Assembly (NCBI GenBank): GCA_963969365.1 | Contig: OZ017746.1 | Location: 4,340,001 to 4,404,000 of the forward strand | DNA length: 64,000 bases | Direction of reading: 5' to 3' | DNA from: Asterochloris sp. CNOR1 | Lineage: Eukaryota; Chlorophyta; Trebouxiophyceae; Trebouxiales; Trebouxiaceae | Shown here: positions 1 to 64,000 of the stretch, piece after piece | Layout: each line of letters begins with the position of its first letter | Numbering within the stretch: the first letter of the stretch is position 1 | Position numbers and translations under genes: made by a program | Notes under the pieces: model-generated | Told to the model about the DNA's origin: nothing | Seen by the model: only the letters and a program-made list of their open reading frames with translations | Database searches by the model: none

Positions 1-188
1 GACTGAACTCTGCGGCCACACTACACCATGGTTCAGGATGTGCACCTGTCTCCCTCTGCATGTGAGCAGCTTGTGAGATATGCATTCTGTGCTCAGGACC
101 TTACGGGATGGCACTGCAAGGTGCTTTCCTGACGTGACATCTGTCTGCCTCTGCCTGTGCACTGCTCATTTGAGCCTCCTGTGACCAG

Positions 189-3100
189 TGCCGTCCCTGT
201 GGCAGGCAGCCACCCTGCAGGAGCAGTTGGCGGCCATGGCGCCCGCCAGCAGCCTCCTTGAGGTGCGGCACCAGTTTCAGGCTCTGACTGCTGACTTGGA
301 AGGCAGGGCCCCAGGGAGTGCGCTGCTGGAGGTGCAGCGGCAGGTGCAGGCCCAGGGTGCACAGCTGGCAGCCCTGCAGCAGGCTGAGCAGATGGCTGCA
401 GCTGCTGCCTTGCTGGAGGTGCAGCAGCAGGTGCAGGCCATGGCAGGCCAGGTTGCTGCTCTGCAGCAGGCTGAGCAGATGGCTTCAACTGTTGCCTTGC
501 TCGAGGTGCAGCAGAAGGTTCATACGCTAGACGCCCAGGTCGCTGCCATGCAGCAAGCACAGCAGGCCAGCACTGAGGATGGAAAGCGGGCAGGCAGCCA
601 GGTGCAGGCAGTGGCAGTCGAACTGGCTGCCCTGCAGAAGGATCAGCAGGCCAGCGCTGAGACACGGCGGCAGGCAGGCAATGAGCTGGCACAGCTGCAG
701 GAGCAGGTGCAGGGTCTGGGGCGCGACCTAGCGGTGTGGCGGGAGCGGCAGCACATGGTTGCGGGGATGACCAGTTCAGAGCAGGTGAGTTGCTCTGCAG
801 ACTGTACACAGCATGCGTGGCAGTTGTGGCGGGAGTGGCAGCACAGGAGCTGTGGGGATGAAGCAGGTGGTTTGCCACCAGCGTGTGACAGTTCAACTCT
901 CTGGTCTTCTTGAGCTTCTTGAGCTGGAGTGAACTGCTGCAGCTGGTACTGCAGGCATGCCCAGGGGTTGCTGTGCTTATCATGGCACCCTCTGCTGGCA
1001 CAATGGATGCCAGAGCAGCAGCAAGCCTTTTAAAACTGGCCCTAGCTTGGATGATCTGGTGTAGTGTTGGTCAAGGTTCCACCTGATGGCCCACTGCTTG
1101 CCAGAGTGGTGTTCAGCCACCGACTGGCCTTGACAGGTCTGACGCTCGTTGCTTGGTGCAGGCTGAGCGGACCGTGCAGGTGGAGAGGGCACTGCGGGAG
1201 GTGCAGCAGGCAGTGGAGGCCGTCCAGGCGCAGCTGCCTCTCCTGGTGCAGGCACAGCTCCAGGAAGGCCTGCCCAGGGTTCAGGTGCATTGCAGGCGCA
1301 CTGTTGAGGTGCCTGCATGGCTTGTCACTCTGGATGTGTGGGCCTGCGTGGCCTGAGCTACATCTGCGACTGCATGCTGACTGCTGCAAGCAGCACCCCG
1401 CTGTCTTCAACCCTTTGAGAACATTGTGCACCCCAAGATGTGAGGTGCACTCCAAGTCAGACTGCGGAAAGCCCAGGCCTGCAGATAACTAAAGTCCCCA
1501 TGTGCTTCCTTTCCGTTTGCTACAGGAGATGGTGGCCGCCCAGGTGGAGGCCAGCCAGGGGAAGCTGGCGGCCCAGCAGGCAGAGGCGATGGCCAGCCTG
1601 CAGCAGCTGTGCGCAGCCACTGTCGGCGCCCAGGCGGCCACTGCTGCGGACCTGGAGGCTCATGTGTTGCAGCAGCAGCAGGCAGCTGCAGTAGATGCTG
1701 AGCAGGCGGCAGGCCTCAAGTCCCAGGTGGACGCCCTGGCCGCCAGCCTGGCAGTGCAGAAGGTCTCCTTGCAGGCTGCCCAGCAGCAGCTTGAGAAGAA
1801 GCAGGCCGACAAGCTGCACGGGCAGGCCGGCCTTCTGGAGCCCATGCAGGGCGCTCTGGAGCAGCTCGATGCGCTGCAAACCCAGGTAAAGAGGGCCTCA
1901 ATCTAAACTCAAGCCATGTGGCCAGGCACATAGCTGCAAAAACGCCCTTTGACTACAGCTCCATGAGCACTGGCATTGTCCCAAAGCAGGTCACGCAGCA
2001 GGGCCACATTCAGGGTGCTCAGCAGCAGCTCAATGGGCTGCAATCTCAGGTCAGGAATGCCTGGATGAGCGGACAGGACACAGGAAGGCCTGGTTGAGTG
2101 GACGTGATTTAATTGCAAACGCAATGTCAAGCAGCGGCTTCTGTGTTCTGGAGCAGCCTGCGCAGCATGCCATGTGCAGGGCACCCAGCAGCAACTCAAG
2201 GGCCAGCAGGCCCTGGTCTGGTTGTGCCATGAGGTCATGCACCCTGACTGCATGAGGCTGTCAGAGTTTGCAGCCTATCCATATGTGGCACTGCACCCTG
2301 TTTTGCGTCAGGTTAGTCAGCTGCTCGCTGCAGGCTGAGCACAGGGCATGCCACTGAACGTCGACGCAACAAAATGCGCGAGAAGCAATGTTCAGCAGAC
2401 CAAGGAACACAGCACCATGCTGATGCTGGGACACTGCAGCAGACACCGTCTTCACCACCTGTATGACTCCCAACATTTCTTCCCATTCTTGCGTTGCAGG
2501 TGCAGCAGCTTCAGGCACAGCAGCTTCAGGCGCAAGAGGGAGCTGCCCGACAGGGGGCCGCCTCGGAAGCGCAGGGGCGTGACGTGGAGAGCCTGCGGGC
2601 TCAGGTGCAGCAGGCACTTGCGGAGCAGACTGCCAGTCAAGCGCAGGTGGGCGCGATACTAGAGCAGCAGCAGGCTTGCTGCGGTGGTTGCTGCACTGGA
2701 TGGGCATGCAACCAGGCTGATGAGAGCTTGCATGGGACTGAAAGCTGCTGTGCAGCGAGGCGCAGTGCAGCTGGAGTTGGGCTTTATGGAGTTGCAACCA
2801 GAGCCGGCCGTTTGCCAGTTGGCTCTGTCACTGTGCATTGGCCATCAGTCGCGCAGTGTTCAGATACCTGGCGCCATGGGAAGGCGCCCCAAGGTGCCTT
2901 TGATCATCCCAGCCAGTGCCCATGTCTGCTTTTGGCTTGCGAGTGGAGCATGCAGTGGGCAGCATGTCTGTGCTGATCCATGGCTTCCCAGTCAGCTGCT
3001 TCTGGCAGCTCGAAGACTCTCCAGCTCAGTGAACCAACCAGGCAGCCGCAGTAGCCAGCGTCTCTGATATCGTACTCCTGAAACGTGCAGCTGGCCAAGC

Positions 3101-5737
3101 TTGAGCAGGCGCAGACTCAGCAACCCAGGGGCGCCAGGGAGGTCGGTGCAGTGACCCCTGGGGACCTGGAGAGCGCTCTGGGCCGCCTGAAGGCTGAGAT
3201 CTGGACAGAGGAGCGCTCCGAGGTGGGATGCTGGTGCAGCCTCAAGTATTGGCGACCGCTATCTACAAGAGCTGGGCGCTCAGCTCTGCTGGGGCAGGGA
3301 GATGGCCAGCAAACTCTTCTGGGTGGACTGTGCACTCTCTGCAGTGGCGTTATGCCACCTCACATAGTCTGGAGGTGCCTGCTCTTGGGGCAACAGCTAC
3401 AGGGAGCATGTCTGTTCCGCACGCTTGCTGCCACATTTGAGCAAGTTGCGGTTTGGTCTGCACCAGTCAGCCAGAATCCCCTCGCACTCAACGCTGGCAT
3501 CTGGAAGTTGCTGGGCCTGCCAGATACTGCCTTGGGCAGTGCGCTGCTCCTGCCCAACATTCCACAACCTGGCTCCAGCTCACGCACATACGTGAGGCTG
3601 CAACAGTGCTGCTGCAGGTGGCCCAGGCACTGGCCGGCCTGAGGGTTGCCATGACTGCTGATGCCGAGGCTGTGCATGCCAACTTCGTGCAGCAGCTGAT
3701 GGCGGGCAGGCGGGACGCAGCAGCAGCCATTGCGCAGGAGCACTCAGAGCTGGCAGCCGAGCTGCAGGCGCTGGGGCAGCAGCTGAATGCGGCCCTGTCG
3801 GGGCAGCAGGCCAAGCTGACGGCCCTGGTGCAGTCAGAGGTGCAGCAGGTAGGTTGTGCAGGGCCATTTGCGTGCAGGGCTGCACCGGGGTCGTGCTCAG
3901 GGCTGCACTGGGTGCTTGCAAGAGTTGCCCGTGAAGGGCAGCCAACCAAGCTGACCTGCTCCTGGACGGCCAGTCTGAGTTCAGCAGGGCCACCCAGTCT
4001 CCAACCTCTTCCTGTGGAGCTGCTTTTGAGCTCCTCTGCCCCATGCTTGCACAGTGCAGCAAGCCAAGGTGTACTACCTAGCTCTACAGCAGACGAATGT
4101 GCAGCAGGTGGTGTCTTGCAGGCCTGCCTTCAGAAAAGCTTGCACAGGGCTGTCAGTTTGTGGGAATACAATGTCTGTCTGCAAGGGCTGATTGTACAAG
4201 GCGGCAACTCAAAGCTGTCCTGCCTTGAGGCAGGCAGAGAGGTGCAGCAGGTGGGGTCATGCAGGCCTGCCTCTGTGCAAGCATGCTCAGGCCTGTCAGT
4301 TTGTGGGGCTGCACTGTCTGGCTTCAAGTGCTGACCGTACAGAAAGCCCACCCAAAGTGACCCGCCCTGCGGCTGTCAGATGAATTGTGATCCCCTTTGC
4401 TGCCAGGGTTGCCAGCACCATGCACCTGAGCAGTGTGACATGGGTCTTGCAGACTGGCCCTTGTCATGGGGGACTCCTCGATGTTTGCCCAGTGGCTGAT
4501 TGTGAATTACTTGAAACGCCTGCACATCCCCTGGGATGCTGCTGTGCAAACGGATGCAGCCTGCCTATGAGACCCCCGGACTGCTGATCTGCAGGCAAGG
4601 CAGGAGGGTGCAGCGGGACTGGAGGAGCTGACCAGCCAGGTCAACACTACACTGGACGGTGTGAACCAGGCAAGCTCACTGCTGTCCGTGACACAGGTGC
4701 TGCTCGAAGCCGCAGTGGCACTCAGCACGGTAGCCTGGCACTCCTGAACCAAGTTGCTGTGTGACGCCCTTTTCTGGGAGATGTCTCCCTGCGGTGAGTG
4801 TGATGTTTGCTGTTGTTGTGCGCCTGGGCTGCATACCTGTGACAGATGCTAGGCAGCCGCTGGCAGCCATGTTGACACTAGAACCGGTATGGTTGACATG
4901 GTGACTCGGTGCTCCACAATCGGCAATGTATGCCACGCTTGCTCTCTTTGGGCACCTCAGCCATGTCGCAATAGTTATGTTGGCTGCCGTGTCTACTCAA
5001 GGGACAGCTTGGTTGGCTTGCCGACTCAGTGCTCCACAATCCGACAATGTATGCTGCGCTTGCTCTCTTTTAGCATCTGAGCTGTGTCGCTTGACTGCAT
5101 GCCAGGCAGCTGCTGGCAGCCAAGTCCATGGTCTGGTTAGCATACCAACTCACTGCTCCACAGCCTGGCAGCGGGTGCCATGCTTGCTCTCTATGAGCCA
5201 CCCAGCCATGTCCAGGATATTGGTGCCAGGCACCCGCTGATCCGCCTGCTGGACTCTGGTCTGCCAAGAAATGGTCCAGACACTGTGTGGCCATCTGAGC
5301 ACAGTGCAGCTGCTCGCAAGCTGTGCTTGTCTTATACGTGTACTGGGCCTGGCATGCCACTCTTCAGCTGTTGATGCTTGACACCACTCCTGCGCCATGC
5401 AGGAGGTGTGCAGGCCATCGCAGCTCATCAGTATGTTCATGGTGCTGCACCTGTTTTATGTAGGCGTTCAGGGTTCACCCTGAGTTGAAATGCCAGGCAA
5501 TTGTGGGCAGCCTCGTTGACCTCACTCTGCCGGCCTGCCAGCCACACGTGCTCCACACCTCTGTGCAGGCAACCACAGTGATCCTGTTGCACCTGCTTTG
5601 TGCAGGCGGTCAATGATGCCCTGGCGTCCTCCCATGCGGACATGGTTTCACAGATTGAAGCAATCCAGGCAGTCCTGCAGAAGCGTGGTCTGCAGAGCTC
5701 TGAGGGGTCGCATGCGCGGCCTGCCGATGCCTTCTGA
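189..5737 (+). CDS. Gln/Ala-rich long coiled-coil protein, 3' part (5' end outside window)
   Basis: No enzymatic or named domain is recognised. Exons read in phase as near-continuous heptad-type coiled coil rich in Q, A, L and E, with repeated units such as LLEVQQQVQ and AALQQAEQM. Supported exons are about 189-784, 1162-1284, 1526-1885, 2014-2049, 2180-2215, 2500-2646, 3091-3222, 3618-3848, possibly 4595-4669 (which would use a GC donor, CAG|GCAAGC), and the terminal exon 5606-5737. The last exon ends ...HARPADAF then TGA. Most exons start after CAG and end at GTGAG/GTAAG-type donors. The first visible exon starts after an acceptor, so the N-terminus lies left of the window. Introns between 3850 and 5600 are long, and additional exons may be missed there. 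A structural or scaffold role is inferred from composition only. Confidence 0.6.
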
Positions 5738-5974
5738 CAGCCTCAGGGGTGGCACAAGCGGCGCCTGACAGTCTTTGACAAGTGTCCTTGGTGCAAGGCA
5801 TGGTGCTCGCCACTTCATGTTGCTCTGCAGGACTCAGGTTGCAATAAGTTGTAGTCTATGTGTTCTAATCTTGACTGCAAGAAGCACTTCAGTTGTGCCC
5901 ATATGGGCTGCTGCAACTGTGTCCTCAGTGTCCTGCAACTGAACTAATCTGCCAACTTTGAGCGCCAAGAACAG

Positions 5975-5979
5975 TTACA
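5975..5979 (-). terminator. Candidate TGTAA poly(A) signal (minus strand) for the 6341-11499 gene
   Basis: TTACA on the plus strand is TGTAA on the minus strand, about 360 nt downstream of the minus-strand stop at 6341. If used together with the plus-strand signal at 6307, the two convergent transcripts would overlap by roughly 330 nt. Confidence 0.3.
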
Positions 5980-6306
5980 CTGGGCTCTTACTTCAGTGAG
6001 GTTTTCAAGTTCTTTCAGATGAATGGGTGCACCGATGTGCTTATTCTGGGGGGGGGCCGATAGTGTGTGGAGTGAAGACTTCGATCACCCCCTGAGCACT
6101 GAGCCCTTGGGAGTTCAGGGCCCTGCGGAGGTGTGTCAACGATGCGCAGTACAGCAATAGCGAATGAAAACACCATGCACTCCCCATACATCTTGCATGA
6201 AAGACTGTCAGGGGTGCCCACTGCGTCATGTCTGCAAGAAGGCAGATAGTGATATGTCTGTATCAAAGGCGGGATGCAGTGCACCAATGTAGGTCTTGGT
6301 GGCTGC

Positions 6307-6311
6307 TGTAA
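6307..6311 (+). terminator. Candidate TGTAA poly(A) signal for the first coiled-coil gene
   Basis: TGTAA is the usual poly(A) signal of green algae. This copy lies 570 nt after the plus-strand stop at 5737 and only about 30 nt before the minus-strand stop at 6341. No nearer plus-strand copy was seen. Confidence 0.3.
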
Positions 6312-6340
6312 ACTACATCATGTGATGGTCCTGGGTTTCC

Positions 6341-9300
6341 TCATGCACGGCCCTGCTCAGCGCCGTGCTGCATGGTGCTCCAGAGGGGAGACACGATGAA
6401 TTGCTGGCCGTCACCCGACTGCGCTGCCCAGGCGGCAGCTTCCTCCACCCTCAGAAGGGGCTCCTCCACCCCAGCACCCTGCCTTGCAACGGCTGCAGCC
6501 CGCTGGCTGCGGCAGCGATGGCACCAGGCCAGGTGCAGAGCTGCCAGCAGCACCACACCAGCCAGCTCGGTGTACAGAGCCACGCGCAGGGCGTGGCGGT
6601 GGGCGCACAGCCAGCGCAGGGCACTCCGTTGCCAGCAGCCTGGCTTGGGGCTGTGGTTTCTTGGGTCGTGGCGGTCTGTCCTGCCCTCTCCTGCCAGACC
6701 CGGCTGGCTGCCGCCCTTGGCGCCGATCTGGCTCTTGCGGCACTTGTGGTTCTTGTGGTGCTTGCCGTTGCCGTGCTGGCGGGCCTCGTCACTGTCAGCG
6801 GTGGCAGCGCTGCTGCCCTGGGGGTTGCTGGTTGTGAGGTAGAGGTCAAACTGGGCGGGGCCATCCCGCTGGCCCATGTCGGAGGAGCGCATGACGACAG
6901 AGGTGGGCAGCTGGTGGGCACGGGGGGACCGGTCGCTGCGTGCCGCCGCGATGGTGCTCTGCAGGCTGCTCAGCTGGGACTGCAAGCTGGTCTGGATGCT
7001 CTCGGCTGTGAAGGCGCTGTCGATGTCGCCACCCTGCACGCATTTGGGGAAACATGTGAAGAAGCGCGAAAGCAGGCTGCTATGCTTGGGGAGCAAAAGG
7101 CCATCAAGCAGAGACTCCCTGCATACACATGAAGGGAAAGTCTCACAGGGCAGCCTGCTGTGCAGGGAGAGGCAGCAGGCCATCAAGCTGAGGGCAAGAG
7201 GTGTGGTGGCTCATGGATACTGGACGCCTGGACACATAACACTTCCTGGCAGATGGCCTCCAGCCAAATCTTGGTTGTGGTGGGCACAGCGCTGGCAGGC
7301 CACACCATTGCCACGTAGGGTGGCGGCTATCCAGCGCCGCCTCTTGAGGATGGTTCCCAAGGGTAAGTATGGTGCACACCACCCGCTGTGACTGGCGCCA
7401 TTTGCATTGACACAATCTTGTTGACACAGCACAAGGGGTTCAAGGTGACCAACAGCAGCCAATGTCACATTTGAACTGGAATGCAGCGACGCAGCAAATC
7501 TCGCCGCTTGAATGTCGCGATTTGACAGCAGGCCGGCCATCCCACAGCTGAGCACAGCTGCTCCTGGGCAGGGAATTGCTGAAAGAAACACGACATGAAA
7601 CAGATGACGACACGGCACTGCAGGCAAGGAAGTTCTGCCACACATTGAGCAACAACACAGGCAGGGCATGGAGACAGTGGCCAGCCCACCTCCACATCGA
7701 GATTGTAGACGACGTCAATCTCCACAGAGTCGCCGCTGCGGCCGGCCAGGCCCTCGACCAGGGAGCTCACGCGCCCCAGAATGGCGTGCAGCTCCTCATT
7801 CTGGTCGATGCGGTCCTGCAGAGCGCGGTCCTCGTCCCCGGCCAGCCCCGTCACCCACCCTGTGATGCTGCGCAGGATTGACTCGATGTCAGTACCTGCA
7901 GTCAGAATCGCACAGGTCAGCAAGGAGCCATGCTGGTATGCTCTGCAGGATGGACTCCATGTCAGCACCTGCAGTCGGAGTCGCACAGGTCAGTGAGGAC
8001 ACTTGCTGTGATGCTCTGCAGGAGGGACCCGATGTATGTGCAAGCTGGGCCATGGTGCTGTGTCCAGGATTGCAGCCTTTGCATTGTGTCTAGGCCAGAG
8101 GCTGATCGATTGCACCGCATGGGCTCAGGCAGCACCTGCAGCCGGAGTCACACATGTCAGCAGGGACCCGCCCCTCCTGATGCTCCACAGAATAGACTGG
8201 AAGTCCGCGCTTGCGGCAGGAGCCGCTTCAGCCAGCAAGGGTGGCAGCTGTGTTGCCAGGAAGGGCGGCCACGCCTGTGACCCTGGCTGGTGTTGCTGCA
8301 CAGGGTGAATGCCATTACCCTGCAGGCTGCACGGAACGAGATGCGGCAAATGAGAAGGGTGGTGAGTTCCTGCCCGTCGGTGTGCCGGCTGCCCACCAGC
8401 ACGCTGCCCACCAGCACCTGCTGTCGGCAGGGCAAGAGGACAGGTCTGCCACCTCTTGCAATACACCAGAGGCGCCAGGGGTCAGTTGGGCGCAAGATGG
8501 CACAGTTGCCAGGACATGGGTGGGAAACATGCCAGTGCCGGCAGCCAGATGTAACCCGACAGCAGCACACGGCAAAAGAGGCTGCATGTCATCAGATCTC
8601 TGGCCAGCAGAAAAGAGACCCCCAATTGCGGACCTCAGGGTTTGGGCTGGAGGGTTTTGTGTCAGGGTGTGTGGTGTTTTGTCAAGCATGTGCAAGCATC
8701 GTTTATGATGACAAGTCATGACACACCATCACAGCAGCCCAGGTCACAGGCAGATGTTGAAGCCATGAAGCTGCCTTCAAGCCCTGTCTCTGGCAAAACC
8801 TGAGGGTCCAAAACCCTAAGGCAGGCTGCAGCAACAAAAGGCAGATCTCGCAACTGACCACAGAAGTGCGCAGGTGGGAGCGGCTGCCGCACAAGTCTTG
8901 GCTCTCCCTGTCCGTCCCCGCTGCACTGCAGCCGCCCCTGGGGTGGCAGTCCCAGCGACACAAGCAGGGTCGGCACCACCTCCCAGCAGCAGCCGAGCCA
9001 CCCCACTCACCGATCGCGTCGGGGCTGAGCTCCACATCCACCTCGGCGGTGAGCTCCTGGGTGCCGTCAGGCAGGGCGGTAGTGGCAAAGGTGGCGGCCC
9101 GTGGAGCGCGGTGCTCATCAGCCGCCGTCACCCCAACAGTGACCTCCACGCTCATGTCCAGGCTGTGGTCTGCAGAGACCAGGGCTTCAATCGGCCCCTG
9201 GGGGAAGACCTCCGCTGCCATCTGGCTGACCACCTGCGTTAGCAGGACAAGTTTGGATCATCTGGGTAGGCTGACGGCCTCTGCCAGCGGCTGCCTCACC

Positions 9301-11499
9301 ACACGTGGCGACAGCTTGAGGAGACCAGCTGAGGCTGTGAAGATGGCAGCTCACCTCCTGCTGGTGCAGTGGGAGGATAGGACACGCTGTTGTGTGGACA
9401 GCTATGGGCCACTGCCTCACAATCTGTGGCGCAACAGCCCAAGGAGGCCAGCCTGAGAACATGAGGCTGTGTGGAATGCACCCTGTGCAGCGTGACTTCC
9501 CTTGCACCGAATGACTATGCCGCGAGGATTGAACCCTCTGGTGACGGCTGCAAGGTGCAGCAGACAGCTCAAGCGCAGGCCGTGCAGCAAGCAGTGGCAT
9601 CCAGCTTCCCCTGCGAAAGGCAGGCAACCTGCTCATGGCCTACCAGCATGCTACTTGCAGCAGACATGCGGGAGAGCAAGGGCAGCTCCTGACAAAGTGC
9701 ATGCTGCTGCGGTGCCGCTGCAGAGCCTGGGCTTAGAGCCCTCTGCTGCATCTTCTGGCTGGCACCAGACTCCCATTAGCTCAGACGCAAGCTGCACCCC
9801 ATCTCAAAACACAGCAGCACAGTCGGAAATGAGGGAGGTCCATGCAGCAGGGGTGCAACTGATGCAAGCGGCCATGCCTCACCTGCTCGTGAATGGCGGC
9901 CGCCTGCCCAGCGGGGTAAGCGTAGGGGTCGGCGCGCTGCCCCAGCTCCAGCACCCGGCTGGGCATGTAGTGCGCAAAGTCGTGGATCTCCTGGCGAGCG
10001 TCCAGCCAGACCGAGTCCAAGGGCTCCCTCAGGTCGCTGCCGTAGCCCAGCACTGCCTGTGCCTGGCGCGCCACCTCGGCGGGCGCCACCTTCAGGAGGT
10101 TGGCGGCCGGGTTGTAGGCAGGGCCTGCAGCAGGGAGGGGGGCACACAGCTCAGCAAGAGTAATCCATGCAGCGCACTTTGGGCTGCACTTCACAGTTGC
10201 CACCTGCTACTGTAGGGTGGTGGGCCGCGCCTCCAGCAGGAGGAAGAAGTGCTGGACTCAGAGAGATCCATGTCAGCAGCGGGGTCACGACAATGCCGGC
10301 ATCATAATGCCTGCATGGGTCTACACTGCTGCAGGCTCCAAAGCCATGTACACATGAAACGCAGTCCTGGCAGCCACAGGCTTTGTAGGAAGCATGTGAT
10401 CAACCCTATTACTTTGATTTACTAACATCTTAACAGGCAGCATCTCTGGGGGCAGCTCGCAGGCGGGTAAATGCAGCACGCAACAGGCTGCTTGGCATGC
10501 CCAGGCACAAGTGCTGCGGGCAGCGGCCGTCTGATAATGGACACGCACAGCAACCCCATGATTTGAAAGATGCCCCGCAATAAGACATTTAGCCCTGCAG
10601 TGGCTTGCACCACGGTGCTGCATGCCCACTGGGGCTGCATGTCTGGTCGCAGACCGTTCAAGCTCACCTGTGATGTCACGGCCATCCCTGCTGCATGTGA
10701 TGGCAATGTCCAGATCCTCCATGCCTGGGCACTGCCGCAGGGCCTGCATCGCTGGCAGAGTGATGGCTGCGTGGGCTGCCTCCGCACTGTCAGGGTTGCT
10801 GCAGGCAGGAGCACAGCAGACCTTACACAAGGGCCTGGCACCTTCATCCTCCACTCAGGGAAAGAAGTAGCAGCAAGGCAGCTCAGGAAGTGCAAACATG
10901 CTGGGCACCAGTGCAAGGGGGGTAAGAGCAGTGAGGGGAGCATACAACCAAAGTGTGTGGTGTTGTAGTTGGCGTTGGTGTCTCCAGATCTCAAAAGGAC
11001 CCCACATGGCCGAAACCCACATGGGTCTTGCGCACATGCTGACATGCACCTTGCGCCGGCCCACTCTTGCCCAGCCGCCACGAGGGCTGCTGCATCTGAG
11101 CAGCACACCAGGAAGCAGCAGAGCTCTAGACGATCATGCCTGGGCACGCCCAGAGCAACGCCCCCGTTTAAGTGGACGTTGAAGTGGGCCATGTCCCTTC
11201 GTGAAAACGTGGGGAACTGAACCTGGTTTCGGTGACTTGGAATTGCACACCCACCCACTGAGCTTTGTTGGGGGGTGCAAATGGGCTTGGCCTCACCAGA
11301 AGCAGCTGAGCATTCGCAGCACTCTGTAGGAAGTGCAGCATGCTGCGTCCAGCTCGCCATCTGGCAGTCCTGGCTGGCAGCCAGCAAACACGTTTGTGGC
11401 GACGCTGCAGGCCAGGCTGCCCGACCCTGGCAGTTGTGCGTGAGCTGAGCCGCCCAGCCAAGCAGCAGCACCCATTGCCAGCAACATTCCTCGCGCCAT
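6341..11499 (-). CDS. Unrecognised secreted or type I membrane protein
   Basis: The proposed start at 11499 gives MARGMLLAMGAAAWLGGSAH, a typical signal peptide, followed by a Cys-rich stretch ending at a GTGAGG donor near 11297. Later exons with good acceptor and donor sites are about 10860-10674 (Cys-containing, ...SRDGRDITG), 10125-9883, 9233-9012, 7863-7695 and the terminal exon about 7054-6341. The terminal exon carries a His/Lys-rich low-complexity linker, then one hydrophobic segment (LAGVVLLAALHLAW) and a short basic tail, which fits a type I membrane protein with a cytosolic tail. No family was recognised. Exons between 9000 and 8300 and near 11200 are uncertain. The intron around 7880-8290 holds decayed copies of the 7863 exon start. 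Identity as one gene is inferred from strand, spacing and frame. Confidence 0.5.
7863..8290 (-). repeat. Tandem decayed copies of an exon start (DIESIL unit)
   Basis: The exon beginning at about 7895 reads GTDIESILRSITGW. Two upstream copies on the minus strand read ADMESILQSIPAW (near 7950) and SADFQSILWSIRRG (near 8190), each preceded by an acceptor-like CAG and pyrimidine-rich DNA. Only the copy nearest 7863 continues as a long open exon. Confidence 0.6.
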
Positions 11500-12749
11500 G
11501 TTCAACCCTTCCTGCAACGGTGCAGAGAGCAATCAGGGCCTGAGCCCCTGACCCGACTTCTCACCCAGCTGCAGGTCCCACCCCTGTATCTGTTAGGACA
11601 GAAAATTTCCCAATTAGATGCTTTCACACGAAACACAGCGGGCCTGACAGCGGCAGGCCCGGGTGGTGCACACTTAAGCATGATGATGAGCAAATGCATA
11701 CAGGCCCCCCTTGACATGCCGATGACGGGATGACTCGAGCCAGGCCCTCTCACCTTGCGCTCCTTGACGTCCCAGGCAGTCGTCCGGAAAGATTCCAAAA
11801 TCGGAGTCCTAGCTCCGCGTGATCAGATGAACTCCGAGATGAGTGACCCAGCGACTGCCCTGCTGCCTGATGAGCTGACAGCGAGAGGTCAGGGGCAGAG
11901 GCTTGTGCACAAACGGTTACAATAATAATCACATTTTCGTTGTGTAATAGCCACAGCTGGGGGCCCTACAACCGTTTCATAAGTGTTGCTCCACTGGCAA
12001 GTAACAAGCATAAACACAATCCCTGTGTCAAACCAGCCCACTCCCTGCAGACTGGCGATGCAGGAGCAGGGGGACTTCCCTGCTGCTGGCCCAGAGGAAG
12101 CTGCCTACACACCCTCAGCTGCGGCCATCATGGACGCAGGCATGGCCAGCAAATAATGGGGGATTGATTTACGTCCCTGCCAGCATAGCAGCAAAGCCTG
12201 AGGCCTCAAGGCACACCCCTGTCAGAGCAAGGATGGGTGTGCAAAGGGACTGCTTAGGACAGGGCCTGTGAAATCATCAGAGAGCAGAGCAAGACAGAGC
12301 CTGTGTCTCCTGTCAGCTACCCGATTGGGAGGCGCCCAAGCCAAACTGAGTAATGGCAACTGCTTACCTTGGATACTTTCTCCCATTGAGGTGCCTTGTC
12401 AAGGTGCTGTGACTACAGGCCCCACCACAGGCCATAGAGGTTGGTCCATGGCCTCTACCAAGCGGCTGTTTTCCTGTATGGCCTGGCAAGCAAACCAGCC
12501 TAGCGAGTGCAGCTCACAGTTTGCAAATGCACCGACCAATGATGTGCTCCCGCCAGTGGTCAGGATAGCTCTTTGCTTGTGCCAAGACCTCAAGTTTCAG
12601 TTGCAAGGAATCTGATGTTCACATATACAGTGCACGTGTCTGTGATTGGACTGCCTCACTGACAAATGGGACGTTCAAACAAGGGGGAGGTTGTTGCCAT
12701 GCTAGCACTTGAAACCTTGTCACCCCCTGCACTGCTGAGGTTATGACTA
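11500..12749. other. Intergenic region between two minus-strand genes
   Basis: No exon with recognisable protein similarity was found. TTACA at 11917-11921 (TGTAA on the minus strand) could be a poly(A) signal for the gene ending at 12750, and the part below about 11900 is likely promoter and 5' leader for the gene starting at 11499. Open frames here (for example 12268-12615 plus) have no splice context or family match. Confidence 0.4.
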
Positions 12750-15700
12750 CTAGGCAGCCTTGCTGGCTTTGACTGAGACAGTTATCTTCGCAGTCCTCTT
12801 TCTGGGGCGGCGCGGTGCCTTGGCCTCATTGAGCTGCATCTTCAGGCGGAGCGCTTCGGCCGACACACGAGTCGCATGTGCATTGGCAGCTTTGACAGCC
12901 TGCAGGACACAGCAGTGCAGCTTGATGCAGCCAACGGTGCACCTGGTCGGCCCCACGATTGTGCATGCAAGTTGGGCCACACTGAGTTGCTGCGCTTCTG
13001 GCGCACAATGCTCAGCTGTGCGCTGAAAAGGAGCCATCTCGGAGGTGTCTGACTGGCAAGGCCGACCTCTGCCGCACGATCCTCGACCAGTTCCACCATC
13101 TGGGCAGCCTGAGCACGCTTCTCTGCGGCATCCCTCTCTGCTCTCTGGTTGGCGGCAGCGATGGCAAAGTCTACTGCCCAGTCCCGCTCGCCGGCGGCCG
13201 CTGCAGCAAAGGGGAAGGTGTCAGCCATCAGCCCCAGCTCACGCTTGGAGAGCATCTGCCAACAGCATACCATGCAGGGGCAGCAGCCAGCAGACAGTCA
13301 ACACCACGAATTGCACCCAGTGGCGTGAGCAGCTGCTGCACAGACTGCATCTGCTAGGTACTGAGGTTGTGCATGCCTGAAAGGCAGAAGCAGTCACAAT
13401 CAGTAGACAATAATCTGCGTCGAATGCACACCACCCTCCCACTCCAGTCTGGAAAAGCATCCCAAAGGCGCTGATCAGGCGCCCATCTGTCACAGAGCAG
13501 CTGTAGACAGAGCAACCCCATGAGCGCCGTGACTGGGACCCGCCGGCGCTCTCACCAGGCGCCCATCACCTGCATCTGCGGCCATGAAGCGCTCCGGGTG
13601 CTCCACCCGCTCCTGCGCCTTGGCCTCGAGGACCTCCTGAGCCTGCTGCAGCAGCTCGCGGGGGGTGGGCTCGCCCCTCATGCCCCCCTCAGGGTTTTGC
13701 CCCGCACCTGCGTCCTGGTCTGCGCCGTTGCCAGCGCGGTTGCCAGCGCCGTTGCCAGCCCCGTTGCCAGCGCCGTTGCCAGCACCGTTGCCAGCGCTGT
13801 GGGCGCCCTGCTCAGCCTCCGCCTGGGTCAGGGCCCGCTCCAGCTCTATGAGAGACCCCTGCGTAGCCTCCAGCTGCTGCTCTGTGGCCTCCAGCTGCTG
13901 CTCCTTGGAGTCCAGGGTGGCCTGCAGCTCCTGCACTGTTTGCCGCAGCTGGGCCAGCTCCGCCTGTAGGTGGGGATGGGGACAGTCCTGGTGCAGAGCT
14001 TTGGCGCTGGACAAGCCAGAACAGGCAGGCAGCATCCTTTGAGGCGCCACCTCAGAGACAGTCTGATGTGGGTGTACACGCAAGGCAGGCCCTGATTGAC
14101 AGGCTGACAGAGTGCCCGCCGCTGCTCTGAGGCATTCTACAGATTGATCGAAGCCATGGTGATGCAGCTTGTCTGCCGCAGACAGACTCCCAGAGTGCCG
14201 GAAGGTGCGCTTCCCGGGGATCCCCCTGAATGTTGCAGGATGAGGTGCACCCCTCTGCAGCTTGGTGTGGCACTGCAGCAGCTGCCTATGCAGAAGTGTG
14301 CTTGTCAATGTCCCTGCCCTCACAGGCCCAGGGCAACCCAGCTCGCTGCAGCCAAGCACCCTTGCCCCATCAAGCGCCATCATCTTTTGGGACAACATGG
14401 GCAACACGGGACGTCAAGACCTGTGAGGCCAGTGTCAAGGACATGGCGGGCCCTGACATGGGGGCCTTTGGTGGCAGAGACACCTACTGTTCTCGAGTTG
14501 GGCAGGCCTGAGTCACCTGCGAGATGCTAAGGTTTGTGCTTCTCTGCTCCAGCACATCGCCGGCGTGCTGCAACTCCTTGCGCAGGGAGTCGGCGTCGCT
14601 GCGCAACGCGCCCACCTCCACCGCCAGCCTGCGCGCGTCGGCGTGGGCGGCCTGCTTCACCCTGGCCAGCTCGTCCTGCATGGCCAGCACCTGCAGGCAC
14701 ATCATGGCACAGCTTGTGGTGCCGGGTGGGGGGCAGGCTTCATCTGGATGGCTCATTCGCGCGTGCTCAGGGCCTGCAGACAGCAAGGGCCTGCTATTGA
14801 TCACGCATGGGTGGCCTGCTGCCAACGAGATCAGCTTGTGCTGCAGGCTGAGAAGGAGCTGGATGCTGGCCCAGAGCCCAAAGCCAGGGAGGCTCAGCAG
14901 GAGGAGGATGAGGTTGTGTTGGTGTTGGAAGCGGTTTGGTGGTCAGCACTGCCCTGCATCATGACAGTATTCAGGACTGCATCCTGAGCAGTCCTGTAGC
15001 ATTGATGGCAAGCCAGTGGTAGCCACTCCTGCCTACCTGGTTGTTTGACCAGAGGAAACTCTGTGGTCAACCTAACACCTCAATCCCCCCTCTAAACAAT
15101 TTGCCCCCTGTCAGTGGCGCCGCCTGCAATTCAGGTGTGAGGGCAGGGCAAGGTTGCTGACCTTGCGCTCTGCAGTGGACAGCTCCTGCGTGGCCATGGC
15201 CAGCTTCTTGCTGTCTGTCTCGGCGCTTGCCAGCCGCTCCTGCAGCTCCACGGCCTCCTCCTCCAAAGTTGTCTTGACCTGCAGAGTGAGCAGTACTTGA
15301 CATGAGCTCATGTAAAGCAGGCATTGAGCAGTGCATTGTGCACCACAGGCTGCAGGCTGCGTGAGGTATCAGGCCCTGGCCAGTGGCCCACGAGAGTCTG
15401 TGCTTGGGTGGCTGAACCACCAGCTTACAAGCTTGCTATTGTGAGGCAGCATTGCTGCTGTTTTGACCCTTCCATAGCTGGGTACCTCCATCAGCTGAGC
15501 CTTGCTTGGTGCAGCGGCTGCAGCATTGTCACAGATACCCCAGCATGCATGACTGAGCCTGCTCTAGGCAATGGGCCCACCATGACAGATGGGCAGGCCA
15601 ACATCCTGTGGTTGCTTTCTCACAACAGTGGGAAAGGAAGACACTTCTTTGGCCTATAAGTATCATCAGCAGTCCGGACAGCGACGACTCACATGTGGTG

Positions 15701-18700
15701 GGTACCAAGCAACCGCACCAAGCTACCCCTGCAGCACCCAGCTCACCTCCACCAGCTGGGCCTTGACATGATTGCAGCCTCGCAGGAGACAGCTTGATGT
15801 GCATTGACAGCTGCCTTGTGATCACTTTAACAACTGTTTGGTGGACCCAGAGCTTGCTAACCTGTCCAGGTCGCTGCCACCACTGCACCAGCCAGCTCAC
15901 CTCCACTAGCTGAGTCTTGACCTGGTCCAGCAGTTGCAGCTTTGTAGTGGCTGCCTGAAGCTGCATCGTAAGCCGCTCCACCTGGCTCTGCTGGCTGCGA
16001 GCGTCTGCCTGGGCATCTGACAGCTGCTGCTGGAGCTGCAGCACGACCTGCAGACAGAATGGTGATCTAAAGAGCTGCCGCTGGAGCTGCAGGAGCGCCT
16101 GCAAACAAAGTGGTGGTTCATACAGCAGCCCATGGCCAGGCGTTGAATGCTGGCTTGATCAGCTCAGGTGCCTGCTGCTGGCAGATACTGCAGGAACGCC
16201 TGCACGCAGAAGGCGGACAGCTGCCGCTGGAGCTGCAGGAGCACTTGCACACAAACTGGTGGTTCAGAGAGCAGCCCGCCGCCAAACACTGAAAGCTGGC
16301 TGGTCCAGCTGGGGATCTTGCCGCAGGCAGGTATTGCATGAACGCCTGCATGTGGTTGGCGACATTGCCGAATGAAGGCAGCCTTCAGGCAAGCATCAAA
16401 AGTGACTTGTGGTGCAGCGTTGTGCCTGCTCCAGGCGCGGAGGCACCAAGATCTGGTGCGCTGCCTGCTGGCAGGCAGCAACATGAGCAATTGCTTGTTT
16501 GCCCTTCAGATGGCTGAGAGGCTTCGAAGGGGCCTTGCCTGTGAAACTGTCTCATCAGCTCCTGGCCAGCCAGCTGTGAGCTCTCAATGCTACATTGCAG
16601 GCCCGAGAGAAGCTCTAGAGATGCGTTGTCGTGAGCATCTGCGCGCGCATGTATGTGACCCTGGCGTCCCTGCTGCCCGCGCATGCAATGGCATTCCTCA
16701 AAGCGGGTACCCAGTGACAGGTACCCATCAAAGCCAAGCTGGGCAGAGGTATCAGCAGTGCCTGTGGGCAGCTCCTGGTGGGCCAGGCCCGGCGCTGAAT
16801 TCATGATAAGCAGCACCTGCTGTGCGCCAGAAGGCGAGCAGCTTGGGGCCAGCACAGCCACCTCACCTGCTCAAGCCCAGTCGCATGGACTGCTTGAGTG
16901 TGTCCCAGATGCATCACGGGATGCCGTATTGCAGAAGCACTCAACTTGAGCAGGGCCACCCCTTCATGCTGGTGTTGTCCACAGCTGATCAGTCTTAAGC
17001 AACAAATCATATACCATAAACCATAAAAAGGATGTCGATGACCAGAGGTGCAGCACAACACAGCCTCCTCCCCACAAAGCTCTAGAAGGGTGTCCAGGGT
17101 GTACACAATGTATCCCCAGAACCACTGGGACTGATCAGCAGTGTCGCCACAGCACGCTCACCTGGTCACGCTGCTCCAGCTCAATGCCCAGCTCTGTCTC
17201 CCGGCGCTGAGCCTCCTGCAGCTCCTGATTGGCAGCTGCCAGCTCAGCATTCACCCTCTGGCTCATCTGCCGCTCTGCCTCCAGCTGGCGCTGCAACCCT
17301 GCCGCGTCCTCCTGTAGGACCAGGGATCACTGTCAGACACAGCACAGAAGCGCTGTCCATTGCTTCCCATGAAACCCATCAGCTGCCCGGGACGGTTGCA
17401 CATGCAGTGCCTCAAAGAGCCTGCCACATGTCACTTTGAGCTTGAGCAGCAGCTTGGTCTCCAGTGCGCTCAGCCTGCCTGCTGTGCTCTAGTGGGGTAC
17501 ACAAGTTGTGTTTGAGGTGAAGCCAGTGAGGACCTGCGGCACAAGAGCCAGACGCACAGGACATGCCGCCAACTGCTTGCTGTCTCCCAGCTGGCTCACA
17601 AGCCGTCAGGCCCACCTGTGCCTTGCCCAGCTCATTGAGCATGTGCTCATCCTGGGTGACCATCTCACTCACGGTCTCCAGCACGCTGGCCTTGGCAGCC
17701 TCCGCCTTCTTGAGGTCACCCTGGGTGGTCTGCAGCTGGGCGCTGAGAAGGGATGCAGCCTCCTCCTGGTCCCTGATCTTGAAGTCCTTCTCGCGCACCT
17801 GGGCCATGAGCTTCGTGACGTCCTGCAGGCAGTGGCAGTGCGCTGAAGAGCTGATGCATGTGGGCAGATTGGCCCCCTGGTGCCATGATGCCCTGAATAT
17901 GTGATTCCCTGCAGTCATGAGCAGTGGTTGGGTGTTGAGGATCCTGTGACTTGCAGCACAGGCGTCCAGCACTGGGGCTGTCGCTGACCCTAATGCCACC
18001 CCACAGGTGATCCCTGACATTGGCAGGCCGCCGCATTAGTGCCATGCTTCAGCGCTGTGGCGACTGCACCAGCAGGGGCCGGGTAAAGGTAACAGCAAGC
18101 AGCAGAACCATGCGTTTCCGCCAGGGACAGTTGCAGCAGCATCAAGGGAGGCACCCCGGGTTGCCTAGAACAGGTCTTCCAGGTATTGGGCAGAGTATGC
18201 TGTGCAGGTGCCAGCAGGGGCCTGAGCCTCCGCCATGCTGAGCGCAGCGCAGAATGGTCCTGGTCTGCGGCAAAGCTGCTGCAGCCCCAGGGCCTGACCT
18301 GAACAGCTGCTGCCCGCGCCTTCTCTAAGGTGGACTTGGCCTCCACCTCAGCAGTAAGCTGAGCCTGCAGGGCCTGGCCATCTGCCCGCGCTGTCTCCAG
18401 TTCGGCCTGCATCATGATTGAACCGAACATCACATTCCACCCACGTGCTGTGTGCCGTTCAGCCTTCACCAGCACTTGGACAGCAGACACCGCTGCCGTA
18501 TGGTTGCTAGGCAATTGCACACCCCCCACACCAGCAGGTGCCCAGCTGGCTTCAGCAGCAGCAGTCCTCTGCCTCAGTCCTCGAGCCTGGTGTGTCTGCC
18601 TTAGACCCTACACTCTAATTTGCACATTCTCACCTGCAGGCTGGCCACAGAGCTCTGCGCGTCGGCCAGCTGCTGCCTCAGCGCCTGAGCCTCCTGCTCT

Positions 18701-21700
18701 GCAGAGTGTTGGGCGGCCTCCATCTGCTCCCCCGCTTGCTGCAGCTGCTGGCGGAGGCCATCCAGCTCCTGCTGACGCGCCTCCAGGTCGATGTTTAAGG
18801 AGGTACTCTGCACAGCCAAGGTCTTGGTCAGACACTGCTTCACGAAAAGGGGCCAGCCAACGGCTGCCCGCACGCATTCAGGTGCATGTGCAGAGATGGG
18901 AGTCTCAAAAGCAGAAGCTTTGGCATCTCACAGCATTGACGACTGGCCGTGCAGCCACTGCCGCACGCCTTCCAGGCACCGAACTCCTGCTTGCAACGCT
19001 GCCTGGTGAACATTCAAGCAGAAGAAGTCGCTACCTCCCAACCCCCACAGCCACCGCAAGCAATAGTCAGCTGCCACAGTGCCCAACGCGATGGTGCTGG
19101 CCCCTGTTCTCCTTTCTGAGCAGCACATTCAGGTCAAGGCCAGCCACCTGAATGCTCATCTCGTCCAGACGGTTGCGCAGGTTGCTGATCCCTGTGCGAG
19201 CCTGCCCCAGTTGCCGGGTCATCACCAGGTTCTCCTCATTCAGGCTCTGAATGGTCCCATTGGCCTCCCCCAGGTCCCGCTGTGTGGTGCTGTAGCGCTG
19301 CTCAAAAGACGCCTTCTGCTGCATGGCAGCTGAGAAGGCCTCTTGCAGGTCCTTGACCTGCAGGCATGGATGCAAGCATGGGCTGACTGCCTTTGCAGTC
19401 AAGTGCCCACTGAGCAGGCCGCCTGCAGGTTCCTGCCCTGCAGGCGAGGGTGTGTGGGCTGTTGAGAGTGATGAGAGCTGTAGGCATGAGTGGCTGTGGC
19501 GGATACCGCTGAGTGGTCATGCTGCAGGTTCGCGACCTGCAGGTGGGTATACCAGCAGGATTGTCTGGGCTACTGTTGGCATGACTGTCAGCCCACCCAA
19601 GCAGTGCCTCTGGCAGCCTACCTTGCCTCTGTAGGCCCTGCCTCAGTGGATGCCAGCCACCAGACTGGGTACAGTGCACCACTGCAATAGACATGACTGC
19701 CAATGTGCTCACCCATGTGCTCTTATGACTCTGCCATCTGAGACTGAGGCCTGTCCCAACTGAACAGCATGATCTCAACAGCCACCTGGTGTGCTGCCCT
19801 GGGCTGGTGTCCCGGCTTGCAGCCAGCATCAGACCTGGGCATGCCTGCCAGCACTCCCCAGCCAAGTCCTGCTTCTGCGCCAGAATCTGCTACCTTATGT
19901 TGCAGCAACCCCCTCCTGACCTGGGCCACTCGGTTGTCAGCCTGCTTGACCCACCTTGACGCTTTCAATCAACCTCAACTGCCAGCCATGCAGAGGCGGT
20001 CACGCCAGGACCTGCCTCCTGTGCCCACCCTTTCCCTGTCACCGCTTCAGCCTGCCAGCAAGTCAGCACAACACACCTGACCCCTGCACCGTTGTCGGCC
20101 AGCTTGCGTTGCCAGCATGCATCACGCAATCCAAGTTGGAAGGGGGGCATGCCAACCAGAAAAAGTCACCTCTGCGCCGGAGTCCACAAGCTTGCGCTGC
20201 AGCTCTGCCTCCTGTGCCTGGGCGGCCTGCAGGTCCCGCTCCAGCTGCTGTGCCCGCCGGGTGACAGCATCGAGCTGCGACTGGGTGCCCTCCTGCTCGC
20301 GGCCCTGCAGCACAAGAGGAGCAGCTTGTGGGTGTGGCCGCACGTGTTGTTAACTCAGCAAAAGCCTCAGGGCGAGGCCAGAGTGCAGCCCCAGCAGATC
20401 GGTCCAGAGGCTCCCGTGTAGCTCTGCATGTACGGGTACAGCCCTTGGTATGGGCCAAAGTGCAGTCTTGGGGGCTCTTATGGTCTCTTTCAGGTGGCTG
20501 GCAAGCCACTGTTATGCAGTTGGGGGCAGAGTCACTTCAGAGTCAGGGCAAGCCATGCCCTTGTGCTGGCATTGTCAGGGGGCCTGCTGCAATTGCAGAG
20601 CCCAGATGCAGCGTGGCTTGTGAGACTTGCCAATCCTGTTGCAGCTGTCTGCAAGTTGTCTCAGGAAGGCATGTACCTTTGACAGCGCAAAGAGTGTGGC
20701 GGCAGCGGCAGCAGTGATGAGGCCACCCTTGAAGGCATAGTCCACAATCTCCTGGTTGGTCAAGCGCTTGGGGAGGACTGCATCTGCCACCTCCTGCAAC
20801 TTTTCAGAGGGGGCGGCAGTCTCCTGGTCGGTCAAGCCCTTGGGGGGGACTGCATCTGCCACCTCCTGCAACTCTTCAGAGGGGGGGGCAGTCTCCTGGT
20901 CGGTCAAGCCCTTGGGGGGGACTGCATCTGCCACCTCCTGCGACTCTTCAGAGGGGGCAGCAGAGGGGGCAGCAGTCTCCTGGTCGGTCAAGCCCTTGGG
21001 GGGGACTGCATCTGCCACCTCCTGAGACTCTTCAGAGGGGCCGGCAGTCTCCTGGTCGATCAAGCCCTGGGGGGGGACTGCATCTGCCACCTCCTGCGAC
21101 TCTTCAGAGGGGGCGGCAGTCTCCTGGTCGGTCAAGCCCTTGGGGGGGACTGCATCCGCTGCTTCCTGCGACTGTTCAGGGAGGGCGGCAGTCTCCTGGT
21201 CGGTCAAGCCCTTGGGGGGGACTGCATCCGCCGCTTCCCGCGACTTGTCAGGGAGGGCGGCAGTCTCCTGGTCGGTCAAGCCCTTGGGGGGGACTGCATC
21301 TGCCGCTTCCCGCGACTTGTCAGGGAGGGCGGCAGTCTCCTGGTCGGTCGAGCCCTTGGGGAGGACTGCGTCCGCCGCTCCCTGCGACTGTTCAGGGAGG
21401 GCGGCAGTCTCCTGGTCGGTCAAGCCCTTGGGGAGGACTGCACCCGCCGCTGCCTGCGACTTTTCAGAGAGGGCAGGCGCTGCTGTGAGGGCCTCACTCC
21501 AGACGTGGGTTACATCCAGCAGGGGTCCAGGAGCCCCCTCACTCCAGACGTGGATCTCTAGACGATTTAGAGGGAGGTTCGCAAGCTCTGCGGCCTGCAG
21601 TCAAGGCTTAGGATCTGCAGAACTGACCTGGGTGTATGCAAGGAGGCTGAATGATAGCTCTGGCCACTGACCTGTGCTGAGAGGCCTGCGGTGCCGAAGA

Positions 21701-21860
21701 TGATTGCAGCACCAAGACTAGCCATACTGCCCCTGGAAACGGCCGGACTAGCCATGCAGCGACATGACCGTCTCACTGCAGCACGGTGCTGGGGGGCCGG
21801 CCTTTGGCGCTGCCCCTTGTATCCCATGCGGAACGAAGGGGCGCTTCTGAATGCAAGCAT
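12750..21860 (-). CDS. Long coiled-coil protein with plastid-type leader and membrane segment
   Basis: Start at 21860 reads MLAFRSAPSFRMGYKGQRQR, rich in R, S and A and poor in acidic residues, as expected for a chloroplast transit peptide, followed by a hydrophobic stretch (LGAAIIFGTAGL) before the 21672 donor. Exon 2 (21479-20677) holds nine or more 24-residue acidic repeats and then a second hydrophobic stretch (LITAAAAATLFAL). The remaining exons (20304-20170, 19357-19148, 18807-18634, 18406-18299, 17823-17616, 17312-17162, 16050-15902, 15282-15163, 14694-14519, 13965-13553, about 13258-13045 and the last ending at 12750) are almost pure coiled coil. A Gly/Asn/Ala repeat sits near 13729-13800, and the C-terminus is basic (RRPRKRTAKITVSVKASKAA). 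The layout (leader, membrane segment, long coil) resembles MFP1-type thylakoid filament proteins by architecture only; orthology is not claimed. Confidence 0.6.
13729..13800 (-). repeat. 12-bp minisatellite encoding Gly-Asn-Gly-Ala units
   Basis: About six tandem copies of a 12-bp unit (plus strand gttgccagcgcc with small changes) lie inside a coding exon of the plastid-type coiled-coil gene. On the minus strand they read GNGA repeats, leaving the frame intact because 12 is divisible by three. Confidence 0.85.
20745..21479 (-). repeat. 72-bp coding minisatellite (24-residue acidic repeat)
   Basis: Nine or more tandem copies of a 72-bp unit encode variants of LTDQETAALPEQSQEAADAV followed by PPKG. 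Copies differ by a few substitutions (LPEQSQ, LPDKSR, PSEESQ, PSEELQ), and one copy carries a 12-bp insertion that keeps frame. High plus-strand similarity between copies, including runs of seven G, suggests recent unequal exchange. The array separates the leader from the hydrophobic segment of the protein. Confidence 0.9.
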
Positions 21861-21980
21861 GATGGGCCCAGTTCGCAAATCCTGCAGCTGAGGCTGCGCA
21901 GCTTTTCAAAAGCTGTTTGGATTAGAAAGGTTTTGTCTTCTATCCATCTTGCCTTCCATCTGGCAACACACCAGCAGACA
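21861..21980. promoter_or_regulatory. Compact divergent promoter (plastid-type coiled-coil gene / SART1)
   Basis: Only 120 bp separate the two start codons (21860 minus and 21981 plus), so both 5' leaders and core promoters must lie here or overlap coding sequence. It contains a perfect 15-bp palindrome, AGCTTTTCAAAAGCT, at 21900-21914. No clear TATA box was seen. Confidence 0.6.
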
Positions 21981-24900
21981 ATGGCAGGGGACAGCCCCAG
22001 CCGTAGGGAGCACAAGCACAGGGACAGAGACAGCGAGAGGGATCGGGACCACAGGCACCGCAGGTCTACCTCTGCCTGTCTTGTGTTGCTGTCTCTGCTG
22101 CTCACAGGTTGATATGTTTGAAGCACAAGATCGCAAAACCAGCATCCCTGTGTGCTGCAGGGCTTCCCCAGATCATGCCAGGCGCAGGGGGGACAGGGAG
22201 CCTGCAGCAGACCCAGGCAGAGGCACTGATGTCAAGGGACAGCCCATGCCTGAGCCCCTTGCTGCTCTGGGGCACATGTCCGCACACCCAAGTGAGCAGC
22301 AGCTGCCTGGGCCCCCCAGTGCCTCCGCATCCTCACAGCAGGCAGCAGCTGGCGCAGCAGGCAGCGACCCTGCCACAATCAACGCCCAGGTTCAGGACTC
22401 GGGCGGCGAGGTATCGATGAGCATACAGGAGACCAACAGGTACTTCCAAAGCTGCATGCACAGCAGCATGCCACTGGCAGACAGCCTATGCATCATGCGC
22501 GTTGAGATGATACGCTGCTCCCGCACAAGGCGAGATCAGCGCCTGCTGTTGCTGTGCTGTGTGCACCTTCAGTGTCCCACACATTTCTTGCAGAGCTAGT
22601 CTGCACTGCGTCTGCTCCTGTCAGTGTTACTCTTTCTGCCAGGCTTGCTACCTCCCTGGTCCCTGCGCACCTCGGGACAGGGCAGACTGGACAAGCAGTG
22701 CTGTGCAGTAGAACCCCTGACGCACTGGCAAGCTCTGCTGCAGGGTCCGCATCAGCCTGGGCCTGAAGCCGCTGTCCACTGAGAACAATGCGGACCGGGA
22801 GCGCAAGGAGCATGAGGCGCAGCGCAGAAAGCAGGAGGCTGCCCAGAAGGAGAGGGAGACAGCCGAGCTGGCTGACAGGGTCAAACGGTGTGTGTTGCCT
22901 GCCCAGCTCAGAGTGAACACCTTTGCCAAGATGGCCAGTGTCAGGTGACTGGTGACTGAAAAGCTGCTGCCTGTTGTGTATGATGTGAAAGGCCAGCCCA
23001 TGTGGAGGGCGGGCCCAGCCTCAACGCAGCTTGCTTGTGTGGCTGTCTGCCACAGGGCTTATGGCAGTTGCCAGCTGCCTGAGTCCTACAGGAAGAAGCA
23101 AGCCAGTGGAAGCTTCCACCCTTTGCTGCAGGGCACGGGAGAAGCGTCAGCTGAACGAGACCTACCAGAGGACTCAGAAGCTGGGTGACCCCGATAATGA
23201 GGTTGATGATGTGGCTGCCTGGGTGACCAAGTCGCGGATCACTGCCGAGGAGGCTAAGGCTGCTGCTCGGGCCAAGGCTGCTGCTGAGGCGCGGCGCCGG
23301 CAGGAGCAGGAGGTGCGAGCAAACTCTTCGGGCTTTCTGTGTCCTTTTGTGGTTGGTGTCTGTGTTGTGGTTTGTGGTGCAGCTCATTGCTGCAGTGGCA
23401 ACCAGACCGCAAATAATCACAACTGGGTGCCCTGGGCCAAGGCTGCTGAGGCACAGCCAGAAGGAGGAGCTGCACGAATCTTGAGGGCTGGGTGTCATTG
23501 TTGGCTGCTCAGGTTGATGACCATGTCGCAGAGATTGTGACGGCGGCTGCTCACCCCTCAGCCTGGCCTGCTGCCAGAGCAAGACTGCGACAGGCTCCAC
23601 TGCTGCCCCCTCTGCCAGCTGTCCCGCATGCAACACTGCAGCTGCACCGCATCCTGTTGATCAGCTTGACCCCTGCGGAGCATCTGCTGCAGGTGCTGGC
23701 AGAAAGGAAGCTTTTTAGTTGCAATGCTACCGTACCTGCTGCTAGCCATTTGAACAGAGCCTGACGTCATGCTGCAGGAAGAAGAGGATGAGGAGGCGCA
23801 GACCGCCCACCTGGCGGGCATGCGAGTGCGCCATAAAGGGAATGAACTAAATGAGGGGGAGACCATGATCCTCACCCTGGCGGACCGCAACATCCTGGAT
23901 GAGGGCGGTGACCTAGACGAGGGGGCTGATGAGCTGGAGAATGTGCTGGCGGTGAGTTTCTGGGCTGGTTCCCAGGTGCTAGATTTCAGAAGAACGCTGG
24001 GAAGGAGCAGGGATCTGCTGGCGCAAGGGGTGTGCTTGCTGCAGCTGCTGAGTTGGTCACAGCACCAGATTGAGAGTGGGGAGGGCTGATGAGCAACACA
24101 ACGTGCTCACGGTGGGTTTTCCTGGGCAAGTGTCCTGTCCTCCCTGCCAATAAGGAGTGCAGAGGGAGGAGGGGAGCTTTGTGGCTTGGATGATGTGCTT
24201 GTTGGCAGCTGACGAGGTGGCTGCAGCTCTCACGGTCCAGAAAGAGTGGAATGGGGATTGTATTGGCAGTGAGCTGAAGATTGCAGAGTGTCCGCAGCAG
24301 CTGTCATGGGATGAACGGCAGGTTTCTGACAAGCCTCACAAAGGCATGCAGAGTGCTGACTGTGAGTGTCATCCTCTCTGGTTTCTTGCAGCCGCCACTG
24401 TCAGGGGCCTTGATGTGGGGCCTTGCATCTCTTGGTGTGATCAAGGTAGAGACACATGAGGAGCGGGGCAGGACCCAGCGTCTGTGCAATGCTCGCAGGA
24501 GTGTGTCGCCCCCTACCTCGACTCGGTGTGGCTGGCGGTGTCGCATACTTTCTGCCTGCCCTTTCCCTGAGTTGAGCCCTGTGTGGCACGCAGAGCTAGG
24601 CTGATCTGAGGATGAGCTTGGTCTGAGGATACTCTGTGCCACCCTGCAGGCTGAGCACAAGGGGCGCGACAAGGCCCGGCGGGCGGCCCAGAAGGCCAAG
24701 CCCCTGTTCGAGGAGGATGGGAAGAAGCGCGGCGTGCTGGACAAGTACGATGAAGAAGAGGCCGAGGAGGCCATGCAGATCGATGCTACAGGTGGGGCAA
24801 GCAGTTGCGCGGTGACGCACAGCTGAGTGGGGTGTGGTGAGGGGGCAGAGGGGCTTATGCTGATGTGTGGGGGTGCGCAGGTGGACGCCACAGGTTGGCG

Positions 24901-27900
24901 ATGCCTGTTGTCGGGCACTATTGGGTGTGGACTATTTGGTGTGGGTGGGGTGGCGACTGTCGAAGTGACTGCCCAAGAGGTGCTGAGGGGCCAATTTTGC
25001 TGGGGAGTGGGAGGGTACCTGTGTTTTCTGAGGGAACTGCTTGAGCACAGCAGCAGAAGGGGGGATTTGAAACTTCCAGGCATGTTAATGCTGCTGGCTG
25101 TACACTGCTCAGAGCAGGAGTTGTGGGGTGATAGGGGTGCTGCAGCTGAGGGGCAGCCACATCACGGTGCTCACTATATGTTCAGATCAGCTTGAAAAGC
25201 AGGGGGGGTTAAGAATCAGGCATGCAGACCTGTTTACATGCAACAGGCAGCCTGCTGGCAGCTCACTGCCGGTGTTGCAGCTTGTCTCAGCTGGCCAGCA
25301 GCCCTGCCTGCCGTCCTGTAGGCAATGTGGAGGCCAAGCAGGAAGAGATCCGCAAGCGCCTGCAGCTGGCTGGGAGGGACTCCAAGCCCAGCCTGGCCGC
25401 TGCTCAGGACTACTACACCTCCACAGAGATGGCCCAGTTCCAGCAGCCCAAGAAGAAGAGGGTAAGTGTGTTGCAGTCTCCTGTTGAGGATTGGCAGGGT
25501 GTCTGCCAGCATTTCTCAAGATGATATATCTGCACAGCTTGCTGCACAAGAAAATTGTGCAGCAAATGGCTGCATGCTCCATGTGCATCCTTGCAGGTCT
25601 GAACCCTTCTTTGTGCCCTGCACAAGGTGCACAGCCAGGGCGCCAGTAAGTGGAGTCGGTCCTGGCTTTGCTGGAGGTAAGGGCGGCGTTGCAGGCCTGA
25701 GCATGAGTGTGCCGTGCAGAAAAAGAAGATGCGCACCAAGGTGGCAGATGAGGATGGGTTGGACCTGGCCGCGTTGGAGGCAGAAGCGGCGGCTACAGGC
25801 AGCTCACGTGACAGAGGGTCTCGCGAGGAGCGGGCTGCTGCCAGGGAGGCAGCAGAGCGGGAGGGTCTGGCAGCCGCTGATGAGCAGCGCAAGGCCAGGT
25901 ATGATGGCAGCTGGAGGTGTTGAACCACTGCACACAGGGGGCTCTTGGCTGCTGATGCTGCGCTGTATTTGGCGGGCAGGTGGCAGGGCAGGCTGCCTCT
26001 GGCCAGGCAGCCTGTCTCAAAGCAGCACTTGTCACGCAGCAGAAATGTTGTTTCGAGGTACCGGGGAGGGCATGTTGTAAATAGCCTGCTGTCAGCCAAG
26101 CACACCTCTGATGTGATCATGCTCTGCATCAAGCCCAAGCAGACGCATGCTGAGTATGCTGCAGAGACCAGGGGCTGGCAGCTGCTGACGAGCAGCGCAA
26201 AGTCGATTGGGCGGAAAGCATGGCCACATGGCTCAGGGTCTCCTCCTTCTTCCCATCTGTGCTGGCTGTGTCTGCTGGCAGGGGCCAAGACCTTGCTGTG
26301 TTGCGCAGTGTCGGCAGGCTGGGCACAAGCCCATGCGCAGGACCTGTAGCTTCTGCCACACAGGCTTTAGGGTCCTGTTGCCCTGGGCCTGGCCCCAAGC
26401 GTGATGCTGGGCCTGCACTCATCTCGATTTTCAACTGCTGTTGTAGGTACGAGGCAGCCCTGCAGAAAGCCAACGAGGCCGCTGCTGCGCTGAGGCCGGG
26501 TGTGAAGCGTGACCCTGAGCTGAAAGAAGAGGTGATTGGGGACGACGATGACGACGAGGACCTTCAGGTTTGCACATGCAGGGGCTGCGTCTAGTGCAAA
26601 GTATGTGCTTTGTGTCAAGCCAGAGAGGGTCATGCCTGAGAGTGTCGACCTCAGGTGCAGGTCGTCTCTAAAAGTCATCATTGCCGACTGGCGACTGCTA
26701 GGGGCCCTGCAACTCCCTCAAGGGATGTTGCACAAGTATCTCAAGCAAGGCCGATGTCTGTGTCATCATCAGTGCTACAGAGGCAGCTGACCTAGTTGCT
26801 GTAGACACACAGCCGTCCAACATGTCTTTGAGGGCAGACATATGGTGCCTGGCAAGGGCATGGCTGCCTGGCTGCCTGCCTGGCTGCCTGACTTGGCCAG
26901 TCAGCTGCTGCCAACGGCAAGGTCAAGCAGGGGCATTTGGTTGTTGTCCAGAATGACTGCCTGATTTGGGTTCGGCTGCCAGGGGCACAAGGCACAGCTG
27001 CTGCCCGGCTGCTCCATTTGAGTGAGGCTGGGACAGAACAGCACATCCATCTGACCTCTGGTACCGCTGGCTGCAGGAAGTCCTGTCCAGGGCACGACGT
27101 GCAGCTGCCATCAAGCGCGAGGTCAAGAAGGAGGAGGGGGACGATGCAGGTGCTGGCGGCGACGGGGGTGAGGACGACTCCCTGGCCAGCTGGGCGGCGC
27201 AGCTGACTGCCAGGCATGAAGCGGACGCCAGCGAGCAGGCAACGGCTGATGAGGCTGCAGGTTGGATGTTGCATGAGTCTGATTTGCGACCGTTGGGTGT
27301 TAACACAGGCTCATTGTCGCCCTGCTGCATGTGCGTGATTTGTGGCTATGAGTCTGCTGCACCGCCATGAGGGCTGGTGATATGCAGGCCATTACTGCTG
27401 AGACTGCAGATGGGCTGCAAAATGGTTAGAGTGTCTCCTGGAGCAGTGCTGGTGTGGCTGCCCCAAAGTGCAGATGAGCTGGCCCAGGCCGTTGAGAGGC
27501 TGCTGGTGTGCCTTGAACCGAGTGAGAGAGATGCAAACCACACAGGTGTTGCTGACAAAGAATGCCAAGGCTCATATGAGGTCCTAACTCGAGACCAACC
27601 TGCTGCATGATTTGGCGCTTCGTCAAAGGGACACATGCCTTTGCCCTGTGGCGTGTGGGCAAGACACCACCTTCTGCAAGCAGCTTGCATGGCTGCCATG
27701 AAACAAAGCTACAGTTGGGCCTTAGCTACTACACTGCTGGACAGTTGCTATGCACCACCTCCTGATAATGTCTCAGCCTTTTGGCGGCTGGCCAACACAG
27801 CAGTTATTTACAATCAGTACAACTCAAACAAACGACACCTGCTGCTCTGCCCTGCAGGGCTACTTGCATTCAGTGGTTTGGGCTTCACATCTTCTCAGAG

Positions 27901-30900
27901 TCAGTTGGGCCCACAGTGAGAATGTATGCCCTACATGCACCCTGGCACTCATGCCCAACGTGGAGTGCACAGAGGCCTCTTTGAGCGCACAGGGCTGCTA
28001 GGTGCATCCCCAGCCTATTCCATCTCTTGTGCCCTGCAGGCAACCCAGCCACCACAGACCTTGACTCCAGCCGAGGCCCCTGAGTTTGCATATGTTAGCC
28101 ACTGACATCCCCTCACTTCTTGTGCCTTGCAGGCAGCCCAGTCGTCACAGACCTGGAACTCACCAAGGCATCTGAGTCTGCATGTGTCAGCCCCCGATCC
28201 ACACTCCTTCTGTCCTGTTTGCAGGCACCTCAGCGCTCACTGACCTGGACTTCACCGAAGCCTCTGAATTTGCACGCAGCATTCAACTGCAAGAGGCAGA
28301 GGAGCCTCAGGGTGCCGGCAGGTCAGCCCACAAGGGGCGGGAGCGCCCGCCGATGGAGGACGATGACGAGGCAGCCCCAACGCCTGCTGCACCCAAGCGC
28401 CGCAAAAAGTGGGTTTGGATGTGGTTGCTTTGAATGCGGATGTGTTGCAGTGGATGTGGATGCTTGATGGCCTCATGCTCATGCTTAACACTATCTTACC
28501 TATGCCAGGTGAGATACTACACAGCAGAACACAGTAGGCTGGGCCCACCTCTGCTGCTGCCACTCTCAATGCGGGCCGCACAAGCAAGATTGTGGTCACT
28601 GGCGTTGGATGAGTGGTGGGCTGCCGATTCAGTGTGATTGTTGAAAAGTCATGAGAGTCTTGATGAGGCAGCCCTGAGCCCTGTTGCATATGAAGTGCAG
28701 TAATCCTGTCTGTGGTTGACTTATGTATCACACTCTTAAGGCTGTCTCTGCATGCCTCTGCAGGAGGTCAGATGCTGCCTGGCGTTTTGGGAAGAAGTCT
28801 TGGTGCCAGCCAGAACAGCAAGTCCCAAACAGGCTCATTCATGCCTTCAGCTGGGTGCTGGGTGGAGGATTGGGTCACCCAGCAACAGTGCCGCCTCACA
28901 GAGGCTCATTGATGCCTTTTCTGTGTGCGGGTTGGGGAAGCGGGTGGGAATTGAGTCACCCACTACATTGCTGTCCCACACAGGCTCATTGATGCCTTTG
29001 GCTGTGTGCAGGGTGGGAAATTGGGTTACTCAAAGGCATTGCTACCCACACAGGCTCATTGATGCCTTTGGCCGCCATGCAGGGTGGGGAATTGGGTCAC
29101 CCAAATACAGGATGGGGAGCCAGTGGAGATGGAGCTGGAGGCCGCCCCAGAGCCGAGGGCCGCCAGGGATTCTCAGCAGGAGGAGGAGGAGGACACCAGT
29201 GTCATTCGGGAGACCCAGATTGGCAAAGGTGGGGCAGCACAGGCTGCATGGGTAGCCAGCCTTGTATGGCTTGCACAGGGCAGTGGTTGGCTTTGCTGCT
29301 AGGGAGGCAAACCCAAAAGCAGACGAGGCCATCATGAGGACGCCGTCTGGCAAAGGTGGCCACAAGGCAGAAGACACTTCAGGTTTCAGAGGGGCAACCT
29401 TGCTTTGTGTATGTCAGTGGCCCTTGACATCACCAGAATTTGATGCAAGTGCTGCCAACGTGCTGAACTGGCAGGAGCAGCCACCGCAGGCGGGGTTGTG
29501 ATCTGCCAACCCTTTGGTCCATAAACAGCTTTTCTGGATTGACCAAGCCGTCAATGTGCTGTGCAGGGCTGGGCGGCGTGCTGTCTCTGCTGAAGGAGCG
29601 GGGGGAGCTGGAGGAGAAGGTGCACTGGGCTGGGCGCGCCAACGACAAGAAGAAGGTGGCACTCATCGGCTTAGGTGAGAGCCGGCAGGCCTGGGATCCC
29701 TTTGTGGGTCATTAGGCCGGGCAAGCCTGCTGCCTGCTTGATGAGGGTGGTTGGCTGCACTGCAGGCTGCAGCACTCAACAGGGTTTTGTCAGGCCACAG
29801 TCAGCTCAGCCCTGTGCAATCTTTATCGAGCTCCTGAACAAAAGTCATTGCAGGTGGTGCAGCGCCGACTTGCAATTGTGCTACCTGTTTGGAGGGGTCT
29901 GCCTTAGCAGCTGCTCGGTGCTGTGCAGTGCACCATGCAACTCTGCCAACGTTTGCGCAGAGCAGTCTGTCATTGCACATTGTCCCTGGAATGTTCCAGA
30001 CGGCTTTGCAGCAGCTCCATAAGATTGCAGACCATGCAGTGAGCGGGCAGCTGCTTTGCGCCACACCAAGCAGCTGCCTCAAGCCTATTACCTATCTGGT
30101 CACGTTAGGGCACTGAAGTAGGGTATCCTGACATGAGACCCCTCTGCAGCCGAAGCTGACTGTTTCCCACTTTGCTTGCCTGCAGATGAAGTGTACCAGG
30201 GAGGTGACCACGCAGATCAGGTGGCCAACCGAGTGGAGATGGCGCTGACCCGCCGCGACGAGTATGGGCGCGTGCTCACTCCCAAGCAGGCCTTCCGGGA
30301 GGTGGCTTACAGGTGGGCCTCCTGCTGAAGCTGCTGGGGCAGGCTGCCTGCCTGACACAGGCCTGGCTTGACATCATACATGGCGCTTGAGGCAATTTCT
30401 GCCCCATGGGGCAGCTGAGCTTGCACACTGTCCAGCTTCCACTCCAATACAAGCAGGATGCTGCTCATGCTTCTGCTAGCTGCCATCTGATGCTTGATGT
30501 GCTGCTGCATGGGCAGCCTGCCCTGCAGCTGTGTCCAGGTGCAGGCTATGTTTGGTCTTTCCAACCCATGCGAGCTGCTCAGCCTCGCAGCTGGCTGCTG
30601 CAGAAAATGCTGACTTGCCTGCTGTCGTGGCTGACTGGGCAGGCTGCATGCTGCCTGCTGCCCCTGGGCATTCCAGACGCATGCTGGGGCCAGCCCAGGC
30701 CGCCGCGCTCCTGCTGCATTCCCCTGCACAGGACTGTTTCACAGGAGGTAGGTCGTGCAGCAGCCTTGGCTGCTGTTCTGTGTGGCAGCGGCAGCGCAGA
30801 TGGCACCCATGCGCTCGTGCTCGCACACCCTGCCTGATTGATGCTGCTTTGGTGTTGGGTAGACACATCAGTGAGGCTGGTCAAGACATGCAGAGCCACA

Positions 30901-31979
30901 TGCTGGAGATTACTGACAGCAGTGCCCTTTAGCCATCAAGAGATGCACTTGTTATGCTGGGCATGGTGCACTGCTTACATGTGCGCACAGCCTCTGAAGG
31001 CTTTCCTGCAGCACACCCCTGCTCTTCCTGCCTGTTGTCTGCAGGTTGCATGGCATGACCACACTGCGAACGATCTGCTTTGGCAGTCCTCTGCCACCAT
31101 CTGCATTTGCACATACTGACCTGGTTTGTGGCTGCCGCCTGCAGCTTCTGCTTTTGTTGATGCCACGCCAGCATGTTTCAGCCTACAGTGCTCTGCAGCC
31201 CGCTGCTGTGACCGGGCTCAGTGATACTCCTGGGTGCCTGCAGGTTCCATGGCATCTACCCCAGCAAGAAGAGCAAGGAGAAGATCATGAGGCAGGTGGC
31301 CAATGAGATGGCTGCCAAGAAGAACAGCGGCAGCGTTATGGCGGACAACACCATGATGAAGCACAAGCTGTCCAAGCAGGTGGGCTGTGGGGGAGTCTCA
31401 GCTGGGGCCCTGCAGCTGTGTTGCCATGAGGCTGCGCATCTGCTCAGGGCCTCTCCACCGCCGTCTGAGCTTGCAGCCCCGTGCTACACTTGTGTGTGAC
31501 GGTGAATGCCAAAAGGTTTTGCACAGCCAGACTGCTGACGGCAGCAGCACATCTTGCGCAGCAAACAGGATCCAGGCTGGGCTTCACTGACTCACAAATC
31601 GTGATGCTGCACAGCAAGCCCTTCAACCGCGTGGTGGTCAAGGGCAGCACTGGCGCACATGTCATGATGCTGCAGAGGAAGCCCTCCAGCCATTTGGGTG
31701 TCAAGGGCAGCACTGACTTCACATGTCCTGTTGCTGCAGAGCAAGCCCTCCAACCATGTGGTGGTCAAGGGCAGCAAGGCCATGGCGGACCCCCTCAGCG
31801 GCTACGACACAGTGCACAGCAATGCGGCGCCCACCCCCGTCCTGGGGCACCTGGGTGGGGGTGACACCCCCCTGGTCGGCAACAAGAAGGTAGAGGCCAT
31901 GCTGGGCGTGAAGCGCAGCAGGGAAGGGGCCGGCAGCATGCCCCCACCGCCTGCAAGAGCCCCCAAAAGTCATCATTGA
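21981..31979 (+). CDS. SART1: SART1/SNU66/DOT2 U4/U6.U5 tri-snRNP-associated protein
   Basis: Component of the U4/U6.U5 tri-snRNP needed for spliceosome activation; it acts in the nucleus. Exon 1 encodes an RS/RD-rich start (MAGDSPSRREHKHRDRDSER). Diagnostic family motifs then appear in order: SMSIQETNR joined to ISLGLKPLS near 22420 and 22750; WVTKSR near 23225; GNELNEGETMILTLADRNIL near 23840-23890; KKRGVLDKYDEEE near 24725; AQDYYTSTEMAQFQQPKKKR near 25400-25460; DLDFTEASEFARSIQLQE near 28240-28300; GLGGVLSLLKERGELEE near 29570; YGRVLTPKQAFREVAYRFHG across 30267-31255; then a Gly/Pro-rich end and stop TGA 31977-31979. At least fifteen exons. The length and motif order fit a full-length gene. 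Introns contain decayed tandem exon-start copies near 28030-28230 and 28870-29090. Confidence 0.93.
28030..28275 (+). repeat. Three tandem copies of a SART1 exon start
   Basis: The functional exon begins after CAG near 28225 and reads STSALTDLDFTEASEFARS. Two earlier copies, after CAG near 28040 and 28130, read TDLDSS and TDLELTKASESA-like peptides and are spaced about 95-100 bp apart. Each copy carries its own pyrimidine-rich acceptor tract. Confidence 0.75.
28840..29100 (+). repeat. Tandem repeats in a SART1 intron (about 65-75 bp period)
   Basis: Four to five copies share the string caggctcattgatgcctttg followed by a variant of gggtgggaattgggtcaccc. The last copy abuts the exon that begins near 29110 (DGEPVEMELEAAPEP). 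Confidence 0.75.
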
Positions 31980-33149
31980 AAAAGTTGAAGCAGATATGGC
32001 TCCTTGTGAAGACTTACAAGTGTGGGTGTACCAGACAGCTGTGCAGCTATTCTCCATCCCGAAACACTTTCAATGGGCTGCATCATACTATCAAAGCTCT
32101 CATGTTGACATGTGGCTGGGGCTTGCTGCATGGCTGTATGGTGTTTATACACTCACTGCAGCTTCAGGAGCCTGCCTTCATCTGAATTCGGGATTGTCGA
32201 CACAGCAGCCTATGCTGCAGAAGGCCTTTTGAGAAGCAGACACAACATAGGCCCCAGACAACTGCGCTAGTAATGCTTCAGATTCTGTGACGTTCATCAC
32301 ATATGGAAGGATGTGCTATGGGGGGTGTTGCTGGTGATTTGGATGGACTGCTGTAGCAGGGCTGCAAAAATCAACTTGAGGTTCAGAGGGAGCCATTATG
32401 CCGGCAATAAGGGCCTTGTTGCAGAGCTACAGATGCCGACTTGAGGAGTGGCATGGGTTCCTGCCAGGGGTCGCTCCTGTGCATGCTGATGAACTGTAGC
32501 GGGCCATGCAGGAGTGTGTGAGGTGTTCTGCTGGCCTGATGCCCAGCACTGCCAGCCAGAGAGCCCTTGACAGTCGTAGCTTTGTGCCCCAGAGGACCTA
32601 GCCCATTTGGGTGGCCGCAATCGTGGCTGCAGCCTATGATTCAGGGAGGCCTGGGTGATTCTGACCTGCTTTGGCAGCTTCAGCTAAACAGGTGCTGGCA
32701 GTCAGGCTGTTGATGGTGTCCGGCCGCTGTGCTTGCGCACCCTCACAGATCAAGTGCCCTGCTGAGCCTTCCCCTCTTTTGACGGACACAGTATGTACGC
32801 TGAAGCCCCCAGTATAAGTCGAAGTCTGATGCCACCTGTGCTGGTTTGCTGCAGCTACATTGTTTAGCAACAAGAGAGGTGCCTGTGGTATGGACTGGGG
32901 CAAATGCTGGCCGCAGTGGTGAACAAGTTGCCAGGCGGTTGTAATAAAGATAGGGAGGCAAGCCCCAGCGACGGCCAAGTGTACATGATGCACATGATAT
33001 GTTCTGAGGACGCCTTTCTTCGACATTGGCAGAGGAGTGACCTGAGGCTTTGATCATGTAATTAGGTCCAGCGTCTTGCTGCAGCTTCGCATCAATCGAG
33101 TCAGCTATCCCGAGGAGCCCAGTACCGCAGCGACTCGTGTGTCCACATC
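31980..33149. other. Intergenic region between SART1 and the LOR gene
   Basis: No exon could be supported. A TGTAA inside ttgtaataaag at about 32940-32944 and another at 33057-33061 are possible poly(A) signals for SART1, about 1 kb after its stop. Upstream DNA near 33000-33149 probably contains the LOR promoter. Confidence 0.4.
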
Positions 33150-36100
33150 CATGTGGAACAGTAACAATCAAGGGTGAGCGCCTTGGGTGGCTGCCCTGCA
33201 CTCCTTGCGAAGTCTACGCACGCTTGACAGGTTGTGGCCATCCAAGGGCATTTGCATGATGGGCATCTGCGCGCTAGCCACGCCAGCAGGCTGCTTGTAG
33301 ATGCATGGCCCTGTATCATTGGCGGGGTGTCTGCAGACTGCACTGCAAGCTCACCTTGATTGCAAGAGGGGTATGATCCTAACCAGTGGCGCCACTCTTC
33401 TGAGGCCCTCAGAAGAGCGGGCGCTCATTCAGTTTGGCTTGCATGCACTGCAGGCAATTCGCCCCACAGCAGGGACAGTATCCTCTGCAGCAGGGACAGC
33501 CAGGCTACAACCAATCAGGCTACAACCAGCAGTGGTGGGCAGCTTGCCCTGCTTCGCATGCTGAGCGCTTTTGTGCTGGCACCGTGAGGCACTTGCCTTC
33601 GGCCTTGTCGACAGCCAAGTGGGCCCTGCTGTGTTGCAGGAACCCCAACCAGCAGGGCGGCAACATGCAGCAGGGGTATGGCAACCCTGGGCAGGGCTTC
33701 CAGGGCGGGTGAGCTCGGCATTTGGTGTGCTGGCAATCCCGCTGCTCAGTCTGCCAGCAATGTCTATACGAGCATGTGACAGGCATCCTGATGCACTCTG
33801 GGTGCCTCTTCACGAAAGCAGCCACACAGCAACAGATGGGCATCCTGGGCCTGCCTTGAGGGCTGAGTTCCCTTGTACGGCAGATAGGCTGTCGGCTTTG
33901 TGCCTGCCACTGTCCTGCCAGCTTTGTGCTGGCCGATTTGCTGGCTAGGCAGCTGCAGGGAGAGACGTTGCATTGAAAAATGCAGGCCTGCTACAGTCCT
34001 GGCAGCTGGAAAGGGACAAAATTCAGGCTTTTCATGCTTTGGGAAGTTGGCATTTCCAGGTCCTCCTGGCAGTGCAATGCCCTGGAGTCTGGTCGGCTAT
34101 CCCATATGCATGCATTGCAGACTCTCTACAGGCATCAGGCAAGCAAGCTATCTCAACCCCTCTCCCCCGCCCCACCCCACCAAGTAACAATGTTTCAGCA
34201 GTGGTGACCCATGACCTGCACTGCAGGCAGCAGGCAGCCCGAGCCATTGCAAATGCAGCAATCTCTTACATTTGCAATGAGTCCTCATGGCTGCACCGCA
34301 GGCAACAGGTGATACGCGGCCAGCCCAGGGTGGAACAATGCTACACAGCTCTTTTGCAAGTCTTTACTGACCTGTGCATATGCAGGCAGCAGGAGACATA
34401 TGGCCAGCCCAGGATGGGACAATGCAACACAGCTGTTCTGCGCCTTGCACTGATCAGTGCATGACTGCGCTGCAGGCAGCAGGGAATGTATGGCCAGCAG
34501 GGGATGGGGCAGCAGGGCATGTACGGCCAGCCTGGGATGGGGCAGCAGGGCATGCAGCCTAACAATGTGAGCCCAGACTGCAGAGAGCTGGGGTCCAGGC
34601 TCAGTGCCTGGTATGCCTTCATGGGCCCACCAAGGGCTGCTGGGTGTCATGTTTACAACCCTGCTTTGCCTGCATGAGCCCAGTTTACTTATTCTTTGCC
34701 TCCAGGTCTGCAGACTGGCTGCCTCGCCGCAGCTCTGCGCATGCTGCTCTGCACTGGCAGCTCATACAGGAGCACCCCGAAAAGAGTTGCTTGCTGCCTC
34801 GCTGCCAGAGCGCTCCTCTTGTCCACCGCTAGCAACAGACACAGCAATTGCTTTCCACCACCGGCTGAAAATGGGCAATAGGTTCCGCCAGTGTCCAGCC
34901 TGGGTTGTGCACAGCCAGACAATTGTGCTGCTGTAGAAGCCTCAGTCGTTCTGTGCGACTGCAGGGCATGGGCGGCGGCATGCAGAACGGAATGAGCGGC
35001 TCTGGCATGATGGGAGGCCAGCAGGGCTACAACCAGGGCAACTATGGGTGAGGTGGTGGGTGAGGCTGTGTCTTTCTTTGGCGTGCTATGGGTGCAAGTT
35101 GCTGCAGCTATGGGAGCAGGATGTGTGAGGTGCGTCCTTGTGCTTCAGTATGCACGCAAGTGGGTGGTACTTGATCTACAAGCCCAGAACACCCACTTGA
35201 AGACAGAGCTACCCTTCATGTGCCCAACAGTGCTGCCATGCGTGCCTGCACAAGAGACCTACGTGCTTGAGACAAACGCACATTGCCCACAAGCCCCACA
35301 TCTGCACCAAAATGCTGTCATGCATCCCCTGAACACCAGGTCTGCCTGCTTGGTTTGGTCAGGGGATGACTGCACCACAGACGCCTGACCTGTGATGCAG
35401 GCAGCCTGGCATGAACACCAACCAGGGAATGATGGGGCAGCAGAATAATGGCCAGCAGCCAGGCATGATGGGCGGTTATCAAGGAGGCTACACCCAGCAG
35501 GGCGGGTGAGTCACCCTCCAGGTTGGCTGACGTCAGAACAGCAAGGGCTGGTGCAGGCAACAGGTCATCCCTGTGCTGTGTGCAGTGCTGACTGTTGGCT
35601 CATCTTTTGCTGTGCATGTGTGCCAGCGACAGGATGGCACTCTGCATACAGGCCAATCAAGGGTGCATGTTCTTGCTTTGCACAGCAAGTCAGGTGAGCT
35701 GCACCCACCTGACAGCTTCCCTGTTTGTTGTTCTCTGTGGGAATGTGCATTGACAGCAGTGACACTTGCATGTTGATGCGGAAGAGTACTCTGTGCGGTG
35801 CGAGGGGAACAGGCCACACTTGCCCCACACCTGCTTGCTGCAGTGCAGTTTGCAAGCAGCAGGGCACCTAAGGTTGCTGCAAGGTGACCTTGACGGTGCC
35901 ATGAGTTGTCTGCTCATCGCCTATATGCTACATGTCAAAATGATTGTGTTGAGGGCAGAGACACGTGGTGCTGCACAAGAGCAACACCGTTTGCAGTGCA
36001 AGGTGGGGCAGGTCACAAAGCAAGGCAGCTCAGCTTGCTGCAAACGACTTGTAGCCATCCCTACTAGCACATCTGATTGCTGCGAGGCAGATGTGTCTGT

Positions 36101-38643
36101 CACGGGTTGGGCATGGGCAGCTTTGGAATGCAGCTGCTCCTTCAAGCAGTGCCGCCAGTTGGGTGCACCTTGCCAACGTATCACATGTGTCCTGCATAGG
36201 GTGGGCATGTGCATGCACCAGGCCTCCCGTGCCTCTTGTTGACAGCATGGGCAGCACACCACAGCTGGGACGATCTTTGGTTGGTGCGAAGGGGTGGGGG
36301 AGAGGGGGGCCATGCCAGGAATCTGTGTGCTTCTCACCACCCTGATATAAGTGACTGGATGTGCATGGGCAAGCAGCATGGAGGCACTCGCATGCAGCAG
36401 TGCAGCTTTGAGGTATCATGTCTACAGGACAGGCCAACACCACCGTGCTCCTTGCCTCTTCTTGCCGTAATGGCCACTTCCTTTGCCTCCTGCGTGCAGC
36501 ATGGGCATGGGCCTGCAGCAGGGAGGCATGCAGCAGGGCGGCATGGGCATGGGGGCGCACATGATCCCAGTAATTGACCCCCAGTTCTGCTTGCCCCAAG
36601 AGGTTGTCTACCTGATCAAGGAGGACCTCATGAGTGCATCAGGTGAGCTCTCACTGCAGCACAGCACACACAGGAAGCTGCCAGGAAGGTCATCAGATCG
36701 TGTCTGCTGGCCAAGGCTCAAAGTGGGGCTGCACAGAAGGTCCATAGATGCCTTGGAGGGGTCTAGCACGTCTGCGTGGCAAGGGTAGAAGCCACATGAG
36801 ATCACTCTTCTACTAACACTCAGTAGGCTGTGATCTACAAGGCAAGTGTGGATTGTGCGTCAATGCTGGCACGCACAGCAGCAGCTGGCGCATCCTCCAA
36901 AGAGGGCATCAACATGGCATGTCTTACATCTTCTTGCATGCTCTGCCTTCCTAAGTGCTGGACCACAGCAGCCTGCGGGCTAGGCAGCAGTGCAGCCTGT
37001 GCAACATGCACATGGCATCACCCAGAGGCACTTTGTGTCATGCCTGGGCAGCATGTGCATGCATCAACCAGAGGCGTTCTGCACCTTGCCAAACCATGTG
37101 AGGCCCTGGGAAGGCAGATGCAGACTGGGCACAGCGGGCTAGCCCGCCCTGCAGGCGACGCCATGTCTGCTTAGGACAACCACAAACAGTTGCTTGAGGT
37201 CTCACAGCCATTGACTGATCGAAGCCAGCCCCTTGTACAGGTGATGACATGTCCATCACAGACCTCCAGGACAACAAGCGCTTCATCCTGGATGCCCACG
37301 CGATGTCCATCAAGTCGGCCCGCGAGCTGAAGACGGTGCACGGGCAGACTGTGGCCAGCATGACCAAAAAGATGATGAAGGACTTCTGGCTGATCTGCAA
37401 GGGGGCGGGCGCCAGCAAGGACAACAGGTGGGCCATGCCACGCACCTCCCGGGCGCAGGCAGCTGAGCGCTTTGTTCAATCTGCCTCTGTGGGCTGGCTG
37501 GGCGCAGCGGAGGCAGCAGGTGAGCCAGGGCAGCGGGTGAGCCGGGGCAGCAGGGGAGCCACGGCATCAGGGCAGCCATGCACTGCCTGCCAGTGCGGCG
37601 GCCAAGCGGCTCTCAGGAGGTGTCGGCGTGGGCAGCTCAGCTGTTGAGCTCAGCAGAGGCAGCAGGTGAGCAAGGGCAGCAGGTTAGCCATGCACTGCCT
37701 GCCCGTGCAGGCCGCTGAGTGGCTTCTGGGAGGTGCCCGCGTGGGCTGCACAGCTGCTGGGCGCTGCAGAGTCAGCTCGGATGCTGCTTGCTCCACTCTG
37801 TCCCTGCCTGGGCTGTGCAGGGTCGCCTCCATGCGCAAGGACAAAGTGCACAACCAGGACTGCGCATCCATCTTCCTGACCAACAACGCCAGCCTGCACT
37901 TTGCCAACGCAACGCCGGACTACCAGGCACGTGGCGACCTCAAGGCCCGTGCCTTCCACATCTTTTACCGTGGCCAGCAGTGCTGTGCTGAGGTGAGGTC
38001 TGCCTGGAAAGGCAGTGCATCTTCTTGTGTGTCAACAGCCATGATTTGCACTGCCACAGCTGGGGGGATATGCAGCGCCCCCATTTGTGCCTTGTGTCCA
38101 AACAGCCTGTTGGCTCGTGGTGCATTGTGCAACAGGCCATGCTGCTCCGCTGGTAGACGCCCCCATATCTCAACTGAGGAGGTCAGCTAGCACTGCATTT
38201 CGGCCCTTGCATCACACGCAGCCAGGATTGCTGCGCTGCTGTGGCTTGCTGCAGAGGGTACGGACCGTGGACGGCAGCCACCCTCTCCCTGTGCAAGGCG
38301 CATGTCCTTCTGTGGTGTGAATTGGCGGCTCAGTGTGGCCGTGTCCTGCATCTTAGACTGTAGCCAGCAATACTGTGCTGAGATGGGGCCCTCTGGGCTA
38401 CTTCTGACGCCTGGCCTCGTGCCCATGAAAAACCATCTGCAGCGCTGAAGCATTGGCCGCCTGCACTTAAATCAGCTGCCAGGCTGGTCCATGGCTGTTC
38501 CATGCCTGCAGATCAGTCGAAAGGAGTCCACGACCAACAAGATGACAGGCAAGGATGCGTACGCCATCCGCATCCTGCCAGGCTTTGATGCTGCTTTCTT
38601 GCTGTGCATCTGCTGCTTGCTTGACGAGCTCTTCAGCGACTGA
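33150..38643 (+). CDS. LURP-one-related (LOR, DUF567) protein with Gly/Gln/Met-rich N-terminus
   Basis: The C-terminal third matches the LOR fold (Tubby C-terminal/scramblase-like beta barrel with a central helix): YLIKEDLMSAS joined to GDDMSITDLQDNKRFILDA, then KTVHGQTVASMTKKMMKDFW, ASIFLTNNASLHFANATPD, ISRKESTTNKMTGKDAY, and the closing hydrophobic helix AAFLLCICCLLDELFSD before TGA 38641-38643. LOR exons are about 36500-36640, 37242-37427, 37821-37990 and 38514-38643. The N-terminal part is low-complexity (QQGQYPLQQGQPGYNQSGYN, QQGMYGQQGMGQQGMYGQPG, GMMGGQQGYNQGNYG) on short exons near 33370-33390, 33463-33535, 33651-33710, 34477-34567, 34965-35048 and 35401-35507, mostly phase-2 junctions. 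The start is uncertain: ATG at 33150 (MWNSNNQ before GTGAGC) is the best candidate, but its phase does not join cleanly to the next exon. LOR function is poorly defined; plant members relate to defence. Confidence 0.8.
34200..34500 (+). repeat. Tandem decayed copies of a QQGMYGQPGMGQ exon start
   Basis: Copies begin near 34296, 34384 and 34474, each after a cag and each with a gccagcccagg-like core about 90 bp apart. Only the last keeps a long open reading with a good acceptor and a GTGAGC donor. The earlier ones read QQETYGQPRMGQ or are out of frame. Confidence 0.65.
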
Positions 38644-39519
38644 GCCGCTCTCATTCAATACTCCACACGGGTAATGCATGCAAGCACAATTCAAACACCC
38701 ACTGTCTTCCTTGTCAGCAACAGTGAAAATCCTGTTCAAAGGCAATTGGTAAAGCTCTGTCAAAGCTGATGCAGTTCCCTGGCGCCCCATGCTGCATCCA
38801 GCTCGCTGCAGAGCTTGGCTAGCTTGCATATGATGCGGAGGTGACGGCCTCCCAATTGAAGAGCCCAGGCCTCTAGTGCCAGACTTGGGCAGCCAGGGGA
38901 GCTCTGCATGACAGCAAACATTGAAGGGCTCACTCCTGCAGACATCCCTGCCTCCATCAGAGCGCTCTAGCTAGCCAGAGCGGATGGCTGCACACCTTGA
39001 GTAGGCATTGGTTGCCAGAGCAAAGTATGCCGGTTGCTTTAGCAGGCCTGCTGCTGTTGCTTAGGAAGTCATGCTTTGCCTGAGGCCCATTCGGGTTTGG
39101 TTAAAACTTACATGCTATTTGTGCCCAAGGGTCATGCGTATAGAGCTCTCATGCTCTGCTTGCGCAAGCTTGTGCTAGCAGCTGTCAGGTCTTGCAGACC
39201 AGCCTGGAGGTGCACATCTTAAGCTTGCGGGCGTGCAGGATCATTCAGCAAGAGGCAATTCGATGCTAAGTCCTAGGCAAGCCAGAATTTCTAAAATTTG
39301 ACTTTTGACTTTTGTGGCAGCTGCCAGTGATGACAACATTGCGTTACAGCAGCAATTGCTGCCTAGGCTGAGCTGGGATCTTCAAACAGCAGGTTGCAGC
39401 AGCATCAATGCCAGAGCTCACTGAGGGGAGCCAATTTGGTATTGCATTTGCCGCAACAAGTTATCAAGCGGGGCCTGCCCAGGTCTGTCACCCAGCTATA
39501 AAGGCTATGCAATGATGAG
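38644..39519. other. Intergenic region between convergent LOR and GH5 genes
   Basis: About 880 bp without a supported exon. Base composition is more AT-rich than the genes. No clear TGTAA was found on either strand close to the two stops. Confidence 0.4.
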
Positions 39520-42500
39520 TCAAACATTCTCTGAATATGAGGGGATGGAATCTGACTGGGATGGGCCGCACGGCCCAGCGCGCTGTGCTGAAACCAAAGG
39601 GGAGCGAAGCAGACCATGGTAGAGGAAGTTCACAGTGTGGAGGTGGCAGTACAGGTACACTTTTGCTGTCCTAACACGTGAGGGACCAGGGGATTGCTGG
39701 TGCCAGTCAACAACTGGTGTTGGCAGCCTTCCTGGAGGTTCATCTCGGTATCTGACCACCATAGCTGACAAACAGACCTTTGTTGTGACCCAGGTTGACA
39801 AAATGTCATCTGACGGTGAGTGTGCATGCCTCTCCATTCAGCTCCACCATAGTCGGAGACCAGGAGTCACGCACAGATGATTGCACAACCCAATTCAGGC
39901 TGCCTGAGCCACCATCGCCAACAAGAGACATGGCGAGTTTGCGAATGCTGCCTGCAGCACAGTCAGCCCGCAGATTGCAGCATGTGCTGCAGCTGCAGGT
40001 GCTCAGACAGCAGCCACACTCATAAGGCGCACCAGCTTTCTGGCAGCTGTTGCACAGTGCCGCTCACCAAGTATGAGCCCAGTTGAGGCTTCTTCAACAT
40101 GCACGTTCCAGCTATTGGGTACGCCGCCCCAGCTGGGGTTGTGCAACACGATCTGGTAAGGGGCTTGGAGGGCCATGGGGCCTACAGACAACAAGGCTGC
40201 GTGACTGCAAAATGCCCGGTTCATGACAGTTGAAGGGTGCCTGGGATTCTGGATATAGCACAGCTGCGTTGCTGAAGCACGTGCCACTGAAAGCATTGTC
40301 AAGAAACCTGGACCTGCTTTCACACTGCATGGCACTCTCTTGAAGCATGGCAGGGAAACACACCTGTGTTTGTGATGCGCATGCTGATGGTGTTGAGCCA
40401 CGAGCCTGAGTGCTGCTGCCAGGGGAAGCCTGCGACAACCTCCACTTTGCAGACCTCGCCTGGCAACATGGCCTCTCCCGCTTGCAGGGGGCCATCGTGT
40501 AGCAGGCTCCGCTGCGGCAGCCCTGTCTGGTTCCATGCAGGCCTCTGCAAGAGGACTGCAGCCTGCGCTGCGGCAGCCGGATGCAACTCAGGCCTTGTTG
40601 CACCAGGCCTGGATGCAGCAGACTCCGGCTCCATGCTGCTCGTCAGCTGCGAGGTTGATAGCTCCTGGCTGGCTGGGTTTGGCAGGAGAACACTCAGGCC
40701 CTGCTGAAGGGCCCCGTCTGCTCGCCTGACGGCCCTTGTCTGGCCAGAAACATGCCGAGTCTCAGCTTCTGGCTCCTGGCTGCCAGGGCCTGGCAGCAGA
40801 CCGCTCAGGCCTTGCTGCTGACCTGGTTCCGCTGGGCTGACTGCAACTGGCTGCCCGGAAACGGTCAGCGTCTCAGCTATGGAGAGCGTTTGCGAGTGGG
40901 TTGCCCACATACCTGAGGCAGTTTGAAGCCGTCGGCCAAAGGTGCCGATGTCAGCGGTGGTTGTGGGGCTGCCACGGACCTTATCTGGCAGGTGTGCATC
41001 ACCTGCAGGCATGGTGCATTCCTGAGAGATTTGGGTGAGAGCACTGTCATCACTGCTAAGCTCTTGTGGCTCCTGAGATGGCTCCTGAGATGCTAAGCTT
41101 TTGTGGCTCCTGAGATGCTCCTGAGAATGCTCCTGAGATGCTCCTGAGATGCTAAGCTTTTGTGGCTCCTGAGATGCTCCTGAGAATGCTCCTGAGATGC
41201 TCCTGAGATGTGCAGTGGCTCCTGAGCAGCAGCTTCAGTATCCGCGGTGTTCATGCATGGCGCTATCGGGCAGCTGTGAAAGCATGCCTGCTCAGCTGGC
41301 AGATGGAGATGTGCATGAAGGGTGCACAGCAGCTTGCTCTCACTCTGGGTGGGCGCCGTCGCCGGGAGCGCTGCTGGGCCCCCGGCTGGAGCTGCTTTCC
41401 CTTCTGCTCCTGCTGGGGCTGGAGCCTGAGCTCTTGATGGGGAGGCCTGCCGGGGAGGCGCAGCCTCCGGCAGGACAGCCAGGCGCGCGTCAGAGCTGCC
41501 TGCGATAGGCAGGCTGGCAGGCGCCGATGCTGGCGCTGTGGCCGCACCAGCTGGCCCGTGAGCTGGGGCTTCTGATGCTGCCACCGCAGAGCTGCTGGCT
41601 GCAGGCAGGGAAGTGTGGTGCATGCCACATGTGGGGACCACCAGCTGCAACGGGAGCAAATAACAGACCAGACGCGACTGCTGGGCAAAACTCAGGAGCA
41701 GTCCTCTGCAGCAGTACCTGTGCAGCGTCCGCAGGTGCTTGCGCAGTAGTTGCCAGCCACCATCCAGTCTGCAGCAAGACGGGAAAGATCAGTTGTTTGC
41801 TGTAGCATCTCCGCTCCACTGCTTCTCACATGATTTGATAGGCGCTGGCACAAAGCTTTGGTGAGCTGATGGATGCTGCCAACAACGGTCCAACACGATC
41901 AAGCGCAGCAATGGCCTACATGAAAGACAACTTCCACAGGTTGCCCTTCATCAGTGGAAGCGCACCTACGGAGCACTTCCCAAACTGCTGCTGCTGGGTA
42001 CAGGTGTACACGTTGTCTGGAGGGTTGTCACTGCAGGCTGGCGGCGCTGGGGTCTCTGCAGGCACCAAGCATGAGCTACAAGGGCCAACGTCAGTGCAGG
42101 CAGGGCAAGCTTGTCTTGGTGATGGTGGTCGTTGAAATGGTGATGGCTGTTCTGCCCAGAAGCCCAGCAAGTCATAGCAACGCAGCAGCCCCAGTCAAAG
42201 GAGGCTGTGTCACAGCTTATACCAGCAGCAGTCAGCAACCAATCAGGTGCAACCCTGTTGCAACCCAGCCTGCTGCCGGCAGGCAGATGCTGGTGGGTGC
42301 TGGGGCCCGACCTGGAATGTAGAATGCTGGCCGTGGTGGGTCGGCGGACACATCATCAACGAGGGTGCCGTTCAACCCTTGAAGGATGGCTGGCTCCAGC
42401 GCATCTTGCAGAGCCAGGTACCAGGGCTCCAGTCCCAGCTGTGTCAGATAGTCAATCTTTGGCCATATGATGGACTCCCAGTCGTTTTCCACCAAGCCGC

Positions 42501-45500
42501 CAGTGTCACCGGAATCAGCATTCCAGGCCCACCTGCATGGCAAGTACCAGCCAGGCACACCTACATTACAAGTGGCTGCCATTGATGGAGCTTGGAACCT
42601 TATGCAGGCATGGCAACCAGATGGACTACTGGTTTGTCTCTGCCATATTGCTGGCCAGTGTGGACCTCAGCCTTGAATGCAAGCTCAGCCCGTGTTGCCG
42701 TTGCCAACAACCCTGCAGTCCCCCAGTTCCTGACACAAAGGATGGAGCCCCTCTGTCGTAGCCCTCTTGTCACTGCTCAAGCAGCCCAGGACCAACAGCA
42801 CCAGACCCCACCAAGGCAACATCATATGCACCTGCTGGATGGGCACCTCGGTGTCAAGAACAGGACTGCACAGCTGATGTTGCTTGGTTTGCACGGCCTT
42901 CAGTCGGCCGCATGACCGACCCAACAAAAGGCTGGTGCAATGTGTCAGCTTGCAGGAGATGAGTGACCCACCACATCCAGGAGCCGATTCTGTTGTGTCG
43001 GCCGTCGCTGGCAGCGCCAACATTGTGCATGTAGTCCATGATGTCTGCAGCGAAGCCAGGAGTGTGAGACTGACCGTCAGCGTCAGCACTGGAAGCAGCA
43101 CACCTCAAGCTCACATAGCGCTCACCATACATACTGTTCACATCTGCCTGTGTCTCAAATAAGCTGCCCGTCTCGCCCACAATGATGGGGAACCGGTGGC
43201 AGTGGCCCTCAAAGCAATACCCCACCGTATTGAGGTAGCCAAAGGACCTGCAAGCAGGGGTTCAAGGACCAAGAGGTTTGAGGTGGGGGCAGTGTCCATG
43301 CCAGGGGCTGGCTATCTGGCTAACTCTAGCACCTGCTGCAGGAGCCGCCGCTCAGCACGCTGGCTGTCATACTTGAGCGTTTGTCACAGTACAGCACGTG
43401 GGCAGCAGCTTTTCCTGCGCCACAGGTCCACTGCCCTGTGGAACTTGAGGCCACTTGGGGCTGCACTGCACAAAGGCCGTTGGTGGCAAGGCTGAGGTTG
43501 ATGATGCTTGGGGAGTACACGTGTGGGGCCTCAGAGCTAGCAACAACAGTCCAGTAAATCATTCAGCCAGCACCAGCTGCCTGCCCCACAGCTTACTCTG
43601 TTGCCCTCACCTGGACAGCTGCATGTACAGCTCAGGCCCCGAGGCAGGCAAGTTGGGGTTGTTGGTGATGCTTGGGGGGTACACATGTGGGGCGATGACC
43701 ACTTGGTCGAGGTAGGGCCTGCCCATCAGGCTTTGGAAGAAGGGGTTGGGGTCGCTGGCGCCTGGAGTCGCTGCCAGGACTACTGGGTCCGTGACAAAGC
43801 CGTCGCCCCAGTTGTTGACCAGCCTGGCTTGGGCCTGCCCACACCCCTGTAGGCAGGAGCAATTTTTGTGATTTGACAAGCCAGACCCTGCCTGGAACCC
43901 GGGCTTGAAGCTCCCTGCAGGCAGGAGATATGCGGTCGAGGTTGGAACCAGACATGGTCTAAAATCTGGGCTTGAAGATCTCTGCAGGCAGGAGCTATGC
44001 GGCTGAGGTCCGAAGACAGACCTTGTCTGGGATGTGGGCTTGGAGCTCCCTGCAGGCAGGGGCAGTGTGTGAGAGCAGATCAGCCAGACCTTGCCTGGGG
44101 TGAGTGCGGCCTGCACTGCTACCGGCAGGAGCAATGGGTTTGAGTGGGACATCCAGACTTTGCCTAAAGCCCAGGCTTAGTGCTGGCTGCAGGCAGGGAC
44201 ACCCTGCACAGATAAGCCAGACCTTGATGCATGGTGAGCCTCACCTGGATCATAAAGAGTGTTGCTGGGTTGATGGCGTACAGCGCATCCATCACGCTCA
44301 GATACAGGTCGCTGGCTCCCGGGAGGTGCAGGGTGGCATTGGCTTCCCAGCGGATGGTGTAGCTGTCGGGTTCGTTCAGGGGGTCAATGACGATGCGCAG
44401 ACGCAACACAGGGTCCTGATTGATGCCCCTGCAGGCAAGGTTCAAAGAAGTGAAGTCCAAAAAGGGTCAACCACTGCGCCACGCGTGCAGCAGAAGGCCT
44501 CTGCACATCCAGGTGATGCTTCTGCAGACAGCATATGTGGACGCACACTGCACACAGGGGAGGGGTGAGGTCACGTAGATGCCCCACATCGAGGGCAAGC
44601 CTGCACCATAATGCTTTGCATGTCATGCAAGCGCTTCGTGCAGCTTTCAAGCTGTGCACTGAGGGAGCTGCCATCCACACGGCAAGTGTCCCTTGTGTCC
44701 TGCTGCACAAGACTGCTGAATGCTTTTGGGCCGAAGAGAGCCAGCAGATGCCAGCCCGTAGCATCAGGCTCTAATAGGTGGCTGTGTGTCGGGGTGAGCA
44801 CAGCCAGCATGGACTCAGCCTCATTGCTTGAGCCAGGGACAGCACTGCAGTCCCTGTGCATGAGCCAGAGGCAGCGCTGCTGCCAAAGTGCAGCCGTACA
44901 CCCTTAGCACGACCCTCTGACTCACTGCATGAGCCACCTCCAGCTCTGCAGCCACTGCGCAGGGGATGACGCCGCAATGCCGTCATTGTTGGTCTGGTGC
45001 ACCAGCACCACGTAGAAGCCCCGATTGGCAAAGTAACTGAGCACCCACAGGAAACGATTCAGAGTGGAGTCCTGCACAGCAAGGCAGAATGGGTCTTGCT
45101 CTGGGGAATCCTGGAGACTTTGGAGCCTTTTTACAAGGCATATCCTGGCAGGGCACTGCAGCTTGCCACCACCCGGAGGAGCAATAGACCCTGCAGCATG
45201 CTCTGCCACCTGGAAGAGAAGTAGGCCCTGCAGCTGTGAGCCCCCAAACCCTTGGCATTGAACCCCACCTTGCTGAGCAGCTCAGGACAGGCATCAGAAG
45301 TCCAGGCCAGTCACATCAGTTTGCGGCAGGTACCAAGTCAGCGGCTGCTGTGCACGCAGCCGGACACCACCTTCACTGGCCTCAGCACGCAGGTCAGGCA
45401 GCAGGGTGCCCACCTTTGGCACATAGTCATTGCAGAGGAGGGGTGTGTCAAAGGGCACGGCCTCATCGGCGCTGTCAATTGTGCCATTCAGCAGGCTGAG

Positions 45501-48500
45501 GAACTCAGGGTTTAGAAACAGGTCTCTGGTGATATTCTGCTCCAGCAGGGTCTGCACAACCAACAGCACAACTGAATGCCAACCAATGTATAATGAATTA
45601 GGACTCTAACGGAACAAGTTGTGAAGTAGAGCATGGCACCAACGATCCGCGCCCTCAGAAACCTGCCTTTCTCGTGTCCCTGCAGTCCTGCCTGACTGTG
45701 CTTGGCAGGCAGGCACCCGCCACTGGTGTGTGACCCAAGCTGAAAGGCACACAGGTCATTGCTTGCACCTCAAAAGTGGCAACAAGGTGCCAGCAAGTAA
45801 CCAACAGGCATGACTGTCCAGGCCTTGGCACACAGCCCACTCGGCCCCGTCAGTTTGCGCTGTAGCAGTACGCCTCAGGCCTCACGTCATTCAGCAATGT
45901 GTCGTTGATGCCGTACAGGTCCAACATTTGCACTGCGTCCAGCAGCTCAGGGGGCGTCACACTCTCCAGCACCTGCAGAGGCACAGAAGGCATTGGAGCT
46001 GATGCTCCCCGGGTCACGCGGGCTGCCCCTTTCATGATGTGAACTCTGAATGATGCAGCCAGCCGCCCTGTCTGTCAGGTGGGATCCGCAGCAGCTCACC
46101 TGCCCTGGGGCGGCATGGATGCAGGGCTTGGTGTAGTTCAGGGGCCCCAGGGTGTACAGGTCCGTGAAGCTGAAGGGTATCCGAATGGCATTGAAGCCCA
46201 GCAGCTCTATTCGGCGTGCCACTGTCTCAAAATCCTGCGTCAGCCCCGTGACGGGGGAGGCAGGATCGTCCTGAACCCAGAGCCCATCCACCATGGTGCT
46301 GCCATCATCAAAGCCAAACCATGCCACCCTGCAGCAGAAGCTCCTGATGAAAGACTCTGCCTAGCTGATGAACAGCTAACACTCCTTTCTGGGTATGCCA
46401 GCGAGGCAGGGCCTGTCTCGCTTGCCATGGTCAGGCGACTTCTGCTGCACTCAGGAGCAGTGTGCCGGCAGCGCCCAGCGCTGGCCAGCTGCATGCCCCA
46501 GCAAGCTGTTTCCTAACAGTAATGTGGCAGGAGCAGCATGGAGCCCTCAGGCTGCACTGGGCTGCCTCAAGTCGCAGCCGCTCACCCCTTCAGGTCAATG
46601 GGAACTCCGTCCACACCTGCAGGCCATCACAGTGGACTTTGTAATTGGCATGCCTGCCAATGTTGTGTTTTTCTCCAGGCACCCTTTTGACTGGCGTGCC
46701 TGCAACTGCTGCTGCCAAGCATGTGCTGCTGCCAAGCATATGCTCTAGCCATAATGCGTCTGGTGGGCTTGCTGAGGATGCGGCAGCCATGAAGGCAGCT
46801 CGGCTGCTGCTGCTGCCCTGTCTTCAAGCAGGGCTTTGTGAAAGGAGCTGGCTGCCTCACCAATGATCTGGCCATCCCGTGTGGTCGTGTGCTGGGGCTG
46901 CACCACAGGCAGCTGCCCAGGGCTGGAAGTGGTGACTTGACACTGGACACCTGCACGACAGCGTGCAACTTTCGCGTGGTGCCTAGGGAGTGCGATTAGT
47001 TGTGCAGGGTTAGGGTTGAAGTCGCCCTGGACGCTAACACAAAATAGGTGCCACCAGCGGTGCCTGTAGCAGAACAAACCACCATGCTGGCGCACTTGCG
47101 ACTGCAGGCAGCACACTTGCAGCCAGAAGACTTTCCAGGTTCACCATGCAGCAGGACCACAGTGCGGCTGTGGGTCATCGGCAAACGGCTCACCGTTCAG
47201 CAGGACATAGTACGGCTGTGTGTCATTGGACGCAGACTCCACAGTGAGACCGAAGGTCATGGAGTTCGCCCCGCCCGCCAGCAGCGTCTGCCAGGTGTTG
47301 GTGGCTGAGCCTGTGACAGCGCCGTCTGACAGCTGCAGTGTTGGATCCAGGTTGAAGGGCGCAGAGGCATTTAGGAACTGGGGGTTCTGTAGGGTCACTG
47401 TCCAGGGCACTGGGAGGGAGGCGTGGCCTGCAGGGACAGACGACCAAGCCTGTGTGGCAGCGAGTGCAGGGTGCAGAGGCACTGCAGTGTGCATCAGGGT
47501 TTCTGCAGGGTCACTGTCCAGGGCACTGAGAGGGAGGCGTGGCCTGCAGGGACAGACGACCAAGCCTGTGGCAGCGAGTGCAGGGTGCAGAGGCACTGCA
47601 GTGTGCATGAGGGTTTCTGCAGCGCGACCGTCCAGGGCACTGGGTGGTGAGTTGTGGCCTGCAGAGACAGACGGCCAGGTCTGTGTGGCAGCGAGTGCAG
47701 GGCGACTCATGCTTGTAGAGGTGCTGCGGGCTGGACCTTCTGCAGGGGGACTCTCCACTGCGCTGTGTGAGAGAGAGGCAGCATGCAGGGCAGACCAGGA
47801 CGTCTGTGGGCGGCCCCAGTGGGGACTGAGCCAGTCTGATTGCCCGGGAATTCACAGGCCCATGCAGCACCCATGCTGTCTGTGCGTTCAGTGCTGCTGT
47901 GTGTGTCTGCTGCCCCTGTCACCATCATATCCAGGGCGGTTGCGACCATCCATCAAAACCAGGTTGAGCTCTGAGATGGGCATGGCCCACCCAGGGTCTG
48001 GGCCTAAGTTAAGCAGGGGCCCTGATCTGGTGATCAGATCCTGCTGAGCAACACACTCTCACCATCCAGGTGCTTCAGTGAGTTGTGGTGTGCAGTGGTA
48101 AGTTGAGCAGTCGCAGCTGCAGCTGCGGTCTGAGAGCTGCAGGGTGGAGCTGCCCTGGAGCTGTGGCATCTCAAGCAGGCAGCCACTGGCACTGATGGAG
48201 CTGCAAGGCCATAAGGCTTTGGACCGCATGATGTATATATGCCGCTGCAAAATAGCAGCCACTGGCTGGAAACAGGCAGCGGGTTGTGACCTGTGGGATT
48301 GCACCATTCGCCAATGCCCAGATGACATGCAGGCCACAACCCTGAACAGGCGGCAGGGCTGTGCGGCTGTGGATGCCGCCAAGTGCTGCCGCCTCCAGTG
48401 AGGTTCTGCAGCCCCACCTGTGTTCAGCAAGTTCAGGTTGAGGGTGCTCTGGTAGCGGCCAGACCCACATGCCGTCTCCACAGCCTGGCTGGCTGCCAAG

Positions 48501-48610
48501 TTGGCCTGGCACGTGTTGGACAGGTCCTGAAGAATGTTGTACTCCTCTGGAGCGGCTGCAGCCCCGACCAGGAGTACCGCTGCTAGGACCAAAGACAGCA
48601 GGGGCTGCAT
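39520..48610 (-). CDS. Secreted GH5 endoglucanase with binding modules and ShKT domain
   Basis: Glycoside hydrolase family 5, predicted to cleave beta-1,4-glucans outside the cell. Start at 48610 gives signal peptide MQPLLSLVLAAVLLVGAAAA. Module order: an N-terminal beta-sandwich of CBM2/CBM49 style (LPVPWTVTLQNPQF ... TNTWQTLLAG, exon 47427-47194); catalytic domain opening GVPIDLKG joined to VAWFGFDDGS and IELLGFNAIRIPFSFTDLY (46330-46100); FLWVLSYFANRGFYVVL (45071-44940); acid/base motif DPLNEPDSY (near 44370); APHVYPPSI (near 43690); nucleophile motif IIVGETGS (near 43180); GSWMWWVTHL (near 42970). Then a ShKT module (CSDNPPDNVYTCTQQQQFGK, then DWMVAGNYCASTCGRC) across 42085-41970 and 41769-41723, an Ala/Pro linker (41600-41300) and a second binding-type sandwich (VLHNPSWGGVPNSWNVHVEE near 40130). 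The stop at 39520 is tentative; the gene could end earlier. Confidence 0.82.
41040..41220. repeat. Short tandem repeat, ctcctgagatg units
   Basis: More than ten copies of a gctcctgaga(t/a)tg-type unit, some joined to ctaagcttttgtggctc, form a higher-order repeat in or beside the linker-coding part of the GH5 gene. Confidence 0.85.
43440..43750 (-). repeat. Partial duplicate of the GH5 APHVYPPSI exon
   Basis: The real exon (43852-43612) contains APHVYPPSITNNPNLPASG. A second minus-strand copy at about 43545-43450 reads SEAPHVYSPSIINLSLATNG. The duplicate lies downstream of the real exon and would disturb the catalytic domain if retained, so it is probably intronic. Confidence 0.65.
43860..44210 (-). 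repeat. Intronic tandem repeat in the GH5 gene (about 60-75 bp)
   Basis: Four to five copies share ctccctgcaggcagg followed by a variant of gagcta/tgcgg and agaccttg(tc)tggg. Each contains a minus-strand acceptor-like cctgcag, so they look like copies of the acceptor of the exon at 43852. Confidence 0.7.
47380..47720 (-). repeat. Three tandem copies of a GH5 exon start (about 120 bp)
   Basis: The real exon starts near 47427 after cctgcag. Upstream copies near 47545 and 47670 repeat the cagGCCACGCCTCCC-type acceptor, the following ctccc(a)gtgccctgg core and a shared gcagcgagtgcaggg flank. They diverge after about 30 bp of exon sequence and do not remain open. Confidence 0.75.
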
Positions 48611-48926
48611 GTTGCCTGCAGCGCAGCAGGCATCGCTTCCATCGCTTCCATGCTGGCCTTTTTGGCCTCCGTAAACAGCCATGGTGGTAGCTACCACATG
48701 TGTAAACCTGTAAGCACGGCTGCTGGCGTCCTCATCTGTCAGAAACAACCTCAGCAGGACCAAAGACAGCAGGGGCTGCATGTTGCCTGCATCGCAGCAG
48801 GCATCGCTTCCATCGCTTCCATGCTAGCCTTTTTGGCCTCCGTGAACAGCCATGGTGGTAGCTACCACATGTGTAAGCCTGTAAGCACGGCGGCTGGCGT
48901 CCTCATCTGTCAGAAACAACCTCAGC
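48584..48926 (-). repeat. 171-bp tandem duplication across the GH5 start codon
   Basis: Two copies (about 48584-48754 and 48755-48926) share nearly all bases, including the ATG and first nine codons (MQPLLSLVL). The copies are exactly 171 bp apart (ATG at 48610 and 48781), so translation from the upstream ATG would run in frame into the downstream one without a stop. Confidence 0.9.
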
Positions 48927-49200
48927 CGCCCACGTTGAGCACAGACATAGCCACAGCCAGGCAGCAAGCTGCTGGATGCTTGGAAAAGGGTCCTGGCCCT
49001 GCTTGTTTTAGGGCAGACAGAGTGCAGGAGACCACACTGAAGCACAGGGCCAGGCAAGCCCATCAGGATTCAGTAGCAGTGTAGGCTGCCTCTGCCAGAT
49101 CAGCGTCACTTTGCAGAGGTGACTCTGACCTGCTGAGACGGTCCAGGGACCCTCTCCGAGATGATGTGGTATATGGTGCTAAGGATCTACTGACAGCAGC

Positions 49201-49530
49201 TTAGCAGCTGCAGCGAGACCTGGGAATCATACCACTGCCTGGTAAGTGGTATTGAAAGAGCTGATCCTTATCTAACCTGATTTCCCAAGCCGACTGATGT
49301 GCAGCACAAACACCGGCCTGGACTAACAGGCTGTGTGATGCCTTCATAAATAGATCTGGGCGCGTGACTTTAGATTCCTCACCATCACGTGGGCTGGCAT
49401 ACACAACATCTCTCGCAGCATCCTCCAGATTCGAGAAGCTTGGTTTAAGCAAAGTGACCACATGCCTTACAAGCTGGAAAGAGCCATGGAGACACAAACA
49501 CAAACCCCGCTGACAAATGCATGCACGCAT
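49201..49530 (-). CDS. Hypothetical open frame, unrecognised
   Basis: The only long frame in this part of the intergenic region, about 110 codons, ending ...PGSGMIPRSRCSC then TAA/TAG. Composition is mixed rather than low-complexity (for example LLKPSFSNLEDAARDVVYAS), which is mildly protein-like, but no start, splice partner or family was found. It could be 5' leader sequence of the GH5 transcript. Confidence 0.2.
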   Translation of the reverse strand: MRACICQRGLCLCLHGSFQLVRHVVTLLKPSFSNLEDAARDVVYASPRDGEESKVTRPDLFMKASHSLLVQAGVCAAHQSAWEIRLDKDQLFQYHLPGSGMIPRSRCSC

Positions 49531-50305
49531 GGTCTCATTGCTGAACTGAAAGATGCATGGCAGAGGACTCAGGGGAAATGGTGCAGAGATACTTACAGAT
49601 AATCACAAGATGCAACCAGATCTTGCAATATGGCTGAGCCATGCAAGGTCAGGAAGTAACCAGGGATAGGTGGCCGCAACTAAGGTGAGCAGCAAATTGC
49701 AGCTGCAGATCAGCCCTCTGCCAATGTCATGAATCAGCATCAGGCCGAATGCACTCAATCAGACTTCTGCATCTCTAGATGGCTGCAAAAGCTGGGCCAG
49801 GTTCAAAGTGCCAGCCTGCAAACTTCAAGCGCTTCAACAGAAGCTGAGGGCAGGGAGAGCCACCTTTGATCCATTCTCTGCTGAGCACCAGCATGCTGCT
49901 GAGACTTGTCAGGTACGCACGATGCCAGCAAAAAGGTGCTGCTCATGCAGCACATGATGCAGCAGGGACCTGGTTGTCGGGGCTGTGCCTGGCGTCTTTT
50001 CAGCAGTAGGCTGGGACACAGGGCTGCATGATATGAATTCATTAAGGTGCAACTACAGGAAGGCACTGGGCAGCAGAGGTTCCAATGACCTGCACTGGGT
50101 TAATGAGCAGTCCTCAGGCAGCTTCTGGACAGAGCCGCATACAACAGCCATGCAGCTGCCTCTCACCATTGACAGTCGGGGTTGGGGCCTTGATCATGCA
50201 GATACTCCTCAATGTGTGTGTCTTCACAGCTGATACGAGCATCATGCATTCTTCTGCTATCTCATGCCGATCTCTGCAGAGTTCTGTGCTGAAGGTTCTC
50301 CCAGC

Positions 50306-50310
50306 TTACA
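50306..50310 (-). terminator. Candidate TGTAA poly(A) signal for PEX7
   Basis: TTACA on the plus strand, about 140 nt downstream of the PEX7 stop codon at 50447-50449. Confidence 0.4.
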
Positions 50311-50446
50311 ACCGAGTGTGGACTCCAGAGCCGTCTTTATCAATACGGCTACAATGTTTTCTCATGCGGAAGGAGGCCCAGCTGGAGTTGCTAGGTAGGA
50401 GGTAGCAGAACTCCAGCAAGCAGACAGACCCACACCTGTCAAGGTC

Positions 50447-53400
50447 TCAGTGCCGCGGGTCGCTCTTCTGGTGCCACACATACGACAGGCCGTCCCAGCC
50501 GGCACTGGCCATCATGCCCTCTGACAGTGTGCTGAGATCCAGGCCCACAGCAAACTCGCTGTGGTGGTCCCATACTTGGAGAAGGGCGTCCTCAGGGGCT
50601 GCCACATCCCACAGGCGCACTGTCATGTCATAGCTGCAGGAGGCCACCACATTTTCTGCGTGCGGGCTGAACACCACGCGGCGCACTGCGTACCTGCAGC
50701 ACAGCAGGGCAAGGTGTCCAGGGCAGTGCAGCCTCCAGCTGCAGAGCAGCGAAGGTGCCCAGGCAGCCTCCATGTTCTTGCCTTTCAGTGCAGCGGTCAA
50801 CATGTGAGCTGCTGCTGAAAGCCAAGCAGCAGAGTCTGCGCCACAGATCTTCCAGAGACCAGCTCCAGCAAGACACTCTGTGTGGTGGGCAAGATGCGGA
50901 GATGGGGCACAGCCATGCTGTGCAGGGGTGGCGTGCTCCCATGGATCTGCTGCTGTCTGCCTCTCACCACTGCCGGCCCTCAGCCTTGGCAGCCATGTGG
51001 GCATGGCAGACACCAGGGGTCAGCTCAGGCACAATTGATGTGCGTCTCTATCAAAATGAGAGCATACTCACCCCTGGCAGGGGATGTGGCGCTGCCACAC
51101 TGTCTTGTGCGGTTCAACTGGGGCTGTGTGTCTAGCTGGGCAGTCAAGCGCACACAGAGTGATCAGGGCCTGATGAATCTAGACTACATTCCACTTTCAG
51201 TCACGGTCGACACTGATTGGGCCATGCCCCTCTTGGGGAACTCAGGGGGTTTCACTGGATCTGGGCAATGGTTGCAGCCACCTTAGGTTGAGAGTTGACA
51301 TCAGGTCCTTAGACACTCCTTGTATTGGCCAGCAGGAGGCCAAACCCAGTCACCCTGCGCTGTGCCTCGACAAAAGCACTCCAGCAAACTGTGCTCCAGC
51401 AAGCTGTGTGAGCGCCAAGGCAGGAAAGTGATGCGGCACAGGAGCGCCACAGCAGCACCCCTGCCCACATGCTGAGAACTGCGACGCTCCGATGGGCACG
51501 TGTGTGACCTCAGGTGTGGCCCAACAACAGAGATGACCTGGCCCGCTAGCGCCATCCTGTGCCCTGCCAAAGGCTGGAAGGCAGCGCAGAGCGCCACCCT
51601 TGCACACCTCACCTCCTGCGTGACGGCTGTCAGCAGCAGCTCATGCAGACTTGAAGAACCCATGTGTGGGCCAGGCAGGGAGGTGACTGGGCACTCTGGT
51701 GCCTGGACTGTGCCCTGCACTGGCTGAGGGCCACCATACACCCAGCCTCGCACCCCTGGTGTCCTGACCCAAAGCTGTCACAGCCCAGGAAGCTGGCAGG
51801 CTGGCCAGGCACTCACGTGTGGCCCAGAAGGGAGGTGACCTCACGCTCCGGCGCCCTCACGTCCCATATCTTGATGGACTTGTCCACCGACCCCGTGGCG
51901 ATCACGCAGTCGTTGTACTTGCACCAGTCGGCCGTCAGCACCTCGTAGGGGTGCGCGGGGATGGACAGCGTGGGCCGCGGCTGCCGCAGGTCCCACACCT
52001 TCATCGTGCAGTCGCCCGAGGCTGTGACAAACACATCTGCGTGAGCAGGGTTCCTGCAGGGCGGGCAGTTGGCAGCGGGTGGCAGTGCTGGACAGCTGTG
52101 CCACAGTCCAGCTTGCAACTGGCCCACTAAGGCTGTGACAAACAGGTCTGTGTGAGCAGGGGTCCTGCAGGGCAGGCAGTTGGGAGCGGGTGGCAGTGCT
52201 AAAGAGCTGTGCCGCAGAGCAGCTTGCGATTAGCCCATTAAGGCTGTGGAAAAACATGCCTGCATGGATTCCCTGCTGGGCAAGACAGTTAGCAGTCGGT
52301 GGCAGCATTCTGAAGCTGTGCTGCAGAGCAGCTTGCAATCAGCCCATCAAGGCTGTGACAGACATGTTTGCATGGGCAGGAGTCCGTGCAGGGCAGGCGA
52401 TTGGGAGTGGGTGGGACTGTTGCACAGGCATGCCGCAGAGCGGCCAGCAGATGCTCATGGAGCTTGTGACAGACATGTGTGTGCGGTCTGGCGTCCTGCA
52501 GGTGGCCGCATGGTGCAGAGGGTGCATAGAACAGCAATGCCCCTTAACAATTTGGTGGTCCAGGCGGCCGACACAAAATTAGGCTGAGTGGGCACCTGCA
52601 GTGCAGGCAGGAAGGTGTCAAGGGTTGGGAGCAGCCCATGCAGCAGCTGCTTGAGGCTCTCAAGAATGCATGTGCTCGTGGTGCTGGACGCCTGCAGGTC
52701 AGGCAATGGGATGACTTCACTCCTGGTGCACAATGCTGCAGGGCGCATGGGCTTCAGAAGCAAGGTCACCACACAGGCTGCACTGTGTGAGTCCAGCAGT
52801 GTCTGCCAGTGCGGCTGTCCAAGGCAGACACTGGAGGTCCACCGGCCAACACAGTTTGCTGAGCTGCAGCAAGAAAGCACAGCATCCCCTGCTGCCAGTT
52901 ACACTGTGGTCAACAGGAGCCATTGCAGTGATTCAGCTGCTTCTGGCTTCTGCAGGCGTGGGGCAAACGTTGGGGCCAGGCCCCTCTCAATAGGTGTCCG
53001 CTACTTCAAGGAGCTTGTCAGTTGGACTAGCTCTTGTAAGGGGTCGGCTGGCACCAAAGGACAATACCGCAATCCAAGGGGTTCTCAATCCAACCTGCTG
53101 GGTGAGGGTACACCTGCCAGTCCCATTGCAAATCAGCCACTGAGCTGGGAGCTCAGCAGAGATGTTGAGACTGGCCTGGGCACACACGGGGCGCTGAGAC
53201 CGCAGCAACAGCCCCACAGCACAACAACGCAGCCTTGCAGCAATGCAGACTTGCAGCAGCGCAGGCCAGTACTTGCAGCTCCTCACCAGGAGGCTGCATA
53301 GACACAGTAGGTGTGCTCAGCAAAGGTCGCCAGCGACTGCTGGTGGTCCAGGTCCCACAGCTTGGCTGTGTCGTCCCAGGAGGCGCTCAGGAAGAGGTTG

Positions 53401-54549
53401 CGCCGCACCATGTTCCAGTTGACGTGGTACACCTGCAGGACTGGGGAGCGGTCATGCAGCCAGTCCCAGCTGGGTTGTGCTGCAGGCTTTGAATGGCGTC
53501 GTCTGCAGGACGCAGTGGCCCAGCGCAAGGTGGAGCTTTGCCTTGCCATCGCCAGCATGGGCTGGTGAGGCCTGCAGGACGATGTGAACACAAGCAACCA
53601 GATCTGTGATGCCCTTGGCATTGCAAGTGGGCTTCATCTGTGTAGTGGACCATAGCAGGACGTTTTCAGCCAGGCAGCCCCCACTAGGAGTGCTCTCATC
53701 ATCATGTCAGGCAGTGTTGTCTGTGCTTCGTGCCAGAAACAACTGCAGGCCCCGCCACGCCCGACGAGGGTCACCGCAAACAGCTAACCTCCCGACTGTG
53801 CTCATGAAAGCTCCTGATGGGGTTAGACTGGGGCGCGGCCGACAGGTCCCACACCTTGATGCTGCCGTCCCCGCTGCAGGACACCAGGATGTTCTCGTTG
53901 TCCTGCAGGTACCACATGAGGAGGCTGCCCAGCAACAACTGCGAGAGTGCTCCAGACTGGGGATGTGCTGCTCGGATGGAAAGAGCTGCAAAGGCAGCAC
54001 CCCGCAAGCGCCATGACAATGCAGGCCCCGCCATGCTTATTGCTGCAGGAGAGCACACCCCATGTTACATTGATCCCTGCATGTTGCCGCAGAACAGGCA
54101 GAGTCCGGGCACATCCAATACTTCTGCAGCCAGAAGTCGCGCAGGTGAAGGCTGCGCTAACCTCACTCCAGGCACAGTCGTACAGGCCATCAGTGGTGTC
54201 GAACGCCACCACCTCCTGCAGGCCCTGTTGGGTAGCCTGCAGCAGAGCAGACGGGTGTAGATCAGCTCAGCAACTCTGTTGCATTCAGCACATCAAGCAA
54301 CACCTGTGTGGCAAGCCAGGGAGTGCTCATCGTCCCCACAAGCACCAGTGCGGGCGAGAAGTGCGCTTGCAAGCTAGTGCTGGCAGAATTGGATGCATCA
54401 AGCCCGCCATGCAAGCAGCACACCTGTAGGACATGCTGTCGGCCATTGCCAATGATGCCAAAGTTCTGAGAGGTGGCCACAGCAATGCGCCCATCCTCAA
54501 ATGGGCTGAACTTCACGCTGTAGCCCTGGAAGGGCGTCTTGAACATCAT
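50447..54549 (-). CDS. PEX7: PEX7, peroxisomal PTS2 import receptor (WD40)
   Basis: Cytosolic WD40 propeller that binds PTS2 signals and delivers cargo to the peroxisome with PEX5. Start at 54549 gives MMFKTPFQGYSVKFSPFEDG followed by RIAVATSQNFGIIGNGR, the near-invariant PEX7 N-terminus. Exons: 54549-54424; 54236-54162 (TTDGLYDCAWSE); 53902-53789 (SCSGDGSIKVWDL); 53433-53287 (LFLSASWDDTAKLWDL); 52053-51817 (TASGDCTMKVWDLRQP and GSVDKSIKIWDVRAP); 50693-50447 (SCSYDMTVRLWDV, then EFAVGLDLS and ending KSDPRH). Six recognisable WD repeats in the expected order and about 300 residues make this complete. The divergent DUF3531 gene starts about 290 bp away. The intron before 52053 contains several copies of the exon boundary. 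Confidence 0.95.
52050..52500 (-). repeat. Four to five tandem copies of a PEX7 exon boundary (about 110-120 bp)
   Basis: Starting at the acceptor and first codons of exon 52053 (ctgcag then NPAHADVFVTA), the intron repeats a unit with gtgacaaacacatctgcgtg-like, gtcctgcagggcaggcagtt-like and gcttgcaa-type blocks near 52140, 52250, 52360 and 52470. Copies become more diverged with distance from the exon. Confidence 0.8.
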
Positions 54550-54837
54550 AATTGCTATGAGAAGCTCTCAGAGCCAGCTGGAATTGGTGCACAGATCAGG
54601 CTGGTACCATTCCCCTGATGCCGGCTCATTGCCACCTAATGCTCGACAGCAGGCATCAGAGCAGCATCGATCTTGCACATGCAGGCCTGCTTGTGCCTCA
54701 ATGCTGCATTTACCATGCTGAGACTGTGTTTTCTCAGCGTCTACTTGCCATCTTGGAAGAAGGCAAGTGGTGGCATACCCTGGAACTCTTCGGCAGCAAC
54801 ATACTTTTGCTCACTGTGAATAATCAAGCCAGCAGCA
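54550..54837. promoter_or_regulatory. Divergent promoter, PEX7 / DUF3531 gene
   Basis: About 290 bp separate the two proposed start codons. A frame runs through this space on the plus strand, so an upstream start for the DUF3531 protein cannot be excluded and the true promoter may be shorter. Confidence 0.4.
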
Positions 54838-56383
54838 TGCAGGGGCTGGATCTGCATGGAGTTGGCTGCTGCTCCACCTCAGGCAGGCCATGCCGTCCCC
54901 CACACCCTTCCAAATGGCAGCCAAGCAGCTCCAGGAGCTGCAGGCATCAGGCACGCAGGCTGCATGCAGTGCGGCGGGGTGAGAGAAGGAATCTGCCATC
55001 GCCACCAGGCCCAGAGTACAAGAGCCCAGGCCTCACACGAGAATTTGTCAAGTGAGCTGGGCTGCTCAGCAGTATGCACTGGGCTGCCCAGATTTGTTGC
55101 CCACCTCCGTCATTGCCGGATGGACTTGGTGCAGGTCCCTGGAGGAGGATGCCAAATTTGATGAGGAGATTGCAGAGCTGCTGGCGGGGGCAAATGGTGA
55201 CCCCAACATCATTGAGCAGCGGGTGTGTGTGTGCTTGCCACCCTGCCTTTCATCTGCAGACACCCGCTGGCATGCCTGGTCACTGCATCTCCCTGCCGTA
55301 GCGCCTTGCCATTAGCCAAACATGCGCACCCTCTCTGCAGATGGAGGAGAGCATGAGGATGAAGCAGGAGCGGCTGGTGTCGGAGCCCAGCGGGGCACCA
55401 GGAGCCATGCAAGTCAGCTTTCGGGGTGTGGACCCCTTCAACACCTGGGTGAGCATGTGTGCGCTGCGCCCCATCTGAACTCCTTTTGAGTGGACTGGCG
55501 AGGCTTGCGCTGGACCAGGTCTCGGCAATCACACACACTGCCTGCACTGCAGCTGTGGTTTGAGATGTACCACCCACCCACAGAGCGGGAGGTCTCCATG
55601 CTGGAGGAGGTGCTGACCGCATGGTTCCTCATTGGGCGCCTGGGTGGCTTCGACGCTACTAACCTGCAAGTGAGGCAAAGCTGTGCTCTGCTTTGTACTG
55701 CTCTCTGCATAACCAGCAGCTCTTGACAACACAACTTGCACAGCTTCTCACAGGTCTTGCAAAATGGTGGGGGAGAAACAAGTTATATGGAGTACGACTC
55801 AAGTGCTCCTGGCGAGGGCTTTGCAGCCAGCTTCCATGACATGAGCACCATGGAGACCAAAGGGACCTGGTGCAGATGCTGGTGGGTCCATTGTCCAAGC
55901 ATCACTTGCCTCCAAGATTGAGCACAGCTCCTCATCTGCCCGCATGATGCTGCAGGGTGAACATGGGTGTGGCTGATGAGTTGTGTCTGGACGTGCTCAT
56001 TAACAGCCTTGCCAACTTCAGCTCCGAGTGAGTTGCAGCTGGAATCACTGTCACCAATGCAATGCCTGAACCCGTCCCCCACAACCTGTAGGCACCTGGG
56101 CATCAAGCAGTTATTGGTGGGGGGCAAGAATCCAGACTGGGAGACCCCCAAGATCAGCGAGATACCGGTGGGTTGCCTTACTCTGTCTGAGCCCATGCGT
56201 TGTCAATACCAGCCATGACTGAAGCAGCCCCATTTGCAGGACCTGATGGACTCAGTAGACAGGGTGGGTGCCCGGCCAAAGAAAGCCGGTGCCCTTCGTC
56301 GGGCTGCCAAGGGAGGTGTGGGCAAGGCCAGTGACGCCGATGATGATGAGTTTGAGTGGGGAGATGATGAGGGGTACTCATAG
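54838..56383 (+). CDS. DUF3531 protein, predicted plastid
   Basis: Conserved in plants, algae and cyanobacteria; function unknown. Exon 1 (54838-55051) has a basic, Ser/Arg-rich start (MQGLDLHGVGCCSTSGRPCR) consistent with a transit peptide, then NLPSPPGPEYKSPGLTREFV. The conserved core follows: SLEEDAKFDEEIAELL (55135-55222); VSFRGVDPFNTW (55342-55447); LWFEMYHPPTEREVSMLEEV then TAWFLIGRLGGFDATNLQ (55554-55671); MEYDSS and FHDMSTMETKGTWCRCW (about 55754-55884); VNMGVADELCLDVLINSLAN (55957-56029); HLGIKQLLVGGKNPDWETPK (56091-56167); and an acidic tail ending DDEFEWGDDEGYS, TAG 56381-56383. Junction phases check by eye. The exact start is uncertain because the frame is open further upstream (to about 54618). 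Introns are short (about 60-110 bp), unlike the longer ones of the neighbours. Confidence 0.88.
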
Positions 56384-56528
56384 TACTCTGAGTTATTGAA
56401 TGAACCCTTCCACTGACTGTTTGAAGTTTGATGCATGCCTCACGACGTTGATCGACTGTACATCATGGGCCCTGCCAGTAGAGTTTGTTTGTTCACAATA
56501 ATCTATCAGGATACTACATAGATACCAT

Positions 56529-56601
56529 TCCCGTATGGTATAGGTGGTTAGCACACCCGTCTCTCACACGGGAAACCGGGGTTCGAGTCCCCGTGCGGGA
56601 A
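56529..56601 (+). tRNA. tRNA-Glu (anticodon CUC), copy 1
   Basis: A 73-nt cloverleaf: acceptor stem TCCCGTA pairs with TGCGGGA plus discriminator A; the D-arm contains GGTGGTTAGCA; the anticodon stem CCCGT/ACGGG encloses the loop CTCTCAC with anticodon CTC; the T-arm is CCGGGGTTCGAGTCCCCG. No intron. The anticodon and sequence fit a eukaryotic tRNA-Glu. Confidence 0.95.
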
Positions 56602-56829
56602 TTTATCATTTTTGCTGCAAAAACACGTCGGCCTTGACACGTTGGCCTTGGGTATCAAAGGCTATACACATGAAAGGTCGAGCCATGGGTGGCTGAACTG
56701 ATGGGTTTCCTTGCACAGGGGGGTTAGATACGCCCTGCAACATTGGGGTTTCTGCAGGCACATATGTCTGCCTGCATTGTCTGCCTAATTGTTTGGCTAT
56801 ATAATGTATTGATATGACGGGGTCATCAT

Positions 56830-56902
56830 TCCCGTATGGTATAGGTGGTTAGCACACCCGTCTCTCACACGGGAAACCGGGGTTCGAGTCCCCGTGCGGG
56901 AA
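56830..56902 (+). tRNA. tRNA-Glu (anticodon CUC), copy 2
   Basis: Identical to the copy at 56529 over all 73 nt and on the same strand, starting 301 bp downstream. Both are preceded by the bases CAT, but flanking sequence beyond that differs, so only the gene body is duplicated or conserved. Confidence 0.95.
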
Positions 56903-57043
56903 ATTTTCTTTGCTTTTAGTGAGTTGTTAGATTGGTTGAATCGAGCCGCTAGATAGGCATGCGACTCACTCGCAATGCATGCGATCAAGGCAAAAGAAGC
57001 ACTGTCTGATGTATGAGCCGTGCTGCACGCACAGTATCATCAT

Positions 57044-57113
57044 GCAATGGTCAGCAAAGAGGTCTGTCAAACTCTGTTGCAATGGTCAGCAAAGAGGTCT
57101 GTCACACTCTGTC
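57044..57113 (+). repeat. 35-bp tandem duplication
   Basis: Two copies of a 35-bp unit (gcaatggtcagcaaagaggt ...) at 57044 and 57079, differing at only a couple of positions. The second copy is followed by an open frame (SLAQVAMGAAQVIKLEEVQK then DVLSVFYGTC) with no family match. Confidence 0.85.
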
Positions 57114-57666
57114 CCGATCGCTGGCACAGGTGGCTATGGGCGCTGCACAGGTCATCAAGCTGGAGGAAGTGCAGAAAGATGTGCTGTCCGTCTTCTATGG
57201 CACTTGCTAAGTTGCAGGGGCAGCAAATCCTCTTCTGTGTAGCTTCTGATGTGTAGTGGTCCACCCTCTGGAGCATCCCTACAGGTCAGTCCACTGCATA
57301 GAGAGCAATTCTGCTGACGTTTCGCCTCTTGCTTTCTGCTGCAGCTTCTGCTGTAGCAGAGACAGGCAGCCAGAGCTGAGCCTGCATTCCAGCCAACTCA
57401 ATCCAATGTCTCACGCACCTTCTTCCTCTGGGCTGCTCCCTCACCTGACCCCTGCCACCTCGAGACAGAGGGTGGCTACATCTAGATTCTTTCATTCTGT
57501 TGTAGCTGCTGTTGCTGGCAGAGGCTGCAGCAACTAGAGGGCACGGCAACCCTCAAGGGTGATACGCTTGTCGTCTGCATGCTTGCAGTCCGCTTCTGGG
57601 TTGGCATCTTGCGGCTAGTGCAAGCTCGACTGATCCTTTGAATGTATCTTCAATCTGCGCTGCAGG

Positions 57667-57772
57667 CGACTCTGCTGGTGCGCATGATCAAGGCAAGTGC
57701 TCTGTATGAACATGAATACCTGGGCAACTCTGGAAGGCCTGACATGAAGCAAATCAGGAGAGTTCATGTACA
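57667..57772 (+). other. Possible orphan exon with dynein-heavy-chain-like motif
   Basis: An acceptor (ctgcag) and a donor (GTGGGTT) bracket an open exon that reads ATLLVRMIKASALYEHEYLG then NSGR. The segment ALYEHEYLGNSGR resembles the YGYEYLGNSxR motif just before the AAA1 P-loop of dynein heavy chains, but the invariant LVITPLTDRC does not follow. It is a short fragment at best, either a relic or chance similarity. Confidence 0.25.
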
Positions 57773-57846
57773 GGTGGGTTCCTGCCCGACCCTGGCAGAG
57801 GGATGCTTGGCAGTGGCTTTGGTGCGTGCCGCCTCAAAGTGACATG

Positions 57847-57988
57847 CTTGATACGATATAAGTGCCTGTGAGTAGCAGCCTAACAGGCTGCATGTGAGGA
57901 ACCGTGCGGCAACCAGGCTTGATACGATATAAGTGCCTGTGAGTAGCAGCCTAACAGGCTGCATGTGAGGAACCGTGCGGCAACCAGG
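57847..57988. repeat. 71-bp perfect or near-perfect tandem duplication
   Basis: Two adjacent copies (57847-57917 and 57918-57988) of a 71-bp unit starting cttgatacgatataagtgcc. No differences were seen by eye, so the duplication is recent. It lies just beyond the proposed 3' end of the RBR gene. Confidence 0.95.
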
Positions 57989-58059
57989 CTGTGGTGCCTG
58001 CGGCCTCAGATGTGCACGCCTGACAAAGTTTGGGATGTGCTCTGGTGGAGACGCAGCAG

Positions 58060-61000
58060 TTAGAGCAAATGGGATCTGCACCTCAATGGCTGTCTTGCTG
58101 CGCTACTTGACAGCAGCCGACGCGCTCTGGGTCTGCTCCAGACCCTGGCCCCACTCTGTGGGCGATTGGTTGCCCGACCTGAGGGCATTGTCGCGCTGCA
58201 GCACCTTGGTGGTGCCCTGCTCGTCCTTGATCAGGGCAGCATCTGCAGGCAGCACCCCAGTCAATGCGCATGCAGGCCACTGAGTGCCAGGAAGAGAACT
58301 GCAGATAGCTTTGGATATGCTGTAAGCAAAGAGCCATGCTGTAGCTCTGTGTTTGTTGCGGGGCCACTGATAGGGAACTCAAGGCGGCTGCACACCCCTG
58401 ATGGGACAAATGGAGCGGTCTGTGGTGCGGTGGATGGGGGGCCTGGGAGGATTGGCGCGCCTGGTGCAGCCACATGGTTGTGGGCTTGACCTTGGGGACA
58501 AACACCTCATGGCAGAAGGCAGTGATGTCTCCATACCTCAATCTGCAACCAACTGGTGGCAGATGGATGAGGCTGGGGACCTCATGGCCTTCTACGACCA
58601 GGTGTTTGTCACCAAGGTCGAGCCCTCAGCCATGCGGCTGCACCAGGCCGTTGCAAGGCGAAGATGTCTCCATTCCGCTCGATCTGCAACCAACAGCACA
58701 TAAGCAGAGGACAAGCTCTGTTGCAATGATGGCAGCGCGGCTCCAGAGCGGTCGGTAGAATATAATATGATAGAGTGCACCACATCCCAAAGGCTTGCAT
58801 AGGACCCATTTGGCAGAGAAATTGTCTTCCTGAGTAGGCTCACTGGACTCAGGTGGTGAAGCTGATGCTGCATAAGGAGCCTGAGTCATAAGCAGGCTTC
58901 TGCCTGCACGAGTCGCAAGTGGATCACTCTGCACTGAAAGCAGCAGCCTGGCCTGCATCTTTATATTCACTCCCCGCGAGCTATCGCGCTCTCACCTGCA
59001 GCCCTTGCAGGCACTGTGCAAGCACCACCCTGCACAAGATGTTGCTCTCTGCATGGGGCTGGCACATGCTTTGCATTTCTATCTGCTTAAAGGACACTTG
59101 CGCAAGCTTTGGGCTTGAGCAAGTGTCCCTCGAGGAGCTAGAACGGCAAGACCATCGCCAGCTCCTCGCAGAAAGCAACATCTTGTACAAATACCATCGC
59201 CAGCTTGCAGCTGATTGACCTGCATGGTCGATGATCATGCTTGAGAGGCTGTGTTGGTTGGCTTGTTGCTGTGCCCTTGGACGCAGCAGCGCCTGTTGTC
59301 AGAGGAAGCACACACAACATACTGCTGGAAGCACAGACCTGGCGTTGCTCCAGCATTGGGGTGACCAGGCTAAGCAGGCGCACAACAACTGCCAGGATAT
59401 TTGAACAGCAGACCTGCAACCAAGTGCAGGCTGTCCTACCTCGCAGATGCCGTGGATGGCACACAACAGGAGCTGGTCGAGGGTGTCTGTTGTGCACCGG
59501 TGCAGCGTGCTCAGAAAACAACTGCTTGCATCACGTGCACACCTGCATGCACAGCCTGCAGCTGGGGGGACATGTAAACCAGGCGAGCCATGGATTGCAT
59601 CACTGCTGCCACCCAGGGACACCTCCTGTTGCAGCAGCAGCTACGCAGCAGCAGGATCCAGCACTCAAGTCACTATTGAGAGAGGTGCCAGCTGTTACCA
59701 GGAAAGCAGGCCTGCTCAGGAGGGCTGAGACAGGGGAGTTCATGCCTCAGCTGTGACGCCAGTTTAGGGGGCAGAGACCCAGTCGCAGCATGGAGTGAGC
59801 TGCCTCGCAGCGCGCTTCAGTCCCAGCCTCAGTCCATCACCTGAACGCAAGGCCCACTGCACATGGAGCCCTGCACAGTGCTTTGTACTGGACTTACTGC
59901 TCACCTGAGTCACATTATTCATGCGATCAGCGGGCTTGAAGTCCAGCCTGGCTGATAGGTCCAGCAGCCGGGTGAATGACAGCTTGAGCACCCTTCTCCA
60001 GGACAATCATGAACAAGGACGTGGCCTGGCTTCACAGGCACACCAGACTGCTGGCTGGCAGCCGGGGCCACATTGGGGCGGAAGCTGTGGGGCAGCACGA
60101 TCCCAGGCACAGGCGTCCACAAGGGCCGTGTCACGCCAAGGCTGCCTGCACAGGGGTAGGGAAACTGATTGCAGTCTTTGATCTGTCTGAGCTGGTGCAA
60201 GTGCATCATTGGAAGCCCTGAAGGCTGGGAACCTGAAGCATGCTCATAAGGGCGAGCGAAGAGCTATTGACAGGTGATGTATGTGGCACCGCTTGCGCAC
60301 ATCCAGTGAGCAAACAGCTTTGAGGGACAGCCAGACTTCTGTCAAGCTTTCAGCGAAGCAGGCACAGAAGTCTTGTGCTTGCTGCTCAACACATTTGTGC
60401 TGCTGGTCCTGCAGGTTAGGCACTGCAAAGGCCAAATGCAAGCAATACACAGCCTGCAACTACCTAGTGAGCATGATTGGGCTCAAACTCAGTCTGAGCA
60501 AATCAGCCTCACCTGTGCGCCCTGGCGGCAAGACAAGGGCTGGGGAAGCCAACTCAGTCCCCAGCCTGTGCGGCGAGGCCTACAGTCAGCGGCCTCTGCA
60601 TCAGTGATCTGCACAGCCTGGGGCTAGCCCTGCTGGGCAAAATTCTTGGTGAGATAGGCCAGATATCACACAGCAGTATGCCAGCTGCGTCCACCCGTGC
60701 AAACATGTAAACCTCTGTGAAGTCCCCTGCCCATGGGGGCCCTGCCCATTGGGGCCCTGCCCGCTAGCATGTGCAGCACAGCCATCTGGCACCACCCCTG
60801 CAGGACACCGGTGCGCTGCTGGAGTGAGCACACAGCGAGCCAGCAAAGCTCAACTGCCAGATGAGGGCAGCTCTTTCGCTGGCAGGCATTTGGACTTGAC
60901 AAAGACAAATTGGGAGTGTCCATGCAGAGCTGCACTCGCTCAAGATCCAGTGTGCGGGGCCCATCTACTCATTGGACCAGCCTGTCAGACACAGGTGATT

Positions 61001-63950
61001 GCTAGCTATGCAGTGCATGTGGACATGCAATCAGGTAGACTGTGCTTACCTGCAAGTCCCTCCCCTGCAGGCCTTAAACCCACAAGGGTGCCCCAGTGGT
61101 GCGTATACTGCTGTGCACAGGACATGCAGATGCAAGATGGCACGCTGATCACCGCCATTGTACGCCCTCAACCCTGCTGATGGCTGGCGTGCCGCCACTG
61201 CAGGCCATGACACGCAAGGGCTGCAGCGGCGCCCCCATGCCCAGGACATGCTGTTGCACTGTGACATGCTGCTCACCTGTGCTGTCCCTCGCCTGCACAC
61301 TGTCCACCCTACTGGTGGCTGGCGTGCTGTCCCCACAGGCCATGATGAGCAGGGGACACAACCCGGAGCCCGGTGCCCAGGCCACGGATCCAAAATATTC
61401 AACATCCAGCGCCACCTCTTCTCCATCGAGGACAAGATTGTCTTCAATGGAGACGAGGTGGCGCTGGATGTTGATTGGCAAGGCGGGCTCGTACCGCACA
61501 GAGGGCTCGATGACATTGCACATGTCAAAGGCGTACGACTCCAGCAGATCCAGGGTGGCTGGGAACATCACTCACGGCTGCACGGCAGGGCAGGGCGCCA
61601 TAACAATCCCAGAAGGGGCAGGACCACCAGATCCAGGACAGGTACACCCATTGAAGGCAAAGCAGATGGCCTGAAGCGCGTGACGGAGTGATGAGTGGCA
61701 CTGATGCAAACCCGATTTTGAGCAAGTTGAGTGGCGGGCAGGATCAAAGCGAGCTGCCATATGCAGACGGGATTGGAGGCAAAGTCAAGAGGCCCTCACC
61801 ATCTCACAACAGAGAGCTGTCGTCGCAGATGCGCAGGCCAGTACTACTGATGGCGGAGGAGCGGCGCGTAGGCAGTGCCAGCTTTGCCAGACTGCTGTGC
61901 AGAGGGGACTCCTTCCACAGGGATGCCCCTGTGGAAGAGATGCCCCTGTGGAAGGAGTCCCCACTGCACAGCAGTCTGACAGAGCTGGCACTGCCTATGC
62001 GCTGCTCCTCCGCCATCAGTGTGCTCTCCAGGGCCTGGTGGTACAGCTTGATGCCCTGCAGCAGCAGCAGCAGCAGCAGCAGCACGCAACATGAGCTTGA
62101 CAGCAGCTTGTTGATCAATGGCGAAAGCTCAGGTCAGCATTCGCTAAGCTGAGACTGGCATGACTGTTCTAGCCCCAACACCCCGCAACACGTCTTGAGG
62201 CTCTGCTGCTGCAGCACCTGCAGTTTCTTGTGGTCCACCAGCACCCCTGTCCAGCTCCAAGCACCCCAGTGGTGATGCGTTGGCCTGCAGTTGGTCTACT
62301 ATGATGGGGATGTCTGCTGGCTGTGGCCACAGCCAACAGACTGACCCAAAGTAAAGTCATGCAATCTGCAGGTGCACCAGCTGCAAGCCAGGCTGCATCT
62401 CGGCAGCACCAACCCTGCAAACCAGTCCCATCAACTTGTTTCCACGCGTCAACATAGCATGCTGGCAGGTGGATCCACTGCAGTCTCACCTGGACTCCTC
62501 CAGCACTCTCCTCATGCTGCAGGCCATCTGATGATGTGGGCAACCCCACCAGGCCGCTGCGTGATGTCACCCCGGAGGGCTGGGAGATGTGGTGCAAGGT
62601 TGAAGCCAGCAGTTTAGAAACACATGCAGCAAACCTGTCCAGGATGGCTTGCAGGATCTGGGGTCTCATGTGGATCAAGCATGATGAGGCCCACATTGAG
62701 AATAAGGAGAACACGTCGCCTTACTCTCAAGGGGGGACCCATCATCCTTTACGGACATGGTTCCCAAGATAGCACATGCTACCTTGGACAAGACCGATAC
62801 ATTGATTCCAGGTCACTCAGTTCTACCGTCCACCCCGGCGTCCAGCCTGGAGTGGCCTCTATGTTGTGGAAGATTCAGCCTGTTGGCTCACCTCCCAATC
62901 GGCTGGCAACAGCCTGTACACGCCGTCCTTATCGCAATGCTGCCTGCGCCATGCCAGCTGGCCGATGTGGACGGCAAAGTGCCTGGGCACTGGGGTTTTG
63001 CTCACAGCCTGTATGTGAGCCGCAAGTTGGTTGTGTGCCCCTTGCAGTGCGTGGCGGCGATTGTGGACAGCGCTGCTGTTGCAGTATGGCTGAAGCTGCT
63101 CTGTTTGTTGAGGCAGGTGCGCCGTCCTGGCCAGCTGGCGTCATTGTGCCCCCTGCCAGTCTCCACGTAGCACGGCTCAACCAGCCCACAGGTCTCCAGC
63201 AGGGTCCAAAGGGCGCTGATGCCACTGGTCAGCAGAAAACTCACCTTGCTGTGTCTGACAGGCCCAGAGGGGAGATGACCAGGAGTCTTCATCTCAGCAG
63301 CAAGGTCTGTTGCTGCTGCTGCACCGGCAGCAGCAGCAGCAGGCAAGATGTTGATAGGTTGATTGGTGCAGCCCTCTCGTGCAGCTCAACCTTTGGTAGC
63401 TCGCTCTGGGCCACATAAGGAGACTGACAAGCCAGAGAAGGGAGGCTCCTGATTTCTGGCAGAGAACTAGAGAGTCAAGCAGGTAGTCTGGGCGAGGGAT
63501 GACTTTTGAGTACCAGCCCTGACACAGGGGCCAGCGGCTGAAAGTGCACCAGCCGCTTGCACATGCACAAGCTGCAAGTCCTAGGACGTGCATTCCTAGC
63601 CTGACCAAGCAGGACAAAACAGAACCTGGGCTTTCTGTTTGACACTGAGCAGGCTGCAGGCAAGCTGTGTCCTGCTGCAGGTGCCACATAGGACTGGCTT
63701 GGATGCCAGAGCGCCTGAAAAGGGCAATCCAGTCAGGGGCACAACACACGGATTTGTGCCCATGCCTGGATTCCCCTCTTCAGGCGCTCTGGCATCCAAG
63801 CCAGGCAATACTGTGGGAAGGATGCCTTGAAAGACTTGATCCCCCACACCAGCATCTCCCTCACCTGCATCTGTCCCTGCAGATGAATGTGAGAGAGATG
63901 GTGGTCTGGGGGAGAGTGCAAGGGGCAGCTCATCCAGTGTCTGCTGGGGC
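58060..63950 (-). CDS. RBR: Retinoblastoma-related (RBR/MAT3-type) pocket protein, 5' incomplete, with fold-backs
   Basis: RB-family proteins bind E2F and gate cell-cycle entry in the nucleus. On the minus strand RB pieces occur in the right order. Possible RB-N domain: REMLVWGIKSFKASFPQYC (near 63860). Pocket A: LYHQALESTLMAEEQRIGSA to DSFHR (62055-61944), then LLESYAFDMCNVIEPSVRYE, NIQRHLVSIED and SVAWAPGSG (61571-61375). Pocket B: RRVLKLSFTRLLDLSARLDF (59995-59898, donor GTGAGC), LDQLLLCAIHGICE (59520-59437, donor GTAGGA), VSFKQIEMQS then QPHAESNILCRVVLAQ (59110-58999, donor GTGAGA), and YGDITAFCHEVFVPKVKP (58545-58470). A C-terminal exon near 58243-58117 (GNQSPTEWGQG) could lead to a stop at 58060. 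Five exons carry inverted copies of themselves, and the conserved follow-on after FHR is missing at its expected place, so the gene may be damaged or spliced unusually. Confidence 0.7.
58459..58648. repeat. RBR inverted repeat 1 (74-bp arms, pocket B end)
   Basis: Arms 58459-58532 and 58575-58648 are reverse complements at 61 of 74 positions, with a 42-bp spacer. The minus-strand arm reads YGDITAFCHEVFVPKVKP; the plus-strand arm reads GDLMAFYDQVFVTKVEPSAM. Both match the RB pocket B motif GDIIxFYNxVFVxxxKP. Confidence 0.9.
59034..59186. repeat. RBR inverted repeat 2 (74-bp arms, pocket B middle)
   Basis: Arms 59034-59107 and 59113-59186 match at about 56 of 74 positions around a 5-bp centre, best at the ends (13 of 13 outer bases; 15 of 16 inner bases). 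The minus arm reads PHAESNIL within an RBR exon; the plus arm reads LLAESNILYKYHRQLA. Confidence 0.8.
61401..61472. repeat. RBR inverted repeat 3 (36-bp arms, no spacer, inside pocket A exon)
   Basis: A palindrome of 72 bp centred between 61436 and 61437, with 32 of 36 pairs matching and the outer 18 perfect. Minus strand reads NIQRHLVSIEDNLVLDGEEV; plus strand reads NIQRHLFSIEDKIVFNGDEV. Confidence 0.95.
61847..62019. repeat. RBR inverted repeat 4 (76-bp arms, pocket A start)
   Basis: Arms 61847-61922 and 61944-62019 match at 71 of 76 positions. Minus strand reads LMAEEQRIGSASSVRLLCSG then DSFHR; plus strand reads LMAEERRVGSASFARLLCRG then DSFHR. The 21-bp centre contains further short cttccacagggg copies. 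Confidence 0.95.
62058..62084. repeat. (GCA)9 triplet repeat at an RBR splice acceptor
   Basis: Nine GCA units on the plus strand read as (TGC)9 on the minus strand, directly before the acceptor ctgcag of the pocket A exon starting at 62055. The triplet tract replaces a normal polypyrimidine tract. Confidence 0.9.
63696..63802. repeat. RBR inverted repeat 5 (49-bp arms, near N-terminal exon)
   Basis: Arms 63696-63744 and 63754-63802 match at 45 of 49 positions around a 9-bp centre; the outer 24 are perfect. Minus strand reads LAWMPERLKRGIQAWAQI; plus strand reads GWMPERLKRAIQSGAQ. Confidence 0.95.
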
Positions 63951-64000
63951 AAGGGATAGGCAGCAGGGAGAACAGCAGGGGTGCAAGCTCACACAGTGCA

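Follow-up and report, generated by a model that had tools for sequence, protein, structure and literature searches.

A palindrome-rich island in decayed copies of an RBR gene and a second gene, probably formed by repeated local template switching

Short-range template switching is usually regarded as rare, short, and scattered. In great apes, the published events are single inverted repeats with a median length of 12 and a maximum of 128, and the four-point model applied to them does not require a seed hairpin (PMC7954356). The locus examined here lies in a 64 kb window (C1:4340001-4404000) of the Asterochloris sp. CNOR1 genome assembly, which comprises 56.4 Mb in 21 contigs; positions without a contig name are window positions. 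The sequence-only reading of this window had claimed five near-palindromes between 58459 and 63802. All five were found where it had placed them, with arm identities of 75-94%, and they are the five longest inverted repeats of the whole window when arms up to 400 nt apart are considered.

Palindromes were called by BLAST self-comparison at a threshold of 45 bits. Ten first-order Markov sequences with the composition of the region yielded none at the same threshold, and the five near-palindromes are therefore not a product of chance. Four of them consist of an RBR exon segment and an inverted copy of that segment: 58459..58648 (arms 58459-58533 and 58574-58648, 83% identity; C9:624409-624501), 59031..59189 (arms 59031-59107 and 59113-59189, 75%; C9:624010-624076), 61399..61474 (arms 61399-61435 and 61438-61474, 92%; RB_A, C9:621254-621294), and 61846..62020 (arms 61846-61922 and 61944-62020, 94%; C9:620804-620872). 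The fifth, at 63694..63804 (arms 63694-63744 and 63754-63804, 92%), combines the segment C11:2282367-2282416 with its inverted copy. An RBR exon segment had been proposed for each of the five, but the last matches C11:2282295-2282607 instead. Two further palindromes lie in the window. One, at 62312..62341, is short (30 nt, 46.4 bits, barely over the threshold), and a search for a parent match to it found none; the other, at 63840..63913, lies inside the C11-derived copy and was absent from the earlier list.

Judged by DNA identity, tblastn, and codon analysis, the RBR sequence of the window (58354..62217, minus strand) is a partial pseudogene with introns, related to an apparently intact RBR at C9:620466-624607. 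The longest block shared by the two loci shows 77% DNA identity over 1399 nt, further blocks align as well, and exon-by-exon tblastn also pairs the window copy with the C9 exons. In a genome profile search, RB_A matches were found at three loci, on C9, in the window, and on C12; the two best are on C9 and are stop-free in a 310-residue frame, and the window match contains one internal TGA. The C9 exon translations match three RBR-type proteins at E <= 0.001 (among the 7997 best word-sharing candidates), all three of which carry PF11934 and one of which carries PF01858. The window copy has no other match in C9:612001-632000 beyond 620466-624607, and no window match to the N-terminal half of RBR (RB N-terminal domain), upstream of C9:620466, was found by DNA comparison or tblastn. 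Because introns are kept, the pseudogene was copied as DNA. Three introns differ from C9 at 64/258, 77/324, and 37/195 positions (19-25%), and the differences at codon positions 1, 2, and 3 are nearly flat (59/294, 47/292, and 59/295). Eight frameshifting gaps are spread over four of seven exon blocks, together with one stop; one of the gaps falls at the palindrome at 61399, which in the translated alignment stays in frame and adds a net 13 residues. A functional RBR gene at the window locus was rejected on the frameshifts, the stop, the flat codon-position divergence, and the missing N-terminal half. The C9 parent contains no palindromes. An RB-family gene with mirrored exons had been described; the RBR exons are indeed mirrored, but in a decayed copy, and the apparently intact gene sits on C9. 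Intact-parent status is independently supported for this C9 gene only, the other relatives discussed below being so called partly for lacking palindromes.

A decayed copy of a second gene starts at 63648, fills 63648..64000, and runs past the window to about 69.1 kb in window numbering (C1:4409.1 kb). Its relative lies at C11:2281.5-2285.1 kb and is matched from C11:2282295 onward; the C11-like segment at the start of the copy is present twice within it. The C11 stretch contains no palindromes, and a search for the identity of its gene gave no Pfam match above cut-off for any of seven queries (five peptides and two frames of unclear strand). By these alignments, the window locus forms the left-hand portion of an island of 10.6 kb, here island A, that is built of decayed copies of RBR and a C11 gene. 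It holds 13 merged palindromic places, seven in the window and six more reaching 68944, with nested ones at 68482-68944. The process had been thought to be confined to one gene; this does not hold, as the second gene copy is affected up to 69 kb and six other islands exist. The pattern is real and striking, but it had wrongly been taken to belong to a single working gene. An Rfam search of the whole window returned two tRNAs only, at 56529-56601 and 56830-56902 (plus strand), which have identical scores, lie 301 bp apart, and form a direct duplication outside island A. A perfect two-copy tandem duplication of 71 bp adjoins the island at 57846-57990.

Six further islands with palindromes were identified. 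Island B (C12:2170.2-2177.5 kb) was found via the RB_A family on C12, and islands C (C1:3773.9-3776.0 kb), D (C1:676.0-679.3 kb), E (C17:155.0-168.7 kb), F (C6:3331.5-3336.0 kb), and G (C9:69.5-75.2 kb) via DNA similarity. The seven islands are not independent, as they have pieces in common: RBR occurs in A, B, and C, an apparently non-coding piece in B through F, and a piece of a C4 gene in E, F, and G. Island D has its parts in the opposite order to B and C. The C4 relative has a weak exonuclease match that falls under the cut-off (RNase_T, E = 0.0017), and six palindrome arms of the C4-like gene in E, F, and G, compared for a palindrome inherited from a common ancestor, are 74-84% alike, about equally within and between loci. 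No palindromes were found in the relatives of the islands, namely the C9 RBR, the C11 stretch, C4:112.5-115.5 kb, and C9:2627-2630 kb. In the first 600 nt of island F (C6:3331.5-3332.1 kb), a palindrome-bearing unit is repeated in tandem with a period of 200 bp, and a palindrome has therefore been directly duplicated there recently.

The sequence-only reading had named random genome-wide occurrence of the palindromes, without relation to exons, as evidence against its interpretation. No such occurrence was seen: we found 57 merged palindromic places in the 47.2 kb of the seven islands and 2 in 284.6 kb of other DNA, a ratio of 172 that is somewhat inflated because the island edges were drawn with knowledge of the palindromes. 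Of this background, 143.4 kb come from C1, 33.5 kb surround the four relatives, 12.7 kb adjoin island B, and 95 kb consist of 38 arbitrary pieces of 2.5 kb, which were taken at round coordinates and are not random draws. Direct tandem arrays show no such rise, with four in the islands against 36 in the other DNA (ratio 0.67). The stretch C1:4320001-4398400, which includes window positions 1-58400, contains 21 direct tandem arrays in 78.4 kb and lacks inverted duplications, which is the reverse of the island. Near-identical reverse-transcriptase matches also occur in tandem clusters at C2:2275-2294, C4:3178-3197, C9:2161-2192, C13:577-604, and C15:1099-1125 kb, which we take to be possibly centromeric LINE arrays.

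The geometry of the palindromes was read by hand in nine events for which a relative could be matched to the inverted copy and to the flank on either side of it (four RBR, four C11-derived, and one C4-derived in island E). Each of them runs from normal sequence into the reverse complement of the adjoining sequence and then back into normal sequence. In six of the nine events, the sequence rejoins the parent no more than 10 nt from where it left, and in all nine it does so within 36 nt, the other three having offsets of 33-36 nt; at 59031..59189, the C9 coordinates pick up again at 624011/624012. Wherever a palindrome could be assigned a position on a relative, its arms are copies of adjacent local sequence. 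An inverted-repeat transposon (MITE) was rejected on this ground, as its arms would recur in copies scattered elsewhere and have no relation to the site. The inverted copy may precede or follow the original (S'-S or S-S'), and thus both directions of synthesis would occur. This geometry is that of the four-point template-switch model and excludes an inserted second gene, so that the earlier claim of local inversion and duplication of each segment is upheld. Template switching, proposed as the simplest inference, likewise fits best, with the inverted copy in place and the return near the departure point.

We therefore regard it as probable that neutral template-switch (fold-back) copying has occurred repeatedly in these decayed gene copies, at a locally extreme rate. 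The gene copies would have been made first, and the short inverted duplications would have been gained repeatedly afterwards in the non-functional copies. During replication or break repair, DNA synthesis may fold back or jump to the complementary strand, lay down about 15-130 nt as the reverse complement of the adjoining sequence, and rejoin the template at about the same position, after which the palindromes would decay neutrally. Their clustering could reflect a locally raised rate or a loss of removal. No pre-existing inverted repeat or seed hairpin was detected at 13 parental junctions (combined p = 0.98), and hairpin-seeded fold-back is therefore not supported. The offsets of 33-36 nt, and arms that are long relative to the great-ape events, count against the template-switch reading.

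Adjacent inverted copies are also the typical shape of fold-back artefacts, and the arms could in principle have arisen during assembly or library preparation. Such an origin is extremely improbable for these loci: the arms of the five reported palindromes mismatch at about 6-25% of positions, three of four dated palindromes carry private substitutions on both arms, and palindromes recur on five contigs. With arms so different, a fold-back assembly artefact is unlikely from the sequence itself. It is also conceivable that the copying of the genes, with its own template switches, made the mosaic and the inversions together in a single burst. Arm divergence in the 14 palindromes of island A is consistent with a single age (chi-square 17.6, 13 df, p = 0.17), as is that of island B (p = 0.16); in addition, yeast breaks are reported to acquire distant and inverted insertions together (PMC11724301). 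However, comparison with C9 gave 5 columns shared by both arms and 14 private at 58459, 9 and 14 at 59031, 4 and 5 at 61399, and 14 and 4 at 61846, with four more all-different columns at 58459 and three more at 59031. The contrast between 61846 and 58459 is significant (Fisher p = 0.003, or 0.0005 with all-different columns included), and the mean arm divergence of island A (163/984 pairs, 16.6%, nested palindromes being counted twice) is below the copy-to-parent divergence of 21.7-23.1%. We thus consider a single burst quite improbable, although arm-to-arm gene conversion could imitate these age signals. The earlier suggestion of events of different ages is partly supported: these two palindromes speak for it, but the arm divergence of the whole island fits one age. 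A further possibility is that gene copies are recognised as duplicates and suffer repeated breaks or faulty synthesis that leaves palindromes behind, as a structural counterpart of repeat-induced point mutation. The islands are decayed copies of genes found elsewhere, the one supported intact parent (C9 RBR) is free of palindromes, and palindromes were present in all seven islands reached by homology. Yet direct evidence for recognition is lacking, seven related islands do not amount to seven independent tests, some relatives were labelled parents partly because they are palindrome-free, and no point-mutation bias was seen. RIP-like mutation was rejected on C>T type changes numbering 823 against 848 of the T>C type over eight copy-parent comparisons. 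No cause of a locally raised rate was found in base composition, CpG observed/expected, or C>T balance, which in the islands equal the background, with CpG ratios of 0.27-0.40 in islands and 0.38 in the 38 background pieces; this counts against the template-switch reading as well. CpG sites change more often than others (214/889 against 604/7111); CpG depletion in the islands, however, does not differ from that of the genome at large, and special methylation of the islands was rejected on this match. Across the genome sample, CpG depletion is strong (observed/expected about 0.38) and accompanied by an excess of TpG/CpA, which suggests genome-wide CpG methylation. We see only a slim chance for duplicate targeting as such. 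The broader idea that a genome process specifically converts duplicated gene copies without function into islands full of palindromes, whether as a palindromising counterpart of RIP or as a chain that feeds itself, with each new palindrome stalling synthesis and seeding the next one, is somewhat less remote and still speculative. Relaxed constraint alone is hard to accept as the reason for the islands because the C9 introns are as diverged as the pseudogene and contain no palindromes, although selection against hairpins in introns may explain this.

Inverted copies of target genes are known to have given rise to plant miRNA genes and fly hpRNAs, and by this precedent the islands may be hairpin-RNA loci that are transcribed, feed Dicer and Argonaute, and yield small RNAs regulating RBR and the other source genes, with selection having kept the duplications. 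RNA silencing is possible in this genome because Argonaute (Piwi domain) matches occur at two places and both C11 and C13 carry matches to the RNase III domain. Predicted RNA folding of the palindromes is strong (z of -13 to -23 against mononucleotide shuffles). In addition, all four RBR palindromes are exonic, with a chance of 0.004-0.015 at hand-estimated exon fractions of 0.25-0.35 in a post hoc comparison; this counts against a blind mutation process, which does not predict it. If RNA hairpins were under selection, transitions that leave G.U pairs should outnumber those that leave A.C pairs on the transcribed strand. The GU:AC counts were 39:43 in island A, 12:13 in C, 21:21 in D, and 20:18 in E; island B gave 23:38 (p = 0.07), which on the plus strand runs against a G.U excess and amounts to a G.U lean for the minus strand, and island F gave 13:5 (p = 0.10). 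None of these six islands was significant at 0.05. When additional sequence from E, F, and G (82:62) was included, the pooled count was 210:200 (p = 0.66), with no G.U excess in the arms, and this figure is weaker than those per island because nested palindromes are partly double-counted and the transcribed strand may differ among islands. Near-perfect complementarity to the target was rejected for the RBR parent: 21-mers with at most two mismatches to it begin at 37 of 520 positions in four palindromes (20 sense and 17 antisense), compared with 235/1243 in three non-palindromic stretches, where they are commoner. Divergence from the parent is even slightly higher in the collinear arms (60/263) than in other exon columns (105/618, counts assembled by hand; p = 0.048). 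As there is no G.U excess, and the arms are no closer to the parent than the DNA next to them, selection for RNA hairpins is not seen in these alignments. As to the earlier proposal that the hairpins may affect splicing or yield double-stranded RNA, the RNAs are predicted to fold strongly, but nothing indicates selection for pairing or for a parent match, and we hold a function as hairpin-RNA loci to be rather doubtful.

A search of titles and the beginnings of abstracts found no description of palindrome islands in pseudogenes. Long local inverted duplications amassed in decayed gene copies, at about 170 times the sampled background, would offer a natural setting in which the control of this mutation type can be studied, and the islands would also bear on how the raw material for hairpin RNAs originates. 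They advise caution as well, as exon-bearing palindromes need not be regulatory loci or assembly errors.

When compared with known systems, the copy resembles RBR genes in that its exons and introns align with the C9 RBR, and it differs from functional ones in being frameshifted, stop-bearing, and without the N-terminal half. As in miRNA and hpRNA genes born by inverted duplication of their target, inverted copies of coding exons form hairpins; unlike those genes, the islands contain many separate small hairpins in a pseudogene, with no pairing selection and a poor match to the parent. The ancestral seed hairpin or quasipalindrome of bacterial-type template switching is not seen at the 13 junctions. 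Foldback inversions at yeast double-strand breaks are likewise templated inverted duplications located beside the site, and distant insertions with inverted pairs occur among them; they are mostly 5-34 bp, follow induced breaks, and use microhomology, whereas the events described here are longer, natural, and repeated, with no seed repeat detected (PMC11724301). Short-range template-switch mutations also lay down the reverse complement of adjacent sequence, return to the template, and leave foldable inverted repeats (PMC7954356, PMC8794818). The arms here, at about 15-130 nt, are longer than those of the great-ape events (median 12, maximum 128), and unlike known template switches, the events are packed in a few islands, with 13 places in 10.6 kb.
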